A DNA stretch of 64,000 bases, taken from the NCBI RefSeq assembly GCF_026342435.1, contig NZ_JAPEMT010000001.1:2536501-2600500 (forward strand), in the 5' to 3' direction. The stretch is from Streptomyces sp. NBC_00237. Its GTDB lineage: Bacteria; Actinomycetota; Actinomycetes; Streptomycetales; Streptomycetaceae. Of the stretch, positions 1 through 64,000 are shown one piece after another. The position numbers were made by a program, and so were the translations under genes. Under the pieces are notes generated by a model. The model did not search any database and was not told the origin of the DNA. It worked only from the letters and a program-made list of their open reading frames with translations. The stretch's first letter is position 1. Each line of letters opens with the position of its first letter.

Positions 1-657
1 CGTTTCGAGAAGGGTCTCGAAGCCTTCGCGCACCGGGACGACGTCGAGGTCGTCCACCGCTCCTTCGAGCTCGACCCGAACCGGGCCAAGGGCGACGTCG
101 TCCCCGTCGTCGACCTGCTGGCGAAGAAGTACGGCCGCACCCACGAGCAGGTGCGCGCCATGGAGGAGACCGTCGCCTCCAACGCGCACGCCGAGGGTCT
201 CGGCTACGTCACCGAGGGCCGCGACAGCGGCTCCACCTTCGACATCCACCGCGTCCTGCACCTCGCCAAGGAGCGCGGCCTCCAGAGCGAGCTGCTCGAC
301 CTCGCCTACCGTGCGAACTTCGCCGAGACCGAGTCCGTCTTCGACGACGAGGTCCTCGTGGGCCTCGCGGTACGGGCGGGCCTGGAGGAGGCCGAGGTGC
401 GCGCGGTGCTGGCCGACCCGGCCGCGTACGCCGACGCCGTGCGCGACGACGAACGCGAGGCGGCCGAACTGGGGGCGAACGGCGTGCCGTTCTTCGTCTT
501 CGACCGCCGCTACGGGGTGTCCGGCGGGCAGCCCTCCGAGGTCTTCACGCAGGCGCTGGAGCAGGCGTGGCGGGGGCGCTCCCCGCTGGTCCAGGTGACG
601 GGGGCGACGGGGGCTGCCGAGGGGGAGACGTGTGACGTGGACGGCAACTGCTCCTGA
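1..657 (+). CDS. DsbA family oxidoreductase (FrnE-like), 3' part
   Basis: The gene enters the window already open, and 218 C-terminal residues are visible. The helical insert and the segment GVPFFVFDRRYGVSGGQ, with its cis-proline, are typical of the FrnE/DsbA thioredoxin-fold family of cytoplasmic 2-hydroxychromene-2-carboxylate isomerase/DsbA-like proteins. The N-terminal active site (CxxC-like) would lie upstream of base 1, so redox activity cannot be judged here. The protein ends in an odd small tail with two cysteines (CDVDGNC). The next gene starts 63 bases downstream on the same strand. Confidence 0.85.
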   Translation, partial: RFEKGLEAFAHRDDVEVVHRSFELDPNRAKGDVVPVVDLLAKKYGRTHEQVRAMEETVASNAHAEGLGYVTEGRDSGSTFDIHRVLHLAKERGLQSELLDLAYRANFAETESVFDDEVLVGLAVRAGLEEAEVRAVLADPAAYADAVRDDEREAAELGANGVPFFVFDRRYGVSGGQPSEVFTQALEQAWRGRSPLVQVTGATGAAEGETCDVDGNCS

Positions 658-719
658 GCACGGGGCCGTTGGGTGAAACGCTGTGGACGGGGGGCCGGGG
701 GCGGGGCAGAGTCTGCCGT

Positions 720-1814
720 ATGACCTCTCCTTCCCGTTCCAGTGTTTCCCCCGCCGGCGTGGAGCTCGCGGCCGGTGAGTTCGCGCCCGACGGCACGTAC
801 CTGAACACCTCCTCGGCCGGGCTCCTGCCGCGCCGCACCGTCGAGGCCGTCACGACGCTCGCCGAGCGGTGCGCCCTCGGCGTCCGGCCCGACGCGAGCA
901 CGTACGAGTCCGTCGAGCGGGCCCGGGCCGCGTACGGACGCCTGGTCGGCGTCGCGGCGGAGCGGGTCGCCGTCGGCGCTTCGGCGTCGGCGCAGGTGTC
1001 GGTGGTGGCGGCCTCGCTGGCTCCGGGGGCGGAAGTGCTGCTGCCGGAGGGGGAGTTCTCGTCGCTGGTGCAGCCGTTCGTGGTGCGTCCCGATCTGAAG
1101 GTGCGCTGCGTTCCGCTCGACGAACTCGCCGCCGAGGTGCGGCCGGAGACCGCACTGGTGGCGTGGTCGGTCGTGCAGTCCTCGGACGGCCGCCTCGCCG
1201 ACGACGGGGCGGTACGGGCGGCCGCCGCCGCGCACGGTGCGCGCACGCTGGCCGACCTGTCGCAGGCGGCGGGGTGGCTGACGGTCGACGCTGGGGCGTA
1301 CGACTACACGGTGTCGGTGGGGTACAAGTACTTGCTGTGCCCGCGCGGGACGTCCTTCCTGACGGTGTCGCAGGAGGCCCAGGAGGTCACGCTGCCGGTC
1401 CAGGCGGGGTGGTCGGCGGCCGAGGACATCTGGAACAGCACGTACGGGCCGATCGCCGAACTGGCACGGTCGGCCCGGCGGTACGACACGTCGGTTCCCT
1501 TCCTCTGCTACGAGGCCGCGGTGGAGTCGCTCGCCCTCGTCGAGTCGGTGGGCGTCGGGGTGCTGGGTGCGCACAACGTGGCGCTGGCGGACCGGTTGCG
1601 GGCGGGGCTCCTTGAGCGCGGGCACCTTCCGGTGCCCGCGCCGGGGTCGGCGGTGGTGGCCGTGCCGGGGCTGGGAGAGCGGGCACAGGGCCTGGGGAAG
1701 GCCGGGGTGAAGGTGTCCGCGCGGGCGGGGAACCTGAGGGTGTCCTTCCACCTGTACAACCGGGTGGGGGACGTGCAGCGGGTACTCGCGGTGCTCGGGC
1801 AGGGGGCCCGCTAG
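720..1814 (+). CDS. aminotransferase class V-fold PLP-dependent protein
   Basis: The product is about 364 residues with a class V aminotransferase/cysteine-desulfurase-like fold. The presumed PLP lysine lies in SVGYKYLLCPRGTSF, with the upstream cofactor-binding aspartate in LADLSQAAGW. ATG at 720 was chosen over an upstream in-frame GTG because translation from it gives the usual short N-terminus before the conserved YLNTSSAGLLP segment. The substrate is unknown; members of this class act as transaminases, desulfurases or epimerases. The stop codon shares a CTAG with the stop of the convergent gene. Confidence 0.8.
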   Translation: MTSPSRSSVSPAGVELAAGEFAPDGTYLNTSSAGLLPRRTVEAVTTLAERCALGVRPDASTYESVERARAAYGRLVGVAAERVAVGASASAQVSVVAASLAPGAEVLLPEGEFSSLVQPFVVRPDLKVRCVPLDELAAEVRPETALVAWSVVQSSDGRLADDGAVRAAAAAHGARTLADLSQAAGWLTVDAGAYDYTVSVGYKYLLCPRGTSFLTVSQEAQEVTLPVQAGWSAAEDIWNSTYGPIAELARSARRYDTSVPFLCYEAAVESLALVESVGVGVLGAHNVALADRLRAGLLERGHLPVPAPGSAVVAVPGLGERAQGLGKAGVKVSARAGNLRVSFHLYNRVGDVQRVLAVLGQGAR

Positions 1815-2692
1815 CCCCTCCGGCCCCGTGCCACGGCCACCCCGCCCGCCGCCAGGAGCAGGAGGCCCCCGCCCACCAGGTACGGCGTCGTCGAACTGCC
1901 GCCGGTCTCCGCCAGGTTGACCGGGTCCGCCGTCACCGTCTGCGGCAGCGGGGCCTCGGACGGCGGCGACTTCAGCGTCTGCACGTTCGGCACCGTGCAG
2001 GCCGTCGACGCCAGCGTCACCACGCCCTCCACCTCCGCCACGTTCAGCTTCAGCGGGTTCACCGACACCTTCAGCTCCAGCGCCGCCGCAGCCGCCTCCC
2101 GGGTCGTCGTGTGCGTCTTCGAGAGGGTCAGGGACACCTCGCCCACCGCCGGGACCCGCACCCGGGTCGGGCCGCCCGCCGTCAGCGTCACCCGCTTGCC
2201 CAGTACGGTCACCCGCCCCAGCGCGTTCGCCTCCGCCTCCGGGCGCGCGCCCGCCACGCACGAGGAGCGCGAGGTGACCTTCTCGACCTCGATGAGGGAG
2301 AGCAGGGGCAGGCCCGGGACGTGCACCTTCGCGCGCGCCAACTCCGCCCGCGCCTCCGCCCGTTCCGCCTGTACGTCCGCCGCCGCCTTCGCCACCTCCG
2401 CCCGCAGCATCGACACCGGCTGCCCCTGGTTCACCCCGTCGACGGTGACCGTCAGCGCCGTCCGCGCCGCGCTCCCCGGGGCCCGTACCTCATTCAGGGA
2501 CGTCGTCACCGGCACGTGCAGCGTCTTGTTGAGGAGCGAGACCTCCAGGCCCGCCTTCAGCACGGAGGCTTGGGCGGTCCCCTTCTCCGAGGGGTGGTCG
2601 GTGGCCTGCGCGGGGCCCGCCGTCAGGGCCAGCAGCGTCACCGCCCCGGCGACGGGACCGAACGCGGGCATGCGGAAGAGAGAGCTGTTCAA
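1811..2692 (-). CDS. SCO1860-family LAETG-anchored surface protein
   Basis: This is a secreted protein of 293 residues. It has a signal peptide (about residues 1-30, cleaved near AQA), a beta-rich extracellular region with two conserved Cys-containing stretches, and a C-terminal sorting signal: LAETG, a hydrophobic helix, then the basic tail RGRRG. LAxTG motifs are substrates of class E sortases, so the protein is expected to be linked to peptidoglycan. The family is known from Streptomyces but has no assigned function. The ATG start directly precedes the signal peptide. It converges on the preceding aminotransferase, with overlapping stops. Confidence 0.85.
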   Translation of the reverse strand: MNSSLFRMPAFGPVAGAVTLLALTAGPAQATDHPSEKGTAQASVLKAGLEVSLLNKTLHVPVTTSLNEVRAPGSAARTALTVTVDGVNQGQPVSMLRAEVAKAAADVQAERAEARAELARAKVHVPGLPLLSLIEVEKVTSRSSCVAGARPEAEANALGRVTVLGKRVTLTAGGPTRVRVPAVGEVSLTLSKTHTTTREAAAAALELKVSVNPLKLNVAEVEGVVTLASTACTVPNVQTLKSPPSEAPLPQTVTADPVNLAETGGSSTTPYLVGGGLLLLAAGGVAVARGRRG

Positions 2693-2993
2693 GGCGGTGG
2701 AACCCCCACAAGTGAATGACGTCGCCCGACCGGCGGCCGTCCGTCACGGGGGACACCGGGGAGGCCGCGGTCGGGCGACCGAGACAGGGGAATCTTTACG
2801 CACGGAGGGTGAAGGGGGAGGCGCAGAGCGTGAGTTCACTCCAACGGGTTGTTCTCGGGAGTGCGTTCGGGCCGAAGTGTCGTGTTGGGTACGGGAGTTC
2901 GGCGCTGAGGTGCCCGTCACCCCCGAGTGGGGGAGCGCCCAGGAGTTCATGAGGGCGTACAACGACAGCGGACGTCCCCGCGTCACCGGCGCG
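2693..2993. other. intergenic region with a 12-bp inverted repeat
   Basis: About 300 bases lie between the LAETG-protein gene (reading left) and the end of the amidohydrolase gene. Near the left gene is a perfect 12-bp inverted repeat, GTCGCCCGACCG at 2721-2732 and its complement at 2768-2779. It sits 30-85 bases upstream of that gene's ATG and could be an operator or 5'UTR hairpin. No convincing reading frame or RNA gene was seen in the rest. Confidence 0.4.
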
Positions 2994-4091
2994 TCAACGC
3001 CCGCTCAGTACGCGCCCGTTCACCACCACGTGCCGGGGCGCGCCCAGCACCCGTACGTCCGCCCGAGGATCCGCCTCGTACACCACCAGGTCCGCCGGAG
3101 CGCCCTCCGCCAGCCCCGGGCGGCCCAGCCACTCCCTCGCCGCCCACGCCGTGGCGCCGAGCGCGTCCCGGGGCGGGATGCCCGCCTTCACCAGCTCCGC
3201 CACCTCCTGCGCCACCAGCCCGTGGGCGAGGGAGCCGCCCGCGTCCGTGCCGACGAAGACCGGGATGCCCGCGTCGTACGCGGCGCGCACCGTGTCGTAC
3301 CGGCGCGCGTGCAGCTCCCGCATGTGCGCCGACCAGCGCGGGAACTTGGCCTCGCCGCCGTCCGCGAGGTGCGGGAACGTCGCGATGTTGACCAGGGTCG
3401 GGACGATGGCCACGCCCCGCTCGGCGAAGAGCGGGACGGTGTCCTCGGTCAGGCCCGTCGCGTGCTCGACGCAGTCGATCCCGGCCTCGACCAGGTCGCG
3501 CAGGGAGTCCTCGGCGAAGCAGTGCGCCGTCACCCGCGCGCCTAGGCGGTGCGCCTCCGCGATCGCCGCCTCGACCTCGCCGCGCGGCCAGCAGGGGGTC
3601 AGGTCGCCCGCCTCGCGGTCGATCCAGTCGCCGACGAGCTTCACCCAGCCGTCACTGCGGCGGGCCTCCCTCGCGACGTACGCGACCAGGTCGCCTGGCT
3701 CGATCTCGTGCGCGTAATTGCGGATGTAGCGGCGGGTGCGGGCGATGTGGCGGCCCGCCCGGATGATCTTCGGGAGGTCGTCCCGGTCGTCGATCCAGCG
3801 GGTGTCCGCCGCCGACCCCGCGTCCCGGATCAGCAGCGTGCCCGCGTCCCGGTCGGTCAGCGCCTGCTTCTCGCTGGTCCCGGCGTCCACCGCACCGTGC
3901 CGGTCGAGCCCGACATGGCAGTGCGCGTCGACCAGCCCGGGCATCACCCAGCCCGTGACCGTGGTCAACTCCGTCGCGGAAGGCGGGCGTTCGTACGTGA
4001 TCCGGCCGTCCACCGCCCAGAGTTCGTCGCGTACGTCGTCGGGTCCGGCCAGTACCCGGCCCTTCACGTGCAGCACCTCGTGATCGCTCAT
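2994..4091 (-). CDS. amidohydrolase (imidazolonepropionase-like)
   Basis: This is a metal-dependent amidohydrolase of about 365 residues. The signatures are in order: the metal motif in GLVDAHCHVGLD, a candidate carboxylated lysine in DGWVKLVGDW, histidines in TAHCFAED and CVEHATGL, and the aspartate in FVGTDAGG. The C-terminal urease-like beta-sandwich is present (PADLVVYEADP...VVVNGRVL). ATG at 4091 is preferred; a GTG at 4100 would add three residues. It lies 33 bases downstream of the MFS transporter gene on the same strand, so both are probably co-transcribed. The substrate is not identifiable, but the pairing suggests handling of a transported cyclic amide or similar compound. Confidence 0.8.
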   Translation of the reverse strand: MSDHEVLHVKGRVLAGPDDVRDELWAVDGRITYERPPSATELTTVTGWVMPGLVDAHCHVGLDRHGAVDAGTSEKQALTDRDAGTLLIRDAGSAADTRWIDDRDDLPKIIRAGRHIARTRRYIRNYAHEIEPGDLVAYVAREARRSDGWVKLVGDWIDREAGDLTPCWPRGEVEAAIAEAHRLGARVTAHCFAEDSLRDLVEAGIDCVEHATGLTEDTVPLFAERGVAIVPTLVNIATFPHLADGGEAKFPRWSAHMRELHARRYDTVRAAYDAGIPVFVGTDAGGSLAHGLVAQEVAELVKAGIPPRDALGATAWAAREWLGRPGLAEGAPADLVVYEADPRADVRVLGAPRHVVVNGRVLSGR

Positions 4092-4124
4092 GCCCAGCAC
4101 TGTACGAGCCCCCGCCCCTGCCCC

Positions 4125-5522
4125 TCAGTCCGCTGCGACGGCGGCCTTCTCGCGCCCGCCCAGCACCGCCCGGCCCGCGTCCCCGCCCAGCCGCAGCGCC
4201 CCCGCCGTCGCGGCCAGCGCCACCACGGCCAGCAGCCCGAAGGCGACCGGGTACGCGGCCTCCGCGCTCACCGCGCCGCCCGCCCGCAGTGCCAGCACGC
4301 CGACCGCGACGCCGAGGCCCGCCATCAGCTGCTGACTCGTCGCGGAAAGAGTGTTGGCGTCCCGCATCCGCTCCGGCGGCACGTCGCCGAACGAGATCGT
4401 CATGTAACAGGTCAGGCCGAGGGAGCGGGCCGCCCCGCTCAGCACGGCGAGTGCGGCGATCACGGCGACCGGGGTGTCCGCCGTCAGGAAGCCGCAGGCG
4501 GCGGTCGTCGCGGCCAGACCCACGGTCGCCACCACCAGCAGCGTCCGGAAGCCGAAACGGTGCAGCAGCCACGTCGTCGACGGCTTGATCCCGATGTTGC
4601 CGACGAAGACGAAGAGGACCACCGCCCCCGACTTCACCGCACTCCACCCGAACACGTCCTGGAAGAGGAGCGGCAGCAGGAAGGGCACCGCCCCGACCAC
4701 GATCCAGAAGAGCGAGCCGCCCGTGACCGACGCCCGGAAGGTGGCCACGCGCAGGGTCCGCAGGTCGATCAGGGGGTGCCGGGTGCGCAGCAGATGGCGT
4801 ACGACCAAGAGCAGGGCCAGCGCGGAGGCCGCCGCCACCGCCACGGTCGTGCCCCACGGGCCCACCGGCTCCGACACCAGGTGCGCGGCCCAGGTGATCC
4901 CGCCGAGGCCCGCACAGACCAGGACCGTTCCGGCGAGGTCCAGCGGCGGGGGAGTGCCGCGTCCGCCCGCCGGGATCAGACGGCGCGTCACCAGGAGGGC
5001 GAGCAGCCCGAGCGGCACGTTGATCAGAAAGAGCCAGCGCCAGTTCGCGTACGTGGTGAGGAGACCGCCCAGGAGCGGGGCGATCACCGGCGCGATCAGC
5101 GCGGGCCACACGATGAACGCCACCAGGCGCGGAATGTCGGGCTTCGCCGCCCCGCCCAGCACGACCAGGCGTCCGACCGGCACCATCATCGCGCCGCCCG
5201 CCCCCTGGAGGACCCGCAGCGCGACGAGCTGCCCCACGTCGGTGGCCAGCGCGCACCCCAGCGAGGCGAGCGTGAAGACGGTGATCGCGCCGAGCAGGAC
5301 GCGCCGGGCCCCCAGCCGTACGGTCAGCCAGCCGCTGAGCGGTATGAGGACGGCCAGCGTCACCAGGTACGCGGTGACCAGGAGACCGACGGTGGCGGGG
5401 GTGGTGTGCAGGGAGGCGGCGATGTCGGGAGCGGCCGTCGACACCAGGGTGCCGTCCAGGTTCTCCATGAAGAAGCAGCCCGCGACGAGGAGCGCGATGC
5501 TGCGTTGACGTGCGTCGATCAT
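4125..5522 (-). CDS. MFS transporter, DHA2 (EmrB/QacA) family
   Basis: This membrane transporter of 465 residues begins with the family-typical FFMENLDGTLVSTAAPDIA in the first helix. It has the motif A-like loop GWLTVRLGARRVLL and helix-5 GGAMMVPVGRLVV. The length fits the 14-helix drug:H+ antiporter type. ATG at 5522 is preceded by GGAGAG. It is transcribed divergently from a LysR regulator 121 bases away, the usual arrangement for a LysR-controlled exporter, and is followed by the amidohydrolase gene. Confidence 0.85.
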   Translation of the reverse strand: MIDARQRSIALLVAGCFFMENLDGTLVSTAAPDIAASLHTTPATVGLLVTAYLVTLAVLIPLSGWLTVRLGARRVLLGAITVFTLASLGCALATDVGQLVALRVLQGAGGAMMVPVGRLVVLGGAAKPDIPRLVAFIVWPALIAPVIAPLLGGLLTTYANWRWLFLINVPLGLLALLVTRRLIPAGGRGTPPPLDLAGTVLVCAGLGGITWAAHLVSEPVGPWGTTVAVAAASALALLLVVRHLLRTRHPLIDLRTLRVATFRASVTGGSLFWIVVGAVPFLLPLLFQDVFGWSAVKSGAVVLFVFVGNIGIKPSTTWLLHRFGFRTLLVVATVGLAATTAACGFLTADTPVAVIAALAVLSGAARSLGLTCYMTISFGDVPPERMRDANTLSATSQQLMAGLGVAVGVLALRAGGAVSAEAAYPVAFGLLAVVALAATAGALRLGGDAGRAVLGGREKAAVAAD

Positions 5523-5643
5523 GACTCTCCGAAGGGAGGAGTGAGGAAGAGGCGGATGTCCCCGCGGCCGTCGGGAGATGTCCATCGTCGGCTCCGTGAC
5601 TGCTGACCACAAGTTCCGAATGAGCAACCTAGGATTGCGTTCC

Positions 5644-6576
5644 ATGCAGCTCCCGGACCTGAACCTCCTCCCCGCCCTGGACGCCCTCCTGCGCACCGGC
5701 AGCGTCGCCGGGGCCGCCGCCGAGATGCGGGTCTCCGCCTCCGCGATGAGCCGCACGCTGGGCCGGCTGCGCCGGGTGGTGGGCGACGCCCTGCTCGTGC
5801 CGGCCGGGCGGGGGCTCGTGCTGACCCCTGCCGCGCGGGCCATGCGGCCGGGCGTACGGGCCGCGCTGGAGGCGGCGTCGGCGGCCCTCCAGCCGCCACT
5901 GCCCCTCGAACTGGACACGCTGGAGCGGGAGTTCACCATCCGGTGCAGTGACGCCTTCTGCGTGTCGGTCGGCTCCGGGCTCGTGGCGTACGCCGCCGAA
6001 GCGGCCCCCGGGGTACGGCTGCGCCTGCTGCCCGAGGGTGACGAGGACCCCGCCGACCTGCGCGACCGGGTCGACCTCGACGTCGGGGTGCTGCCCCCGC
6101 TGCCGCCCGACGTGCGCAGCAGCCCGCTGGGCAGCGGCAGCTACACGGCGGTGGCCAGGAAGAGCGCTCCCTTCGCCCGACGGCCGCTCGGCGTCGAGGA
6201 GTTCGCGGCGGTCCCGCACGTCACCGTCTCCCGGCACGGCCGCGCCCACAGCGTCGTCGACGACCGGCTGCGCGCGCTCGGGCTCACCCGGGACGTCCGC
6301 GCGACCGTGCCCACGTACGGCGCGGCCTGCTTCATGGCGCTCGGCGCGGACGTGCTCGCGCTGGTGCCGTCCGGGTACGCCGTGCACGCCGTACGGGAGA
6401 TGGGGCTGGTCGCCCTGGACATCCCGCTCGACCTGCCGGAGGCGGAGTCCGCGCAGGCATGGCACCTGCGGGTGGACGCCGACCCGGCGCACCGGTGGCT
6501 GCGGGCGGCCGTCGAGCGGCTCAGCGGACAGGCACACGCCCGGGTCCGGAAGGGGGGACTACCCTCGGCCGGGTAA
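5644..6576 (+). CDS. LysR family transcriptional regulator
   Basis: The product is about 310 residues. The N-terminal winged helix-turn-helix (LNLLPALDALLRTGSVAGAA...SASAMSRTLGRLR, about residues 5-45) is followed by a periplasmic-binding-protein-like effector domain. ATG at 5644 is chosen because an AGGA lies eight bases upstream; an ATG at 5620 is possible. It is divergent from the MFS/amidohydrolase pair and upstream of a class V aminotransferase, so it probably regulates the exporter side and itself. No clear T-N11-A operator stands out in 5523-5643. Confidence 0.85.
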   Translation: MQLPDLNLLPALDALLRTGSVAGAAAEMRVSASAMSRTLGRLRRVVGDALLVPAGRGLVLTPAARAMRPGVRAALEAASAALQPPLPLELDTLEREFTIRCSDAFCVSVGSGLVAYAAEAAPGVRLRLLPEGDEDPADLRDRVDLDVGVLPPLPPDVRSSPLGSGSYTAVARKSAPFARRPLGVEEFAAVPHVTVSRHGRAHSVVDDRLRALGLTRDVRATVPTYGAACFMALGADVLALVPSGYAVHAVREMGLVALDIPLDLPEAESAQAWHLRVDADPAHRWLRAAVERLSGQAHARVRKGGLPSAG

Positions 6577-6607
6577 GGCCGAACACTGATCCGAAGAGAG
6601 CGCCGCC

Positions 6608-7732
6608 GTGACACAGCCTCCGCTGAAGCCGAACCTGCTGGACCTGCCCGCCCTCACCGCCGAGGACGTCGCGCGCATCGACGCCAAGGTCGCCGCCTTC
6701 CTCGGCACCGGGCAGGACGTCGTGATCATGCAGGGCGAGGCTTTGCTGCCCCTGGAGGCGTGCATCCGGGCGGGCGCACCGCGCGGCTCGCACGCGCTGA
6801 ACATCGTCACCGGTCCCTACGGACAGACCTTCGGCAACTGGCTGCGCGACTGCGGCGCGACCGTCCACGACCTCGCGGTGCCCTTCCAGACGGCGGTCAC
6901 CGCCGACGCGGTGCGCGAGGCGCTCGCCGCCCACCCCGAGATCGGCTTCGTGTCGCTGGTGCACGCCGAGGCCGCGACCGGCAACACCAACCCGGTCGCT
7001 TCGATCGGCGAAGTGGTGCGCGCCCACGGCGCGTTGTTCTACCTGGACGCCGTCGCCTCGGTCGGCGCGGAGCCGGTGCGCCCCGACGCGTGGGGCGTCG
7101 ACCTGTGCGTCATCGGCGCGCAGAAGGCGATGGGCGGCCCCGCCGGGGTGTCCGCCGTCTCCGTGAGCGCCCGCGCCTGGGAGCGCTTCGCCGCCAACCC
7201 GGACGCGCCCCGCGCCTCGTACCTCTCGCTCCTGGACTGGAAGGCGCGCTGGATCGACGGCGGACGCAAGGCGCTGATGTTCGCCCCCGCTCAGCTGGAG
7301 ATGCTCGCGCTGGAGGCGTGCCTCGACCGCATCGAGGCGGAGGGCCTCGACGCCGTCATGGCGCGGCACGCCCGGGCCGCCGCCGCGACGCGGGCGGGTG
7401 CCCTCGCGCTCGGCGGCGGGATCGAGCCGTTCGTGCACGAGGCCCGGGACGCGGCCCCCGTCGCCACCACGCTGCGCGTGACCGGCGGGCTCGACGCGTC
7501 CGAGGTCGTCGCGAAGGCCCTGGCCCTCGCCCCTTCGGCACCGCTGATCGCGGGCGGGGGCGCGCTCGCCAAGGAGATGATCCGGGTCAACCACTACGGC
7601 GCGGACGCCACGCGCGGGGCGGTGCTCGCCTCGCTGGAGGCGCTGGCCGGTGCGCTGGAGGAGCTCGGCGCTCCGGGCGTGGAGACCGCTTCTGCCCGGA
7701 GTGCCGTGACGGAAACCTGGCCGGGCGAATAA
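6608..7732 (+). CDS. class V aminotransferase (alanine-glyoxylate/serine-pyruvate type)
   Basis: This is a PLP enzyme of 374 residues. The cofactor lysine is in IGAQKAMGGPAG, and LVHAEAATGNTNP and FYLDAVASVGAEP carry conserved cofactor contacts. The overall sequence resembles the alanine:glyoxylate/serine:pyruvate/ureidoglycine aminotransferase group rather than cysteine desulfurases. The GTG start at 6608 is 31 bases after the LysR gene, so the two may be co-transcribed. The strong hairpin at 7792-7834 closes the unit. The amino donor and acceptor are not predictable from sequence. Confidence 0.8.
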   Translation: MTQPPLKPNLLDLPALTAEDVARIDAKVAAFLGTGQDVVIMQGEALLPLEACIRAGAPRGSHALNIVTGPYGQTFGNWLRDCGATVHDLAVPFQTAVTADAVREALAAHPEIGFVSLVHAEAATGNTNPVASIGEVVRAHGALFYLDAVASVGAEPVRPDAWGVDLCVIGAQKAMGGPAGVSAVSVSARAWERFAANPDAPRASYLSLLDWKARWIDGGRKALMFAPAQLEMLALEACLDRIEAEGLDAVMARHARAAAATRAGALALGGGIEPFVHEARDAAPVATTLRVTGGLDASEVVAKALALAPSAPLIAGGGALAKEMIRVNHYGADATRGAVLASLEALAGALEELGAPGVETASARSAVTETWPGE

Positions 7733-7791
7733 TTCACCAGCAATGGGTGATGGGATTACGGCGCATTCCCCGTAATTCAAAGAAGTTCACA

Positions 7792-7834
7792 GAAAACGGG
7801 AAGCTGCTTATTCACCGCAGCTTCCCGTTTTCTT
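7792..7834 (+). terminator. rho-independent-like terminator
   Basis: A perfect 16-bp stem (7792-7807 with 7817-7832) and a 9-base loop are flanked by A-run and T-run bases (AAAA before, TTTT within the right arm). It lies 60 bases after the aminotransferase stop and insulates the ect operon from upstream transcription. Confidence 0.85.
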
Positions 7835-7865
7835 ATGCCCGCGATCAAGAAGGTTAAACGCCAAG

Positions 7866-7903
7866 GTTTCGACAGGGGTTCGCGGGTGTTTCGCACGTGT
7901 GAC
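7866..7903 (-). promoter_or_regulatory. GlnR-like binding site upstream of ectABCD
   Basis: Read on the minus strand, four 5-bp elements occur with exact 6-base spacers: GTCAC, GAAAC, GAACC, GAAAC. The Streptomyces GlnR consensus is gTnAc-n6-GaAAc repeated twice, so three of four half-sites match well and the third partly. GlnR, the OmpR-type nitrogen regulator, is reported to repress ectABCD in S. coelicolor. The site lies 165-200 bases upstream of the ectA start. Confidence 0.7.
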
Positions 7904-7920
7904 CGACCCCACACGCAAGG

Positions 7921-7950
7921 CGATTTGCCCGGAAATTACCGGGCAAATCG
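7921..7950. promoter_or_regulatory. perfect inverted repeat in the ect promoter region
   Basis: CGATTTGCCCGG at 7921-7932 is repeated inverted at 7939-7950 with a 6-base AAATTA spacer. There is no following T-run, so an operator or 5'UTR structure is more likely than a terminator. It lies 18 bases downstream of the GlnR-like site and about 120 bases before ectA. The binding factor is unknown. Confidence 0.5.
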
Positions 7951-8067
7951 GCTTCATTTGCGACCGGTTCACCGCCGCCTCGCGCTCGCGCGATAACATA
8001 TTCGGCGCTTTTGGCCAACCCCGTCCCTCCATGCATTTTTTGAATTCCCTCGGTAAATTTCACCGAC

Positions 8068-8604
8068 ATGACTGCCGCACAAGCAGACCCAGTAACCACG
8101 TCAGTTTTGGAGATCGACAGCCCACGAGTGGAGGACGGAGCTGCGATCTGGCGCATTGCCCGCGACTCCCAGGTCCTGGACCTGAACTCCTCGTACAGCT
8201 ACCTCCTGTGGTGTCGCGACTTCGCGACGACCTCGGTGGTCGCCCGCGACCGGCCCGGCGGCGACCCGATCGCCTTCATCACCGGCTACGTCCGCCCGGA
8301 GCGCCCCGAGACGCTGGTCGTCTGGCAGGTCGCGGTCGACGACGAGCACCGCGGTCGCGGGCTGGCCGGGACCCTGCTGGACGCGCTGACCCTGAAGGTC
8401 GCCGCCAGCCACGGCATCAGCACCGTCGAGACGACGATCACCCCGGACAACGTCCCGTCCGACCGGTTGTTCACCTCGTACGCGGAGCGCCGCGGCGCGA
8501 CCGTGAGCCGCGAAGTCCTCTTCGACGAGGGCGTGTTCCCGGCCGAAACGGGCGAGAGCCACCTGCCCGAGGTGCTGTACCGGATCACGCCGGTCGCGCC
8601 CTGA
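8068..8604 (+). CDS. ectA: L-2,4-diaminobutyrate N-acetyltransferase EctA
   Basis: This is a GNAT-fold protein of 178 residues. It contains VVWQVAVDDEHRGRGLAGTLLDAL, the acetyl-CoA-binding RGxG loop, followed by TVETTITPDNVPSDRLF, characteristic of EctA. It acetylates L-2,4-diaminobutyrate at N4, the second step of cytoplasmic ectoine synthesis. No good Shine-Dalgarno precedes ATG 8068 despite the fit of the N-terminus. It is the first gene of ectABCD. Its stop codon is the first triplet of a 32-bp tandem repeat. Confidence 0.95.
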   Translation: MTAAQADPVTTSVLEIDSPRVEDGAAIWRIARDSQVLDLNSSYSYLLWCRDFATTSVVARDRPGGDPIAFITGYVRPERPETLVVWQVAVDDEHRGRGLAGTLLDALTLKVAASHGISTVETTITPDNVPSDRLFTSYAERRGATVSREVLFDEGVFPAETGESHLPEVLYRITPVAP

Positions 8605-8697
8605 GCCGTCCGCGCACCGTCGCGCCCGTGGCGTGAGCCGTCCGCGCACCCCCGTGCCCGTGGCCTGAGCCGTCCGCGCACCGTCGCGCGCCGTCCC
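8602..8697. repeat. 32-bp tandem repeat, three copies
   Basis: Units starting at 8602, 8634 and 8666 each begin TGAGCCGTCCGCGCACC and diverge slightly in their second halves. The first unit includes the ectA stop codon, and TGA is repeated at the head of each unit. The array fills most of the unusually long 171-base ectA-ectB gap. Confidence 0.85.
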
Positions 8698-8775
8698 GCC
8701 GGACGTGCGTCCGCTCCGGGACCCCCTGAACTCCTTCTTCGTACACCCGCCCTCTCCCCATCCCAGGAGACCGCA

Positions 8776-10044
8776 GTGACCATCACACCCCCCGCCCTCA
8801 GCGTCTTCGAAACCCTTGAGTCCGAGGTCCGCAGCTACTGCCGCAGCTGGCCCGCCGTGTTCGACCGTGCGCAGGGCTCGCGCATGTACGACGAGGACGG
8901 CCACACCTACCTGGACTTCTTCGCGGGTGCGGGCTCCCTCAACTACGGGCACAACAACCCGGTCCTCAAACGCGCCCTGATCGACTACATCGAGCGCGAC
9001 GGGGTCACCCACGGCCTCGACATGGCGACGACCGCCAAGCGTGCGTTCCTGGAGACCTTCCAGAACGTGATCCTGCGGCCCCGCGACCTCCCGTACAAGG
9101 TGATGTTCCCGGGCCCGACGGGCACCAACGCCGTCGAGTCCGCGCTGAAGCTGGCCCGCAAGGTCAAGGGCCGCGAGTCGGTCGTGTCCTTCACCAACGC
9201 CTTCCACGGCATGTCGCTCGGCTCGCTGGCGGTCACCGGCAACGCCTTCAAGCGCGCCGGGGCGGGCATCCCCCTCGTCCACGGCACGCCGATGCCGTTC
9301 GACAACTACTTCGACGGCCAGGTCCCGGACTTCCTGTGGTTCGAGCGCCTCCTGGAGGACCAGGGCTCGGGCCTCAACAAGCCCGCCGCCGTGATCGTCG
9401 AGACGGTCCAGGGCGAGGGCGGCATCAACGTCGCCCGCGCCGAGTGGCTGCGCGCCCTCCAGGACCTGTGCCACCGCCAGGACATGCTGCTGATCGTCGA
9501 CGACATCCAGATGGGCTGCGGCCGTACCGGCGCGTTCTTCTCCTTCGAGGAGGCGGGCATCACGCCGGACATCGTCACCCTCTCCAAGTCGATCAGCGGC
9601 TACGGCCTGCCCATGTCGCTCTGCCTGTTCAAGCCGGAGCTGGACGTCTGGGAGCCGGGCGAGCACAACGGCACCTTCCGGGGCAACAACCCCGCCTTCG
9701 TGACGGCCGCCGCCGCCCTCGACGCCTACTGGGCCGACGGCCAGATGGAGAAGCAGACCCTGGCGCGCGGCGAGCTGGTCGAGCGAGCGCTGCTCGCCAT
9801 CGCCGACGAGAACGCCGAGGCGGGCGTCAGCTTCCGGGGCCGCGGGCTGGTCTGGGGCATCGAGTTCACCGACAAGGACCGCGCCACCGCCGTGTGCCGC
9901 CGCGCCTTCGAACTCGGCATGCTCCTGGAGACCTCGGGCCCGCAGAGCGAGGTCGTGAAGCTCCTCCCGGCCCTCACCATCCCGGCCGACGAACTCGACG
10001 AGGGGCTGCGCATCCTGGCGCGCGCGGTCCGCGAGACCGCCTGA
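8776..10044 (+). CDS. ectB: L-2,4-diaminobutyrate aminotransferase EctB
   Basis: This is a class III PLP aminotransferase of 422 residues. The cofactor aspartate motif is [13 protein letters not shown] (near residue 243), and the Schiff-base lysine is K271 in [13 protein letters not shown]. It converts L-aspartate-4-semialdehyde and glutamate to L-2,4-diaminobutyrate, the entry step to ectoine. GTG 8776 has AGGAG five bases upstream. It sits second in ectABCD, separated from ectA by the 32-bp repeat array. Confidence 0.96.
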
Positions 10045-10117
10045 CGCCTCGTCACCCCACACATTCCGTACGTACGCACGCCGTACGTACTCACGCGAGA
10101 GAAGGGTCCACGTCACC

Positions 10118-10516
10118 GTGATTGTCCGCTCGTTCAAGGACATCGAAGGAACCGACCGCCATGTGAAGGCGAAGACCGGCACCTGGGAGAGCAAGCGCAT
10201 CGTGCTCGCCAAGGAGAAGGTCGGCTTCTCCCTGCACGAGACGACGCTCTACGCGGGTACGGAGACCCAGATGTGGTACGCGAACCACATCGAGGCCGTG
10301 CTGTGCGTCGAGGGCGAGGCGGAGCTCACCAACGACGAGACGGGCGAGACCCACTGGATCGAGCCCGGCACCATGTACCTGCTGGACGGACACGAGCGCC
10401 ACACCATGCGCCCGAAGACCGACTTCCGGTGCGTGTGCGTGTTCAACCCGCCCGTGACCGGACGGGAGGACCATGACGAGAACGGCGTCTACCCGCTGCT
10501 GACCGAGGAGGTCTGA
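10118..10516 (+). CDS. ectC: ectoine synthase EctC
   Basis: This is a cupin-fold protein of 132 residues. Family features include [19 protein letters not shown] at the N-terminus, the metal and substrate region [18 protein letters not shown], and [10 protein letters not shown]. It cyclises N-gamma-acetyl-diaminobutyrate to ectoine. The start is GTG at 10118. The 73-base spacer from ectB contains two copies of CCGTACGTAC (near 10067 and 10081). The next gene, ectD, begins five bases after its stop, so translation is probably coupled. Confidence 0.96.
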
Positions 10517-10521
10517 GCCGT

Positions 10522-11436
10522 ATGACTGACGTACTGACGAACCCCGCGGGCTCCGCCACCGGAGATCTCTACCCCACGCGCGGAGCCGTCGAGGTCACCA
10601 CGCCCCGCCAGGACCCGGTGGTCTGGTCGGCGCCCGGCGCCGGGGGGCCGATCGGCGCGCAGGACCTGTCCGGCTTCGAGCGGGACGGATTCCTCACCGT
10701 CGACCAGCTGATCACGGACGAGGAAGTCGCCCTGTACCGGGCCGAGTTGGACCGACTGGTCACCGACCCGGCGGTACGTTCCGACGAGCGCTCCATCATC
10801 GAGCCGCAGTCGCAGGACGTCAGGTCGGTCTTCGAGGTCCACAAGCTGAGCACGGTCTTCGCCCAGCTGGTGCGCGACCCGCGGGTGGTGGGCCGGGCCC
10901 GCCAGATCCTCGGCTCGGACGTCTACGTCCACCAGTCCCGGATCAACGTCAAGCCCGGCTTCGGCGCTTCCGGCTTCTACTGGCACTCGGACTTCGAGAC
11001 CTGGCACGCCGAGGACGGCCTCGCGAACATGCGGACCGTGTCCGTCTCGATCGCCCTGACCGAGAACCTGGACACCAACGGCGGGCTGATGATCATGCCC
11101 GGCTCGCACAAGCACTTCCTGGGCTGCGCGGGCGAGACGCCGAGGGACAACTACAAGAAGTCGCTCCAGATGCAGGACGCGGGCACCCCGTCCGACGCGG
11201 CGCTGACCCGGATGGCCGACGCGCACGGCATCAGGCTCTTCACGGGCCGGGCCGGGTCGGCGACCTGGTTCGACTGCAACTGCATGCACGGCTCGGGCGA
11301 CAACATCACCCCGTACGCCCGCAGCAACGTCTTCATCGTGTTCAACAGCGTGGAGAACACGGCGGTGGAGCCCTTCGCGGCCCCGGTCCGGCGTCCCGAC
11401 TTCATCGGGGCGGGGGACTTCACGCCGGTGCGGTAG
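10522..11436 (+). CDS. ectD: ectoine 5-hydroxylase EctD
   Basis: This is a phytanoyl-CoA-dioxygenase-type Fe(II)/2-oxoglutarate oxygenase of 304 residues. The iron facial triad is visible as H155 and D157 (FYWHSDFETWH) and H256 (CNCMHGSGDN), with R267 (YARSNV) placed for 2-oxoglutarate binding. The EctD signature region FYWHSDFETWHAEDG is intact. It hydroxylates ectoine at C5, so the strain should make both ectoine and 5-hydroxyectoine. It is the last gene of the operon, and a 19-bp hairpin terminator follows. Confidence 0.96.
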   Translation: MTDVLTNPAGSATGDLYPTRGAVEVTTPRQDPVVWSAPGAGGPIGAQDLSGFERDGFLTVDQLITDEEVALYRAELDRLVTDPAVRSDERSIIEPQSQDVRSVFEVHKLSTVFAQLVRDPRVVGRARQILGSDVYVHQSRINVKPGFGASGFYWHSDFETWHAEDGLANMRTVSVSIALTENLDTNGGLMIMPGSHKHFLGCAGETPRDNYKKSLQMQDAGTPSDAALTRMADAHGIRLFTGRAGSATWFDCNCMHGSGDNITPYARSNVFIVFNSVENTAVEPFAAPVRRPDFIGAGDFTPVR

Positions 11437-11483
11437 CTCGTTCTGCTCGTTCTGTTTGGTTTGCTCGTTCGGCTCTGGTCGTG

Positions 11484-11525
11484 CGTCGTGGGGCCGGTCC
11501 TCTGGGGAGGACCGGCCCCACGACG
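11484..11525. terminator. bidirectional hairpin terminator
   Basis: A perfect 19-bp stem (11484-11502 with 11507-11525) has a 4-base loop. It is placed between the convergent ectD and ene-reductase genes. It lacks a T-run, as is common in Streptomyces terminators, and is symmetric, so it can serve both strands. Confidence 0.85.
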
Positions 11526-11537
11526 TCGTTTGCGGGA

Positions 11538-12614
11538 CTACTTGTTCAGTGCGGGATAGTCCGTGAAGCCCTTCTCGTCGCCGCCGAAGAAGGTGGCCGG
11601 GTCAGGGGTGTTGTACGGGCCCTCGGTGGCGAGCCGGGCGGGCAGGTCCGGGTTGGCGAGGAACAGCGCGCCGAACGCGAGCACGTCCGCCGCCCCCTCG
11701 TCGATGAGCCCGAGCGCCCGGTGGTCGGTCGGCCCGTCCGTGAACGGGTTGAGCACGAAGGCCCCGTCGAACTTCGCCCGCAGCACCGGGGTGAGCGCGC
11801 GGAACGCGTCGGTCGCCTCGGTGACGTGCAGATAGGCGAGGCCCAGCGGCGAGAGGGCGTCGACCAGCGCCTCGTACGTCCGGGGGACGTCGGTCTCGGT
11901 GATGTCGTTGTACGCGTTGCCGGGGGAGAGGCGGATCGCGGTCCGGCCCGCGCCGATCTCGGCGACGACGGCCCGGACGGTCTCGACGGCGAACCGGATG
12001 CGGTTGTCGACGGTGTCGCCGCCCCACTCGTCGGTCCGGAGGTTGGCGTTGGCGGAGAGGAACTGGTGGATCAAGTAGCCGTTGGCGCCGTGGAGTTCGA
12101 CTCCGTCGAAACCGGCGTCGACGGCGTTGCGGGCGGCGCGCGCGTAGTCCTGGACCGTCTCGCGGATCTCGTCGGCGGTCAGCGCGCGGGGCTCGGTGAA
12201 GTCCACGAGGCCCGCACCGGTGAAGAGCTGACCGGCGGGGGCGACGGCGGAGGGCGCGACCGGGGTCAGCCCGTCCGGCAGCAGGCTCGGGTGCCCGATC
12301 CTGCCGCCGTGCATGAGCTGGGCGAAGATCACGCCGCCGTCGGCGTGCACGGCGTCGGTGACCTTGCGCCACCCGGCGACCTGCTCCTCGCTGTGCAGGC
12401 CGGGCGTGAAGGGGTACCCCTGGCCGACGACGGACGGCTGGACCCCCTCGGTGACGATGAGCCCGGCGGAGGCGCGCTGTGCGTAGTACTCCGCGACCAG
12501 CTCGGTCGGCACGCCGCCCGCACCGGCGCGGCTGCGGGTCATCGGGGCCAGGGCGATGCGGTTGGCGAGGGTGGTGCCGGAGAGGTCGTACGAGGTGAAG
12601 GCGGTGCTGGACAT
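11538..12614 (-). CDS. alkene reductase (Old Yellow Enzyme family)
   Basis: This is an FMN-dependent NADPH ene-reductase of 358 residues. Hallmarks are NRIALAPMTRSRA, the substrate-binding pair in GVELHGANGYLIHQFLS, LRTDEWGGDTVDNRIRF and the C-terminal phosphate-binding segment DVLAFGALFLANPDLPARL. Such enzymes reduce activated C=C bonds in enones, quinones and nitro compounds. ATG 12614 is followed at once by the family start. It is divergent from a MarR regulator across a duplicated operator, which implies derepression by electrophiles. Confidence 0.9.
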   Translation of the reverse strand: MSSTAFTSYDLSGTTLANRIALAPMTRSRAGAGGVPTELVAEYYAQRASAGLIVTEGVQPSVVGQGYPFTPGLHSEEQVAGWRKVTDAVHADGGVIFAQLMHGGRIGHPSLLPDGLTPVAPSAVAPAGQLFTGAGLVDFTEPRALTADEIRETVQDYARAARNAVDAGFDGVELHGANGYLIHQFLSANANLRTDEWGGDTVDNRIRFAVETVRAVVAEIGAGRTAIRLSPGNAYNDITETDVPRTYEALVDALSPLGLAYLHVTEATDAFRALTPVLRAKFDGAFVLNPFTDGPTDHRALGLIDEGAADVLAFGALFLANPDLPARLATEGPYNTPDPATFFGGDEKGFTDYPALNK

Positions 12615-12639
12615 GGCGGTAGCCCCCCAGGAGTGTTTA

Positions 12640-12695
12640 TTGGTCGGCCAAGTAATACCGACGACGTCACTGTAGCTCATTACTTGGCCGACCAA
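12640..12695. promoter_or_regulatory. duplicated MarR-type operator between ene-reductase and MarR genes
   Basis: Two 17-bp arms (12640-12656 and 12679-12695) are perfect inverted copies. Each arm is itself a near-palindrome centred on TTGGTCGGCCAA. The centres are 39 bp apart, so two dimers could bind and cover both divergent promoters. Binding by the adjacent MarR protein is inferred. Confidence 0.75.
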
Positions 12696-12755
12696 GTTAA
12701 AGTGGTGAGAACTTTCCGACCGCGACCGTGACCGTGACGATGACGAGGACTTCCC

Positions 12756-13256
12756 ATGCACCCCGACGGCCCCGCCTGTCCCGACACCGTGCCCTTCCCG
12801 GGTGGCCCGGTCAGCTACTCCCTGTCGGTGGTGGCGAGGCTGCACCGGATCGCTGCGGGGAAGGTGCTGCGGTGCCTCGGTCTCTACCCGGGGCAGGAGT
12901 TCGTGATGATGCACCTGTGGGAGGCGGGCCCGGTGCGCCAGTCGGAGCTGATCAAAGCCGTGGGCCTCGACCCCTCCACGGTCACCAAGTCCCTCCAGCG
13001 CCTGGAACAGGCGGGCCACGTCCGCCGCCGCCCGGACCCGGCGGACAGGCGTGCCTCACTGGTCGAGGCGACCGAACAGGGCTGCGGGCTGCGGGACAAG
13101 GTCATGGAGGCGTGGGGCGAACTGGAGGCGCGGACCCTGGCGGGGCTGGAGGCGGACGAACGCGCCTCCCTGACGCGTCTCCTCGCCAAGGTCGAGCACA
13201 ACCTCTGCCCCGAGGCGGTCCCGCCCGTCCCGCCGATGGCGGGGGAGTGCGGCTGA
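12756..13256 (+). CDS. MarR family transcriptional regulator
   Basis: The product is 166 residues. The winged helix region reads RQSELIKAVGLDPSTVTKSLQRLEQAGHVRRRPDPADRRASLVEATEQG, the MarR pattern with the DxRA wing. Two cysteines sit near the dimer interface (C40 in VLRCLGL) and the ends, so thiol-based sensing of electrophiles is possible but unproven. It is divergent from the ene-reductase gene with the duplicated operator between them, and probably represses both. Confidence 0.88.
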   Translation: MHPDGPACPDTVPFPGGPVSYSLSVVARLHRIAAGKVLRCLGLYPGQEFVMMHLWEAGPVRQSELIKAVGLDPSTVTKSLQRLEQAGHVRRRPDPADRRASLVEATEQGCGLRDKVMEAWGELEARTLAGLEADERASLTRLLAKVEHNLCPEAVPPVPPMAGECG

Positions 13257-13320
13257 TCCTGCGGGGCTCGGTGGGGGTGCTGTTCCTGCCTGGGGCTACG
13301 CCCCTTGCCCCCTGCACGGG

Positions 13321-13449
13321 CTCCGCCCGCGCGTCCTCAAGCGCCGGACGGGCTGATTTTCCCCTCCGCCCGCGCGCCCTCAAGCGCCGGACGGGCTGAT
13401 CTCCCTCTCCGCCCGCGCGCCCTCAGACGCCGGACGGGCTGGTTTTTTC
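13321..13449. repeat. 43-bp tandem repeat overlapping the cobC 3' end
   Basis: Units start at 13321, 13364 and 13407 (period 43), with a partial fourth beginning at 13450. Each contains CTCCGCCCGCGCG and GCGCCGGACGGGCTG. The core GCCGGACGGGCTG is a common dispersed intergenic element in Streptomyces. The third unit encodes the last residues and stop of cobC. Confidence 0.85.
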
Positions 13450-14496
13450 CTCCGCCAGTACCTTCTCCAGCTCCGTCAGGAACCGGTCCGTCGTGGCCTC
13501 GTCCCGCACCGCGATCCGTACCCATCCCTCCCCGACGAGCCCCGGAAACGTGTCCCCCCGCCGCACCGCGAACCCCCGCTCCCGCAACCGCTCCCGTACC
13601 CCCGCCGCCCCCGGCACCCGTACGAGCACAAAGGGAGCCCGAGCCCCCTCGACCACCCGCACCGGCCCGAGCCCGGCCAGCCCGGCCAGCAAGTACTCCC
13701 GGTCCGCAGCCACCCGAGCGGCAGCCCGCGAAGCCTCCTCCACCGCCTCCGCCGCAACGCACCCCTCCGCCGCCACCAGCGCGGGCGTCGACACCGGCCA
13801 CAACGGCTGCGCCCGCTCCAAGAGCGCGATCGTCTCCGGCGCGGCGGTCACATAACCCACCCGCAGCCCCGCCAGCCCCCACGTCTTCGTCAGACTCCGC
13901 AGCACCACCAACCCCGGCACATCCACCCGCCCCACCAACGCCTCCGGCTCCCCCGGCACCGCGTCCATGAACGCCTCGTCGACCACCAGCACCCGCCCCG
14001 GACGGGCAAGCCCGGCGATCGCGGCAGCCGCATGCAGCACCGACGTCGGGTTTGTCGGATTCCCGATCACCACCAGATCGGCATCCTCGGGGACGGCCCC
14101 CGCCTCCAGCCGGAACCCGTCCTCCTCCCGCAGCAGCACCCGCCCCACCTCGTGCCCCGCGTCCCGCAGCGCCGCCTCCGGCTCCGTGAACTGCGGGTGC
14201 ACCACCACCGGCCTCCGCACCTGAAGAGCCCGCGCGATCAGTACGAACGCCTCCGCCGCCCCCGCCGTCAGCAGCACCCGGTCCACCGGCAGCCCGTGGT
14301 GCGCGGCCACCGCCGCCCGCGCCGCCCGCCCGTCCGGATACGCGGCGAGCGTGTCCAGGGAAGCGGCCAGGCGTGCCTTCAGCCACTCAGGCGGCGTGCC
14401 GGACCGTACGTTGACCGCGAGGTCGACCAGCCCCGCCTCCGCGCCCCGCACCTCCGCATCGCCGTGATGCCGCAGGTCATGGTCGAAAGAGGTCAC
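13423..14496 (-). CDS. cobC: CobC-type PLP-dependent protein (Rv2231c family)
   Basis: This class I/II aminotransferase-fold protein of about 357 residues belongs to the histidinol-phosphate-aminotransferase-like branch. The segments VIGNPTNPTS, VLVVDEAFMD and the PLP lysine in SLTKTWGLAGLRVGY are clear. In cobalamin pathways CobC homologues act around threonine-O-phosphate/aminopropanol for the nucleotide loop. GTG 14496 is chosen after GGTGGA; 14505 is an alternative. It overlaps the upstream CbiG/CobE-like gene by about 20 bases. Its C-terminus (PSGV) is encoded by the 43-bp repeat. Confidence 0.8.
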   Translation of the reverse strand: MTSFDHDLRHHGDAEVRGAEAGLVDLAVNVRSGTPPEWLKARLAASLDTLAAYPDGRAARAAVAAHHGLPVDRVLLTAGAAEAFVLIARALQVRRPVVVHPQFTEPEAALRDAGHEVGRVLLREEDGFRLEAGAVPEDADLVVIGNPTNPTSVLHAAAAIAGLARPGRVLVVDEAFMDAVPGEPEALVGRVDVPGLVVLRSLTKTWGLAGLRVGYVTAAPETIALLERAQPLWPVSTPALVAAEGCVAAEAVEEASRAAARVAADREYLLAGLAGLGPVRVVEGARAPFVLVRVPGAAGVRERLRERGFAVRRGDTFPGLVGEGWVRIAVRDEATTDRFLTELEKVLAEEKTSPSGV

Positions 14497-14971
14497 CGGT
14501 TCCACCCATCCCTGTGCAGGCCACCGCGCACGTCGCCATGGCCGGTCGCCCCTCGGGGCTCGACTTCCTTTTCGGTACGAGGAGTTCCGCCCCGCTGCCC
14601 GGCGCCCCGACACCCAACGGCCCGCCGTCCAGCGGCCCGACACCCAGCGCCCCGACACCCAGTGCCGCGAGCGCCGCCGCCTCCGCCACCGACGGCGTGC
14701 CCACCGCGCTCAGTGCCCGCCCCGACGGGTTCGGCACCGTCACCCCGGCCAGCAGCTCCGCACCGTACGAAAGGACCGGCACCCCGAGCCGCCGCGCGCA
14801 CTCGACGATCGCCCGCTCGTCCGCCTTCACGTCGACGGTGGCGAGCGCGTCGACCGCGCCGAGAGGCACCCCGGCTTCGCCGAGGACGCCCACCACCAGC
14901 GCGTACAGCTCATCGACCGGTGCGTCCTCGCAGGCCCCGACCCCCACGGTCACCCTTGTGGAAGCAGACAC
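14477..14971 (-). CDS. cobalamin biosynthesis protein, CbiG C-terminal/CobE-like
   Basis: The product is 164 residues. It opens VTVGVGACEDAPVDELYALV and contains LATVDVKADERAIVECARRLGVPVLSY and the threonine/proline turn typical of CbiG_C/CobE. Only that domain is present; the N-terminal precorrin-lactone hydrolase half of full CbiG is missing, as in CobE. A glycine/leucine-rich low-complexity stretch (GVGALGVGPLDGGPLGVG) follows. GTG 14971 has AAAGGA suitably upstream. It is followed by, and overlaps, cobC. Confidence 0.75.
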   Translation of the reverse strand: MSASTRVTVGVGACEDAPVDELYALVVGVLGEAGVPLGAVDALATVDVKADERAIVECARRLGVPVLSYGAELLAGVTVPNPSGRALSAVGTPSVAEAAALAALGVGALGVGPLDGGPLGVGAPGSGAELLVPKRKSSPEGRPAMATCAVACTGMGGTGDLFRP

Positions 14972-15045
14972 CGGACATCCTTTCGCGCGGCGAATCGGCC
15001 CATTCCGACATGCGCCGCACCGCGCCCATCGACTAGCAAGGGCTC

Positions 15046-15783
15046 ATGGCGTACACGGCGGTCCTCGTCGCGCTCGGCGCGTTCCTGATGACGCTGTTCG
15101 GTGGCTGGGTCGCCCAGCGCGTCACCGACCGGCGGCACCTCGTGCTGGGCCTGGCCGGAGGGCTGATGCTCGGCGTGGTCGGCCTGGACCTGCTGCCGGA
15201 GGCCCTGGAGGCCGCCGACAGCGAGGTCTTCGGCGTGCCCGCCGCCCTGCTCCTGTTCGTCGGCGGCTTCCTCGCCGCGCACGTCGGCGAGCACCTCCTC
15301 GCGGGACGACACGCCGCGCACGGGGGAGAAGAGGGGGAGCGGATCCCGGAGGTCGGGCTCACCGCCGCCTCCGCCATGGTCGGCCACAGCCTCATGGACG
15401 GCATCGCCCTCGGCGCGGCCTTCCAGGTCGGCGGCGGCATGGGCGTCGCCGTGGCGCTCGCGGTGATCGCCCACGACTTCGCCGACGGCTTCAACACGTA
15501 CACACTGACCAGCCTGTACGGCAACGCCCGCCGCAAGGCCCTCGCGATGCTGTTCGCGGACGCGGCGGCCCCGGTGGTCGGCGCCGCCTCCACCCTCTTC
15601 TTCACCCTTCCGGCCGAACTCCTCGGCTGCTATCTGGGCTTCTTCGGCGGAGTGCTGCTCTACCTGGCCGCCGCCGAGATCCTCCCGGAGGCCCACCACG
15701 ACCACCCGGCCCGCTCCACCCTGCTGTGCACGGTGGCGGGCGCGGGCTTCATCTGGCTGGTGGTGGGCATCGCGGCGGAGTGA
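15046..15783 (+). CDS. ZIP family divalent metal transporter
   Basis: This integral membrane protein of 245 residues has about eight hydrophobic segments. The ZIP metal-site motifs are in helix 4 (GHSLMDGIALG) and helix 5 (AHDFADGFNTYTL), and a short histidine-bearing loop (GRHAAHGGEEGE) precedes helix 4. ZIP proteins import Zn2+, Fe2+, Mn2+ or Co2+. Its location inside the cobalamin cluster, convergent on cobB, makes cobalt supply plausible, but the sequence does not decide the metal. Confidence 0.8.
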   Translation: MAYTAVLVALGAFLMTLFGGWVAQRVTDRRHLVLGLAGGLMLGVVGLDLLPEALEAADSEVFGVPAALLLFVGGFLAAHVGEHLLAGRHAAHGGEEGERIPEVGLTAASAMVGHSLMDGIALGAAFQVGGGMGVAVALAVIAHDFADGFNTYTLTSLYGNARRKALAMLFADAAAPVVGAASTLFFTLPAELLGCYLGFFGGVLLYLAAAEILPEAHHDHPARSTLLCTVAGAGFIWLVVGIAAE

Positions 15784-15791
15784 GTGCGCGG

Positions 15792-17171
15792 TCATGGCTG
15801 TGCGCACCGCTCCACGAACCGGTACGCCATCTCCGGAGCCGCCGCCCAGTGCGTGTGCAGGTAGCTGGCATGCACATTGCCCTGTACGAATCCCTCGACC
15901 CGGCGCTCTGGATGCGTGAAGCCCCACGCGGGCGACGCCCCCGCCCCCGGTTCGATCACGGTCCGGTGGAACTCGTGCCCGCGCAGCCGCGTCCCGGCGG
16001 CGGCCAGCGCACTGTCACCGACGGCCACGGCCTCCCGGTACCCGAGCGTCAGCTTCTCCGACATCCGTGCCTCGGCGTCGAGCACCCCGCACAGGGGCTG
16101 CCCGTCGAGCGAGCGCGCCAGATACAGCAGCCCGGCGCACTCGGCCGCCACCGGCGCCCCCGAACGAGCCAGCTCGGCAACGGCCTTGCGCAACGGCTCA
16201 TTGGCCGAGAGCTCGGGCGCGTACACCTCGGGAAACCCACCCCCGATCACCAACCCGCCCGTCCCGTCCGGCAGTTGCTCGTCGCGCAGCGGGTCGAACG
16301 GTACGACGGTGGCCCCGGCCGCACCCAGCAACTCCGCATGCTCGGCGTACGAGAACGTGAAAGCGGGCCCCGCGGCCACCGCGACCACCGGCCCCGCTCC
16401 ACCCACGCCTCCTCGGGCTGCCCGCATGCTCCCGGTCCGCCCGGCTTCCCCGCCCGGCTCCCAGGCCGCGTCCCCCGTCGTCCCCGCCGCACGCGCCAGA
16501 GCGAGCACCGCCTCCAGATCCACCCCACCCCGCACCTGCTCCGCCAGCGCGGCAACCGCCTCCACCGCTTCGGCCTGCCGCTCGGCCACCGGCACCAGCC
16601 CCAGGTGCCGCGACGGCGTCCGGACCTGCTTGGCCCGCCGCAGCGCGCCCAGCACCGGCACCCCCGAACCGTCGAGGGCCTCCCGCAACAGCTCCTCGTG
16701 CCGGTCCGACCCCACCTTGTTCAGGATGACGCCCCCGATCCGCACCTCCGGATCCCACGAGGCGAAGCCGTGCACCAGCGCCGCCACCGACCGCGACTGC
16801 GACGACCCGTCCACCACCAGCACCACCGGCGCCCGCAGCAGCTTCGCGATCTGCGCCGTCGACGCCAACTCGCCCTGCCCGGCAGCCCCGTCGTACAGGC
16901 CCATCACGCCTTCGACGATCGCCAGATCACATCCGGCGGCCCCGTGCTCGAACAGCGGACCGACCAGATCAGGACCGCACAGGTACGCGTCCAGGTTCCG
17001 CCCGGGCCGCCCCGTCGCCAGCGCGTGGTACCCGGGGTCGATGTAGTCAGGCCCCACCTTGTGCGGCGAAACCCTCAGCCCGCGCTCCGTGAAGGCAGCC
17101 ATCAGCCCCGTCGCGACGGTGGTCTTCCCACTGCCCGACGACGGCGCGGCCACCACGATCCGTGCTACCAC
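15792..17171 (-). CDS. cobB: cobyrinate a,c-diamide synthase CobB
   Basis: The product is 459 residues. The N-terminal ATP-binding domain carries the P-loop in VVAAPSSGSGKTTVATG and the segment KVGPDYIDPGYH. The C-terminal class I glutamine-amidotransferase-like domain has its cysteine in VAAECAGLLYLA and HEFH near the end. It amidates cobyrinate side chains a and c using ATP and glutamine. GTG 17171 overlaps the cobO stop by seven bases, so translation is coupled. The linker contains a poorly conserved Gly/Ala/Arg-rich insert (about residues 240-270). Confidence 0.92.
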   Translation of the reverse strand: MVARIVVAAPSSGSGKTTVATGLMAAFTERGLRVSPHKVGPDYIDPGYHALATGRPGRNLDAYLCGPDLVGPLFEHGAAGCDLAIVEGVMGLYDGAAGQGELASTAQIAKLLRAPVVLVVDGSSQSRSVAALVHGFASWDPEVRIGGVILNKVGSDRHEELLREALDGSGVPVLGALRRAKQVRTPSRHLGLVPVAERQAEAVEAVAALAEQVRGGVDLEAVLALARAAGTTGDAAWEPGGEAGRTGSMRAARGGVGGAGPVVAVAAGPAFTFSYAEHAELLGAAGATVVPFDPLRDEQLPDGTGGLVIGGGFPEVYAPELSANEPLRKAVAELARSGAPVAAECAGLLYLARSLDGQPLCGVLDAEARMSEKLTLGYREAVAVGDSALAAAGTRLRGHEFHRTVIEPGAGASPAWGFTHPERRVEGFVQGNVHASYLHTHWAAAPEMAYRFVERCAQP

Positions 17172-17764
17172 TCGATGCCCCGCTGACCCTTCTGACCCGC
17201 GTCCATCGGGTGCTTGACCTTCGACATGTCCGTGACCAGATCGGCCGCGTCCAGCAACGCCTGCGGAGCGTTGCGCCCCGTGATCACCACGTGCTGCGTG
17301 CCCGGCCGGTCGCGCAGCACCCGCACGACCTCGTCCACGTCGATCCAGCCCCAGTGCAGCGGATACGCGAACTCGTCCAGCACGTAGAACGTGTACGTCT
17401 CGGCGGCCAGATCCCGCTTGACCTGCTCCCAGCCCTCCCGCGCCTTCTCCTCGTTGTCGACCTGATCGTCTCGCTGTACCCACGACCAGCCCTCGCCCAT
17501 CTTGTGCCAGGCGACCGTGCCGCCCTCGCCCGTCGCACCGAGGGCCTTGAGCGCGTTCTCCTCGCCGACCTTCCACTTCGCCGACTTCACGAACTGGAAC
17601 ACCCCGATCGGCCACCCCTGGTTCCAGGCGCGCAACGCCATCCCGAAAGCGGCCGTCGACTTCCCCTTGCCGATGCCCGTGTGCACCATGAGCAGCGGCC
17701 GGTTGCGGCGCTGGCGGGTGGTGAGCCCGTCGTTCGGTACGTTTTCCGGCTGTCCCTGCGGCAT
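17165..17764 (-). CDS. cobO: cob(I)yrinic acid a,c-diamide adenosyltransferase CobO
   Basis: The product is 199 residues. The CobA/CobO P-loop HTGIGKGKSTAAFG is at about residues 28-41, followed by GVFQFVKSAKWKVGE and VLDEFAYPLHWGW, all diagnostic. It transfers the adenosyl group of ATP to the corrinoid cobalt. The start is two bases after the end of the chelatase gene, and the stop overlaps the cobB start, giving a tightly packed chelatase-cobO-cobB unit. Confidence 0.95.
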   Translation of the reverse strand: MPQGQPENVPNDGLTTRQRRNRPLLMVHTGIGKGKSTAAFGMALRAWNQGWPIGVFQFVKSAKWKVGEENALKALGATGEGGTVAWHKMGEGWSWVQRDDQVDNEEKAREGWEQVKRDLAAETYTFYVLDEFAYPLHWGWIDVDEVVRVLRDRPGTQHVVITGRNAPQALLDAADLVTDMSKVKHPMDAGQKGQRGIEW

Positions 17765-17766
17765 GG

Positions 17767-19845
17767 TTACGCGACCTTCCTCGATGTGCCCTGAGCACCC
17801 TGTACGTCCTTGACCAGCCCGGCGATGGAGTCCGCCCGCAGCTCGTCCAGCGTGACGGCGGTGCCGCCCAACTCCCTCGCCAGTTCGGCCGCGAGACCGA
17901 GCCTGACCATCCCCGACTCGCAGTCCACGACCACCGAGGCGATGCCCTCCACCTCGTGCAGCCGCGCCGCCCGGCCCGCCAGCGCCACCGGCTCCGGACC
18001 ACCGGTCGCCCGCCCGTCCGTCACCACGACCAGCAGCGGACGCCGCGACGGATCGCGCAGCCGCTCCACCCGCAGCACCTCGTGGGCCTTCAGCAGACCC
18101 GCCGCGAGGGGGGTGCGCCCGCCGGTGGGCAGGAGCTCCAGCCGGGCCGCCGCCGCGTCCACGGACGACGTCGGCGGAAGGACGACCTCCGCCTCCTTGC
18201 CGCGGAAGGTGATCAGCCCGACCTTGTCCCGCCGCTGGTAGGCGTCGAGGAGCAGCGAGAGCACCGCGCCCTTCACAGCGCTCATCCGCTGCCGCGCCGC
18301 CATGGACCCCGAGGCGTCCACCACGAACAGCACGAGGTTGCCCTCGCGGCCCTCCCGCGTCGCCTGCCGCAGGTCGTCCCGGCGCACGACGAGACCGCGT
18401 CCGCTGCGACCGCGCGCGTGCTGGTGCGGGGCGGCCGCCTGCACGGTCGCCGCCAGGTGCAGCTTGGTGAGCGCGCCTCGCGGCCGTACGGAACCCGTCG
18501 TACGACCGTGCTCGGTACGCGCTCGGGACCTGCGCCCCGCCGCCCCGTCGCCGAGGCCGGGCACGCTCAGCATCTTCGTGCGGAACGGCTCGGCGGACCG
18601 GGCGGCGGGCTGCTCGGGGCTTCCGCTGCCGGAGGGGGAAGGCTGCTGCTCCGGCTGCTCCTGGGGCTGCTCCGGCTGTTCCTGGGGTGCCTCGGGCGTG
18701 TCGCTCTGCTCCGACGCGCTGGTTTCGGGGGTTTCGGGCGCGTCGGGGCCGTCGCCCCGGGGCGGCAGGCCGCCTCCGCCGGGGCCGTCCGGATCGGGGT
18801 CGTCACCGCCCTCGTCCTCGCCCCCGTCCCGCGGGGGGCTGTTCTGCTCCAGGGTCTGGTCGAGCTTGTCCTCGTCGAGGCCGGGCGCGTCGAAGGGATT
18901 GCGGCGACGCCGGTGCGGCAGCGCGAGCAGCGCGGCCTGCCGTACGTCCTCCTCCTGTACGTCCTCACGGCCCGCCCAGGCGGCCAGCGCGGTCGCCGTA
19001 CGCGCCATCACGATGTCGGCCCGCATGCCGTCGACCTCGAACGCGGCGCAGGTCGCGGCGATCTGGCGGAGCGCGTCGTCACCGAGCCTGACCTGCGGCA
19101 GCAGGGCCCGTGCGGCGGCGATCCGGTCCCGGAGGTCGGCCTCCTCCCCGGCCCACTTCGCGGCGAAGCCCGCCGGGTCGTCGTCGTACGCGAGCCGTCG
19201 TCGTACGACCTCGACACGCTGGTCGGTGTCGCGGGACGCGGCGACCTCGACGGTCAGCCCGAACCGGTCGAGCAACTGGGGCCGTAGCTCGCCCTCTTCG
19301 GGGTTCATGGTCCCGACCAGCAGGAACCGCGCGGCGTGCCGCACGGACACGCCCTCGCGTTCGACGTACGACGCGCCCATGGCGGCGGCGTCGAGCAGGA
19401 GGTCCACGAGGTGGTCGTGAAGGAGATTGACCTCGTCGACGTACAGGATTCCCCGGTGGGCGTCCGCCAGCAGCCCCGGCTCGAACGCTTTCACGCCCTC
19501 GCTGAGCGCCCGCTCGATGTCGAGCGCGCCCACGAGGCGGTCCTCGGAGGCGCCGACCGGCAGCTCCACCATCCGCGCGTCCCGCGCCACGCCGTCGGCG
19601 CTCGCGTGCGGGCCGTCGGGACACGCCGTATCGGGCGCGGCCGGGTCGCACGAGAACCGGCACCCCTCCACCACCGCGACCTGCGGCATCAGCGCCGCGA
19701 GCGCGCGCACGGCGGTGGACTTGGCGGTGCCCTTCTCGCCCCGTACGAGGACGCCGCCGACGGCGGGGGACACGGCGTTGAGCAAGAGCCCGAGCCGGAG
19801 GTCGTCCTGCCCGACGATCGCGGTAAAGGGATAAGGCGTACTCAT
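17767..19845 (-). CDS. putative cobaltochelatase subunit, fused ChlI/ChlD
   Basis: The product is 692 residues. An AAA+ domain comes first (P-loop GEKGTAKST at about 36-44, Walker B ILYVDEVNLL). A long acidic and Pro/Gln/Glu-rich linker (about 335-440) separates it from a von Willebrand A domain with the MIDAS motif DASGS near residue 510 and later VTDGRATGG. This is the layout of fused magnesium/cobalt chelatase I and D subunits, which energise metal insertion by a large CobN/ChlH-type subunit. No CobN is encoded next to it here. It heads the cobO-cobB unit. Confidence 0.88.
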   Translation of the reverse strand: MSTPYPFTAIVGQDDLRLGLLLNAVSPAVGGVLVRGEKGTAKSTAVRALAALMPQVAVVEGCRFSCDPAAPDTACPDGPHASADGVARDARMVELPVGASEDRLVGALDIERALSEGVKAFEPGLLADAHRGILYVDEVNLLHDHLVDLLLDAAAMGASYVEREGVSVRHAARFLLVGTMNPEEGELRPQLLDRFGLTVEVAASRDTDQRVEVVRRRLAYDDDPAGFAAKWAGEEADLRDRIAAARALLPQVRLGDDALRQIAATCAAFEVDGMRADIVMARTATALAAWAGREDVQEEDVRQAALLALPHRRRRNPFDAPGLDEDKLDQTLEQNSPPRDGGEDEGGDDPDPDGPGGGGLPPRGDGPDAPETPETSASEQSDTPEAPQEQPEQPQEQPEQQPSPSGSGSPEQPAARSAEPFRTKMLSVPGLGDGAAGRRSRARTEHGRTTGSVRPRGALTKLHLAATVQAAAPHQHARGRSGRGLVVRRDDLRQATREGREGNLVLFVVDASGSMAARQRMSAVKGAVLSLLLDAYQRRDKVGLITFRGKEAEVVLPPTSSVDAAAARLELLPTGGRTPLAAGLLKAHEVLRVERLRDPSRRPLLVVVTDGRATGGPEPVALAGRAARLHEVEGIASVVVDCESGMVRLGLAAELARELGGTAVTLDELRADSIAGLVKDVQGAQGTSRKVA

Positions 19846-19938
19846 ACGGTCTCCATCATCGGTTCGTCACTTCCGTGCGGCCGGGTGGTGGTCCCGGTCA
19901 TGTGCGCGTGCGTCATGGCCGGCCGCGTCCACGCGGCG

Positions 19939-20100
19939 CCGCTTCCGCCGAGCCTCCTTGGGCGGCGGGGCCGCCCCCGGGGGGGGCGAGGGGGGGACCC
20001 CCTGCTCGAGCGAAGCCGAGAGCTTGGGGGAGGGCGGGCAAGGGGGCGGCCTCTCTCGCTCCGGGCCCGCCCCGGAGCTGGCCCCGCCTCGCCCCGGTGC
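19939..20100. repeat. mosaic dispersed repeat, copy 1 (with nested element)
   Basis: A G/C-rich hairpin-forming block matches the block at 26423-26555 almost throughout (CCGCTTCCGCC, TTGGGCGGCGGGGCCGCCCC, GGGCAAGGGGGCGGCC, CTCGCTCCGGGCCC). Copy 1 is interrupted at about 19988-20033 by some 40 bases containing CTGCTCGAGCGAAGCC and GAGAGCTTGGGGGAG. That insert recurs in reverse at 46811-46850. The block occupies the gap between cobQ and the chelatase gene. Confidence 0.8.
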
Positions 20101-20127
20101 AGCCCGCACCCCGCCCGGGGCCCCGCC

Positions 20128-21702
20128 TCACCCCCGTACCCCCGGCGGCACGAACGGCAGCCCCACCGGCGCACCGGACTCGATCAGCCGCCACAGCCCG
20201 TCCGTGTCCGCGTGCTCCTCGATCAGGTCCCCCAGCCGGTCCAACTGCTCCTCCCGCAAGCCCCCGAAGCTCGTGTCCGGAGCAGGCACGAACCGGCGCC
20301 CGGAAGCCACTGCCACCTCCCGCAGGAACGCCCGCCGGAATCCGTCGCTCTCCAGCGACCCGTGCCAGTGGGTGCCCCACACCGCCCCCACCCGGCACCC
20401 GTCCAGGCTGTGTCCATCGTCATCAGAGATGAACCCTTCCCCGCCCAGCACTTCCGCCACCCCGTGATGGATCTCGTAACCCTCCACCGGCTCGCCCAGC
20501 GCCGAACCCACCGGCCGTGCGAGGGTCTTCTCACGGGCGAACCTCACCCGCACCGGCAGCAGCCCGAGCCCCTCGACGACCCCGGCCCGCGACTCCACCT
20601 CGTCCTCGATCAGTTCGCCCAGCAGCTGGTAGCCGCCGCAGATCCCCAGCACCGGCAGCCCCTCGGCGGCCCGCCGTGCCAACGCGTCGGCGAGTCCCCG
20701 TTCGCGCAGCCACTCCAGCGCCCGGACCGTGCCCCGCGTTCCCGGCACGACCACCAGGTCCGCGTCCGCGAGCTCCTCCGCCCGGTCCACGAAGCGGACG
20801 ACCACGCCGGGCTCCGCCGCCAGCGCGTCCACGTCCGTGAAGTTCGACATCAGCGGCACCGCGCACACCGCGACCCGCAGCACGTCCTCGCCGACCGGCG
20901 GCGCGACCACGGACTCCCGGACCGCGCCCCGCAGCGACACCCGCAGCCCGTCCTCCTCGTCGATGCCCAGCCCGTGGGCGAAGGGCAGCACGCCGTACGT
21001 CTTGCGCCCGGTGAGGTCCTCCAGCATGTCCAACCCGGGCTCCAGCAGCGACACATCGCCCCGGAACTTGTTCACCAGGTAGCCCGCGACCAGCCGCTGG
21101 TCCTCCTTCGCCAGCAGCGCCGTCGTCCCGAAGAACGACGCGAAGACCCCGCCCCGGTCGATGTCCCCGACTACCACCACCGGGAAGTTCGCGGCCCGGG
21201 CGATCCCCATGTTGACGATGTCGGTCCGCCGCAGATTGATCTCGGCGGGACTCCCCGCCCCCTCGCAGATCACCGCGTCGTAACTCGCGCGCAGCTCCGC
21301 CAGGCACTCCGTGACCGTCCCGAGCAGCGCCTCCCGGTGCCCGCCCTGGACCCCCTTCCCGTACGTCTTCCCGCCCGCCGTGCCGAAGAAGCCGCGCGCG
21401 CTCATCTCGCCCACGGGCTTGCCGAGCAGCACCACCTGGCTCGACTTGTCGCTGCCGGGCTTGAGCAGGACGGGGTTCATGAGAGCGGTCGGCTCGACCC
21501 GCGCCGCCTGCGCCTGCATCGCCTGCGCGCGGCCGATCTCCGCGCCCTCCCGCGTCACGAACGAGTTCAGCGACATGTTCTGCGCCTTGAACGGGGCGAC
21601 CTTCACCCCCTGCCGCACCAGCCACCGGCAGATCCCCGCCGTGACCACGCTCTTGCCCGCGTCCGACGTGGTTCCCGCGACCAGCAGTCCGCCGCCGCTC
21701 AT
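20128..21702 (-). CDS. cobQ: cobyric acid synthase CobQ
   Basis: The product is 524 residues. The N-terminal dethiobiotin-synthetase-like domain has LLVAGTTSDAGKSVVTAG and FKAQNMSLNS. The C-terminal class I glutamine amidotransferase-like domain has the nucleophile in VLGICGGYQLLG, the histidine in YEIHHG and the late WGTHWHG. It amidates the b, d, e and g side chains of adenosylcobyrinate diamide. ATG 21702 overlaps the cobD stop in an ATGA arrangement. Confidence 0.95.
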   Translation of the reverse strand: MSGGGLLVAGTTSDAGKSVVTAGICRWLVRQGVKVAPFKAQNMSLNSFVTREGAEIGRAQAMQAQAARVEPTALMNPVLLKPGSDKSSQVVLLGKPVGEMSARGFFGTAGGKTYGKGVQGGHREALLGTVTECLAELRASYDAVICEGAGSPAEINLRRTDIVNMGIARAANFPVVVVGDIDRGGVFASFFGTTALLAKEDQRLVAGYLVNKFRGDVSLLEPGLDMLEDLTGRKTYGVLPFAHGLGIDEEDGLRVSLRGAVRESVVAPPVGEDVLRVAVCAVPLMSNFTDVDALAAEPGVVVRFVDRAEELADADLVVVPGTRGTVRALEWLRERGLADALARRAAEGLPVLGICGGYQLLGELIEDEVESRAGVVEGLGLLPVRVRFAREKTLARPVGSALGEPVEGYEIHHGVAEVLGGEGFISDDDGHSLDGCRVGAVWGTHWHGSLESDGFRRAFLREVAVASGRRFVPAPDTSFGGLREEQLDRLGDLIEEHADTDGLWRLIESGAPVGLPFVPPGVRG

Positions 21703-22682
21703 GATGTACGCCCCTTCAGCACGGACGCCGCCAGCCGCCCCGCCGCACACGCGGCCAGCGCCAGCACGCCCACCCGGCGCGACAGCCGCACCGCACGTTC
21801 GATGTCGGGCACGGCCACCGGCCGCCCGCTCTCCCCGTTGAGCACCGCCCGGTGCTCCACCCGGCCCGCGTACGACAGCGTTCCGCCGAGCCGCACGCCC
21901 AGCGCGCCCGCGAAGGACGCCTCGACCGGGCCCGCGTTGGGGCTCGGGTGGGCGGCGGCGTCCGCACGCCAGGCCCGCAGGGCGCCCCGGGTGTCGTCCC
22001 CGGCCAGCACCGCGAGCGCCGCCGTCAGGCGTGCCCCCGGCCAGCCCGCCACGTCGTCCAGGCGTGCCGAGGCCCACCCGTACCGGCGGTGGCGCGCCGA
22101 CTTGTGCCCGACCATCGCGTCCAGCGTGTTCACGGCCCGGAACGCGACGAGGCCCGGCACGCCCCCGACCGCACCCCACACCAGCGCGCCCACCACCGCG
22201 TCCGAGGTGTTCTCGGCGACGGACTCGACCACGGCACGCGCCATCTGCTGGCCGTCCAGGGCCTGCGGGTCGCGCCCGCACAGGTGCGGCAGGCGTTCGC
22301 GGGCCAGCTCCAGGTCCCCGGCGGCCAGCGCCCCGCCGATCGCACGGGCCTCGCGGCCCAGTGACGTACCGCCGACGACGGACCACGTGGCGGCGGCCGT
22401 CAACGCGACGGAGGCGGCGGGGGAGCGGCGTACCAGACGGGAGGTGACGGCGGCGGCCGTGGCCGCCCCGCCGACGCAGACCAGGGTGTGCAGCACGCCC
22501 CGTCCCCGGTCGTCGCGCCACAGGACCTTCTCGACGGCTCCGGCGGCACGCCCGAAGGCGGCGACGGGATGGCCGTGACGGGGGTCGCCGAAGACGGCGT
22601 CACCGAGCATCCCGAGAGCCGCACCGACGGCGAATGTGTACGGGGGCATGACAACGGAACCGCGTGTACCGCAGCCGGGCAT
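21699..22682 (-). CDS. cobD: adenosylcobinamide-phosphate synthase CobD/CbiB
   Basis: This integral membrane protein of up to 327 residues matches CbiB. Diagnostic segments are LGDAVFGDPRHGHPVAAFGR, VVESVAENTSDAVVGALVW, AFRAVNTLDAMVGHKSARHRRYGWASARLDDV and HPSPNAGPVEASFAGALGVRLGG. It attaches aminopropanol (or its phosphate) to adenosylcobyric acid. ATG 22682 has AGGACA nine bases upstream; ATG 22649 would match the family start but lacks a ribosome site. It is the first gene behind the cobalamin riboswitch and is coupled to cobQ. Confidence 0.92.
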   Translation of the reverse strand: MPGCGTRGSVVMPPYTFAVGAALGMLGDAVFGDPRHGHPVAAFGRAAGAVEKVLWRDDRGRGVLHTLVCVGGAATAAAVTSRLVRRSPAASVALTAAATWSVVGGTSLGREARAIGGALAAGDLELARERLPHLCGRDPQALDGQQMARAVVESVAENTSDAVVGALVWGAVGGVPGLVAFRAVNTLDAMVGHKSARHRRYGWASARLDDVAGWPGARLTAALAVLAGDDTRGALRAWRADAAAHPSPNAGPVEASFAGALGVRLGGTLSYAGRVEHRAVLNGESGRPVAVPDIERAVRLSRRVGVLALAACAAGRLAASVLKGRTS

Positions 22683-22699
22683 GGCGACGTGTCCTTAAC

Positions 22700-22880
22700 T
22701 CAGGGTCCGCGCCCTGCGTTCGACGTGACGAGCGGCTGGGAGTTCCTGGCTTCCGTACGGCTCTCGCGAGCCGCACGGTGACAGTGGCGGGACCGCGCCG
22801 GATTCGCACCGGCTTCCTCTCCATGCCGCCGTAATGGCTCCGGCAGTCCACCACGCCCCGCGAACAACCGTCAACCTGGG
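22700..22880 (-). promoter_or_regulatory. cobalamin (B12) riboswitch
   Basis: On the minus strand the aptamer core reads GGTGCGAATCCGGCGCGG, then CCCGCCACTGT, then the B12 box GGAAGCCAGGAACTCCC (about 22754-22738). GTTCG near 22863 can pair with CGAAC near 22720 to close P1. Downstream a small hairpin (CAGGG/CCCTG, 22701-22716) lies directly before the AGGACA ribosome site of cobD. This suggests translational repression when adenosylcobalamin is bound. It should control cobD-cobQ. Confidence 0.93.
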
Positions 22881-22949
22881 GTTGACCTGCGGGAGGCCGG
22901 TGTGCGGAGGCCCACAGGGGGTCGCCGAGGGGTCCACGGGGGCGCACGC

Positions 22950-22984
22950 AGAACCGCCCCGCGCACGGGGCGCGGGGCGGTTCT
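22950..22984. terminator. hairpin terminator after the pit operon
   Basis: A perfect 14-bp stem (22950-22963 with 22971-22984) sits 24 bases beyond the stop of the small membrane-protein gene. It separates the phosphate-transport unit from the riboswitch transcript that starts just to its left. Confidence 0.8.
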
Positions 22985-23007
22985 GTGAAGCGGGGGTGGA
23001 GCGCCGG

Positions 23008-23229
23008 TCAGGCGACGATCAGGAAGATGCCGTACGCCACGGCCGCCGCGCACAGCGCGAAGCAGGCGTACGCGCCCGTGCGCGCCATGGCCGCCGAGCC
23101 GCCCGAAGCGGTGGCGCTCTCCTGCTTGGCGAGGCCCACGATGCCGAGGGTGAACAGGCCCACCAGAGCGATGGTGGCCACGAGGCTGACACCGAAGACG
23201 GTGCCGAGAGCTGCCCAGTCGATGTTCAT
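23008..23229 (-). CDS. small two-helix membrane protein
   Basis: The product is 73 residues with two hydrophobic helices (about 9-31 and 50-72) joined by a short polar loop (KQESATASGG). It has no recognised catalytic motif. It starts 28 bases after the PiT transporter gene and is followed by a terminator, so it is the second gene of the pit operon. Small proteins of this type commonly follow pit in Streptomyces, but their role is unknown. Confidence 0.75.
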   Translation of the reverse strand: MNIDWAALGTVFGVSLVATIALVGLFTLGIVGLAKQESATASGGSAAMARTGAYACFALCAAAVAYGIFLIVA

Positions 23230-23257
23230 GCGATTGCGTCCTTAGACCCTTGGGCCC

Positions 23258-24544
23258 TCAGACCGACGCGGCCGGGCGGGCCGGTTCGGCGGGGGAGTGG
23301 ATGGTGGCCTTCAAGTCGCCGGTGGCCGCGTGGGTGGCGTCGGACGGGAAGACACCGGCCGGGGGCGGGGTGACCGCGGCCATGGCGGTGGTGACGACAC
23401 CCGCGGGCTCGGCCGGGGCGAGCGGGGCGGCCGGGCCCTGCAGGTCGTCGGCGGTGACGTTGGTGTGGTCGACCGGCTTGCGGCGGGACAGCGTCCAGAT
23501 CACGCCGGAGCCCGCGACCAGCAGGACCGCGACGGCGGCGACGCCCCACGTGCCCTGACCGGTGAGGAACTCGGCGGCCGCGGCGACCGCGCCGGCGGCC
23601 GGCAGCGTCAGGCCCCAGGCGACGAACATCCGGGTCGCGGTCGACCAGCGGACCACGCCGCCCTTCGGCGCGAGGCCCGAGCCCATCACGGAGCCGGAGC
23701 AGACCTGGGTGGTGGAGAGGGAGAAGCCGAGGTGCGAGGAGGCCAGGATGACCGTCGCGGCACCGGTCTGGGCGGCGAAGCCCTGCGGCGGCTTGAGGTC
23801 GGTGAGGCCCTTGCCCATGGTGCGGATGATGCGCCAGCCGCCGAGGTAGGTGCCGAGCGCGATGGCGACACCGGCCGAGACGATGACCCACAGCGGGGGG
23901 TTCGCGCCGGGGGCCAGCACGTTGCCGGTGACCAGGGCCAGGGTGATGACACCCATGGTCTTCTGCGCGTCGTTGGTGCCGTGCGCGAGGGAGACGAGAC
24001 CGGCGGAGGCGATCTGGCCCGCGCGGTAGCCCTTCGCGGTGGCCTTCTCGTCGGTCTTGGACGCCAGCTTGAAGGTGAGCTTCGTGGCGAAGTACGCGGC
24101 GAGACCGGCGACGATCGGCGCGGCGATCGCGGGCAGCAGCACCTTGGTGATGACGACGCTGCCGTTGACGCCGGAGGCGCCCACCGACATCAGGGTGGCG
24201 CCGATGAGGCCGCCGAAGAGTGCGTGGGAGGAACTGGACGGCAGGCCGATCAGCCAGGTGAACAGATTCCAGAGGATGGCGCCGACCAGTGCCGCGAAGA
24301 TCACTTCCGTCGTGATGCCGCTTTCGTTGATCAGCCCCCCGGAGATCGTCTTCGCGACCTCCACGGAGAGGAAAGCACCAACGAGGTTCAGCACGGCGGA
24401 CATGGCCACCGCCGTCTTGGGCTTGAGTGCGCCGGTCGAGATGGTGGTCGCCATCGCGTTGGCAGTGTCGTGGAAACCGTTCGTGAAGTCGAACACGAGA
24501 GCGGTCACGATCACGATTCCGAGAAGGAGCGTGATGTGTTCCAT
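23258..24544 (-). CDS. pit: inorganic phosphate transporter, PiT family
   Basis: This membrane protein of 428 residues carries the two PiT signatures: FTNGFHDTANAMATTI in the N-terminal half and SLAHGTNDAQKTMG in the second. Serine-rich GLPSSSSHALFGG and GFSLSTTQV follow the expected pattern. It imports metal-phosphate with protons at low affinity. The final ~80 residues are an Ala/Pro/Thr-rich cytoplasmic tail. A PHO-box-like repeat lies about 40-70 bases upstream of ATG 24544, so PhoP control is likely. Confidence 0.93.
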   Translation of the reverse strand: MEHITLLLGIVIVTALVFDFTNGFHDTANAMATTISTGALKPKTAVAMSAVLNLVGAFLSVEVAKTISGGLINESGITTEVIFAALVGAILWNLFTWLIGLPSSSSHALFGGLIGATLMSVGASGVNGSVVITKVLLPAIAAPIVAGLAAYFATKLTFKLASKTDEKATAKGYRAGQIASAGLVSLAHGTNDAQKTMGVITLALVTGNVLAPGANPPLWVIVSAGVAIALGTYLGGWRIIRTMGKGLTDLKPPQGFAAQTGAATVILASSHLGFSLSTTQVCSGSVMGSGLAPKGGVVRWSTATRMFVAWGLTLPAAGAVAAAAEFLTGQGTWGVAAVAVLLVAGSGVIWTLSRRKPVDHTNVTADDLQGPAAPLAPAEPAGVVTTAMAAVTPPPAGVFPSDATHAATGDLKATIHSPAEPARPAASV

Positions 24545-24584
24545 TTACCCAGGCAATCGTTTGAGGTCAGTGGCTGTTGGAACG

Positions 24585-24613
24585 TAAGCAACCTGAGTGA
24601 ACGGAAGATGAAC
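24585..24613 (-). promoter_or_regulatory. PHO box (PhoP site) upstream of pit
   Basis: Reading the minus strand, GTTCATC (24613-24607), GTTCACT (24602-24596) and a weak TTGCTTA (24591-24585) are spaced exactly 11 bases apart. The Streptomyces PHO direct-repeat unit is GTTCACC at 11-base spacing. Two units match well and the third is degenerate. Confidence 0.75.
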
Positions 24614-24644
24614 TGGGCGGGGCGTCCCGGTGACCCGAAATGCC

Positions 24645-24680
24645 GTGCCGCCGTTCCGGTTTTCACCGGAACGGCGGCAC
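24645..24680. terminator. hairpin terminator after the GH25 gene
   Basis: A perfect 16-bp stem (24645-24660 with 24665-24680) has a TTTC loop. It lies 42 bases past the lysozyme gene stop and upstream of the PHO box, insulating the pit promoter. Confidence 0.85.
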
Positions 24681-24722
24681 GGGCGGGTTCTCCCTAGGGA
24701 CGTCTGGGGGCGCCCGGGGCCG

Positions 24723-25514
24723 TCAACGCCGCGTGAAGGCGCTCAGCCTGCCGTGCGACCCGTTGAAGAGATTCTGGTCACCCGGAAGTGCGCCCCGGGC
24801 GTTGTCGAACTGCCAGATCGTCCAGTACGACCAGCCCGCGGGCAGCGGACCCGGCGAGGAGTTGTAGCGCGCCAGCCACAGGGCGTGGTTCCGGCCGAAC
24901 GCCGTGCTCCTGCCGGTGCACTCGTTCCACCAGAGCGTGGTCGTGTAGATCACCGGACGGCGGCCCGTCCTGCGGCGCACCTCGTCGCTGAAGGACGTGA
25001 TCCAGGTCCGCATCTGGGCGGGCTTCAGCCCGTAGCACTTGTTCCGCTTGTTGATCTTCCGGTACGGGTTGTTCTCCAGGTCGACCGCGGGCGGCAGGGT
25101 CTTCCCGTCGTTCCGCCAGCCCCCTCCGTTGCGTACGAAGAAGGCCGCCTGGGTCCTGCCCGACGACTGGTGCGGCAGCGCGAAGTGATAGGCGCCGCGC
25201 TTGATGCCGGCCTTGCGGGAGCCGTTGTACTGCTGGGCGAAGTGCGGATTGCGGTAGGTGTGGGACTCGGTGGCCTTGACGTAGACGAAGGTCGCACCTT
25301 TCTTCTTCGCCCTCCTCCAGTCCACGTTCTTCTGGTGGCCGGAGACGTCGTGGCCGCGCGGCTGGGCGGCGGCCTCGGCCGGACCGCTCAGCAGGACCGT
25401 CGTGCCCAGGGTGAGGGCGGCGGTGGTGACGGCCGTGGCGGACAGGGCTCGGGCGCGGACGCGTCGGGCGCGGGCGCGGACGCGCCGGAGGAGCGGTTTG
25501 TGATCACGGGCCAT
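24723..25514 (-). CDS. secreted GH25 lysozyme (Chalaropsis type)
   Basis: The product is 263 residues. A basic N-terminus with a hydrophobic core (about 24-49, ending AEAAA) forms a signal peptide, and the arginine-rich n-region contains RR pairs. The GH25 barrel starts at RGHDVSGHQ (D56), with catalytic D145 and E147 in PAVDLENNP. It continues with RTWITSFSDEVRRRTGRRPVIYT and WTIWQFDN. It cleaves the muramic acid-GlcNAc bond of peptidoglycan and lacks an added cell-wall-binding domain. Confidence 0.92.
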   Translation of the reverse strand: MARDHKPLLRRVRARARRVRARALSATAVTTAALTLGTTVLLSGPAEAAAQPRGHDVSGHQKNVDWRRAKKKGATFVYVKATESHTYRNPHFAQQYNGSRKAGIKRGAYHFALPHQSSGRTQAAFFVRNGGGWRNDGKTLPPAVDLENNPYRKINKRNKCYGLKPAQMRTWITSFSDEVRRRTGRRPVIYTTTLWWNECTGRSTAFGRNHALWLARYNSSPGPLPAGWSYWTIWQFDNARGALPGDQNLFNGSHGRLSAFTRR

Positions 25515-25744
25515 GATTCCCCCCCGGAATGGCTACGTGCATGACAAATCTGGGCAGAGGCTACTGGAAGATCCGGAAACTCCGGTCGATCTCCGGCCAA
25601 TTCCACCGGGGGCGGTGTGCGGACGGTCTGCCGGGCTTACGGAGCCGGGGCCTCCGGGCTACAGTGCGCGCCCGCCCTGCCCGCCGGGTGCCCGGCCCCC
25701 GGCCGGTCCTGCCCGCCGGATGCCCGGCTGGCAGGATGCGGGGC

Positions 25745-26407
25745 ATGACGACACGGGTGACGGACGCGGTGACGGCGGCATGGCGGGACCTGGTGGACAC
25801 GGCCCTGCGGTCGGTCGCCGACGGGCTGGTCGTCGGGACCTCCGGGAACGTCTCGGTGCGGGTCGGCGACGACCTGATCCTGGTCACCCCGAGCGGTGTG
25901 CCCTACCACCGGCTCACCGCGGACGACGTGACCGGCGTGCACCCCTCCGGCCGCCGGATCCTCGGCGACCTCGTCCCCACCAGCGAACTCCCCCTGCACC
26001 TCGCGGTGTACCGCGACACGGACGCCCGGGCCGTCGTGCACACCCACGCGGTGCACGCCACCGCCGTCTCGACCCTCGTGGACCGGCTGCCCCTCATCCA
26101 CTACATGGCCGCCGCGATGGGGGGCCGGATACGTACGGCGCCCTATGCGACGTACGGGACCGAGGAGTTGGCCGAGAACGCCCTCCTGGCCCTCCGCGAC
26201 CGCACGGGATGCCTCCTCCGCAACCACGGGACCCTCACGTACGGAGACACCCTCGCCCGGGCCTACGACCGCACGGCCCAGCTGGAATGGATGTGCCGGC
26301 TCTGGCTGACGGCCTCCTCGGTCCCCGGCCACTCCCCAACCCTCCTCTCCGAGGCGGAACTCGACCTGGCCGCGGAACGCCTGCGCGGCTACGGGCAGAC
26401 GGGATGA
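25745..26407 (+). CDS. class II aldolase (L-fuculose-phosphate aldolase-like)
   Basis: This zinc-dependent aldolase/adducin-fold protein of 220 residues has the phosphate-binding TSGNVSVR and TPSG, zinc ligands in VVHTHAVHATA, and LLRNHGTLTYGDTLARAYDR near the C-terminus. Members cleave sugar phosphates such as L-fuculose-1-phosphate or methylthioribulose-phosphate. ATG 25745 follows a GC-rich segment with the loose site GGCAGGATG. No sugar-catabolic neighbours are present, so the substrate is open. Confidence 0.85.
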   Translation: MTTRVTDAVTAAWRDLVDTALRSVADGLVVGTSGNVSVRVGDDLILVTPSGVPYHRLTADDVTGVHPSGRRILGDLVPTSELPLHLAVYRDTDARAVVHTHAVHATAVSTLVDRLPLIHYMAAAMGGRIRTAPYATYGTEELAENALLALRDRTGCLLRNHGTLTYGDTLARAYDRTAQLEWMCRLWLTASSVPGHSPTLLSEAELDLAAERLRGYGQTG

Positions 26408-26422
26408 CCCGCCACCCCCGCC

Positions 26423-26555
26423 CCGCTTCCGCCCAGCCCCCTTGGGCGGCGGGGCCGCCCCCCGGGGGCGGGACGGGCGGGCAAGGGGGCGGCCCCTCTC
26501 GCTCCGGGCCCACCCCGGAGCACCCCCGCCCCACCCCGGTCCCGCCTCACCGGGC
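26423..26555. repeat. mosaic dispersed repeat, copy 2 (uninterrupted)
   Basis: It is co-linear with the repeat at 19939-20100 but lacks the roughly 40-base nested insert. It begins 16 bases after the aldolase stop and fills most of the gap to the next gene. The internal inverted complementarity (GGGCGGCGGGGCCGCCC) suggests a hairpin that may double as a terminator. Confidence 0.75.
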
Positions 26556-26626
26556 GAAGAGGCCCCGCCCCACCCTCAGGGCCCCGCCCACTGGCAGTAC
26601 CGCCCCCCGCTACCGACACTGAAACC

Positions 26627-27757
26627 GTGCACCCGGCCAAAGCAACGGCAGCAGCCGTCACCACACTCATAGCCCTCGGCGCAGCCACGATCGCCGCCGC
26701 CCGACACGCCGGCGACGCCGCGCTCAACGCGCCCCCCGGCCGCCCCCTCCCCGGCGACCCCCGCGTGACCGTGCACGCCACGGCCCCCGGACAGGTCACC
26801 CTGACCAGGGGGCTCGCCACGCTCAGGCCGGGGGTGTACGCCCTGGAGGGCGACGGCGTCCACGCGGTGGTCGGACCCGTACTGGAGGCCGCCCCGCACG
26901 AGCCCGACACCGTCGTGCGCCGCCTGGAGAGGGTGACCCGGGGCTCCCTGGAGCCCGGCGCCCGCCTCCACCTCACCCCGTACGTCCACAGCGGCGACCC
27001 CGGCAGCGCCCTCGGCCTGGACTTCGCCCACGTCGACGTCATGGGCGAGCTGGGCGCCCTGCCCGCCTGGTTCGTCCCGGGCACCCGGACCACCACCTGG
27101 GTGATCGCCGTGCACGGCCTCGGAGCCACCCGCGAGCACCCGCTGAACGTCCTGGAGTTCCTGCACCGCTTCCGGCTGCCGGTGCTGGACCTCGCCTACC
27201 GCGGCGACCCCGGCGCGCCCCGCTCCCCGGACGGCCTCGGCCACCTCGGCGACTCCGAGTGGCGCGACCTGGACGCCGCGATCCGGCACGCCGTCCGCGA
27301 GGGCGCACAGCGGATCATCCTGTACGGCTGGTCCACCGGCGGCGCGATGGCCCTGCACGCCGCGACCTCCTCCGCGCTGCGCCACCACGTCGCCGGACTG
27401 GTGCTCGACTCCCCGGTGCTGGACTGGGAAGCGACCGTGCGCGCGCTGGCATCCGCCCGCCGCACCCCCGCGGCCCTCCTTCCGCTTGCGGTACGTGCGG
27501 CCCAGGGCAGCACGGGACCCCACGGCGACCGGCTCCGCGAGGCCGCCGACCCGGGCGGACTGCGCGTCCCGGCGCTGATCCTGCACGGCCCCGGCGACGC
27601 AGTCGCCCCCTGGGGCCCGTCCCGCGCCCTGGCCGAAGCCCGCCCCGACCTGGTCACCCTGCACACCGTGCGGGACGCGCCCCACGCCGCCATGTGGAAC
27701 GCCGACCCGGCCGCCTACGAAGAAGCCCTCCGGCGCTTCCTCACCCCCCTCGTATGA
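26627..27757 (+). CDS. alpha/beta hydrolase with N-terminal membrane anchor
   Basis: The product is 376 residues. A hydrophobic N-terminal segment (about 7-26) is followed by a roughly 120-residue lead region and an alpha/beta-hydrolase domain. The oxyanion HG is in IAVHGLGATREHP, the nucleophile S236 in YGWSTGGAM, the acid D in LHGPGDAVAPW and the histidine in RDAPHAAMW. This resembles membrane-anchored serine esterase/peptidase-like hydrolases. The start is GTG 26627, just after the dispersed repeat. The substrate is unknown. Confidence 0.82.
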   Translation: MHPAKATAAAVTTLIALGAATIAAARHAGDAALNAPPGRPLPGDPRVTVHATAPGQVTLTRGLATLRPGVYALEGDGVHAVVGPVLEAAPHEPDTVVRRLERVTRGSLEPGARLHLTPYVHSGDPGSALGLDFAHVDVMGELGALPAWFVPGTRTTTWVIAVHGLGATREHPLNVLEFLHRFRLPVLDLAYRGDPGAPRSPDGLGHLGDSEWRDLDAAIRHAVREGAQRIILYGWSTGGAMALHAATSSALRHHVAGLVLDSPVLDWEATVRALASARRTPAALLPLAVRAAQGSTGPHGDRLREAADPGGLRVPALILHGPGDAVAPWGPSRALAEARPDLVTLHTVRDAPHAAMWNADPAAYEEALRRFLTPLV

Positions 27758-27858
27758 CACCCGCCGCCCCGCCCACGTAGCAGATTCCACGGCGCTCCGT
27801 GGGCGGCGAGAGGGATTCCGTTTGGGCTTTCGGGCACTGAGCGGAGACACTGCTGCAC

Positions 27859-29256
27859 GTGACGTCCCGTACACCGCGCGACTCCAGGCTCCGACTTGTC
27901 CGCCCGCGACCCCTCGCCACAGCCCGACGGGCCGTGACGAACCGGCGAACCCGCCCGGCACCCCGCCCCCCCGAGGGAACCCCCGCCCAGGCGGAACTGG
28001 CCCGTCACGCCCGGGAGGTGCTCGCCGACGCCACCCGGGTGGCGCGCTGGGCCGACTCCGAGCGCGCCCGAGGCGCCGCCCCGCGCCCCGGCCAGGCGGG
28101 CAGGCTCTCCGACGCCGCCGCCGAACGCGCCTCCGAGGCACTGCGCCTGACCGAGACCCAGGTCCGGGCCGGGTGGGACCGGGCCCGCCTCGCCGGCCTC
28201 GTCGAGATCCACGGCAGCAACGCCCGCCCGGGCTGGCGGCTGCACGCCTGGGACCGCGACGACGCCGCCGTGCTGCGCGGCTGGGTCGCCCTCTTCGACG
28301 CCTGGTCGATCGTCCACCCCGCACCGGAGGGCATCGCCCCGGCCACCGTCGCGGAAGTCGTCGAATCCGTACCCCAGGTGCTCTCCCTCCTTCAGCTCTC
28401 GGCCGGACCCGTCCTGGTCCCGGCCCTACTCGACCTGCTGGAGCAGCGCGTCGCCGAACTGCACGAGGAACGCTGCGAGGTCCCGCCCCACCTGCACGGC
28501 ATCCCCGCCCAGTCCACGACCCACTCCGTACCCGTACCCCTCTCCCTCCTCCTCGGCTGGGCCCTCGAAGGGCTCGCCTCCGTCGGCGCCCTGACCCTCG
28601 GCGAGGGCCAGGCGACCCTGACCCCGCTCGGCAGCTGGGCGGTCTGGGTCAAGCTGGAGCAGATCTGCGTCGCCGCGCAGAGCCCCGCGGGCAACATCGA
28701 GCAGTCCGCAGACGCCATGCTCAGCGGCTGCGCCCGCCTCACCCCCGGACCGGCCCGCGCCGAGTACCGGGCCTGGCTGGCCGCCCGCACGGTCGGCACC
28801 GCCGTCCTCGAACTCCTCGAAGTAGCCCGAGGCGAGGACGCCCTCCTGCGCGGCCTCGCCTTCGAGGCGCTCCGGGTCGTCGGCGCCCCCGCCGAGGCCG
28901 AGGTGCGCGCCGCCGCCGAGGAGGTAGCCCTGCGCCCCTACGCCCTGCTGTGGCTGGCGGAGCACGAGGGCGTCGACGCGGAGGACGCCCACGACCGGCT
29001 CACCCGTGAGGAGTCCACCTGGCTCTGGGTGGACACCGCCGCGGCCGTCGCTGACCACGGCGAGAGCGAACTGCTGGTCCGCCACCTCGAATCGGCGGTC
29101 CAGGGCACCGTCCCCGCCCTGCTCGACGCGGTCCGCGCCGTCGGCCATCCGCGCACCGTGCAGGTCCTCGTCGCGCTCGCCGCCGCCCACCCCGACCCGG
29201 CCCTCGCGAAGGCCGTACGCCGGGCGGCGTTCCAGGTGCACACCGGCGGCGCGTAG
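27859..29256 (+). CDS. conserved hypothetical protein, helical
   Basis: This protein of 465 residues is not assigned to a known family with confidence. The N-terminus is basic and disordered (about 1-40). Residues 45-130 look like a mixed helical/winged segment (TETQVRAGWDRARLAGLVEIHG). The second half is Leu/Ala-rich and HEAT-like (LLRGLAFEALRVVGAPAEAEVRAAAEE; TVPALLDAVRAVGHPRTVQVLVALA). There is no signal peptide or catalytic motif. It is encoded alone between the hydrolase gene and a convergent VOC gene; GTG 27859 has no strong ribosome site. Confidence 0.65.
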   Translation: MTSRTPRDSRLRLVRPRPLATARRAVTNRRTRPAPRPPEGTPAQAELARHAREVLADATRVARWADSERARGAAPRPGQAGRLSDAAAERASEALRLTETQVRAGWDRARLAGLVEIHGSNARPGWRLHAWDRDDAAVLRGWVALFDAWSIVHPAPEGIAPATVAEVVESVPQVLSLLQLSAGPVLVPALLDLLEQRVAELHEERCEVPPHLHGIPAQSTTHSVPVPLSLLLGWALEGLASVGALTLGEGQATLTPLGSWAVWVKLEQICVAAQSPAGNIEQSADAMLSGCARLTPGPARAEYRAWLAARTVGTAVLELLEVARGEDALLRGLAFEALRVVGAPAEAEVRAAAEEVALRPYALLWLAEHEGVDAEDAHDRLTREESTWLWVDTAAAVADHGESELLVRHLESAVQGTVPALLDAVRAVGHPRTVQVLVALAAAHPDPALAKAVRRAAFQVHTGGA

Positions 29257-29286
29257 TCGGCGCGGGGTCGGCTTGCGGGCTCCCCG

Positions 29287-29691
29287 TCAGCCGGCCAACG
29301 CGCCCGGTACGTACGTCCCGAAGCACCACACGTTGCCCTCGTGGTCCCGGGCCATGTAGTCCCGCGAGCCGTGCTCCTGGTCGGTGGGCGGCATCAGGAT
29401 CTCCACCCCGAACTCCTCGGCCCGCTTGTGGTGCGCGTCGGCGTCGGTCACCACGATGTACACACTGGTCGGACCGGCGTCCGCCATCAGCTGCGCGAAC
29501 TGTCCCGCCCGGCCCTTGCTGCCGAGCATCACCGCGCCGTTGCCGTACGCCAGCTCCGCGTGCTCGATCAGGCCGCCCTCGCCCTCGTACACCGCGATCT
29601 CGGTGAAGCCGAAGCCCTCCTTCAAGAGCCTGATCGCCGCCTTCGCGTCCCTGTAGAGAAAGGTCGGGAACATGGTCGGTGTGCTGCTCAT
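29287..29691 (-). CDS. VOC (glyoxalase/bleomycin-resistance fold) protein
   Basis: The product is 134 residues with the betabetabetaalpha repeats of the vicinal-oxygen-chelate family: FPTFLYRDAKAAIRLLKEGFGFTE, TSVYIVVTDADAHHKRAEEFGVEIL and YMARDHEGNVWCFGTY. This is the PhnB-like subtype seen in many uncharacterised Streptomyces proteins. ATG 29691 was chosen with GGTGGACGAG upstream; GTG 29700 is possible. No clustered partner indicates a substrate. Confidence 0.82.
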   Translation of the reverse strand: MSSTPTMFPTFLYRDAKAAIRLLKEGFGFTEIAVYEGEGGLIEHAELAYGNGAVMLGSKGRAGQFAQLMADAGPTSVYIVVTDADAHHKRAEEFGVEILMPPTDQEHGSRDYMARDHEGNVWCFGTYVPGALAG

Positions 29692-29809
29692 CTCGTCCAC
29701 CCTCGCTCACTCGTCCGCTGCGTCCGGGCCGCTTCTGTGACCCTCGACACAGTCTGGCAGGTGGGTCTGACAATCGGCCCTGACCCGTGCGAATGCCGCT
29801 CAGCAGGGC

Positions 29810-30700
29810 TTAACGGAAGGTGTTGCACTGCGCCATGTCGCCCGACCGGAAGCCGTTGTAGAACCACTGCTGGCGCTGTGCCGCCGACCCGTGCGTCCAG
29901 CTCTCCGGCGTCACCCGCCCCTGGAACTTCTCCTGGATGCGGTCGTCGCCGACCGCCGCCGCCGCGTCCAGGCCGTCCCTGATGTCGACGTCGTTCAGCA
30001 CCGTGATCAGCGGCTTCCCGCTCTTCTCGTCCGGCGTCCGCGTCGCGTGGTGCGCCCACACCCCGGCGTAGCAGTCGGCCTGGAGCTCGACGCGGACCGC
30101 GTTGCTGTTCGCCCCCTGCCGCCCGTCCTGCGAGCGGGCCAGGGTGCCCATCGTGTTCTGGATGTGGTGCCCGTACTCGTGCGCCACCACGTACGCCTGC
30201 GCGAACGGGCCGCCGCTGGAGCCGAACTTGGTCCGCAGCTCGTCGAAGAAGCCCAGGTCCAGATAGACCTGCTGATCGCCGGGGCAGTAGAAGGGGCCGA
30301 CCGCCGAGGACGCCGTGCCGCACGCCGTGGGCACCCGGTGCGAGAAGAACACCGTCTTCGCCGTCGTGTACCGGGCGCTGCGCCGCGCGAACTCCTGCCG
30401 CCAGAAGTCCTGCACGCTGTTGACCACGCCCAGGATGCGGCAGTCCTCCTTGGTGTTCGCGTCCCGCCCCGTCTTGCAGCCCTCCTGCACCTGCGCCTGC
30501 GAGGACGCGGAGACCCCGGGCTCCTGCTCGCCGGAGGAAAGCCCCAGCTGCTCCGGGCCCACCCCGAAGAGCACGCCCATGATCAGGGCGATGAAGCCGA
30601 CGATGCCTCCGCCGATCGTGGCCTTTCCGCCGGGAATGCGACTGCCGCGCACGTCCCGGACCTCCGAGCTGTCCAGATTGGCGTCGTCGTCGAACTGCAC
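29810..30700 (-). CDS. neutral zinc metallopeptidase (KPN_02809/YpfJ family)
   Basis: The product is 296 residues. It has one transmembrane helix (about 28-48), a polar Gln/Ser linker, then a metalloprotease domain with the zincin motif HEYGHH (H174, E175, H178). The family phrases [25 protein letters not shown] and [30 protein letters not shown] are all present, and cysteine pairs suggest extracytoplasmic disulfides. The start is GTG at 30700. It is divergent from the PQQ-like gene. No physiological substrate is known for the family. Confidence 0.92.
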
Positions 30701-31022
30701 GGGGCCACACCACCCTCTGCTTGTGCCGCCTTGACCGGCCGCTGCCCTGAACCGGCGTCCTGCCGGTCGTTGCGTGGCCGGTCCACGTCGCGACCGGCCC
30801 GGCGACGGCACTCCGCCACCATGCGCCGAGTATCAGCCCATTCCTCCCCTCATGCCCCTTTGCCTGCGCCACAGGGGCACCGCCGAACGGAGGACCGACT
30901 GCCCCTCGCCCCGTCGTGTCGCCGCCGGAGCGGGCCCCGCGCTCCGGTCCGCGCCGATACGTTCTGAGCCAAGCCGGGCCCGCCCCCGGGGCAACGGCAG
31001 CACGAGGGGGAACCCGACACCC
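30701..31022. other. divergent intergenic region
   Basis: These 322 bases lie between the divergent metallopeptidase and PQQ-like genes. A 7-bp inverted repeat (TGCCCCT at 30853-30859, AGGGGCA at 30873-30879) is the only structure noticed. It presumably holds both promoters, but no consensus -35/-10 pair is convincing and no small ORF has codon usage like a gene. Confidence 0.4.
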
Positions 31023-31940
31023 ATGACCGACCCCGAGCGCGGCCCCGCACCCCGCTTCCGCCCGTCCGGCCTCCGTGCAACTCGCCTCCGCACACGACAC
31101 CTCCGCACGCCTCACCTCCGCGCACCCGGCTCCCGCCCCCCGTCGGGCACCCCCCGCCGGACCCTGCGCCTCGCCCGCCTCCGCACCCGCCGCCGTCTCG
31201 CCCGCCTGGGAGCCGTCCTGCGGACCCGGACCGCCCGGCTCCTGCTCCCCGTCCTCGCGGCCCTCCTCGCCGTCCCCCTCCTCACCGCCGCCCACCAGGC
31301 CCGCCCCGCCCCCTACGGCGACCGCCTGAGCGCCCCCGGCCGGGCGGCAACCCCCGCCATCCCCGATCCCGCCGTGCGCATCCGGGGCGCCGAGGTCCAC
31401 GCGTACGACCGGACCACCGGACGCACCCGGTGGACGTACGCCCGCACGGGTCACCACCCGCTGACCGTGCACGCGGCGCCCGGCCACCTCTTCACCCTCT
31501 GGAGCGACGGCCTGGTCACCGACACCGTGCGCGGCGACGGACGCGCCGTCCGCTGGCACCGGGCCATCCCCGCCTTCGACGGCCGCCCCGCCGGAGTCCT
31601 CCAGCCCCTCGACGCGGCCGCCGAGATGCTCGCCGTCCTCACGCCGCACCACATCGCCGCGTACCGCACCGTCGACGGCGACCTGCGCTGGGTGCTCCCC
31701 GCGAAGCCCGGCTGTCACTTCGCCCCCGCCCGCACCGCCCGCCGGGGGCACGTCCTGCTCGTCGCGCAGCCCTGCGCCGAGTCCGTCCCCTGGACGGACC
31801 AGATCGTCCCCGTCGACGCGCTCGGCCGCATCGCCCCCGGCCGCAACCCCCTCGGCAACGGCCGCACCGCCCACGACCAGCGGCGCGGCACACCCGGCCC
31901 CGGGGGTCGCGCACGACCAGTCCCCGGCCCCCGGAACTGA
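31023..31940 (+). CDS. membrane-anchored PQQ-like beta-propeller-repeat protein
   Basis: The product is 305 residues. A long Arg/Pro-rich cytoplasmic N-terminus (1-70) is encoded partly by imperfect CTCCGCAC repeats. A transmembrane helix (about 71-90) follows, then an extracellular region with three PQQ/WD-like blade motifs (VHAYDRTTGRTRWTYA; TVRGDGRAVRWHRAIPAF; IAAYRTVDGDLRWVLP). Only about half a propeller is present. The C-terminus is Pro/Arg/Gly-rich. ATG 31023 follows an AGGGGG-containing leader. The function is unknown. Confidence 0.65.
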   Translation: MTDPERGPAPRFRPSGLRATRLRTRHLRTPHLRAPGSRPPSGTPRRTLRLARLRTRRRLARLGAVLRTRTARLLLPVLAALLAVPLLTAAHQARPAPYGDRLSAPGRAATPAIPDPAVRIRGAEVHAYDRTTGRTRWTYARTGHHPLTVHAAPGHLFTLWSDGLVTDTVRGDGRAVRWHRAIPAFDGRPAGVLQPLDAAAEMLAVLTPHHIAAYRTVDGDLRWVLPAKPGCHFAPARTARRGHVLLVAQPCAESVPWTDQIVPVDALGRIAPGRNPLGNGRTAHDQRRGTPGPGGRARPVPGPRN

Positions 31941-31990
31941 GGCCCCGAAGCCCCCGAATCCAGCTTGCGCACGCCCGTTAGACTGGTTCC

Positions 31991-32014
31991 ATGGCTCTTC
32001 TCTTTGTGCATTAG
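31991..32014 (+). CDS. 7-codon upstream ORF (leader peptide MALLFVH)
   Basis: ATG GCT CTT CTC TTT GTG CAT TAG lies 70 bases upstream of the ABC-F start. A -10-like TAGACT ends seven bases before the ATG, so the transcript could begin at this ATG and be leaderless. Codons CTT, TTT, CAT and GCT are rare in this genome type and are clustered here. Translated leaders control many antibiotic-resistance ABC-F genes by ribosome-mediated attenuation. The feature is visible; its function is inferred. Confidence 0.5.
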   Translation: MALLFVH

Positions 32015-32083
32015 CGGCGTCGAAGAAGCAGTCCGCCCGCTAGACCCTCCTTCCGCCGTCACACCCCGCACAGGAGTTTTTCC

Positions 32084-33682
32084 GTGATCACCGCCTCCGG
32101 CATCGAGCTGCGCGCCGGCGCCCGCATCCTCATCGAGAACGCTTCCTTCCGCATCGCCAAGGGCGACCGCATCGGCCTCGTCGGCCGCAACGGCGCGGGC
32201 AAGACCACCCTGACCAAGTGCCTCGCAGGCGAAGGCATCCCGGCCGGCGGCACGATCTCGCACTCCGGCGAGGTCGGCTACCTCCCGCAGGACCCCCGCA
32301 CCGGCGACCTCGACGTCCTCGCCAAGGACCGCATCCTCTCCGCCCGCGACCTCGACTCCGTCCTGCGCAAGATGCGCGAGAACGAGCAGAAGATGGCCAC
32401 CGGACAGGGCGCCACCCGCGAGAAGGCGATGAAGAAGTACGAGCGCCTGGAGACGGAGTTCCTCACCAAGGGCGGATACGCCGCCGAGGCGGAGGCCGCC
32501 ACCATCGCCGCCGCCCTCGGCCTGCCGGACCGTGTGCTCGGCCAGCCCCTGCACACCCTCTCCGGTGGTCAGCGCCGCCGCGTGGAGCTCGCCCGCATCC
32601 TCTTCTCGGACGCCGACACCCTGCTCCTCGACGAGCCGACGAACCACCTCGACGCGGACTCCATCGTCTGGCTGCGCGACTACCTGAAGACCTACCGTGG
32701 CGGCTTCATCGTCATCTCCCACGACGTCGAGCTGGTCGAGACGGTCGTCAACAAGGTCTTCTACCTGGACGCCAACCGCGCCGCCATCGACGTCTACAAC
32801 ATGGGCTGGAAGCTCTACCAGCAGCAGCGCGAGGCCGACGAGAAGCGCCGCAAGCGCGAGCGGCAGAACGCCGAGAAGACGGCCAAGGTCCTCCACTCGC
32901 AGGCCGACAAGATGCGCGCCAAGGCCACCAAGACGGTCGCCGCACAGAACATGGCCAAGCGCGCCGACCGCCTGCTGGCGGGCCTGGACGCCGTCCGGGT
33001 CTCCGACAAGGTCGCCAAGCTGCGCTTCCCCGAGCCCGCGCCCTGCGGCAAGACCCCGCTGATGGCGGAGGGCCTGTCCAAGTCGTACGGCTCCCTGGAG
33101 ATCTTCACGGACGTCGACCTGGCCGTCGACAAGGGCTCCCGCGTCGTCATCCTCGGCCTCAACGGCGCCGGCAAGACGACGCTCCTGAAGCTGCTGGCGG
33201 GCGCCGAGAAGCCCGACACCGGAAAGATCATCGAGGGCCACGGCCTGAAGATGGGCTACTACGCCCAGGAGCACGAGACGCTCGACCCGGACCGCACGGT
33301 CCTGGAGAACATGCGCTCCTCCGCACCCGACCTGGACCTGGTCGAGGTCCGCAAGACGCTCGGCTCGTTCCTCTTCTCCGGCGACGACGTCGACAAGCCC
33401 GCCGGGGTCCTCTCCGGCGGCGAGAAGACCCGGCTGGCGCTCGCCACGCTGGTCGTCTCCTCCGCGAACGTGCTGCTCCTCGACGAGCCCACCAACAACC
33501 TCGACCCCGCCAGCCGCGAGGAGATTCTCGGCGCGCTCCGTACGTACAAGGGAGCGGTCATCCTCGTCACCCACGACGAGGGCGCCGTCCACGCGCTGGA
33601 GCCGGAGCGGATCATCCTGCTCCCCGACGGCGTCGAGGACCTGTGGGGCCCGGACTACGCGGACCTCGTCGCCCTGGCCTGA
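32084..33682 (+). CDS. ABC-F family ATPase (Rv1473-like translation/ribosome protection factor)
   Basis: This soluble protein of 532 residues has two ABC domains and no membrane segments. The first has Walker A GRNGAGKTT and signature LSGGQRRRVELARIL; the second has Walker A GLNGAGKTT and signature LSGGEKTRLALATL; both carry LLLDEPTN. A basic helical linker (about 235-310) joins them. From memory the sequence closely follows mycobacterial Rv1473. ABC-F proteins act on the ribosome E site, some giving resistance to macrolide-class drugs. GTG 32084 has CAGGAG upstream; a 7-codon ORF precedes it. Confidence 0.9.
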   Translation: MITASGIELRAGARILIENASFRIAKGDRIGLVGRNGAGKTTLTKCLAGEGIPAGGTISHSGEVGYLPQDPRTGDLDVLAKDRILSARDLDSVLRKMRENEQKMATGQGATREKAMKKYERLETEFLTKGGYAAEAEAATIAAALGLPDRVLGQPLHTLSGGQRRRVELARILFSDADTLLLDEPTNHLDADSIVWLRDYLKTYRGGFIVISHDVELVETVVNKVFYLDANRAAIDVYNMGWKLYQQQREADEKRRKRERQNAEKTAKVLHSQADKMRAKATKTVAAQNMAKRADRLLAGLDAVRVSDKVAKLRFPEPAPCGKTPLMAEGLSKSYGSLEIFTDVDLAVDKGSRVVILGLNGAGKTTLLKLLAGAEKPDTGKIIEGHGLKMGYYAQEHETLDPDRTVLENMRSSAPDLDLVEVRKTLGSFLFSGDDVDKPAGVLSGGEKTRLALATLVVSSANVLLLDEPTNNLDPASREEILGALRTYKGAVILVTHDEGAVHALEPERIILLPDGVEDLWGPDYADLVALA

Positions 33683-34126
33683 CCGGTCGCCGCCGGGGGA
33701 CCGCCCGCCGCCCGTCCGGGCCCCCACCGGGACGCGACGCCGTGGCAGTGGCATATGCCACCGGCAAAGGCGCTGGCAGAAGGCCCCGGCTGATCCACTT
33801 CGGCTGGATCATTCGGCCTACGCGTGATCCTTCATCTGGGTGAGACGCTCTCGTACCCCGGCGCGCCCCCTGGCATTCGAAGGCCCGTCCCGCAGCGGGG
33901 CGGGCCTTCGGCGTGCCACTGATCGTTTAGCTGTGCTGACCTGGACATTCCCGAGAGCCACCGGATTCCGGTATGGCGAAAGACACGCGGAATTTCGTAT
34001 TCCGGCCCCGGCCGTCACTTCCTCCACGGCGAACCTTGTTGTACGGACCTTGCCGAATGGGTGGCCAGGAAGCCCGGGAGGGGTGATCATGAGAAGTCCA
34101 GAGCGCACTTCCTTGAGGAGGCACGG
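33683..34126. other. intergenic region upstream of gbn with GATC cluster
   Basis: These 444 bases between the ABC-F gene and gbn hold a 14-bp palindrome (GTGGCATATGCCAC, 33748-33761). An inverted repeat TGATCCA/TGGATCA lies at 33791-33811. GATC occurs near 33792, 33807, 33826, 33919 and 34085, and there is a terminator-like hairpin at 33878-33910. The stretch 33930-34070 is noticeably less GC-rich than coding DNA and probably contains the gbn promoter. Confidence 0.6.
33878..33910. terminator. hairpin terminator downstream of the ABC-F gene
   Basis: Arms CGAAGGCCCGTCCCGC (33878-33893) and GCGGGGCGGGCCTTCG (33895-33910) pair over nearly their full length, with one G-T wobble. The loop must open from the centre. 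It is placed about 200 bases past the ABC-F stop and before the gbn promoter region. Confidence 0.7.
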
Positions 34127-34345
34127 GTGGCCGAGACTCTGAAGAAGGGCAGCCGGGTAACCGGCGCCGCGCGCGACAAGCTCGCGGCAGACCTGAAGAA
34201 GAAGTACGACTCCGGTGCGAGCATCCGGGCGTTGGCCGAAGAGACCGGCCGCTCCTACGGATTCGTCCACCGGATGCTGAGTGAGTCCGGAGTGACCCTG
34301 CGGGGACGCGGCGGAGCGACGCGCGGCAAGAAGGCCACGGCCTGA
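34127..34345 (+). CDS. gbn: small helix-turn-helix nucleoid-associated protein (Gbn type)
   Basis: The product is 72 residues and highly basic. A helix-turn-helix sits at about residues 28-55 (SIRALAEETGRSYGFVHRMLSESG), with a Lys/Arg/Gly tail (LRGRGGATRGKKATA). Sequence and position between an ABC-F gene and an enoyl-CoA hydratase gene match S. coelicolor SCO1839, the GATC-binding nucleoid protein Gbn. GTG 34127 is chosen for its GAGGAG site; an upstream in-frame start at 34061 would add an unrelated leader. Clustered GATC sites upstream suggest autoregulation. Confidence 0.8.
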   Translation: MAETLKKGSRVTGAARDKLAADLKKKYDSGASIRALAEETGRSYGFVHRMLSESGVTLRGRGGATRGKKATA

Positions 34346-34412
34346 CAATCGCTGTCGTACGTGAAGGACCGGGGCCGGTAGCCGGCCGGGTCCGCCGGGT
34401 GGTTACTGTGCA

Positions 34413-34429
34413 GTCACTTAGTTGGTGAC
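34413..34429. promoter_or_regulatory. short inverted repeat before the enoyl-CoA hydratase gene
   Basis: GTCAC-ttagttg-GTGAC lies about 30 bases upstream of ATG 34459, in the expected promoter/operator zone. The repeat is short, so this is a weak candidate. Confidence 0.3.
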
Positions 34430-34458
34430 GGCACCGTATCCGACCCCGGAGGCACCCC

Positions 34459-35250
34459 ATGGCATCACTCGTCCCCGTACTCGACAAAGACGGCGTGCAA
34501 CTCACCGTCGAGGACGCCGTTGCCACGGTGACCCTGGCCAACCCGGCCAAGCGCAACGCCCAATCTCCCGCTCTGTGGCGGGCGTTGACGGAGGCCGGGA
34601 GGGTATTGCCCGGGAATGTCCGGGTGGTCGTGCTGCGCGGAGAGGGCAAATCCTTCTCCGCGGGCCTCGACCGGCAGGCGTTCACTCCGGAAGGCTTCGA
34701 CGGTGAGCCGTCCTTCCTCGATCTCGCGCGTGGTTCCGACGCGGACCTCGACGCCGAAATCGCCGCCTACCAGGAGGCTTTCGCCTGGTGGCGACGGACC
34801 GACATCATCAGCATCGCCGCGGTCCAGGGCCATGCCATCGGTGCCGGTTTCCAGCTCGCCCTCGCCTGTGACCTGCGGGTCGTCGCCGAGGACGTGCAGT
34901 TCGCCATGCGCGAGACCAGCCTCGGCCTGGTGCCCGACCTGACCGGTACCCACCCCCTGGTGGGCCTCGTCGGGTACGCCCGCGCGCTCGAAATCTGCGC
35001 CACGGGCCGCTTCGTGCACGCGGCGGAGGCCGAGCGCACGGGCCTCGCCAACCTCGTCGTGCCGAACGACGAACTCGACGGCGCGGTACGGGACCTGACC
35101 GCCGCCCTCCTCGCCGCACCGCGCGACGCGGTGATCGAGACCAAGGCGCTGCTCCAGGGTGCCTGCGACCGAACGTACGAGGCCCAGCGCGTCGCCGAGC
35201 GCGCGGCCCAGGGCCGCAGGCTCCGCGACCTCGCGGGCCTCGCCGACTAG
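34459..35250 (+). CDS. enoyl-CoA hydratase/isomerase family protein
   Basis: This crotonase-fold protein of 263 residues has the CoA-binding and oxyanion segments VVLRGEGKSFSAGLDRQAF and AVQGHAIGAGFQLALACDLRVV, then FAMRETSLGLVPDLTGTHPLVGLVG. The usual catalytic glutamates are only partly evident (E at RETSLGL; the other position is not the classical E), so hydratase versus isomerase activity is undecided. It follows gbn, as in S. coelicolor. The stop overlaps the convergent neighbour in a CTAG. Confidence 0.85.
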   Translation: MASLVPVLDKDGVQLTVEDAVATVTLANPAKRNAQSPALWRALTEAGRVLPGNVRVVVLRGEGKSFSAGLDRQAFTPEGFDGEPSFLDLARGSDADLDAEIAAYQEAFAWWRRTDIISIAAVQGHAIGAGFQLALACDLRVVAEDVQFAMRETSLGLVPDLTGTHPLVGLVGYARALEICATGRFVHAAEAERTGLANLVVPNDELDGAVRDLTAALLAAPRDAVIETKALLQGACDRTYEAQRVAERAAQGRRLRDLAGLAD

Positions 35251-36059
35251 ACGGTCCCGCCTCCGCGCGCGGCGTCGGGTCGGCCCGCTTCGTGCACCTC
35301 GGTGACCAGCACCGCCACCGAAGGCCGCCCCGCAGCCGCACCCGCGACCGCGTCCGCCACGGCCGCACGCACTTCCAGAGCCACCTCCCGCGCACGGCGC
35401 TCCCCGCTCACCGCCACCTCCACCCGGACGTGGCCGCCGGGGAGCGCCGTGCCGTCGTAGTGCACCGGAGCACCGAGAACGTCGGTCAGCCGGAGCACGC
35501 CGGGCACGGCGGCGGCAGCCCGCTCGGCGGCGGCCTCGGGGGAGTCATGTCGCCCGGGTGGACCAGCCGGGTCCGCCTTTTCCCGTACGTCCTCCTCCGG
35601 TACGTCGCCGGGCGCACCCGGAGCACCGGCGCGGCCCGCCTCCCCGAGCAGCCCCGTGACCCGGAGGTCCACCTCGGTGACGGCGAGGCCGAGCCGTTCC
35701 TCCGCCGCCTCGAACAGGGCGGTCCGCAGCCGCCGGGCCGCGTACGGGACCGGCTCGCCGAGCGCGGCCTCGAACTCCGCCTCGACCCGCAGCGGCCCGG
35801 GCGGCAGCGCCCCGGGAGGCGGCGGTACCGCGGGTGCGGCCGGAGGGGCGTCGGGGTCGGCGAGGCCCACCCGGAGCGCCCCGAGCGCCACTCCCCGTAC
35901 GTCCGCTGCCGCGCGGCGCAGCACGGTGTCGGCCGCGCGTTCGGCCAGCCAGGAGCCGTCGGCCGGGGAGCCCAGGGGGAGCAGTCGGCCCGGGCCCAGT
36001 CGCCTGCGCACGGCCTGCTGCCAGCCGCCGCCCGGGCTTGAGGATGCTGTGTCTGCCAT
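35247..36059 (-). CDS. Asp23-like repeat protein (annotated elsewhere as nucleopolyhedrovirus P10 family)
   Basis: The product is 270 residues. It contains two segments with an Asp23/Gls24-like pattern: LRVEAEFEAALGEPVPYAARRLRTALFEAAEERLGLAVTEVDLRV and PGVLRLTDVLG...VRVEVAVSGERRAREVALEVRAAVADAV. Pro/Ala-rich linkers separate them. There is no signal peptide or membrane helix. It is divergent from the Asp23/AmaP operon by 94 bases and probably belongs functionally to it. The viral P10 label used for homologues reflects low-complexity similarity only. Confidence 0.65.
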   Translation of the reverse strand: MADTASSSPGGGWQQAVRRRLGPGRLLPLGSPADGSWLAERAADTVLRRAAADVRGVALGALRVGLADPDAPPAAPAVPPPPGALPPGPLRVEAEFEAALGEPVPYAARRLRTALFEAAEERLGLAVTEVDLRVTGLLGEAGRAGAPGAPGDVPEEDVREKADPAGPPGRHDSPEAAAERAAAAVPGVLRLTDVLGAPVHYDGTALPGGHVRVEVAVSGERRAREVALEVRAAVADAVAGAAAGRPSVAVLVTEVHEAGRPDAARGGGTV

Positions 36060-36153
36060 GGGGGCAGCCTGCCGCATCCCCGGCGCGACATCGGGCAGGC
36101 GGACTTAATGTGGCAACGGAGTCCAGTAGCGCGTACCCCCCGGAAAGGGACGA

Positions 36154-36693
36154 ATGGCGATGGCTGACACCGAAGAGCGCAGCATCAGGCCGGGCGGCCT
36201 GGAGAAGGAACTCCCCACGACCGGCGCGTCCCGCCCGTCCGGCACGTCCGGTACGGCAGCCCGCGCGACCGGTGCGAGCACCCCGCAGCGCGGCGGCGGC
36301 GACCCGGCGACCCGGGGCCGCACCACGATCGCCGACGGCGTCGTCGAGAAGATCGCCGGACTCGCCGCCCGCGACGTGGTCGGCGTGCACGCGATGGGCG
36401 GCGGCTTCTCCCGCACCTTCGGCGCGGTCCGTGACCGGGTGCCGGGCGGCGGCGCGAAGTCCGTGAGCCGGGGCGTGAAGGCCGAGGTCGGAGAGGTGCA
36501 GACGGCCCTCGACCTGGACATCGTGGTCGAGTACGGAGTCTCCATCGCGGACGTGGCCAGGGCCGTGCGGGAGAACGTGATCGCGGCGGTCGAGCGGATG
36601 ACGGGCCTGGAAGTGGTCGAGGTCAACATCGCGGTGGGCGACGTGAAGCTCCCCGACGAGGAAGAGGACGAGCCGGAGCAGCGCCTCCAGTGA
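36154..36693 (+). CDS. Asp23/Gls24 family envelope stress response protein
   Basis: The product is 179 residues. A disordered N-terminus (about 1-55) is followed by the Asp23 domain: TTIADGVVEKIAGLAARDVVGVHAMG, then LDLDIVVEYGVSIADVARAVRENVIAAVERMTGLEVVEVNIAVGDV. An acidic tail (DEEEDEPEQ) ends the protein. In Firmicutes Asp23 coats the inner membrane through the anchor AmaP. ATG 36154 has AAAGGGA upstream; 36160 is also an ATG. It is the first gene of a five-gene operon ending in an AmaP-like gene. Confidence 0.88.
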   Translation: MAMADTEERSIRPGGLEKELPTTGASRPSGTSGTAARATGASTPQRGGGDPATRGRTTIADGVVEKIAGLAARDVVGVHAMGGGFSRTFGAVRDRVPGGGAKSVSRGVKAEVGEVQTALDLDIVVEYGVSIADVARAVRENVIAAVERMTGLEVVEVNIAVGDVKLPDEEEDEPEQRLQ

Positions 36694-36760
36694 GCGGGCC
36701 TCCGGCGCAGGCACACGCATCCGTACGCGGCACACGGCACACGGCAGTGAGGACGATTCG

Positions 36761-36976
36761 ATGAGTTGGTCCCTGGTCGGCCTGGCGGTCGGCATCGCAC
36801 TCGGCTTCGCCGGGTACTTCGGCGGGTTCGGCGCGTTCGTGGTGGTCGCGGCACTGGGTCTGATCGGGCTCATGGTCGGCCGCTACCTGGACGGCGACCT
36901 GGACCCGGGTGACTTCCTGCGCCCGCGCGACCGGGACCGTGACGACCGGCCGAGGAACAGGCCCCGCCCGCGGTGA
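36761..36976 (+). CDS. small membrane protein (DUF2273-like)
   Basis: The product is 71 residues: two adjacent hydrophobic helices (about 4-22 and 24-42), then a charged Asp/Arg tail (DGDLDPGDFLRPRDRDRDDRP). Proteins of this size and layout accompany Asp23 genes. ATG 36761 has GAGGAC upstream. Its stop overlaps the next start (GTGA), so the two are translationally coupled. Confidence 0.8.
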   Translation: MSWSLVGLAVGIALGFAGYFGGFGAFVVVAALGLIGLMVGRYLDGDLDPGDFLRPRDRDRDDRPRNRPRPR

Positions 36977-37341
36977 CGCGCAGGGAACCGGGCGGGCGGG
37001 CCGAGGCGGCCTCGGTGATTCCCGCCGCCGAACGCGGTGCCACCCGGATCGCCGACCGGGTCGTCGCGAAGATCGCCGCACGGGCCGCGCGGGAGGCCCT
37101 CGCGGAAGAGCCCGAGGACGGCGGACCGCCGCACGCCACCGTCGTGGTGCGCGACTTCGAGGCCCGGGTGCGGGTCGCCGTGGAGCTCGCCTACCCCGGT
37201 GACCTTTCCGCCCGATGCGCCGCGGTGCGTCACCACGTGTCAAGCAGGGTAAGCGAGTTGGCGGGCATGGAGGTCCCTGAGGTGACAGTGCTGGTCGAGC
37301 GGCTGCACCGCTGGGCCCCGGAGAGCGGGAGGACGCGGTGA
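36973..37341 (+). CDS. second Asp23/Gls24-like protein
   Basis: The product is 122 residues with a single Asp23-type domain: ATRIADRVVAKIAARAAREAL at the start, RVRVAVELAYPGDLSARCAAVRHHVSSRVSELAGMEVPEVTVLVERL at the end. It is shorter and more diverged than the first copy. GTG 36973 overlaps the preceding stop, and its own stop overlaps the following GTG start at 37338. Confidence 0.78.
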   Translation: MTRREPGGRAEAASVIPAAERGATRIADRVVAKIAARAAREALAEEPEDGGPPHATVVVRDFEARVRVAVELAYPGDLSARCAAVRHHVSSRVSELAGMEVPEVTVLVERLHRWAPESGRTR

Positions 37342-37961
37342 GCGAGCAGGTGCCCACGCTGGAGGCCGAACGCGCATCGCCCGTACGGGGCGGCCCGACG
37401 GCCCGCACACGCTTCTGGTCCGCCCGGCGCATCCCCGCCGGGCTGGCCGCAGCGGCCCTCCTGGGAGGCTCGGGCCTCCTCCTCTACGACGTCCTGGCGG
37501 TACGTTCCGGACGCCCCGGCATGCGCTGGCGCCGTGAACTCGCCGCCGCCCTCGCCGAACGCCCGCTGGGCCAGGTGTGGGTGCAGGTCGGCGCGGGACT
37601 GGCGGTGGCCCTCGGTCTGTGGCTGGTGGTCCTGGCCGTGACGCCGGGCCTGCGCTCCCTGCTCCCGATGCGCTGGAACGAGTCGGGCGACGGGGAGGTG
37701 CGGGCCGGTCTCCACCGGGGCGCGGCGTCCCTGGTCCTGCGCGAACGGGCGATGGAGGTGCCGGGGGTGCAGGCGGCGCGGGTGCGGGTGGGCCGGGGCC
37801 GGGTGACGGTGCGCGCCGTCTCCCACTTCCGTGAACTCGCGGACGTACGCGAAGACGTGGGGGAAGCGATGCGCCGGGGTGTCGACGAGCTGGGCCTCGC
37901 CCACGAACCGGCGGTCGCGGTACGGGTGGAACGGGCGGGCGCGGAGAGCGGGAAGGGGTGA
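37338..37961 (+). CDS. DUF6286-type membrane protein
   Basis: The product is 207 residues with two transmembrane helices (about 33-52 and 82-105) and a C-terminal cytoplasmic domain with an Asp23-like pattern (MEVPGVQAARVRVGRGRVTVRAVSHFRELADVREDVGEAM). GTG 37338 overlaps the upstream stop by four bases, and the next gene starts seven bases downstream. It probably anchors Asp23-type proteins at the membrane together with the AmaP-like protein. Confidence 0.75.
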   Translation: MSEQVPTLEAERASPVRGGPTARTRFWSARRIPAGLAAAALLGGSGLLLYDVLAVRSGRPGMRWRRELAAALAERPLGQVWVQVGAGLAVALGLWLVVLAVTPGLRSLLPMRWNESGDGEVRAGLHRGAASLVLRERAMEVPGVQAARVRVGRGRVTVRAVSHFRELADVREDVGEAMRRGVDELGLAHEPAVAVRVERAGAESGKG

Positions 37962-37968
37962 GGGGACC

Positions 37969-38538
37969 ATGCGCAATCCGGTGAACAGGGTGCTGCTGGG
38001 CCTGCTCGGCCTTCTCCTTCTCCTCCTCGGCGGCACGGCACTGACGGCGGGCCTGGCAGGCTCCTCGCTCCCGTCCTGGTGGCCCTTCTCGGGCCGGGAC
38101 GACGTCCTGCTGAGCGTCGCTGACCGGACGCGGTGGCGGGGCGAGGGCTGGTGGTGGCCGGTGGTCATCGCCACCCTCTCGGTGTGCGCGGTGCTGGCGC
38201 TGTGGTGGCTGCTGGTGCAGATGAGGCAGAAGCGGCTGGGTGTGGTGCGGGTGGGGAGTGAGGGAGAGGCGGTGCTCCTGCGCGGCAGGGCCCTGGAGAG
38301 GGTGCTGGGCGACGAGGTGGAGGCGGTGCCGGGCGTCGAGCGGGCGAGGGTTCTGCTGACGGGGCGCCAGAACGCCCCGCGCGCCCGCATCTCCGTCCAG
38401 GTGACGGGGACGGCCGTCCCGGCGTGGGTGGTGTCGGAGGTCGACGGGGTCGCGCTGGTGAGGGCACAGCAGTCCATCGGGTCGGCCCACTTGCCTGCGG
38501 AGGTGACGGTACGGGCCCGAGGTCGCAGGGCGCGGTGA
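37969..38538 (+). CDS. amaP: AmaP-like alkaline shock response membrane anchor
   Basis: The product is 189 residues. The N-terminus MRNPVNRVLLGLLGLLLLLLG begins helix 1, and a second helix spans about 62-82 (WPVVIATLSVCAVLALWWLL). A cytoplasmic Asp23-like domain follows (VEAVPGVERARVLLTGRQNAPRARISVQVTG). This is the AmaP topology, which in Staphylococcus anchors Asp23. ATG 37969 has GAGGGG upstream. It is the last gene of the cluster. Confidence 0.78.
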   Translation: MRNPVNRVLLGLLGLLLLLLGGTALTAGLAGSSLPSWWPFSGRDDVLLSVADRTRWRGEGWWWPVVIATLSVCAVLALWWLLVQMRQKRLGVVRVGSEGEAVLLRGRALERVLGDEVEAVPGVERARVLLTGRQNAPRARISVQVTGTAVPAWVVSEVDGVALVRAQQSIGSAHLPAEVTVRARGRRAR

Positions 38539-38582
38539 TGCCAGGGCCCCGGGTGGGGCGGGGGAGGCTGCGAAGCAGTCCG

Positions 38583-38643
38583 CCAGGGGCGCGGGGCTGT
38601 ATCGATGTACGGCTCTGCCGCGTGGGCGCGACCAGCCACGACG
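38583..38643. repeat. dispersed intergenic repeat, copy A
   Basis: The block CAGGGGCGCGGGGCTGT, then TCGAT, GCGGCTC-like and CCGCGTGGGCGCGACCAGCCACG matches, in the same order, 55783-55840. It belongs to a Streptomyces intergenic element usually found just after genes. Here it lies after the AmaP-like gene and before a convergent SDR gene. Nothing else is recognisable in 38539-38762. Confidence 0.65.
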
Positions 38644-38762
38644 CACCCGCACGTACCAACTCCAAGCCCCGCAGGGTGAGATGGAGGGCCGGGGGCCCGG
38701 GGCGGAGCCTCCGGGCAGTGACCCCAGCCACCCACCCGACTCGCGCCGAGCGGGCGGGAGCC

Positions 38763-39518
38763 TCAGAAGCCGTGACGGGCCCCGCCGTCCACCGGGAGCA
38801 TGACCCCGGTCAGGTACGACGCGCCCGGCGACAGCATGAACGCCGCCACCCGCCCGAACTCCTCCGCCGTCCCGTACCTCCGCAGCGGAATCCGCGCCGC
38901 ATGCGCCTCCCGCACCGCCTCCGGATCATCGGCCAGCGAGTCCAGGTACCGCACCCGGTCCGTGTCGATCCGCGCCGGGAGCAGCCCGATCACTCGGATC
39001 CCCCGAGGCCCGACCTCTTCCGCGAGGGTCTTCGCGAACCCCGCGAGCCCCGGCCGCAGACCGTTGGAGATGGCGAGCCCCGGGATCGGCTCGTGCACCG
39101 ACGCCGACAGCACGAAGCCGATCACACCCCCCTCACCCAGTTCCGCCGCCGCCGTCCGCGCCAGCCGTACCGCGCCCAGGAACACCGACTCGAAGGCGTC
39201 CCGCCACTGCTCGTCGGTGTTCTCCGACGTACTCCCCGCCGCAGGCCCCCCGACGCTGATCAGCATCCCGTCGAACCCGCCGAAACGAGCCCGCGCCTCC
39301 GCGACCAGCCTCCCCGCGGCAGCGGGATCCGCGTTGTCCGCCGCGACCGCCACCGCGTTCGGCCCGAGAGCCTCGGCGGCCTCGCCGACGGCCTTCTCGT
39401 CGCGCGCCGTCAGGACGACCTTCGCCCCGTCCGCCACGAGCTCCTTCGCCGCGGCGAAGCCCAGGCCACGGCTCGCACCCGTGACCACGTACACACGATC
39501 CTTCAGTCCAAGATCCAT
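38763..39518 (-). CDS. SDR family oxidoreductase with non-canonical active site
   Basis: This Rossmann-fold protein of 251 residues has the cofactor motif VVTGASRGLGFAAA and the C-terminal LTGVMLPVDGGARHGF. At the position of the catalytic YxxxK it has S-N-G-L-R (PGLAISNGLRPGLAGFAK), so Tyr becomes Ser and Lys becomes Arg. This variant recurs in an SDR subfamily and may indicate altered chemistry or a non-catalytic role. ATG 39518 has AGGATAGGG upstream. It starts four bases after the GH15 stop and is surely co-transcribed. Confidence 0.85.
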   Translation of the reverse strand: MDLGLKDRVYVVTGASRGLGFAAAKELVADGAKVVLTARDEKAVGEAAEALGPNAVAVAADNADPAAAGRLVAEARARFGGFDGMLISVGGPAAGSTSENTDEQWRDAFESVFLGAVRLARTAAAELGEGGVIGFVLSASVHEPIPGLAISNGLRPGLAGFAKTLAEEVGPRGIRVIGLLPARIDTDRVRYLDSLADDPEAVREAHAARIPLRRYGTAEEFGRVAAFMLSPGASYLTGVMLPVDGGARHGF

Positions 39519-39522
39519 GGCC

Positions 39523-41376
39523 CTATCCTGCACCCTCCTCGGAGGACGCCTCCTCCCGGGCCAGCGCCAACGCCGTTCCCACCAGCCCGATATGGCTGAA
39601 CGCCTGCGGGAAGTTCCCGATCTGCCGACGCGTCACCGGGTCGTACTCCTCCGCCAGCAGCCCCACGTCGTTCCGCAGCGCGCACAGCGTGTCGAACAGC
39701 TCCCGCGCCTCCTTCACCCGCCCGGTCATCAGCAGCGCGTCCGCCAGCCAGAACGAACACACCAAGAACGCGCCCTCGCCCCCCGGCAGCCCGTCGACCC
39801 GATTGCCCTCCGTGGCCTCGGCCTCGTCCGCGCTGTACCGCCGGATGAAGGCACTGCCCCGCCCCAGCTCGGCCCGGACCGCCTCCACCGTCCCCACCAC
39901 CCGAGGATCGTCCGGCGGCAGGAATCCCACCTGCGGAATCAGCAGCGTCGCCGCGTCCAGCTCCACCGACCCGTAGGACTGGGTGAAGGTGTTGCGCTCG
40001 GGGTCGTAGCCCTTCTCGCAGACCTCGCGGTGCACCTCGTCGCGCATCGCCCGCCAGCGTGCGGCGTCCCCCGGAAGCGAAGGGTCCTCCTCCAGAATCC
40101 GCACCGCACGGTCGGCGGCCACCCACGCCATCACCTTGGAGTGCACGAAGTGCCGACGAGGTCCCCGCACTTCCCACAGCCCGTCGTCGGGCTCCCGCCA
40201 CATCGTCTCCAGGAAGCCGAGCAGGCTCAGCTGGAGCTTCCAGGCGTGCGGCTTGGGCGCGAGCCCGGCCTCCCGCGCCACGTACAGCGAGTCGATGACC
40301 TCCCCGTACACATCGAGCTGGAGCTGTTCCGCAGCGTCGTTCCCGATCCGCACCGGGGCGGAGTTCTCGTACCCGCGCAGCCACGGAAGTTCCAGCTCCG
40401 GCAGGCGGCGCTCGCCGGAGATGCCGTACATGATCTTCAGGTCGGCGGGGTCCCCGGCGACCGCGCGCAGCAGCCAGTCGCGCCAGTCGGCGGCCTCGTC
40501 GAGGTACCCGGCGGACAGCAGCGAGCCCAGGGTCAGGGTGGAGTCGCGCAGCCAGCAGTACCGGTAGTCCCAGTTCCGTACGCCGCCGATCTCCTCCGGC
40601 AGCGAGGTCGTCGGCGCGGCGACGATGCCGCCGGTGGGCGCGTAGGTGAGGGCCTTGAGCGTGATGAGCGAACGCAGTACGGCCTCCCGGTGCGGCCCTT
40701 CGTACGTGCACTTCGCCGCCCACTCCTCCCAGTCCTGGAGGCTGTGCGCCAGCGACTCGTACGGGTTGATGAGAGGGGGCCTCGGCTCGTGCGAGGGGTG
40801 CCAGGTCAGCACGAACGCGACCTGCTCGCCGGGCCGTACGCAGAAGGAGGAGCGGGTGCTGTACTGCTGCCCCCAGGTCTTCACCCGGGGCCCCTCGCCC
40901 TCCGTCCCGTCCGCCGCCCGCGACACGTCCCGCAGCCAGATCGCGTCGGGGCCCGCGACCGCGACCCGGTGGCCGTCCGTGCGGCGCACCCACGGCACGA
41001 TGTGGCCGTAGTCGAAGCGCAGCCGGAGCGTGGAGTGCACGGTGACCTCGCCGGAGAGCCCTTCCACGATCCGTACGACATCGGGGGCCTGGTCGCGCTG
41101 CGGCATGAAGTCGGTGACCTTGACACTGCCCGAACGGGTCTCCCACACGGTCTCCAGGACCAGCGATTCGCCCCGGTAGGAGCGGGAGGCACAGGTGCCC
41201 GCGCCCTCCGGGGCGAGCCGCCAATGGCCGTTCTCCTGGTCGCCGAGCAGGGCGGCGAAACACGCGGCGGAGTCGAAGCGGGGCAGGCAGAGCCAGTCGA
41301 GGGAACCGTCGCGGCCGACCAGGGCCGCGGTCTGGAGGTCCCCGATGAGCGCGTAGTCCTCGATGCGTTGGGTCAC
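39523..41376 (-). CDS. glycoside hydrolase family 15 protein (trehalase/glucoamylase-like)
   Basis: This cytoplasmic protein of 617 residues lacks a signal peptide. The N-terminal beta-sandwich begins RIEDYALIGDLQTAALVGRDGSLDWLCLPRFDS. The (alpha/alpha)6 barrel follows with GGVRNWDYRYCWLRDSTLTL, IGNDAAEQLQLDVYGEVIDSLY and the late LLAEEYDPVTRRQIGNFPQAFSHIGLV, where acid/base glutamates are expected. Actinobacterial members include acid trehalases that hydrolyse trehalose to glucose; glucoamylase activity is an alternative. It is followed by the variant SDR. A 26-bp repeat array lies upstream. Confidence 0.88.
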   Translation of the reverse strand: MTQRIEDYALIGDLQTAALVGRDGSLDWLCLPRFDSAACFAALLGDQENGHWRLAPEGAGTCASRSYRGESLVLETVWETRSGSVKVTDFMPQRDQAPDVVRIVEGLSGEVTVHSTLRLRFDYGHIVPWVRRTDGHRVAVAGPDAIWLRDVSRAADGTEGEGPRVKTWGQQYSTRSSFCVRPGEQVAFVLTWHPSHEPRPPLINPYESLAHSLQDWEEWAAKCTYEGPHREAVLRSLITLKALTYAPTGGIVAAPTTSLPEEIGGVRNWDYRYCWLRDSTLTLGSLLSAGYLDEAADWRDWLLRAVAGDPADLKIMYGISGERRLPELELPWLRGYENSAPVRIGNDAAEQLQLDVYGEVIDSLYVAREAGLAPKPHAWKLQLSLLGFLETMWREPDDGLWEVRGPRRHFVHSKVMAWVAADRAVRILEEDPSLPGDAARWRAMRDEVHREVCEKGYDPERNTFTQSYGSVELDAATLLIPQVGFLPPDDPRVVGTVEAVRAELGRGSAFIRRYSADEAEATEGNRVDGLPGGEGAFLVCSFWLADALLMTGRVKEARELFDTLCALRNDVGLLAEEYDPVTRRQIGNFPQAFSHIGLVGTALALAREEASSEEGAG

Positions 41377-41445
41377 GCTGAAGCGTGTTCCCGTCCGGGC
41401 GCGGCGTCAATCAGCCACGTCGGTCACGTGTTCACACCGGTCACA

Positions 41446-41538
41446 GCGCACGCACCGCGCGCACGCACGGCTCGTACGCACCGTTCGCACGCACGGCTCG
41501 CACGCACCGCGCGCACGCACGGCTCGCACGCACCGAGG
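41446..41538. repeat. 26-bp tandem repeat upstream of the GH15 gene
   Basis: Units at 41461, 41487 and 41513 share GCACGCACGGCTCG-ACGCACCG with a 26-base period. A partial unit (GCGCACGCACCGCGC) precedes them. The array lies 70-160 bases upstream of the GH15 ATG, in the likely promoter region, and just past the SURF1 gene stop. Confidence 0.85.
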
Positions 41539-41556
41539 AGCTGCCCCCACCGACGA

Positions 41557-42372
41557 TCAGGCGGAAGCCGTCTCCGGCTTCTCCGCCTCGGCCGCCTCGT
41601 CGGCGTCCTGCGCGATCCCGGCCGCCACAGCGTCCCGCTCGCGCTTCTCACGTCGTACGAGAATGACCCAGCCGACGGGCACCGCGGCCACGAACAGCCA
41701 CCACTGCACGGCGTACGCCATGTGCGGGCCGATCGACTCCGAGTCGGGGGTGCCGATCACCTCGGGGCTGTTGTCCGGCGGAACCGGATCGGTCAGCTCC
41801 AGGTAGCCGCCGAGCACCGGGCGGCCCAGCAGCTTCGACTGCTGCGCGCTGTTCATCAGCATCACCTGCCGGGGCGGCAGGTCCTTCAGGTCCTTGATGC
41901 CGCTGCCGGACGTCGTCTCGTCCGCCTTCAGCCGACCGGTGATCGTCACCTCGCCCTTCGGCGGGACCGGGACGTGCGGGAACGCCTGCTGATCGGTGGC
42001 GAACGGGACCCAGCCCCGGTTGACCAGGACCGTGCCGCCGCCCTTCAGGTCAAGCGGGGTCAGCACGAGGAAGCCGACCTGGTCGTCGGACGAGGTGCGG
42101 CGGCGCACGACGACCTCGTGCGCGGTGTCGTACCTGCCGGTGGCGGTCGCCGTGCGCCAGAAGTCGGCGCGCGGGACGGAGTGGCCGGGAGACGTGAGCT
42201 CCTGGACGGGCTTCGGCTTCGCCTTCAGGTTCCCGGCGATCAGCTGGTTCTGGGCGACCCTGTGCTCGTGGCGGTGGTACTGCCAGAAGCCGAGTTCGAC
42301 CATGACGGGCATGAGGACCAGCGCCAGGAGGGTGAGGATCACCCACTGCCGGGACAACAGGAAGCGGTACAC
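41557..42372 (-). CDS. SURF1 family cytochrome oxidase biogenesis protein
   Basis: The product is 271 residues with the classical two-helix SURF1 layout: a helix at about 9-28 (WVILTLLALVLMPVMVELGFWQYHR), a periplasmic domain with VVVRRRT, VLVNRGWVP and the GRL segment, and a second helix at about 218-240 (AYAVQWWLFVAAVPVGWVILVRR). SURF1 proteins aid haem insertion and assembly of cytochrome c oxidase. The start is GTG 42372. A charged C-terminal tail (about 245-271) extends into the cytoplasm. Confidence 0.9.
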   Translation of the reverse strand: MYRFLLSRQWVILTLLALVLMPVMVELGFWQYHRHEHRVAQNQLIAGNLKAKPKPVQELTSPGHSVPRADFWRTATATGRYDTAHEVVVRRRTSSDDQVGFLVLTPLDLKGGGTVLVNRGWVPFATDQQAFPHVPVPPKGEVTITGRLKADETTSGSGIKDLKDLPPRQVMLMNSAQQSKLLGRPVLGGYLELTDPVPPDNSPEVIGTPDSESIGPHMAYAVQWWLFVAAVPVGWVILVRREKRERDAVAAGIAQDADEAAEAEKPETASA

Positions 42373-42462
42373 GCTTTGACGGTACCTGGCGTGAGAAGTC
42401 CCCCGGTGGGCGGGTTGCCCGAGCCGGGGGAGCCGAGGGGAGAGCGAGGGGGACCGGACGTC

Positions 42463-42696
42463 TCACACCTTGTCGACGATGCCCACCTTCCCCTCCGCGC
42501 GGGAGCAGTGCGCACCGCAGAACCACTGGCCCTCGACCTCGACGCCCTGGCCGATGATGCGGCACCGGCAGTGCTCGCAGATCGGGGCCATCCGGTGGAT
42601 GGCGCAGGAGAAGCAGTCGAACACGTGCACCGCGCCCTGCGCGTGCACCTCGAAGGACATGCCGTAGTCGTTTCCGCAAACCTCGCATCGTGCCAT
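42463..42696 (-). CDS. small cysteine-rich zinc-ribbon-like protein
   Basis: The product is 77 residues with three cysteine clusters: CEVC at residues 4-7; CFSC-AIH and CEHCRC in the middle; and FCGAHC near the end. Spacing suggests two zinc-binding knuckles of a LIM/metallothionein-like kind. There is no other domain. Proteins of this kind are widespread in Streptomyces without known function. It lies between SURF1 and exonuclease genes on the same strand. Confidence 0.78.
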   Translation of the reverse strand: MARCEVCGNDYGMSFEVHAQGAVHVFDCFSCAIHRMAPICEHCRCRIIGQGVEVEGQWFCGAHCSRAEGKVGIVDKV

Positions 42697-42791
42697 GGGG
42701 CACAGGGTGCAGTGCGCAGGGGCGCAGGGCGTGCGGGGCACGCCCGACCGTCACCCGTCCGACGGTGTGAGCGGTCCTACGAGCCCCCGCC

Positions 42792-43784
42792 CTACGCGCT
42801 GGTCCGGGCCGGCGCCACGTCGCGCAGCAGATGCGTGTACGCCGCCTCGTCGACGACCGGGGTGCCGAAGGACTTGGCCTTGACGGTCTTGGAGGTCGCC
42901 GAGTCCGGGTCGTTGGTGACCAGCAGGCTCGTCAGCCGGGACACGCTCGTCGCGACGTGCAGTCCCGCCTCGACCGTACGGTCCTCCAGGAGGTCCCGGT
43001 CCACCGACGTGTCGCCGGAGAACGCCACCCGCATCCCCTGCATCAGCGGCTTGTCCGCCTGGTAGCGGCCCGGGTTCGGGTACGGGCAGGCGGGCCGCTT
43101 CTTGGAGGGCCGCCAACTGCCCTGCCCGCCGCCGCTCCCGCCGTACGAGGACTGGTAGCCGATCCGGGGAGCGGCGGGCGCGTCCGACCACTCGGTCAGC
43201 GGGCGGCACTCCAGAAGGGGCAGCCGGACCCCGCCCTGCGCCGCCGCGTGCAGGCTCGGCCGGAACGCCTCCGCGAGGACGCGGGCGTCGTCCAGCGCGT
43301 GGTGCGCGTGCTGCTGCACCACGCCGAAGTGGGCGGCCAGCGAGGCCAGCTTGTGGTTGGGCAGCGGCAGCGCCAGCTCCTTGGCGAGCGCGATGGTGCA
43401 CAGCCGCTGCCGTACGGGGGCGACGTGCCCGGCCCGTGCGTACTCCCGCGCCAGCATCGACCAGTCGAACATCGCGTTGTGCGCGACGAGGACCCGCCCG
43501 TCGAGCCGCTCGGACAGCTCGCCCGCGATCTCCGGGAAGAGCGGCGCGCCCTCCAAGACCTCGGTGGTCAGCCCGTGGATCCACGTCGGCCCTGGATCCC
43601 GCTCGGGGTTGACCAGGGTGTACCAGTGGTCGACCACGTCGCCGTGCGCGTCGAGGCGGTAGACGGCGGCGGAGATTATCCGGTCGTCGCGGGAGAGACC
43701 TGTGGTCTCCACGTCGACGACCGCGTACCCCTTCGGGTAGGCGGTCGGCCAGGTTGCTGCCGCTGTGGTCTGGTCATCGAGCAT
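42792..43784 (-). CDS. DEDDh 3'-5' exonuclease with C-terminal BRCT domain
   Basis: The product is 330 residues. The exonuclease domain shows Exo I YAVVDVETTGL, Exo II VAHNAMFDWSMLARE and Exo III HHALDDARVLAEAF, all DEDDh residues present. A Gly/Ser-rich linker leads to a BRCT-like domain (MQGMRVAFSGDTSVDRDLLEDRTVEAGLHVATSVSRLTSLLVTND). This resembles DNA polymerase III epsilon-like proofreading nucleases fused to BRCT, suggesting a DNA repair role. ATG 43784 is chosen; no alternative nearby is better. Confidence 0.88.
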   Translation of the reverse strand: MLDDQTTAAATWPTAYPKGYAVVDVETTGLSRDDRIISAAVYRLDAHGDVVDHWYTLVNPERDPGPTWIHGLTTEVLEGAPLFPEIAGELSERLDGRVLVAHNAMFDWSMLAREYARAGHVAPVRQRLCTIALAKELALPLPNHKLASLAAHFGVVQQHAHHALDDARVLAEAFRPSLHAAAQGGVRLPLLECRPLTEWSDAPAAPRIGYQSSYGGSGGGQGSWRPSKKRPACPYPNPGRYQADKPLMQGMRVAFSGDTSVDRDLLEDRTVEAGLHVATSVSRLTSLLVTNDPDSATSKTVKAKSFGTPVVDEAAYTHLLRDVAPARTSA

Positions 43785-43819
43785 GGTCACAGAGAATACG
43801 GGCCGACACTGACAGTCCC

Positions 43820-46696
43820 CTATTCGCCCAGTACGGAGCCCGTTTCCGGCATCGGGTCCCGGGCCCCTCCGGTCCCCACCTCCGGTGGCACCGGCCCGAG
43901 TTCCGCGACGAGGTCCCCGGCCGTGACCCGCGTCACTCCCCGGTGCCCGTCGACCGGTCCGGGGAAGAGCCGGTAGACCGTGCCGGTCGCCTTCTCGGGC
44001 ACGGGCTCCCCGTGCACCCGGGCCACCAGCACCCGCCGCCCCGAGAGGAGCCCTTCGAGGTCCGTCGACGTCCCGTGCTCCTGCGGCACTTCGGCCGCCG
44101 CCAGCCGCCCGGCGAAGGCGGCCGCACTCTCGCCCTCCGCACGCCGGTACGTCCACAGCGCACCGTCCCGCCGCACCACGGTCACCTCCGGCGCGCGTGC
44201 CGCCGCGTGCCAGCGGGCGAGGTCGGCCATGTTCGTACGGCTGCCGAAGGAGAAGTACGAGGTGAGGTCCCGGGCGATCCTGCCCAGGTCGTGGGTGTGC
44301 GAGGCGATGCTCTGGAAGCCTCCGGCGGGCGGCAGATGGAGGTCCGTCCACAGCGCCTCGCGGCGGCGCAGGTCCACCAGCATGGGGACGCAGACCTGCG
44401 AGTCGCCCGCCAGGTCGAAGCGCTGGCGGACCGTGCGCGGGTCGTACGAGGAGTCGCGCGGGCGTCCGCCGTCGAGTTCCATGAAGCCCGCGAAGGCGTC
44501 CGTCAGCTTCTCGAACGCGATGTTGTTGAAGGAGAAGACGACGGGCATGGCGTACGCGATCCCGGCGTGCGCGAGCAGCGGCAGCTCCAGGTCGACGTAC
44601 TCCGTGGCCCCGCCAGGGGCGGGCGCGGAGGTCAGGTCGCCGGAGTGCACCGCCGCACCCCCGTCGTGCCGCAGCGCGGTGTAGTCGCACAGCCCCACGA
44701 AGGTCAGGTCGCTGCCGTAGAACGCCACCGACAGGTCGAGGTCCACCCGGGTGTCCGCCGGTTGCGTCCAGTGCAGGAACAGCCGCATCGCCTCGCCGGG
44801 CGGCAACGGCAGGCGGCTGCCCCGGGGCACCGCGACGAGCGAGGCGGCGGACGCGTGCTCGGCGAACGGCACGGTCAGGTCCTCCAGCGCCTCGTCGATC
44901 ACGGCGTGGTCGTATCCCTCCCGCTCCGCGAGCCGCCGCAGCACCTCGGCCTCCAGCAGGCCGCACACCCGGGCGGCCGGCCCGGCGGGCAGCGGAGCCC
45001 GGTCCTCCGCCACGGCGAAGGCACGGGTGACCTCGCCGCGCGGGAAGAACACCCGGCGTGCCGGGGGATCCGTCCGGTGGCGCACGCGCAGTGCGCCGTA
45101 CGCGGACACCAGGGCGCCCACCCCGGCCCGGGGGAGCGTGTGCTCCAGCGCCTCGGCGAGCGCGTCGAGGGCGTCCGGCGCGGCTTCGGCACCGTCCGGC
45201 GCGGCCCCGGTGTCGTCCGGCGCGGCTGCGGTGTCGTACAGCCGCAGTACGTGATCCAGGCGGCGCAGCAGTTCGCCAGGGCGCTGGCGCAACAGCCTTG
45301 TCGCGCGCGGGAGTTCCCGTGCGGCGAGGGCCGTCTCGACCTGCCCGTTCCAGGTCACGGCACGGACCCGGCCGTCCTCGACCGTCACCCACCGGGGGTG
45401 CTGCGCGGCGAGTTCCCGCAGCTCGGGGAACGCGTCGGTGTCGGTCTCGCGCAGCACGGCGAAGGCGAGCGCGGCCCGGGGGTGGCGTGCGTACTGCTCG
45501 TACGGATGCAGGCTCTCGGCCGCACGCTTCCAGGGGCCCGGGTGGCGGCGCAGGTCCTCGATGAGCGAGCCCGTGTGCAGTTCGTCCAGTACGGCGAGGA
45601 GCTCGCGCCGCAGTGCGCGCGGCAGGCTGCGGAACCGGGGCGGCTTCAGCAGGGCCGCGTTGCCGCCCGAGCGCACACAGAGCAGCCGCAGTACGTCGGT
45701 GGCCGTGGTGAGCCTCGCCCGCAACTGCGCCCGCGCCGCGTCGGCGGTGCGCGGCTCGCACAGCAGGGTGCCCAGGACGAGGGCCTTGGTCTCGCGTACG
45801 GGGATGTCCTCGGGCAGTGCGGAGAGGTCGGCGGGCAGGGCCGGGAGGAGGGCGGCCAGGTCCGCGTACTCCTGCCCGGAGAGCGGGGTCTGACGCACCA
45901 TCAGTTTCCGTGCCTCGGTGGCCGACGCGGAGGGGAGGTCGGTACCGAGGGAGAGCAGGCGCAGCGGTCCCGCGAAGGCCGGACGACGGGATGCTCCGCG
46001 CGCCGGGCGTGCGGGGGGAGCGACCGGGGTCAGGAACGGGTCGTCCGGATCGAGGCGACGGTGGCAGATCGGGCAGCCCGAGTAGTCCGCGCCGTCCCAG
46101 CAGGCACGGCACACCAGATGGGCGCACGGCGACACCGGATGCACGGTGGAGACCGCGCCGCACAGCACGCAGGGCTGCTGCGGCTCCTGGAGCAGCAGCG
46201 TGAAGACGCGGTCCACGTACAGCAGGGCGGTGTCGCACGGCACGGTGAGCGGGAAGAGCTGGAACAGCGGGGTGTGCGTGCGGTGCGAGCCCAGCAGCTC
46301 GTCGGCACCGGACAGCAGCAGACGGCCCTCACGGGCCAGGTCGATGTGGTCCAGCGCGGCGAACGCGGCGTGCAGGGGCGCGGTCAACGCGAAGCCCCGG
46401 TCGAGGAGTTCCGCTTCGAGTACGACGAGGCGCGGCGCGGTGCGCGGGTCCTCGGCGAGGGCCGGGGCGAGGTCGAGGTGCACGGTCTGGGTCCGGCGGA
46501 GCAGCACGGACTGGGGTGAGGGCAAGTGGGCCTTCCGCGAGGGGCGGTGCGCGACGAAGCGGCGCGTGGGCGGTGCCGGGGCGCGGCTGAATCCTGTGGC
46601 GGGCTTGTGGCAGGGACGGAGAGTGGGGGCGCTACGGCGTCGGAGGATGAGAAGGAAGCGCGCGCGGAGCCGCCCTGCGCGGGTGATTCTATGCAT
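43820..46696 (-). CDS. RING-finger and TerD-like domain protein (MXAN_6230/SCO0854 family)
   Basis: The product is about 958 residues. A complete C3HC4 RING pattern (C176, C179, C191, H193, C196, C199, C208, C211) fits C-x2-C-x11-C-x-H-x2-C-x2-C-x8-C-x2-C. A long helical region follows (about 215-620). Then comes a TerD-like beta-sandwich (VDLDLSVAFYGSDLTFVGLCDY, VHSGDLTSAP, GIAYAMPVVFSFNNIAFEKLTDAFAGFMELDG). The combination matches the bacterial RING/TerD family named after SCO0854. RING domains bind zinc and, in eukaryotes, ubiquitin-conjugating enzymes; no such partners are visible here. The start is uncertain: ATG 46696 has GAGAGG close by, but a later start near residue 64 is possible. 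Confidence 0.75.
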   Translation of the reverse strand: MHRITRAGRLRARFLLILRRRSAPTLRPCHKPATGFSRAPAPPTRRFVAHRPSRKAHLPSPQSVLLRRTQTVHLDLAPALAEDPRTAPRLVVLEAELLDRGFALTAPLHAAFAALDHIDLAREGRLLLSGADELLGSHRTHTPLFQLFPLTVPCDTALLYVDRVFTLLLQEPQQPCVLCGAVSTVHPVSPCAHLVCRACWDGADYSGCPICHRRLDPDDPFLTPVAPPARPARGASRRPAFAGPLRLLSLGTDLPSASATEARKLMVRQTPLSGQEYADLAALLPALPADLSALPEDIPVRETKALVLGTLLCEPRTADAARAQLRARLTTATDVLRLLCVRSGGNAALLKPPRFRSLPRALRRELLAVLDELHTGSLIEDLRRHPGPWKRAAESLHPYEQYARHPRAALAFAVLRETDTDAFPELRELAAQHPRWVTVEDGRVRAVTWNGQVETALAARELPRATRLLRQRPGELLRRLDHVLRLYDTAAAPDDTGAAPDGAEAAPDALDALAEALEHTLPRAGVGALVSAYGALRVRHRTDPPARRVFFPRGEVTRAFAVAEDRAPLPAGPAARVCGLLEAEVLRRLAEREGYDHAVIDEALEDLTVPFAEHASAASLVAVPRGSRLPLPPGEAMRLFLHWTQPADTRVDLDLSVAFYGSDLTFVGLCDYTALRHDGGAAVHSGDLTSAPAPGGATEYVDLELPLLAHAGIAYAMPVVFSFNNIAFEKLTDAFAGFMELDGGRPRDSSYDPRTVRQRFDLAGDSQVCVPMLVDLRRREALWTDLHLPPAGGFQSIASHTHDLGRIARDLTSYFSFGSRTNMADLARWHAAARAPEVTVVRRDGALWTYRRAEGESAAAFAGRLAAAEVPQEHGTSTDLEGLLSGRRVLVARVHGEPVPEKATGTVYRLFPGPVDGHRGVTRVTAGDLVAELGPVPPEVGTGGARDPMPETGSVLGE

Positions 46697-46763
46697 GCCC
46701 CTCTCACGTCCTCCACCCATTTTCCGTCTCCCCCGGTGGAGGCGGGCGTCCCGGGCTGCGCCT

Positions 46764-46804
46764 GGTGCACGGCTGCGCCCGGTGCACGGCTGCGCCGCGC
46801 GTCC
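46764..46804. repeat. 17-bp tandem repeat and start of a mosaic repeat
   Basis: GGTGCACGGCTGCGCC occurs at 46764 and again at 46781. It runs into GCGCGTCCTCAA, the first part of the 43-bp repeat unit at 13321, which then switches to the element at 46811-46850. This fills the gap between the TetR and RING-TerD genes. Confidence 0.6.
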
Positions 46805-47482
46805 TCAATCTTCCCCAAGCTCTCGGCTTCGCTCAAGCAGGGGAGACCCCATCGACGGGCTGGAAGAGCCGCCCAGCAGCGCCCCCGCCAGTGCCCGTAC
46901 CGACACCACGAACACCCGCTCCGGGTCCGCCGGATGCGCCAGGGCCCGCGCCAGCGCCGGGTCGTCCTCGGCGAGGTCCGCCGACCACAGCTCGCCCTCT
47001 CCGGGGGACTGCACCGGCGCCCTCTCCCGGTTCCGCTCCACCAGCACGTGCCCCACCACCTGGAACTGCACCGCCCGCACCGCCTGTGCCGCGCGTGCCC
47101 CCCGCAGGCCCGCCGCGTGCACCTCGTGCACCAGCGCCTGTTGCGCGGGCAGGAACATCCGCTCCGTGAGACCGCGTTCGTGCACCATCGCGATCAGGTG
47201 CGGACGGGCGCGCAGCTCACGGCGCAGTGCGCGCGCCACCGACACGACCCGGTCGACGGGCGTGCGGCCGCGCGGCACCAGTGCGCCCATCTCCCGCACG
47301 GTCCGCTCGACGAGGGCGTCGAGGAGGGACTCCCGGTTGCCCACGTGCCAGTAGATCGACGTGACCGCCGTGCCCAGCTCGGCGGCGAGCTTGCGCATGG
47401 TCAGGTCCTGCGGACCGTGCTGCACGACGAGCCGCGCGGCGGCGTCCAGCACGTCCTCGCGGGTGAGCTGAACTCTTCGCAT
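46805..47482 (-). CDS. TetR family transcriptional regulator (TetR_C type)
   Basis: The product is 225 residues. The N-terminal DNA-binding domain is clear (REDVLDAAARLVVQHGPQDLTMRKLAAELGTAVTSIYWHVGNRESLLDAL). The ligand domain with RARPHLIAMVHERGL and AAQAVRAVQFQVVGHVLVE resembles tetracycline-repressor-type C-termini. It is divergent from the acetoacetate-decarboxylase-like operon with a 29-bp palindrome between them. The last ~14 residues (GSPLLERSRELGED) are encoded by a dispersed repeat, so the tail is an accretion. Confidence 0.85.
   Translation of the reverse strand: MRRVQLTREDVLDAAARLVVQHGPQDLTMRKLAAELGTAVTSIYWHVGNRESLLDALVERTVREMGALVPRGRTPVDRVVSVARALRRELRARPHLIAMVHERGLTERMFLPAQQALVHEVHAAGLRGARAAQAVRAVQFQVVGHVLVERNRERAPVQSPGEGELWSADLAEDDPALARALAHPADPERVFVVSVRALAGALLGGSSSPSMGSPLLERSRELGED
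46811..46850 (-). repeat. dispersed hairpin element, copy forming the TetR gene 3' end
   Basis: TTCCCCAAGCTCTCGGCTTCG and the following GCTCAAGCAGGGGAGACCCC match, in reverse orientation, the roughly 40-base insert at 19988-20033. The element supplies the final codons of the TetR gene, whose stop lies just outside its left edge. Confidence 0.75.
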
Positions 47483-47524
47483 GTCCCCAACTTCCTTCCG
47501 TGCACGTCTCTTTACCCTTCATCG

Positions 47525-47553
47525 CTGCTGCTGTAACAGTGTTACAGCAGCAG
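47525..47553. promoter_or_regulatory. TetR operator palindrome
   Basis: A perfect 14-bp inverted repeat around one central base (CTGCTGCTGTAACA-g-TGTTACAGCAGCAG) is centred at 47539. It lies between the divergent TetR and decarboxylase genes. The core GTAACA-TGTTAC is typical of TetR operators. Autoregulation and control of the operon are inferred. Confidence 0.82.
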
Positions 47554-47600
47554 GGGCGGAGCGACCCGCGAACGGCACGACCGACGAAGGGTGGTACGAC

Positions 47601-48398
47601 ATGGCACGCGTACGGTACGGAGCGCGCACCGAGGCCGAGATCGAGGCCGCGCGCACCAGGAGCACCCAGCTCCCCGACATCTGGTCCACCGGCGTGGTGG
47701 CCGTCTGGGAGAGCGACCCGGACGCGGTGGCGGCCGTCCTGCCGCCGCCCCTGAAGCCCACCGGCCGCCCGCTGGTGCGGGCGAACATCAGCAAGGTCGA
47801 CCTCCCCGGCTATCCGCTGGGGGCCGGTTCGGTGGCGGTCGCCGCCGCGTACGACGGGTGCGAGGGCTGGTACCCCCTCGTCATGCCCATGACCCACGAA
47901 CGCGCCCTGATCGGCGGCCGCGAGGTCTTCGGCGAGCCCAAGAAGCTCGGCGAGGTGACGGTGGAGCGCGACGGTCTGGTGGTCCGGGCCGCCCTCGCCC
48001 GGCACGGCATCGCCTTCGTCGAGGTGCGCGGCGCGGTGTCCGGGGCGCTCCCGCTGCCCGAGCCGGTCGAGAAGCACGACTTCTACTTCAAGTTCCTGCC
48101 CGCCGTCGACGGGCACGGCTTCGACGCCGACCCGGTGCTCGTGCGGTGCACCCGGCACGAGAAGGTCCGCAAGCTGGAGCAGGTGACCGGAGACGTCGTG
48201 CTCCGCGAGTCCATGTACGACCCCGTGGCCGACCTCCCGGTGCGCCGCCTCGTGGAGATCACCCTCGGCGAGAAGACCAGCGACCAGAGCGGCAGGGTCG
48301 TCGAACGGGTCGGCGCGCAGGCCCTGCTGCCCTACATCCACCAGCGCTACGACGACCCGCAGCAGATCCTCGACGGACCGCCGGAGGGGAGTGCCTGA
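47601..48398 (+). CDS. acetoacetate decarboxylase family protein
   Basis: The product is 265 residues. The fold signature includes YPLVMPMTHERALIGGREVFGEPKKLGEV, where the lysine pair carries the Schiff-base lysine of true decarboxylases, and FYFKFLPAVDGHGFDADPVLVRC. Family members decarboxylate acetoacetate or act as aldolase/dehydratases on pyruvoyl compounds. It is the first gene of a four-gene operon under the TetR palindrome. The stop overlaps the next ATG by one base. Confidence 0.85.
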   Translation: MARVRYGARTEAEIEAARTRSTQLPDIWSTGVVAVWESDPDAVAAVLPPPLKPTGRPLVRANISKVDLPGYPLGAGSVAVAAAYDGCEGWYPLVMPMTHERALIGGREVFGEPKKLGEVTVERDGLVVRAALARHGIAFVEVRGAVSGALPLPEPVEKHDFYFKFLPAVDGHGFDADPVLVRCTRHEKVRKLEQVTGDVVLRESMYDPVADLPVRRLVEITLGEKTSDQSGRVVERVGAQALLPYIHQRYDDPQQILDGPPEGSA

Positions 48399-49282
48399 TG
48401 GAGCTGCGGGCGGGGCAGACGGCCGTCGTCACGGGCGCGGCGAGCGGCATCGGGCTGGCGATGGCGCGGCGGTTCGCCGATGAGGGCCTGAAGGTCGTCC
48501 TCGCGGACGTCGAGGAGGGCGCCCTCGGCAAGGCCGCCACGGAGCTGCGCGAGGGCGGCGCACAGGTGCTGGCGCGCGTCGTGGACGTCAGCGAGCGCGA
48601 CTCCGTGCGGGAGCTGGCGGACGCCGCGTACGACGCCTTCGGCGCGGTGCACGTCCTGTGCAACAACGCCGGTGTCGGCTCCGGCGCCGAGGGCCGCATG
48701 TGGGAGCACGAACCCAACGACTGGAAGTGGGCGTTCGCCGTCAACGTCTGGGGCGTCTTCCACGGCATCCAGGCATTCGTGCCGCGCATGCTCGCGGGCG
48801 GCGAACCCGGGCACGTCGTCAACACCTCCTCCGGCGACGGCGGCATCGCCCCCCTGCCGACCGCCTCCGTGTACGCCGTCACGAAGGCGGCCGTGGTGAC
48901 GATGACCGAGTCGCTGTACGCGCACCTGAAGGCGGAACAGGCGCAGGTGGGCGCGTCCGTGCTCTTCCCCGGCCCGCACATGCTGCGCACCGGCCTGTGG
49001 GAGTCGCACCGCAACAGGCCCTCGCGCTATGCCAAGGAGCGTCCGCGCCGCACTCCGTACCGCAGCCTCGACCAGTGGGAGGCGGCGATGAAGGAGGCCG
49101 GTCAGGAGATCGCGTTCACGCCGGTCGAGGAGGTCGCCGGGGTCGTCGTGGACGGCATCAGGGCGGACCGCTTCTGGATGCTCCCCGAGAGCGAGCACAG
49201 CGACCGGCAGATCAGGGCGCGTTCCCAGTCGATGCTGGACCGCTCCCACCCCTCGTACCTCGAAAAGTTCATTCTCGACTGA
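48398..49282 (+). CDS. SDR family NAD(P)-dependent oxidoreductase
   Basis: This classical SDR of 294 residues has the cofactor motif VVTGAASGIGLAMA, NNAGVGS, catalytic serine in NTSSGDGG and YAVTK. An extended substrate loop and C-terminus (about 195-294, including RRTPYRSLDQWEAAMKEAG and a tail ending HPSYLEKFILD) is longer than in fabG-type enzymes. It is co-transcribed with the decarboxylase-like gene and upstream of two amidohydrolase genes, implying oxidation of a hydroxylated catabolic intermediate. Confidence 0.88.
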   Translation: MELRAGQTAVVTGAASGIGLAMARRFADEGLKVVLADVEEGALGKAATELREGGAQVLARVVDVSERDSVRELADAAYDAFGAVHVLCNNAGVGSGAEGRMWEHEPNDWKWAFAVNVWGVFHGIQAFVPRMLAGGEPGHVVNTSSGDGGIAPLPTASVYAVTKAAVVTMTESLYAHLKAEQAQVGASVLFPGPHMLRTGLWESHRNRPSRYAKERPRRTPYRSLDQWEAAMKEAGQEIAFTPVEEVAGVVVDGIRADRFWMLPESEHSDRQIRARSQSMLDRSHPSYLEKFILD

Positions 49283-49324
49283 GACTCCTTCCGACCGACT
49301 CTGCGCTCAGGAGCGTGATCGATC

Positions 49325-50605
49325 GTGACCGAACGAGACCCCTACCTGATCATTTCCTCCGACTGTCACGCCGGGCTGCCCACCGAGCGGTACCGGCCCT
49401 ATCTGGACAGCGCCTTCCACCGCGCCTTCGACGACTTCCTCGGGCAGCGCGACGCCCGCCGCGAGGAGATGACCCGCCTCGGCGTCCGCAACGAGGCATT
49501 CGCCGCCCAGTGGTTCCAGGACAACGAGGAAGGTCTGCGCGGCGGCTGGGACAGCGCCCAGCGCCTCAAGGAGCTGGACGGCGACGGAGTGGCCGCCGAG
49601 GTCGTCTTCCCGGACGCCGACGCCGTCGACAGCCAGACCGCGGCCCCCTTCGGCGTCGGCCTCGGCCTCTCCGGCGACCAGGACCCGGAGCTGGGCATGG
49701 CGGGCGCACAGGCGCACAACCGCTGGCTGGCGGACTTCGTCGGCGAGCACCCCGAACGCCACTGCGGCGTGGCCCTGCTGCCGATCACCGGCGACGTCGG
49801 CAAGGTCGTCGCCGAGGTGCACCGGGCCAAGGAGTCCGGTCTCGGCGCGCTGATGATCCCCTCCATGTGGGTCGACAAGGCCCCGTACCACGACCGGCGT
49901 TACGACCCGGTGTGGGCGGCCGCCGCCGAGACGGGCATGCCGATCGTCACCCACTCCGGTGCCGCGCCCCGCCACGAGTACGGCGACCACCTGGGCATCT
50001 ACGTCAGCGAGGTGACGTGGTGGCCCGCCCGCCCCCTGTGGTTCCTGCTCTGGTCGGGGGTGTTCGAGCGGCACCCCGGCCTGACGTTCGGGGTCGCCGA
50101 GTCGGGCTGCTGGTGGCTGCCGAACCAGCTGTGGTTCATGGACCGGCTCTACCTGGGCGCGCACGGCGGCAAGAAGCTCTCCCCGTTCGAGGAGCTGAAG
50201 CGCCCGCCGAGCGAATACCTCGACCGCCAGGTGTTCGTCTGCGCCACGAACACCAAGAGGCGCGAGCTGGCACAGCGCTACGAGATCGGTGTCGACAACA
50301 TCCTCTGGGGCAGCGACTTCCCGCACCCGGAAGGCACCTGGCCCAAGACCCGCGAGTGGCTCAGGAACACCTTCCACGACATCCCCGTCACCGAGACCCG
50401 CCGCATGCTCGGCCTCGCGGCGGCGGACGTCTTCGGCTTCGACACCGGGAAGCTGGCGCCGCTCGCCCGCCGGATCGGGCCGACCCCCGACGACCTGGGA
50501 CAGCCACAGGACCAGGCGGCCGTGGAGCAGTCCTGGGCGAAGTCCCGGGAGGTGGGCCGCCACTGGCTCACCGGGAACGACTTTCCGCAGATCGGGGTCG
50601 TGTGA
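49325..50605 (+). CDS. amidohydrolase family 2 (ACMSD-like) protein, copy 1
   Basis: The product is 426 residues. The N-terminal metal motif is ISSDCHAG, later ligands are in IVTHSGAAPRHEYGDH, and the conserved aspartate is in ILWGSDFPHPEGTWPKTREWL. This is the TIM-barrel family that includes 2-amino-3-carboxymuconate semialdehyde decarboxylase and related decarboxylases/hydrolases. The first motif is DCH rather than HxH. GTG 49325 follows the SDR gene by 42 bases, and its stop overlaps the paralogue start in TGATG. Substrate unknown. Confidence 0.85.
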   Translation: MTERDPYLIISSDCHAGLPTERYRPYLDSAFHRAFDDFLGQRDARREEMTRLGVRNEAFAAQWFQDNEEGLRGGWDSAQRLKELDGDGVAAEVVFPDADAVDSQTAAPFGVGLGLSGDQDPELGMAGAQAHNRWLADFVGEHPERHCGVALLPITGDVGKVVAEVHRAKESGLGALMIPSMWVDKAPYHDRRYDPVWAAAAETGMPIVTHSGAAPRHEYGDHLGIYVSEVTWWPARPLWFLLWSGVFERHPGLTFGVAESGCWWLPNQLWFMDRLYLGAHGGKKLSPFEELKRPPSEYLDRQVFVCATNTKRRELAQRYEIGVDNILWGSDFPHPEGTWPKTREWLRNTFHDIPVTETRRMLGLAAADVFGFDTGKLAPLARRIGPTPDDLGQPQDQAAVEQSWAKSREVGRHWLTGNDFPQIGVV

Positions 50606-51843
50606 TGGACCGGACCGCGTCATCTCACTACACCGTGATATCCGCCGACTGCCACGCCGGAGCCGACCTCCTCGACTACAAGCCGTACCTGGAGAAGAAG
50701 CACCACGCCGACTTCGACGCCTGGGCGGCCACCTACACCAACCCCTACGAGGACCTCCTCGCCGACACCGCCGACCGCAACTGGAACTCCGCCCGCCGCC
50801 TCGCCGAGCTGGAGGCCGACGGCATCGTCGCCGAGGTCGTCTTCCCGAACACCATCCCGCCGTTCTTCCCCACCGCCTCCCTGATGGCGCCCGCGCCCAC
50901 CCGGGAGGAGTACGAACAGCGGTGGGCCGGGCTGCGCGCCCACAACCGGTGGCTCGCCGACTTCTGCGCGGACGCCCCCGGGCGCAGGGCGGGCGTCGCG
51001 CAGATCCTCCTCAACGACGTGGAGGAGGCCGTCCGCGAGATCCGCCGCACCCACGAGGCGGGCCTGACGGGCGGTGTGCTCCTCCCCGGCGCCCCGCCGG
51101 GCTCCGGCATCCCGGAGCTGTACGCGGCCTCGTACGACCCCATCTGGGCCGTCTGCGCGGAGCTGGGCATCCCGGTCAACCACCACGGCGGCTCCGCGTC
51201 CCCGCCGCTCGGCGACGAACCGGCCGCGCGCGCCGTGTTCATGGTCGAGACGACGTGGTTCTCGCACCGCGCGCTCTGGCACCTGATCTTCGGCGGGGCC
51301 TTCAAACGGCACCCGGACCTCACGCTGGTCCTCACCGAGCAGGGTTCCGGCTGGATACCCGGCGTCGTCGAGATGCTGGACTACTACCACTCCCGGCTCG
51401 TCGCGGCGGCGACCGGGGCGGCCACCGCCGAGTCCAAGTTCGGTGCCGGGCTCGCCGCTTCGATGGGCGACAGCCCCAGCGAGGTGTGGCGGGACAACTG
51501 CTTCGTCGGGGCCAGCTTCATGCGCCCCCACGAGGTGCCCCTGCGCCACCGCATCGGCCTCGACAAGATCATGTGGGGCAGCGACTACCCGCACGACGAG
51601 GGCACCGCCCCGTACTCGCGGGAGGGCCTGCGCATCGCCTACGCCGGGCTGCCCCGGGAAGAGGTCGCCGCGATGGTGGGTGGGAACGCCGCGCGGGTGT
51701 ACGGATTCGACCTGGAGCTGCTCGACGCGGTGGCCGCCCAGGTGGGCCCCACCGTCGGGGAGATCGCCCAGCCCCTGGAGAAGGTGCCGTCGGACGCCAC
51801 CAGCCCCGCCTTCGCACCGGGCGGGTCGGTACGCGTCTGGTGA
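50605..51843 (+). CDS. amidohydrolase family 2 (ACMSD-like) protein, copy 2
   Basis: This paralogue of the preceding protein has 412 residues. Matching landmarks are VISADCHAG, NRWLADF, PVNHHGGSASPPLGDEP and IMWGSDYPHDEGTAPYSREGL. The two copies share architecture but differ in the central substrate region (for example VFPNTIPPFFP versus VFPDADAVDS). This suggests tandem duplication and specialisation, or a heteromeric enzyme. ATG 50605 overlaps the previous stop. It closes the TetR-controlled operon. Confidence 0.85.
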   Translation: MDRTASSHYTVISADCHAGADLLDYKPYLEKKHHADFDAWAATYTNPYEDLLADTADRNWNSARRLAELEADGIVAEVVFPNTIPPFFPTASLMAPAPTREEYEQRWAGLRAHNRWLADFCADAPGRRAGVAQILLNDVEEAVREIRRTHEAGLTGGVLLPGAPPGSGIPELYAASYDPIWAVCAELGIPVNHHGGSASPPLGDEPAARAVFMVETTWFSHRALWHLIFGGAFKRHPDLTLVLTEQGSGWIPGVVEMLDYYHSRLVAAATGAATAESKFGAGLAASMGDSPSEVWRDNCFVGASFMRPHEVPLRHRIGLDKIMWGSDYPHDEGTAPYSREGLRIAYAGLPREEVAAMVGGNAARVYGFDLELLDAVAAQVGPTVGEIAQPLEKVPSDATSPAFAPGGSVRVW

Positions 51844-51868
51844 GCCCCGGGGTGGCATCGTCCCCCGC

Positions 51869-52594
51869 ATGACGGACGACATGACGGACGAAAAGGGCAC
51901 GTACGAGCCCCACCACGAGGACCTCGGCTCCCGCCTGAACTGGCTGCGGGCCGGGGTCCTCGGCGCCAACGACGGCATCGTCTCCACGGCGGGCCTCGTC
52001 GTCGGCGTCGCCGGAGCCACCGACTCCCGCAGCGCGCTCCTCACCGCGGGCATGGCCGGACTCTTCGCGGGCTCCCTGTCCATGGCGGCCGGCGAGTACG
52101 TCTCGGTGTCGACGCAGCGCGACTCGGAGAAGGCGGCCGTCGAACTGGAGAAGAAGGAACTGCGCGAACAGCCCGAGGAGGAGCTCGCCGAACTCGCCCA
52201 GCTCCTTCGGAGCCGCGGTCTCTCCCCGGAGGTCGCCGAGGAGTCCGCCCGGCAGCTCACCGAACGCGACGCCCTGCGCGCGCACGCGCGCGTGGAGCTC
52301 AACATCGACCCCGACGCGCTCGCCAACCCCTGGCACGCCGCCTGGGCCAGCTTCGTCGCCTTCACCGTCGGTGCCCTGCTGCCGCTGCTGGCGATCATCC
52401 TGCCGCCGCAGTCCTGGCGACTGCCGGTGACGGTGATCTCCGTACTGGTGGCACTGGCCTGCACCGGCTGGGGGAGCGCCAGGCTGGGAGCGGCTCCGGC
52501 GGGGCCCGCCGTGGTGCGGACGATGGCGGGAGGGGCGCTCGCGATGGGAGTGACGTATCTGGTGGGCACCCTGCTGGGTTCGACGGGCGGATAG
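51869..52594 (+). CDS. VIT1/CCC1 family metal transporter
   Basis: This membrane protein of 241 residues has the VIT signature WLRAGVLGANDGIVSTAGLVVGVAGA, then MAAGEYVSVSTQRDSEKAAVELEKKEL, the start of a cytoplasmic acidic helical domain that binds metal (rich in Glu, about 85-150). Three C-terminal helices follow. VIT/CCC1 proteins move Fe2+ or Mn2+ out of the cytosol. It starts 25 bases after the operon, so read-through is possible, but the function is unrelated. Confidence 0.88.
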   Translation: MTDDMTDEKGTYEPHHEDLGSRLNWLRAGVLGANDGIVSTAGLVVGVAGATDSRSALLTAGMAGLFAGSLSMAAGEYVSVSTQRDSEKAAVELEKKELREQPEEELAELAQLLRSRGLSPEVAEESARQLTERDALRAHARVELNIDPDALANPWHAAWASFVAFTVGALLPLLAIILPPQSWRLPVTVISVLVALACTGWGSARLGAAPAGPAVVRTMAGGALAMGVTYLVGTLLGSTGG

Positions 52595-52635
52595 GCCGGT
52601 TCGCACGGTTCCGCCCCGGGCGCGCTTCGGCAACC

Positions 52636-52905
52636 ATGGCACCCATGCGAGAAGAGCGAACTCCCCCTTCCACGCCCCGATTCGACGCCCTCGTCGCGGA
52701 GGCCGGGCGGATCGCCGTGGGGCTCGGTCACCGGCACACCGGTGCCGAGCACCTCATGATGGCGCTCCTGCGCGACCCCGACGCCGTACCCACACAGGTC
52801 CTCGCCGAACTCGTCGACCCCGCCGAGATCGACAAGCGGCTGCTGACCCTGGTCACGTCACCGACGTACCACGAGAACCGGCACACGGACCGTCCGCACT
52901 CCTGA
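52636..52905 (+). CDS. mini Clp-N domain protein
   Basis: The product is 89 residues. RFDALVAEAGRIAVGLGHRHTGAEHLMMALLRDPDAVPTQVLAEL matches one repeat of the Clp N-terminal (adaptor/substrate-binding) domain. No AAA+ ATPase domain follows. The protein could act as a decoy or adaptor binder near ClpC, or be a remnant. ATG 52636 or 52645 may be used. Confidence 0.7.
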   Translation: MAPMREERTPPSTPRFDALVAEAGRIAVGLGHRHTGAEHLMMALLRDPDAVPTQVLAELVDPAEIDKRLLTLVTSPTYHENRHTDRPHS

Positions 52906-52975
52906 CGGAAGTTCTTACATACTTGTGGGTAACAACCCCTAGTCGGGCCCCGGTCCGCCGCCCTATCGTGCGGGA

Positions 52976-53974
52976 ATGCCGAACCTGCCCGATGTCGTGC
53001 TGTGGTCCATCCCGGCCTTCGTTCTGCTCACCGTGCTCGAAATCGTGAGCTACCGCCTGCACCCCGACGACGACGCCGAGGGGTACACGACCAAAGACGC
53101 CGCCACCAGCATCTCGATGGGGATCGGCAGCATCGGCTTCGACTTCCTGTGGAAGATCCCGATCGTGGCGATCTACACGGCCGTGTACGAGCTGACGCCC
53201 GCGCGCATACCGGTGCTCTGGTGGACGATCCCCCTGATGCTGCTCGCGCAGGACTTCTTCTACTACTGGTCGCACCGGGGCCACCACGTCGTCCGCATCC
53301 TGTGGGCCTGCCACGTCGTCCACCACTCCAGCCGGAAGTTCAACTTCACCACCGCGCTGCGCCAGCCCTGGACGACGCTCACCGTCTGGCCGTTCTACCT
53401 GCCGCTGATCGTCGCGGGGGTCCACCCGGCAGCCCTCGCGTTCTGCTCGTCCGCGAACCTCGTGTACCAGTTCTGGGTGCACACCGAGCGGGTCGGCAAG
53501 CTGCCGCGGCCTGTTGAGTACGTGCTCAACACGCCCTCGCACCACCGGGTGCACCACGCCTCGCAGGGCGGCTATCTCGACCGCAACTTCGGCGGCATCC
53601 TGATCATTTGGGACCGGATCTTCCGATCGTTCGTGTCCGAATCGGACCGCCCTGTCTACGGTCTGACGAAAAACATCGAAACCTACAACCCCCTGCGCGT
53701 CGCCACCCACGAGTACGCGGCCATCGCCCGCGACGTGCGCGCGGCGAGCACCTGGCGGGAGCGCGCGGGGCGCGTCTTCGGCGGCCCCGGCTGGCAGCCG
53801 AAGGACACGGCCGCGCCCACCAGCGCCGGAGGCCCGGTCGCGCCGTCCACGCAGCCTGTCCGCGCGCAGGCCGCTGTCGCGCCTGCTCCGGCCGACGCCG
53901 CCGTCGCGCCCGCCCCCGGCGGCGCCGCCCCTGGGGCCACCGTCCCCGGCCAGCAGTCGGAGCCCGCCGCGTGA
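52976..53974 (+). CDS. AGMO-like fatty acid hydroxylase/sterol desaturase superfamily protein
   Basis: This membrane protein of 332 residues has about five helices and di-iron histidine motifs H100-RGHH, H113-VVHH and HHRVHH (189-194). The stretches VHHSSRKFNFTTALRQ, LVYQFWVHTE, LNTPSHHRVHH, GILIIWDRIFRSF, VYGLTKNIETYNPLRV and GGPGW agree, from memory, with alkylglycerol monooxygenase (AGMO/TMEM195) more than with sterol C5-desaturases. AGMO cleaves the O-alkyl bond of ether lipids using tetrahydrobiopterin. The C-terminal 55 residues are Ala/Pro-rich. The stop overlaps the lysoplasmalogenase start (GTGA). Confidence 0.8.
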   Translation: MPNLPDVVLWSIPAFVLLTVLEIVSYRLHPDDDAEGYTTKDAATSISMGIGSIGFDFLWKIPIVAIYTAVYELTPARIPVLWWTIPLMLLAQDFFYYWSHRGHHVVRILWACHVVHHSSRKFNFTTALRQPWTTLTVWPFYLPLIVAGVHPAALAFCSSANLVYQFWVHTERVGKLPRPVEYVLNTPSHHRVHHASQGGYLDRNFGGILIIWDRIFRSFVSESDRPVYGLTKNIETYNPLRVATHEYAAIARDVRAASTWRERAGRVFGGPGWQPKDTAAPTSAGGPVAPSTQPVRAQAAVAPAPADAAVAPAPGGAAPGATVPGQQSEPAA

Positions 53975-54690
53975 GCCGCGACACGAGCCGCCGCCCGGGC
54001 CGCGTCACCACCCGCGACCGGCTCGCCCGAGCCCTCCTCGCCGCCTTCCTCCTCGCCACCGCCGTCGACCTCGGCGGTCTCCTCGCCGACGTATGGACGG
54101 TCCACGCGGTGGCCAAGCCACTGCTGATGCCGCTCCTCGCCGGACACGTCGCCGCACGCGGCGGACCGCGCCTCCTGGTGGCGGCCCTCCTCTTCGGCTG
54201 GGGCGGCGACGTCGCCCTCCTCTTCGACGCGGACCCCGCCTTCATGCTCGGCATGGGCTCCTTCGCCGTCGGCCACGTCTGCTACCTGTTCCTCTTCAAG
54301 GGCGCCCCGATGCGCCGCCCCCTGGGTGCCGCGTACGCCCTCGCGCTGGTCGGCACCGTGACCCTCCTGTGGCCCGACCTCCCCGCGGACCTGCGCGTCC
54401 CCGTCGCCGGATACAGCCTGCTGCTCACCGTGATGGCCTTCCGGGCGAGCGGCCTCGGCCTGTACGCGGGCCTCGGCGGCGCGCTCTTCCTGCTGTCCGA
54501 CACCCTCATCGCCACCGGCGTCGCCCAGTGGCCGCAACTCCCCGCCCCCGACTTCTGGGTGATGGCCACCTACGCGGCGGCCCAGTGCCTGCTCGCCCTG
54601 GGCGTGCTGGGGGCCCCGGCACGGGCCGTCGCGCCCGCCCAGGAAGACCTGGCCGCACCGGCGTACGGTGAAAGGCGTACTGCCCTCTGA
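53971..54690 (+). CDS. lysoplasmalogenase (YhhN/TMEM86 family)
   Basis: The product is 239 residues with about eight hydrophobic helices. Family landmarks are KPLLMPLLAGHVA, LLFGWGGDVALLF, FMLGMGSFAVGHVCYLFLF, YSLLLTVMAFRA and GALFLLSDTLIA, including the conserved Asp pair. Lysoplasmalogenases hydrolyse the vinyl-ether bond of lysoplasmalogens to a fatty aldehyde and glycerophospho-base. GTG 53971 overlaps the AGMO-like stop, so the two are translationally coupled. A zinc alcohol dehydrogenase gene follows by 20 bases. Confidence 0.85.
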   Translation: MSRDTSRRPGRVTTRDRLARALLAAFLLATAVDLGGLLADVWTVHAVAKPLLMPLLAGHVAARGGPRLLVAALLFGWGGDVALLFDADPAFMLGMGSFAVGHVCYLFLFKGAPMRRPLGAAYALALVGTVTLLWPDLPADLRVPVAGYSLLLTVMAFRASGLGLYAGLGGALFLLSDTLIATGVAQWPQLPAPDFWVMATYAAAQCLLALGVLGAPARAVAPAQEDLAAPAYGERRTAL

Positions 54691-54709
54691 CCAGCAAGGA
54701 CGCCCCCCC

Positions 54710-55753
54710 ATGCGTGCCACCGTCATCCATGCTCCCCACGACATCCGGGTCGAAGAAGTGCCCGACCCGGTCGTCCAGCGGCCCACCGATGTGGTCGTAC
54801 GCGTCCTCCGCGCCTGCATCTGCGGCAGCGACCTGTGGGCGTACAAGGGGGAGTCCGCACGCAAGCCCGGACAGCGCATCGGGCACGAGTTCCTCGGCGT
54901 CGTCGAGGAGGCGGGGTCCGAGGTGCGGGCCTTCGCGGCGGGCGATTTGGTCGTCGCGCCCTTCGTGTGGTCCGACGGCACCTGCGACTACTGCGCGGAG
55001 GGCCTGATGACCTCCTGCCCCGAGGGCGGCTTCTGGGGCTCGGTCGGCTCCGACGGCGGCCAGGGCGAGGCGGTGCGCGTGCCCTTCGCCGACGCCACCC
55101 TCGTCGCACTGCCCGCCGCCGCGGCCTCCGACGAACGCCTGCTGACGGCCCTGCTGTCGCTCTCCGACGTGATGGGTACGGGCCACCACGCGGCGGTGGG
55201 GGCCGGTGTGCGGCCCGGTTCGACCGTCGCGGTGGTCGGGGACGGCGCGGTGGGCCTGTGCGGCGTACTGGCCGCCAAGCGGCTCGGCGCGGACCGGATC
55301 ATCGCGATGGGCCGCCACACCTCCCGTACGGACATCGCCCGCACCTTCGGGGCGACGGACGTCGTCGCCGCACGGGGCGAGGAGGCGGTCGCCGCCGTAC
55401 GCGAACTGACCGGCGGCCGGGGCGCGCACTCCGTCATCGAGGCCGTCGGCACCGAACAGTCCATGAGTACGGCGCTCTCGATCGCCCGCGACGGCGGATC
55501 GATCGGCTACGTGGGCGTCCCGCACGGCAGCGCCGCCGGGGTCGACCTGCACACGATGTTCGGCCGCAACATCGCGCTGCGCGGGGGAGTGGCCCCGGTC
55601 CGCGCGTACCTCCCGGAGCTCCTGCCCGACATCCTGAACGGCACCATCGACCCGTCCCCGGTCTTCGACCTGACGGTGTCCCTGGACGACGTCCCGACCG
55701 GCTACAAGGCGATGGACTCCCGCACGGCCCTGAAGGTCCTGATCAAGCCGTGA
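54710..55753 (+). CDS. zinc-dependent alcohol dehydrogenase (MDR family)
   Basis: The product is 347 residues. Catalytic-zinc segments ACICGSD and GHEFLGVV are present. The structural-zinc loop reads DGTCDYCAEGLMTSC, with Asp in place of the first cysteine. The Rossmann motif is VAVVGDGAVGLCGVLAAKRLGA. ATG 54710 has AAGGA upstream. Its position directly after two predicted fatty-aldehyde-releasing enzymes suggests it reduces or oxidises those aldehydes. That role is an inference from context. Confidence 0.85.
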   Translation: MRATVIHAPHDIRVEEVPDPVVQRPTDVVVRVLRACICGSDLWAYKGESARKPGQRIGHEFLGVVEEAGSEVRAFAAGDLVVAPFVWSDGTCDYCAEGLMTSCPEGGFWGSVGSDGGQGEAVRVPFADATLVALPAAAASDERLLTALLSLSDVMGTGHHAAVGAGVRPGSTVAVVGDGAVGLCGVLAAKRLGADRIIAMGRHTSRTDIARTFGATDVVAARGEEAVAAVRELTGGRGAHSVIEAVGTEQSMSTALSIARDGGSIGYVGVPHGSAAGVDLHTMFGRNIALRGGVAPVRAYLPELLPDILNGTIDPSPVFDLTVSLDDVPTGYKAMDSRTALKVLIKP

Positions 55754-55782
55754 CGCTCCGGGGGGTGCGGGGAGCATGCAGT

Positions 55783-55842
55783 CAGGGGCGCGGGACTGTG
55801 CTCGATCTGCGGCTCCGCCGCGCGGGCGCGGCCGGCCACGGC
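55783..55842. repeat. dispersed intergenic repeat, copy B
   Basis: CAGGGGCGCGGGACTGTG, CTCGATCTGCGGCTCCGCCGCG and CGGGCGCGGCCGGCCACGGCG match the element at 38583-38643 in order and spacing. It lies 30 bases after the alcohol dehydrogenase gene, between convergent genes, and may work in transcription termination. Confidence 0.65.
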
Positions 55843-55894
55843 GAAACCCGCGGCCGGCAACGCACCATCAGCTCCCCGCACCCCCAACCCTCAT

Positions 55895-57436
55895 CTAGCG
55901 CACAGCGCGCAGCGCGTCGATGATCCCGGCCCCGTAGAAGCCGTTGTCGTTCACGCCGCCCTTGCAGACCGCGTCGATGTCGCCGTCCTTGTCGATGTCG
56001 TACGGGTCACCGCACGCGGTGCTCTCCGCCTGCGACGTCAGCATCCGCTCCAGCTGGTTCGGCGTCGCGTTCGGGTGCGTCGACTTCAGCAGGGCGAGGA
56101 CGCCCGAGACGTGCGGGGACGCCATCGAGGTGCCGTTCTTGTAGCCGTAGCCGCCGCCCGGCAGGGTGGAGAGGATCGCTCCGTTGACGGCCGGGCCCTC
56201 CGGCTCCTGGTACGCGGTGCGGTCGCCGCCCGGCGCCGCCACGTCCACGACGCCCTTGCCGTAGCTGGAGTACGACGACTTGAGGTTCTTCGCACCGGTC
56301 GCGGAGACCGTGATCACGTCGTCCAGCTGCATCGGGATGTCGAGGCACTTCTTGGGGTCGATGGTGCGCGGACCCGGGGTCGTGTCGTTCGGGCTGGAGG
56401 CGTCCTTGATCTCCTTGGCGTCCAGGTCGAAGTTCGAGTTGCCCGCCGAGGCGACCGAGATGGTGCCCTGCTTGCGCGCGAACCGGTGCGCCCGGTCGAC
56501 GGCCTCCACGAGGGCGCCCTGGTCCGGGTCGTCCTTGCAGTTGAACATCCACGGGTCGGTGTAATAGCTGTTGTTCGTGATGTCCGCGCCGTTCTCGGCC
56601 GCGTACACGAAGGCGCAGACGATCGCCTCGGTGTAGAAGTAGCCGGTCGCGTCGGCGACCTTGATGCCGGAGACCCGCACGTTCGGCGCGACGCCCGTGA
56701 CGCCGACACCGTTCTTCGCGGCGGCGATGGTGCCCGCCACGTGCGTGCCGTGGTCGGACTCGCCGGTCTTCGGACGCCAGGTGCCCGGCGTGGTGTCCGC
56801 CTTGCCGCCGACACAGTTCGCGGAACCCTGCGCGTCGAAGTTCGGCGCCAGGTCCGGGTGGGTGTCGTCGACGCCCGTGTCGATGACGGTGACGTTGACC
56901 CGCTTGCTGCCCAGGGTCTTCTGGTGTGCCTTGTCCGCACGGATCGCGGGCAGGGCCCACAGCAGCGGCTCCAGCGGGTCCTGCGCGCTGTCGGACTTCT
57001 TGGCCAGCGCGGCGGCCTGCTTCGCCTCGGCGGCGGTCAGCACCTTCGTGCCGCCTATGTCCGTGGTGCCCGCCGCCTCCATCGGCTTGGTGCGCGTCGC
57101 ACCCGCCGACCCGACGCCCGGCACCTTGCGTATCTGCTTCCCGAACTCGGGGTTCTGGGAGGTGACGACGATGACGCCGATCTTGTCGTACGAGATGACT
57201 ATCGTGCCGCCGGCCTTGGCTATCGCCTTCTTGACCGACGCGGCCGTCGACTTGCCGCCCTCGACGTTCACCACGTACGACAGCTTCGGCCCGTCCGCGG
57301 CGGGTGCCGCCGCCGGTATCTCCTCAAGAGGCGCGGCGTTGGCCGTCGCCAGCGGCAGAACCCCGAGCGAGGCGGTCAGCGCCAGCCCGACAGGCAGTGC
57401 CAGAACACGCGATCGTCTGCTTCTCAGATGAGCCAT
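55895..57436 (-). CDS. secreted S8 family serine peptidase (subtilisin-like)
   Basis: The product is 513 residues: signal peptide (about 1-35), an inhibitor I9-like propeptide (about 51-115), then the catalytic domain with D186 (VIDTGVDDTHPD), H229 (DHGTHVAGT), N in SAGNSNF and S437 (GTSMASPH). Near the C-terminus GDPYDIDKDGDIDAVC forms a DxDxDG calcium-loop-like motif. It is an exported protease of the S8A group. ATG 57436 begins MAHLRSRRSR. Confidence 0.93.
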   Translation of the reverse strand: MAHLRSRRSRVLALPVGLALTASLGVLPLATANAAPLEEIPAAAPAADGPKLSYVVNVEGGKSTAASVKKAIAKAGGTIVISYDKIGVIVVTSQNPEFGKQIRKVPGVGSAGATRTKPMEAAGTTDIGGTKVLTAAEAKQAAALAKKSDSAQDPLEPLLWALPAIRADKAHQKTLGSKRVNVTVIDTGVDDTHPDLAPNFDAQGSANCVGGKADTTPGTWRPKTGESDHGTHVAGTIAAAKNGVGVTGVAPNVRVSGIKVADATGYFYTEAIVCAFVYAAENGADITNNSYYTDPWMFNCKDDPDQGALVEAVDRAHRFARKQGTISVASAGNSNFDLDAKEIKDASSPNDTTPGPRTIDPKKCLDIPMQLDDVITVSATGAKNLKSSYSSYGKGVVDVAAPGGDRTAYQEPEGPAVNGAILSTLPGGGYGYKNGTSMASPHVSGVLALLKSTHPNATPNQLERMLTSQAESTACGDPYDIDKDGDIDAVCKGGVNDNGFYGAGIIDALRAVR

Positions 57437-57677
57437 GGGATCTCCACATCATCCGTGCCGAACGTCCTACCGCAGAAACGCGGTTGGACGGGTACATGAC
57501 CAGCGAAGCTATCGCTGATCAACGTGTCGGATCAATGAGTTCGGAAAAGAAAACACGCCGGTTGAACCGAGTCGCCCCGCGCGCCGTGCCGTTGTCAGGG
57601 GGAGGCAAGCCCGTCCACCCCCTTCCAGCGAGGTTTTCTTGACCCCCTCCATTCCGACCGCGTCGCGAGGAGATTCC

Positions 57678-58043
57678 GTGACCACCGATGCACCACCGCC
57701 CCAGGGCGGCCCGGACGCCCAGCCCGCCGGGCCCACGACGGAGCAGTTCGTCGCGGTGCAGGAGAGCGCGGAATTCGGCGAACTGCGCCGCGCCCACCGC
57801 TCGTTCGCCTTCCCCCTGACCGTCGCCTTCATCGCCTGGTACCTGCTGTACGTACTGATGTCGAACTACGCCGGTGGCTTCATGGGCACCAAGGTCGTCG
57901 GCAACATCAACGTCGCCCTCGTCTTCGGGCTCGCCCAGTTCCTGACGACCTTCCTCATCGCCTGGTTCTACTCGCGGCACGCGGCGACCAAGCTCGACCC
58001 GAAGGGCGCCGCGATCAAGTCCCGTCTGGAGGCCGGAGAATGA
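57678..58043 (+). CDS. DUF485 membrane protein paired with acetate symporter
   Basis: The product is 121 residues. It has a polar N-terminus and a DUF485 domain with two helices (FPLTVAFIAWYLLYVLMSNYA and ALVFGLAQFLTTFLIAWFYSRHA). Such proteins are encoded next to ActP-type symporters (YjcH-like). GTG 57678 with GAGGAG upstream is preferred over an in-frame start at 57639. The stop overlaps the symporter ATG (ATGA), so translation is coupled. Confidence 0.88.
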   Translation: MTTDAPPPQGGPDAQPAGPTTEQFVAVQESAEFGELRRAHRSFAFPLTVAFIAWYLLYVLMSNYAGGFMGTKVVGNINVALVFGLAQFLTTFLIAWFYSRHAATKLDPKGAAIKSRLEAGE

Positions 58044-59686
58044 GCACGCTTGCCGCGACATTCGGCAGCACGGGCTGGCAGCTCGCCGCAGGCGAGGGGG
58101 CCAGCGAGCACCGCACGCTGATCATCACTCTTTTCGCCCTGTTCGTCGTCGCCACCCTCGGCATCACCGTCTGGGCGGGACGCCAGACCAAGAGCGCCGC
58201 GGACTTCTACGCGGGCGGCCGTCAGTTCACCGGCTTCCAGAACGGCCTGGCGATCTCCGGCGACTACATGTCCGCCGCCTCCTTCCTCGGCATCGCGGGC
58301 TCCATCGCCCTCTTCGGCTACGACGGCTTCCTGTACTCGATCGGCTTCCTGGTCGCCTGGCTGGTCGCCCTGCTCCTGGTCGCCGAACCGCTGCGCAACT
58401 CCGGCCGCTACACGATGGGCGACGTCCTCGCCTACCGCATGAGGCAGCGCCCGGTCCGCACGGCCGCGGGCACCTCGACGATCGTCGTGTCGATCTTCTA
58501 CCTGCTCGCGCAGATGGCCGGAGCGGGCGTCCTGGTCTCGCTGCTGCTCGGTATCACCAGCGACGGCGGCAAGATCGCCATCGTCGCCCTGGTCGGCGTC
58601 CTGATGATCGTGTACGTCACCATCGGCGGCATGAAGGGCACCACCTGGGTGCAGATGGTCAAGGCCGTCCTGCTCATCGCGGGCACGCTCCTCATCACCT
58701 TCCTGATCCTGCTGAAGTTCAACTTCAACGTCTCCGACCTGCTCGGCGCCGCCGCCACCAACAGCGGCAAGGAAGGGTTCCTGGAGCCCGGCCTCAAGTA
58801 CGGCGCCAGTGCCATGTCCAAGCTGGACTTCCTCTCGCTGGGCATCGCCCTGGTCCTCGGCACGGCCGGACTGCCGCACATCCTGATCCGCTTCTACACC
58901 GTCCCGACCGCGCAGGCCGCCCGGAAGTCCGTCAACTGGGCCATCGGCATCATCGGTGCGTTCTACCTGATGACGATCGTGCTCGGCTTCGGCGCCGCCG
59001 CCCTCCTCAAGCCGGGCGACATCACCGCCTCCAACAAGGCGGGCAACACCGCGGCCCCGCTCGCCGCCCTCGAAATCGGCGGCGGCTCGGGATCCACCGG
59101 CGGCGCGATCCTCCTCGCCGTGATCTCCGCGGTCGCCTTCGCCACGATCCTCGCGGTCGTCGCGGGCCTCACCCTCGCCTCGTCGTCCTCGTTCGCGCAC
59201 GACATCTACGCGAACGTCATCCGGCGCGGCAAGGCCACCGAGAAGGAGGAGATGAAGGCCGCCCGCTGGGCCACCGTCCTCATCGGCATCGTCTCCATCG
59301 CGCTCGGCGCGCTCGCCCGCGACCTCAACGTGGCGGGGCTCGTCGCCCTCGCCTTCGCGGTCGCCGCGTCCGCCAACCTGCCGACGATCCTCTACAGCCT
59401 CTTCTGGAAGCGCTTCACCACCCAGGGCGCCCTGTGGTCGATCTACGGCGGCCTCTTCACGGCGGTCTTCCTCGTGCTCTTCTCGCCGGTCGTCTCCGGC
59501 AAGCCGACCTCGATGTTCAAGGGCGTCGACTTCGCCTGGTTCCCGCTGGAGAACCCGGGCCTGATCTCGATCCCGCTGGGCTTCCTGCTCGGCTGGCTCG
59601 GCTCGGTCCTCTCGAAGGAGGAGCCCGACAAGGGCAAGTACGCCGAGCTGGAGGTCAAGTCCCTCACCGGCACCGGAGCCCACTGA
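58040..59686 (+). CDS. actP: cation/acetate symporter (ActP-like, SSS family)
   Basis: The product is 548 residues with about 13 helices. SSS signatures include DFYAGGRQFTGFQNGLAISGDYMSAASFLGIAG, YVTIGGMKGTTWVQMVKAVLL, AGLPHILIRFYTVPTAQAARKSV and LSSSFAHDIYA-type segments. It imports acetate and other short monocarboxylates with Na+. It is coupled to the DUF485 gene and followed by a strong terminator. Confidence 0.92.
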   Translation: MSTLAATFGSTGWQLAAGEGASEHRTLIITLFALFVVATLGITVWAGRQTKSAADFYAGGRQFTGFQNGLAISGDYMSAASFLGIAGSIALFGYDGFLYSIGFLVAWLVALLLVAEPLRNSGRYTMGDVLAYRMRQRPVRTAAGTSTIVVSIFYLLAQMAGAGVLVSLLLGITSDGGKIAIVALVGVLMIVYVTIGGMKGTTWVQMVKAVLLIAGTLLITFLILLKFNFNVSDLLGAAATNSGKEGFLEPGLKYGASAMSKLDFLSLGIALVLGTAGLPHILIRFYTVPTAQAARKSVNWAIGIIGAFYLMTIVLGFGAAALLKPGDITASNKAGNTAAPLAALEIGGGSGSTGGAILLAVISAVAFATILAVVAGLTLASSSSFAHDIYANVIRRGKATEKEEMKAARWATVLIGIVSIALGALARDLNVAGLVALAFAVAASANLPTILYSLFWKRFTTQGALWSIYGGLFTAVFLVLFSPVVSGKPTSMFKGVDFAWFPLENPGLISIPLGFLLGWLGSVLSKEEPDKGKYAELEVKSLTGTGAH

Positions 59687-59710
59687 CCGGTATCCACCGG
59701 TACGTACCAT

Positions 59711-59746
59711 CAGGGCCGCGTCGTAGGACTCTACGACGCGGCCCTG
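59711..59746. terminator. hairpin terminator after the acetate symporter gene
   Basis: A perfect 16-bp stem (59711-59726 with 59731-59746) and a GACT loop begin 25 bases past the actP-like stop. It separates this operon from moaA. Confidence 0.88.
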
Positions 59747-59836
59747 CCACGACTCGTGCCAATCGGCCCTCCGGCGTTGTCAGTGCCGTCGCGTACTGTC
59801 GAAGGCATCAGTCACCCATCGGGGAGGGGGCCCACA

Positions 59837-60826
59837 GTGCTCATCGACACCTTTGGCCGGGTCGCCACCGACCTTCGTGTTTCTCTCACGGACCGCTGCA
59901 ACCTGCGGTGCACGTACTGCATGCCCGAAGAGGGCCTCCAGTGGCTCGGCAAGTCCGATCTGCTCACCGACGACGAGATCGTCCGGCTGATCCGCATCGC
60001 CGTCACCGAGCTGGGCATCACCGAGGTCCGCTTCACCGGCGGCGAACCCCTGCTCCGGCCCGGCCTCGTCGGGATCGTCGAGCGCTGCGCCGCCCTCCGG
60101 CCCCGCCCGAAGATGTCGCTGACCACCAACGGCATCGGTCTCAAGCGCACCGCCACCGCCCTCAAGGCGGCGGGCCTCGACCGGGTCAACGTCTCCCTGG
60201 ACACCCTGCGCCCCGACGTCTTCAAGACCCTCACCCGGCGCTCCCGCCACCAGGACGTCCTCGACGGCATGGCCGCCGCCCGTGACGCCGGACTCACCCC
60301 GGTCAAGGTCAACGCCGTCCTGATGCCGGGCCTCAACGACGACGAGGCCCCCGACCTCCTCGCCTGGGCCGTGGAGAACGGGTACGAGCTGCGCTTCATC
60401 GAGCAGATGCCACTGGACGCCCAGCACGGCTGGAAGCGCGACGGCATGATCACCGCCGGTGACATCCTGGAATCCCTGCGCACCCGCTTCACCCTCACCG
60501 AGGAGGGCGACACCGAGCGCGGCTCCGCACCCGCCGAGCGCTGGGTGGTCGACGGCGGCCCGCACCGGGTCGGCGTCATCGCGTCCGTCACCCGCCCGTT
60601 CTGCGGCGCCTGCGACCGCACCCGGCTCACCGCCGACGGCCAGGTCCGCACCTGCCTGTTCGCCCGCGAGGAGTCCGACCTGCGGGCCGCCCTGCGCTCG
60701 GACGCCACCGACCAGGAGATCGCGGAGCTCTGGAAGGTCGCCATGTGGGGCAAGAAGGCGGGCTCGGGCCTCGACGACCCGACGTTCCTCCAGCCGGACC
60801 GCCCGATGTCGGCGATCGGAGGCTGA
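59837..60826 (+). CDS. moaA: GTP 3',8-cyclase MoaA
   Basis: This radical-SAM enzyme of 329 residues has the cluster motif C21-x3-C25-x2-C28 (TDRCNLRCTYCMP), VRFTGGEPLLR, and the second-cluster cysteines in PFCGACDRTRLTADGQVRTCLF. Family members end with GG, and this one ends SAIGG, as needed for activity. It catalyses the first step of molybdenum-cofactor synthesis. GTG 59837 follows GGAGGGGG. No other moa gene is nearby. Confidence 0.95.
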   Translation: MLIDTFGRVATDLRVSLTDRCNLRCTYCMPEEGLQWLGKSDLLTDDEIVRLIRIAVTELGITEVRFTGGEPLLRPGLVGIVERCAALRPRPKMSLTTNGIGLKRTATALKAAGLDRVNVSLDTLRPDVFKTLTRRSRHQDVLDGMAAARDAGLTPVKVNAVLMPGLNDDEAPDLLAWAVENGYELRFIEQMPLDAQHGWKRDGMITAGDILESLRTRFTLTEEGDTERGSAPAERWVVDGGPHRVGVIASVTRPFCGACDRTRLTADGQVRTCLFAREESDLRAALRSDATDQEIAELWKVAMWGKKAGSGLDDPTFLQPDRPMSAIGG

Positions 60827-60830
60827 GCCC

Positions 60831-61052
60831 TCAGGCGGGGCTCTGGTCCGCTTCCCACTCGGCGAGCGGCACGACGTCCTTCAGGAAATCCCGTACGCCC
60901 AGGAAGTGCGAGAGGTGCTCCCGGTGCTCCTCGCAGGCGAGCCACGTCTTGCGTCGCTCCGGAGTGTGCAGCTTCGGGTTGTTCCAGGCGAGGACCCAGA
61001 CCGCGCCCGCGCGGCAGCCCTTCGCGGAGCAGATCGGTGTCTCGTCACTCAC
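60831..61052 (-). CDS. small putative zinc-binding protein
   Basis: The product is 73 residues. It contains CSAKGC near the N-terminus and ACEEHREHL in the second half, a CxxxxC...CxxHxxH set that could bind zinc, plus WVLAWNNPKLHTPERRKTW. There is no recognised enzymatic motif. It is conserved in Streptomyces as a hypothetical protein, sometimes mislabelled. The start is GTG 61052. It converges on moaA with a five-base gap. Confidence 0.72.
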   Translation of the reverse strand: MSDETPICSAKGCRAGAVWVLAWNNPKLHTPERRKTWLACEEHREHLSHFLGVRDFLKDVVPLAEWEADQSPA

Positions 61053-61113
61053 GGTCGTACGTCCCAAGCAGTTTGTGCCGTTCCCGCACGGTTCGTACAC
61101 GCGGGGGAAAAGG

Positions 61114-61151
61114 CGACGCCGAGCAGCCACGGGGGGAGCTGCCCGGCGTCG
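61114..61151. terminator. hairpin, probable terminator of the DUF3099 gene
   Basis: CGACGCCG (61114-61121) pairs with CGGCGTCG (61144-61151), and GCAGC (61123-61127) with GCTGC (61138-61142), giving a 13-bp stem with single mismatches. It is located downstream of the DUF3099 gene on the minus strand, but also upstream of the small zinc-protein gene. Confidence 0.5.
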
Positions 61152-61264
61152 GTCCGTCGCTCCGACGGGGGATGCGGAGCGCCTACGAAGTATGTCACGG
61201 GGGATGGGGTGCGGTGCACCGGAACTTCATGATTGATCTGAGCTTTTCTTGAGCTTGGGCGGAG

Positions 61265-61681
61265 CTAAGTGGTCCGCCCCTGGGGGCCGTTGACCGGTCC
61301 GGCCGTCCCGGAGGCCCCCTCCGAGCTCTTCTCCGCGTCCCGGAACGGGTCCTCGTCGGGGTCCATCACCCTGCCCTCCAGCGGCGCCTCCAGGGCGGGC
61401 CGCACGGGCGCGGGCACGAAGGTGCTGGGCAGGGACTTCACGTTCTCCCGGCCGCCGTTGGCGATCACCACGGCGACGTAGGGCAGCAGCACACCGAGCG
61501 CCAGCGCCACGATCGCCACGGGACGTTGCACGTTCCACAGCACGGCGGCGAGAACGACGGCGACCGTCCTGACGGACATCGAGATGATGTACCGGCGCTG
61601 CCTGCCCCGGACGTCCTCGGCGAGGCCCTGGCGGGCTCCGGTGATCCGCACGACCTCGGCCCCGCGCAGTTTCCGCACCAC
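61265..61681 (-). CDS. DUF3099 domain membrane protein
   Basis: The product is about 138 residues. VVRITGARQGLAEDVRGRQRRYIISMSVRT precedes two close helices (TVAVVLAAVLWNV and PVAIVALALGVLLPYVAVVIAN). A Pro/Asp/Glu-rich tail follows. This is the DUF3099 layout common in actinomycetes, of unknown function. GTG 61681 is chosen, and GTG 61678 is adjacent. Confidence 0.78.
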   Translation of the reverse strand: MVRKLRGAEVVRITGARQGLAEDVRGRQRRYIISMSVRTVAVVLAAVLWNVQRPVAIVALALGVLLPYVAVVIANGGRENVKSLPSTFVPAPVRPALEAPLEGRVMDPDEDPFRDAEKSSEGASGTAGPVNGPQGRTT

Positions 61682-61891
61682 GATCCCACCACCCGATTCC
61701 AGCGCCGGGCGCTCCCCGGCCCGGATCCCTCCACGGTACGCCCGCCCTCCGTCAGGCGTCAGAGCGGGGCCCGTACGGACTGGGCGAAACCGACCCCGCG
61801 TCCCCCGTACGGCGGTGTCCGACATGCGCCGTACGGGGTATCCGCCCAGACTTGATCGCAGCGCACATCCGCGCCCGTACGAGGAGGCGAC

Positions 61892-62167
61892 ATGAGTTGG
61901 TTGTGGGCAATCATCGTGGGACTCGTGCTCGGTCTGATCGCCAAGGCGATCATCCCGGGCAAGCAGCAGATCCCGCTCTGGCTGACGACCGTGCTCGGCA
62001 TGATCGGCGCCGTGGTGGGCAACTGGATCGCCGCCCGCTTCGGCATCAACGAGACGCGCGGTGTCGACTGGGGACGGCACCTCTTCCAGCTGATCGGCGC
62101 GGTGGCCGTGGTCGGCGTGGGTGACGCCCTGTATTCGATGGTCCGGGGGAACAGAAGCAGAGCCTGA
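61892..62167 (+). CDS. GlsB/YeaQ/YmgE family stress membrane protein
   Basis: The product is 91 residues with three hydrophobic helices: WLWAIIVGLVLGLIAKAI, the glycine-rich LTTVLGMIGAVVGNWIAARFG, and LFQLIGAVAVVGVGDALYSMV. The PGKQQIP turn is typical of the transglycosylase-associated/YeaQ family linked to stress responses. ATG 61892 has GAGGAGGCG upstream. Terminated by the shared hairpin at 62215-62258. Confidence 0.88.
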   Translation: MSWLWAIIVGLVLGLIAKAIIPGKQQIPLWLTTVLGMIGAVVGNWIAARFGINETRGVDWGRHLFQLIGAVAVVGVGDALYSMVRGNRSRA

Positions 62168-62214
62168 GCGGCGCGTGCCATCGGGCGCGCCCAGCACCTA
62201 ACCGCGCGCCCCAC

Positions 62215-62258
62215 GGCAGGCGGGCCGGAACCCCGAGGGGGGTTTCCGGCCCGCTGCC
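62215..62258. terminator. bidirectional hairpin terminator
   Basis: GGCAG...CGGGCCGGAA-CCCC pairs with GGGG-TTTCCGGCCCG...CTGCC, about 19 bp with one bulge, between the convergent YeaQ-type gene and tyrS. Confidence 0.8.
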
Positions 62259-62276
62259 ATGCCGTACGCGAAGGGC

Positions 62277-63554
62277 TCAGCCCGCTGCGATCTCCACCGC
62301 GGCCAGGTTCTTCTTGCCCTTGCGCAGCACCAGCCAGCGGCCCTGCAGCAGCTGGTCGGCGGTGACCTCGGCGTCCTCGGCGGTGACCTTGACGTTGTTC
62401 ACGTACGCGCCGCCCTCCTTGATCGTGCGTCGCGCGCCGCCCTTGCTGGGGGCGAGGCCCGCCGCGATCAGCAGGTCCACGACCGGGCCGAGGCCCTCCG
62501 CCTTCGCGTGCGGCAGCTCGGACAGAGCGGCCTTCAGCGTCGGCTCGTCCAGCTCGGTCAGCTCGCCCTGCCCGAACAGCGCCTTCGACGCGGCGATGAC
62601 GGCCGCGCACTGGTCCGCGCCGTGCACCAGCGTCGTCAGCTCCTCCGCCAGCGCGCGCTGTGCGGCACGTGCCTGCGGACGGGCCTCGGTCTGCGCCTCC
62701 AGCTCCGTCAGCTCCTCCTGCGTACGGAAGCTGAGGATGCGCAGGTACTTCGAGACGTCACGGTCGTCCACGTTCAGCCAGAACTGGTAGAACGCGTACG
62801 GCGTGGTCATCTCCGGGTCCAGCCAGACGGCCCCGCCCTCGGTCTTGCCGAACTTGGTGCCGTCCGCCTTGGTCATCAGCGGCGTCGCCAGCGCGTGCAC
62901 GACCGCGTCCTGCTCCACCCGGTGGATCAGGTCCAGACCGGCGGTGAGGTTGCCCCACTGGTCGCTGCCGCCCTGCTGGAGGGTGCAGCCGTACCGGCGG
63001 TACAGCTCCAGGAAGTCCATGCCCTGGAGCAGCTGGTAGCTGAATTCGGTGTAGCTGATGCCCTGCTCGGACTCCAGCCGACGGGCGACCGAGTCCTTGG
63101 TGAGCATCTTGTTGACCCGGAAGTGCTTGCCGATGTCCCGCAGGAACTCGATCGCGGACAGGCCGCCCGTCCAGTCCAGGTTGTTGACCATGGTGGCCGG
63201 GTGGGCGCACTGCGAGCCCTCGAAGTCGAGGAAGGGCTCGATCTGCGCGCGCAGCCGGTTCACCCACTCCTTGATGGTCTCCGGGTCGTTCAGCGTGCGC
63301 TCGGCCGTCGGACGGGGGTCACCGATCTGCCCGGTGGCCCCGCCGACGAGCGCCAGCGGCCGCAGGCCCGCCTGCTGGAGCCGACGCATGGTGAGCACCT
63401 GCACCAGGTGTCCCACGTGCAGGCTCGCCGCGGTCGGGTCGAAGCCGCAATAGAACGTGACGGGGCCGTCCGCGAGCGCCTTGCGCAGTGCGTCTTCGTC
63501 CGTGGACTGGGCGAACAGCCCGCGCCACTTCAGCTCGTCGACGATGTCCGTCAC
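62277..63554 (-). CDS. tyrS: tyrosyl-tRNA synthetase
   Basis: This class Ic synthetase of 425 residues has HVGH (residues 46-49) as the HIGH motif and KFGKT (in [15 protein letters not shown]) as the KMSKS counterpart. [14 protein letters not shown] and [10 protein letters not shown] bind tyrosine. The C-terminal S4 RNA-binding domain ends [17 protein letters not shown]. It charges tRNA-Tyr in the cytoplasm. The start is GTG 63554. Only 67 bases separate it from the upstream gene, with no room for a T-box. Confidence 0.97.
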
Positions 63555-63621
63555 GATTCTCGTATCTCCTCAGATGTACGGGTACGCGGTGATCGCCGGT
63601 ACCGGTGCTTGCTGACCGAGG

Positions 63622-64000
63622 TTATACGCCCCGGCTGACAGAACTCATATTGAAATCCGGCACCCGCAGCGCGGGCATCGCGGCCCGGGTGAACCAGTCG
63701 CCCCATTCCCTGGGCAGCGTCTTCTCCGTCACACCGGCCTCCGAGGCCCGCGACAGCAGGTCCACCGGCGACTCGTTGAACCGGAAGTTGTTGACCTCGC
63801 CGACCACTTCGCCGTTCTCCACCAGGTACACGCCGTCCCGGGTCAGACCGGTCAGGAGCAGCGTCGCCGGATCGACCTCGCGGATGTACCACAGGCACGT
63901 CAGCAGCAGCCCGCGCTCGGTCGCCGCGACCATCTCGTCGAGCGTCCTGGTGCCGCCCGCGTCGAGGACGAGGTTGTCGATGTCCGGGCTCACCGGCAGC
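63622..64000 (-). CDS. TldD/PmbA family metallopeptidase, C-terminal part
   Basis: Only the last ~125 residues are in the window; the gene continues beyond base 64000. Visible features are LVLDAGGTRTLDEMVAATERGLLLTCLWYIREVDPATLLLTGLTRDGVYLVENGEV, typical of the second half of PmbA/TldE proteins. These pair with TldD to proteolyse peptides such as modified antibiotics and antitoxins. It is 67 bases upstream of tyrS on the same strand. Confidence 0.85.
   Translation of the reverse strand, partial: LPVSPDIDNLVLDAGGTRTLDEMVAATERGLLLTCLWYIREVDPATLLLTGLTRDGVYLVENGEVVGEVNNFRFNESPVDLLSRASEAGVTEKTLPREWGDWFTRAAMPALRVPDFNMSSVSRGV

Follow-up and report, generated by a model that had tools for sequence, protein, structure and literature searches.

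The window, that is, the whole 64,000-nucleotide stretch of Streptomyces sp. NBC_00237 DNA that was analysed, encodes a RING-TerD protein whose core is shared with large phages, and since most of the phage relatives stand among tRNA genes, while a relative from a bacterium is linked to RtcR, the suggested role lies with damaged tRNA and not with ubiquitin tagging. We tentatively favour a scaffold or effector for tRNA damage whose RING would act as a protein-contact module, a role that the window copy would hold by descent. The family name and architecture were known already, while the phage/tRNA-array and RtcR context is new to us; in the literature read we found neither the phage branch nor the half-RING forms, nor any linkage to tRNA arrays or RtcR.

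Domain layout of the RING-TerD protein

The protein is a full-length member of NF041916 (MXAN_6230/SCO0854 family RING protein; 1042 bits vs. a cut-off of 600, profile positions 2-842 of 842), so that its architecture had already been catalogued; RING, middle and C-terminus are the same as in that family and nothing essential differs. The family is named in NCBIfam and unstudied, and no paper on the family or its function came up in the literature under either SCO0854 or MXAN_6230. The ATG at 46696, from which the gene had been read in the original prediction, probably lies too far upstream, since in the alignment with relatives family homology begins only at about 46525 (TTG, protein start MPSPQSVLLRR) or at the alternative GTG at 46507. 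An open frame of 1421 aa at window positions 38800-43065 on the plus strand, antisense to real genes, is a typical spurious ORF of high-GC DNA. The features read from the TTG are:

43820-46525, minus strand: coding sequence, 901 aa, MXAN_6230/SCO0854-family RING domain-containing protein (NF041916; start alignment with relatives)
46190-46525, minus strand: N-terminal helical domain, residues 1-112, common to RING-less phage relatives (AF2 model, alignments)
46064-46171, minus strand: C3HC4 RING finger, residues 119-154, eight zinc ligands (PF14447, invariant ligands, PDB profile matches, RING-only model with Foldseek)
44921-45961, minus strand: predicted alpha-solenoid (HEAT/ARM-like) middle, residues 189-535 (AF2 pLDDT mostly >90, weak HEAT/ARM structure matches)
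44321-44818, minus strand: TerD-like beta-sandwich, residues ~570-735, with DLDLS and HSGD motifs (Foldseek 3ibz/2qng/2qz7, Pfam TerD in 7/46 relatives, weak 2kxt alignment)
43865-44308, minus strand: C-terminal helical/alpha-beta extension, residues 740-887, present in RING-bearing members (AF2 model)
42792-43721, minus strand: neighbour outside the system, DEDDh-BRCT exonuclease (NF004719), a syntenic core gene (profile match, synteny)

The eight ligands occupy exactly 46064-46171 with the predicted RING spacing (CVLC-x11-CAHLVCRAC-x8-CPIC) and are invariant in a 65-sequence alignment. The domain is that of Pfam Prok-RING_4 (PF14447; E 1.7e-20, 73 bits vs. a cut-off of 27), and judged by this profile score the match is not a chance one. 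When a profile of the RING family was run against PDB sequences, solved RINGs were matched (RNF4 at 1.7e-9, CBL-B at 1.5e-8), and a RING-only model (pLDDT 90.8) had RING E3s as top Foldseek matches (BIRC7 with prob 0.99; the PML RING with TMt 0.75 and rmsd 1.6 A), the E-values, at about 0.02, being modest owing to the small size of the domain. As the model matches RING E3 structures first, the predicted fold is that of a genuine cross-brace RING rather than a treble-clef or a ribbon, with putative binding of two zinc ions. Burroughs, Iyer and Aravind reportedly described the prokaryotic RING families, Prok-RING_4 among them, in 2011, and the Pfam text of PF14447 is said to mention fusions to helical/TROVE-like repeats and to TerD and to suggest a role in RNA processing.

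In the AF2 model of the whole protein, built from 46 sequences (pLDDT 88, pTM 0.87), the helical middle anticipated by the original prediction takes the form of an alpha-solenoid; its HEAT/ARM matches in Foldseek are all weak, and in the alignment it carries a family signature, TATDVLRL...SGG, with T274, T276, D277, V278, L279 and R280 invariant. The TerD-type sandwich, which had been expected about 400 residues past the RING, starts about 415 residues after it, and Foldseek retrieved TerD of S. coelicolor (3ibz, E 3.6e-6, prob 1.00, TMt 0.72) together with 2qng/2qz7, all TerD structures at E 1.8e-4 or better. The structure matches thus returned both the cross-brace RING and the TerD fold on which the prediction hinged. 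With known TerD proteins (3ibz, 2qng, 2qz7, 2kxt) the domain shares the beta-sandwich fold and the DxD and HxGD motifs, whereas it lies below Pfam's reach (no match of the Pfam TerD model at E<5 in the window protein, matches in 7 of 46 relatives, the best at 8e-6), aligns weakly to 2kxt, is fused to a solenoid and a RING and has no Ter operon. D595, D597, D630 and E642 are conserved, but the acidic GDGDD calcium loop is missing, the classical GEGDGDDE being replaced by SAPAPGGATE in the window protein. The C-terminal extension is missing or shorter in the RING-less alignment rows.

Spread of the family and the fate of its RING

A scan of genome contigs found 476 stretches encoding relatives, and the best 80 of the 476 belong mostly to Streptomyces and Kitasatospora, but also to Myxococcus, Streptosporangium, Nonomuraea and Kribbella. 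Distribution is patchy, the NF041916 cut-off being passed in 9 of 61 genomes (60 of relatives plus the own genome), and a RING-less paralogue occurs in some Streptomyces that have no RING-TerD gene. Plasmid-borne members were found in Streptomyces, Variovorax, Niallia, Deinococcus, Vibrio and Mycolicibacterium. On Streptomyces linear megaplasmids (L035 2427-6449, L036 1737-5770, also L213 776-4284) a shared block near the RING gene consists of an HU protein and three hypothetical genes, of which one encodes about 700 aa, and vWA/AAA genes lie on the RING gene's other side.

The core is also present in 44 viral contigs and in the isolated phages RcXuper, RpAliso, Weasels2, WXIN, XacN1, SCTP-2 and LpeD. 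In its RING-less form it is PHROG 33734 (large phages, unknown function), matched by the window protein at E 6.1e-42 in three stretches; N-terminal helices, alpha-solenoid and TerD-like domain are common to both, whereas in the PHROG the full RING is absent and a short linker, of about 35 residues in many phages, stands in its place, with the exception of L119, a member of the RING clade. BFVD yielded full-length fold matches as well, e.g., a Siphoviridae protein named 'putative tellurium resistant like'.

All eight ligands are kept in 83 of 83 full RINGs, and a Pro follows the seventh in 82. In two viral relatives (L120, L122) and in Variovorax (L033), C1, C2, C5 and C6 are lost while C3, H4, C7 and C8 are kept, and the four residues kept are exactly one complete zinc site (site 2), site 1 being the one lost; these half RINGs would be natural one-zinc RINGs. 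Such forms are not unheard of, as a review has described prokaryotic RINGs lacking two pairs of ligands (PMC11354881). In a quick tree of the core, computed with the RING columns removed and without inferring a root, the full RINGs form one group (SH-aLRT 99) that requires one change, while the half RINGs require two. On these alignments the RING is a cassette of one bacterial clade, whose sister proteins have a half RING or none, and the distribution of the three states on the tree indicates that it was either added to a RING-less core or trimmed away to leave one.

A bacterial RING E3 ligase served by a distant E2/ubiquitin-like pair would agree with the full set of ligands and the conserved Pro, with the hydrophobic residue that most members have behind the first ligand, at the position of E2 contact, with the E3 RINGs that are the closest solved structures and with the 4 ThiF-type genes of the genome; we nevertheless hold it to be quite improbable, given a RING that is halved or absent in sister proteins and the following results. 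Directly behind the eighth ligand, the canonical linchpin (Arg/Lys) occurs in 6 of 83 members and is missing in 77, the window protein having a His there, and since some active RINGs also do without an Arg/Lys at this position its absence lowers the E3 claim rather than killing it. Among the E2 families, PF14461, PF14457 and PF00179 had no match in the own genome, where control genomes were equally silent, and PF14461 had none in the 60 relatives' genomes, no positive control having given a signal. No E1, E2 or ubiquitin-like gene was found among the neighbours within about 8 kb, as had been stated of E2 and ubiquitin-like genes for the adjacent ones, and no E1, E2 or Ubl neighbour was noted in the annotated loci of relatives. 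Ubiquitin E3 activity is consequently not supported, with the linchpin mostly missing and no E2 found in a search that had no working control. Where the original prediction had left a choice between a non-ubiquitin role and a partner elsewhere, the former is the better-supported branch (linchpin in 6/83, RING dispensable in sister branches), and for the latter no E2 of the three Pfam families was found in the genome. In another part of the genome a ThiF gene and a TerD gene are about 1.3 kb apart; the ThiF gene was considered as an E1 partner and discarded, as it lies among ordinary-looking Streptomyces genes.

The neighbouring DEDDh-BRCT exonuclease had been put forward as a possible functional associate. 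It lies on the same strand about 100 bp away here, and adjoins the RING-TerD gene in 37 of 80 loci, mostly at a distance of 100-300 bp, which would suit a partnership in DNA repair; these loci, however, are all from Streptomyces and show one syntenic arrangement, the exonuclease is carried by 35 of 37 Streptomyces genomes, most of them without a RING-TerD gene, and it is absent near all copies outside the 37 loci. As either gene occurs without the other, shared ancestry of the locus is enough to explain the adjacency, the association is abandoned and a joint role in repair is very improbable. Beyond such lineage synteny, no neighbour common to the bacterial copies was found.

The patchy distribution just described, with 9 of 61 genomes above the cut-off, and a Deinococcus plasmid copy near defence-like genes (a caspase-like protein and the DISARM component DrmD) would also fit a chromosomal Streptomyces protein that defends against phages by another mechanism. 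We regard this as unlikely, because no PADLOC model matched the window protein at E 0.001, synteny is stable and vertical in one Streptomyces lineage, and the gene stands alone and has a core that phages themselves carry.

tRNA arrays and RNA-repair links of the relatives

In viral contigs the gene is linked to tRNAs. Of 15 contigs that also supplied control stretches, 10 have tRNAs within about 8 kb of the gene, whereas tRNAs occur in 2 of the 40 controls, with a density of 0.38 vs. 0.027 per kb (Fisher p 5e-6; within-contig permutation p 0.0006). Among non-duplicate viral loci, tRNAs were found in 23 of 39, and within 1 kb in 12 of 39. The linkage recurs in several branches of the tree, namely in L137 and L139 (kin of the RING-less Streptomyces paralogues), in the jumbo-phage branch with L127, L133, L147, L160 and others, and, through L119, in the RING clade. 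The RpAliso gene lies inside a tRNA array and adjoins a tRNA nucleotidyltransferase, that of RcXuper likewise stands between tRNAs beside a nucleotidyltransferase, and Weasels2 has five tRNAs and RtcB near the gene; in WXIN, LpeD, XacN1 and SCTP-2 no tRNAs were found nearby. An enrichment of tRNA nucleotidyltransferases near phage copies was not upheld, as the loci are few and control stretches have the enzyme too.

L119, a full RING member (1066 bits), bridges the tRNA-array linkage to the RING clade. Its contig (IMGVR_UViG_2867339791) is tailed-phage and actinophage-like, with ~69% GC and tape-measure, virion and replication genes, and the gene starts 133-220 nt after a 35-tRNA array (1126-7742) in which an HNH endonuclease and a protein with an ATP-dependent ligase domain are also encoded; downstream of the gene there is a weak match to the HAD domain of RNA-repair proteins. 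Bacterial copies showed neither a tRNA array nor a steady RNA-repair neighbour. Single ARAGORN matches in 11 of 80 bacterial loci, some of them within the gene itself, were judged to be chance. The 64-kb window around the Streptomyces copy contains no tRNA, and it is for this reason that the tRNA role proposed for the window copy is one by descent.

Since phage tRNA arrays are regions of accessory genes, the linkage could be hitch-hiking. The protein could then be a Ter-type stress or phage-response protein, in which TerD senses a metal or nucleotide-like signal, the helices serve as scaffold and the tRNAs are an accessory-gene neighbourhood only. The predicted TerD fold, the 15 TerD domains in the same genome and a TerB gene about 2 kb from the Deinococcus relative speak for it, as does the reading of TerD in jumbo phages as part of a Ter-type stress/phage response (PMC7824862). 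Against it, no TerC, TelA, vWA, PRTase, HAD or other Ter gene was found among the neighbours of the window gene within about 8 kb (SDR, GH15, SURF1, exonuclease, TetR, ADC, amidohydrolases, VIT1), the D-x-D, HSGD and E positions alone remain after loss of the acidic loop, and the RtcR/sigma-54 placement described next is left unexplained. The Ter-type role is possible, but we deem it rather unlikely.

The tRNA-damage reading finds its bacterial counterpart in Variovorax sp. SRS16 (L033), where the half-RING relative is divergent from a gene run ending in rtcR (RtcR equivalog model, 710 bits vs. a cut-off of 650). A perfect sigma-54 site, TGGCACGGGCATTGCA, at L033 8152-8167 points at the gene from about 57 bp upstream of its start, and is the sole perfect one in 19 kb, where shuffling gives an expectation of 0.02. 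With neither rtcB nor rtcA annotated in the Variovorax locus, the half-RING gene seems to occupy the place of rtcBA. The signal that activates RtcR consists of 5' tRNA halves bearing a cyclic phosphate (PMC7790460), and from its promoter the Variovorax relative appears to be switched on by this broken-tRNA sensor. The RtcR link is known from one plasmid lineage; near the Vibrio and Myxococcus relatives no convincing sigma-54 sites were found. In Streptomyces, sigma-54 would not be expected. The Vibrio relative has RNA ligases at a distance of about 3 kb, as does the S. halstedii plasmid copy at 7 kb, each a single observation.

In Ro60/Rsr (TROVE-vWA) RNPs accompanied by RtcBA, a protein built of helical repeats is likewise connected with RtcR and tRNA damage, whereas the window family has no significant TROVE homology and bears TerD instead of vWA. 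A TROVE/Ro60 origin of the helical middle, an idea taken from the Pfam text and inspection by eye, was rejected: hhalign against Streptomyces TROVE proteins gave prob 0.1 and E 0.48, the comparison with PDB sequences gave no match, and no Ro60 was among the Foldseek matches listed. As a separate observation, TROVE-vWA (Ro60-like) genes lie 1-5 kb from TerD-domain genes, often double-TerD, in about a dozen Streptomyces genomes (e.g., G003:C2 103353/104535, G027:C1 5002927/5004072, G034:C22 91950/93358), hinting at a general TerD-RNP link. In the own genome a double-TerD gene (L221 5339-6583) is kept and no TROVE match was found.

Proposed function and its meaning

In the mechanism that we propose, the family core of N-terminal helices, alpha-solenoid and TerD-like sandwich would act in the response of cell or phage to damaged or scarce tRNA. 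The alpha-solenoid may hold tRNA, whole or in fragments, or else a protein that binds these, and the TerD-like domain may be a ligand- or metal-dependent switch, while the RING of the one bacterial clade would recruit a partner as a protein-contact or dimerisation module, and not act as a ubiquitin ligase. Host systems such as Septu cleave tRNA (PMC13096335), and the tRNA arrays that mobile elements carry have been viewed as putative anti-defence units (PMC12803027). On such elements the protein might guard the element's own tRNA array or aid survival of host anticodon nucleases; on Streptomyces chromosomes, provided that the copy keeps this role, it might play a corresponding part for the host when such a conflict arises.

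A wider proposal would see here a new class of tRNA-damage response extending from jumbo phages to Streptomyces, in which broken tRNAs are bound by the solenoid-TerD core, which phages carry along with their tRNA arrays against host anticodon nucleases; some bacteria would have placed it under RtcR control where RtcBA otherwise stands, and the RING has a non-ubiquitin role in one clade; taken as a whole this is conceivable, though on the doubtful side.

Full cross-brace RINGs are rare among bacteria. As to the purpose that they may serve there without a ubiquitin system, the family provides a natural series of full RING, one-zinc half RING and no RING on one core, which makes the contribution of the RING directly testable. 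The tRNA-array linkage and the RtcR-type promoter are the first concrete functional lead found for this widespread phage and bacterial family, and they connect this family with the struggle of tRNA-cleaving immunity against the tRNAs of phages.
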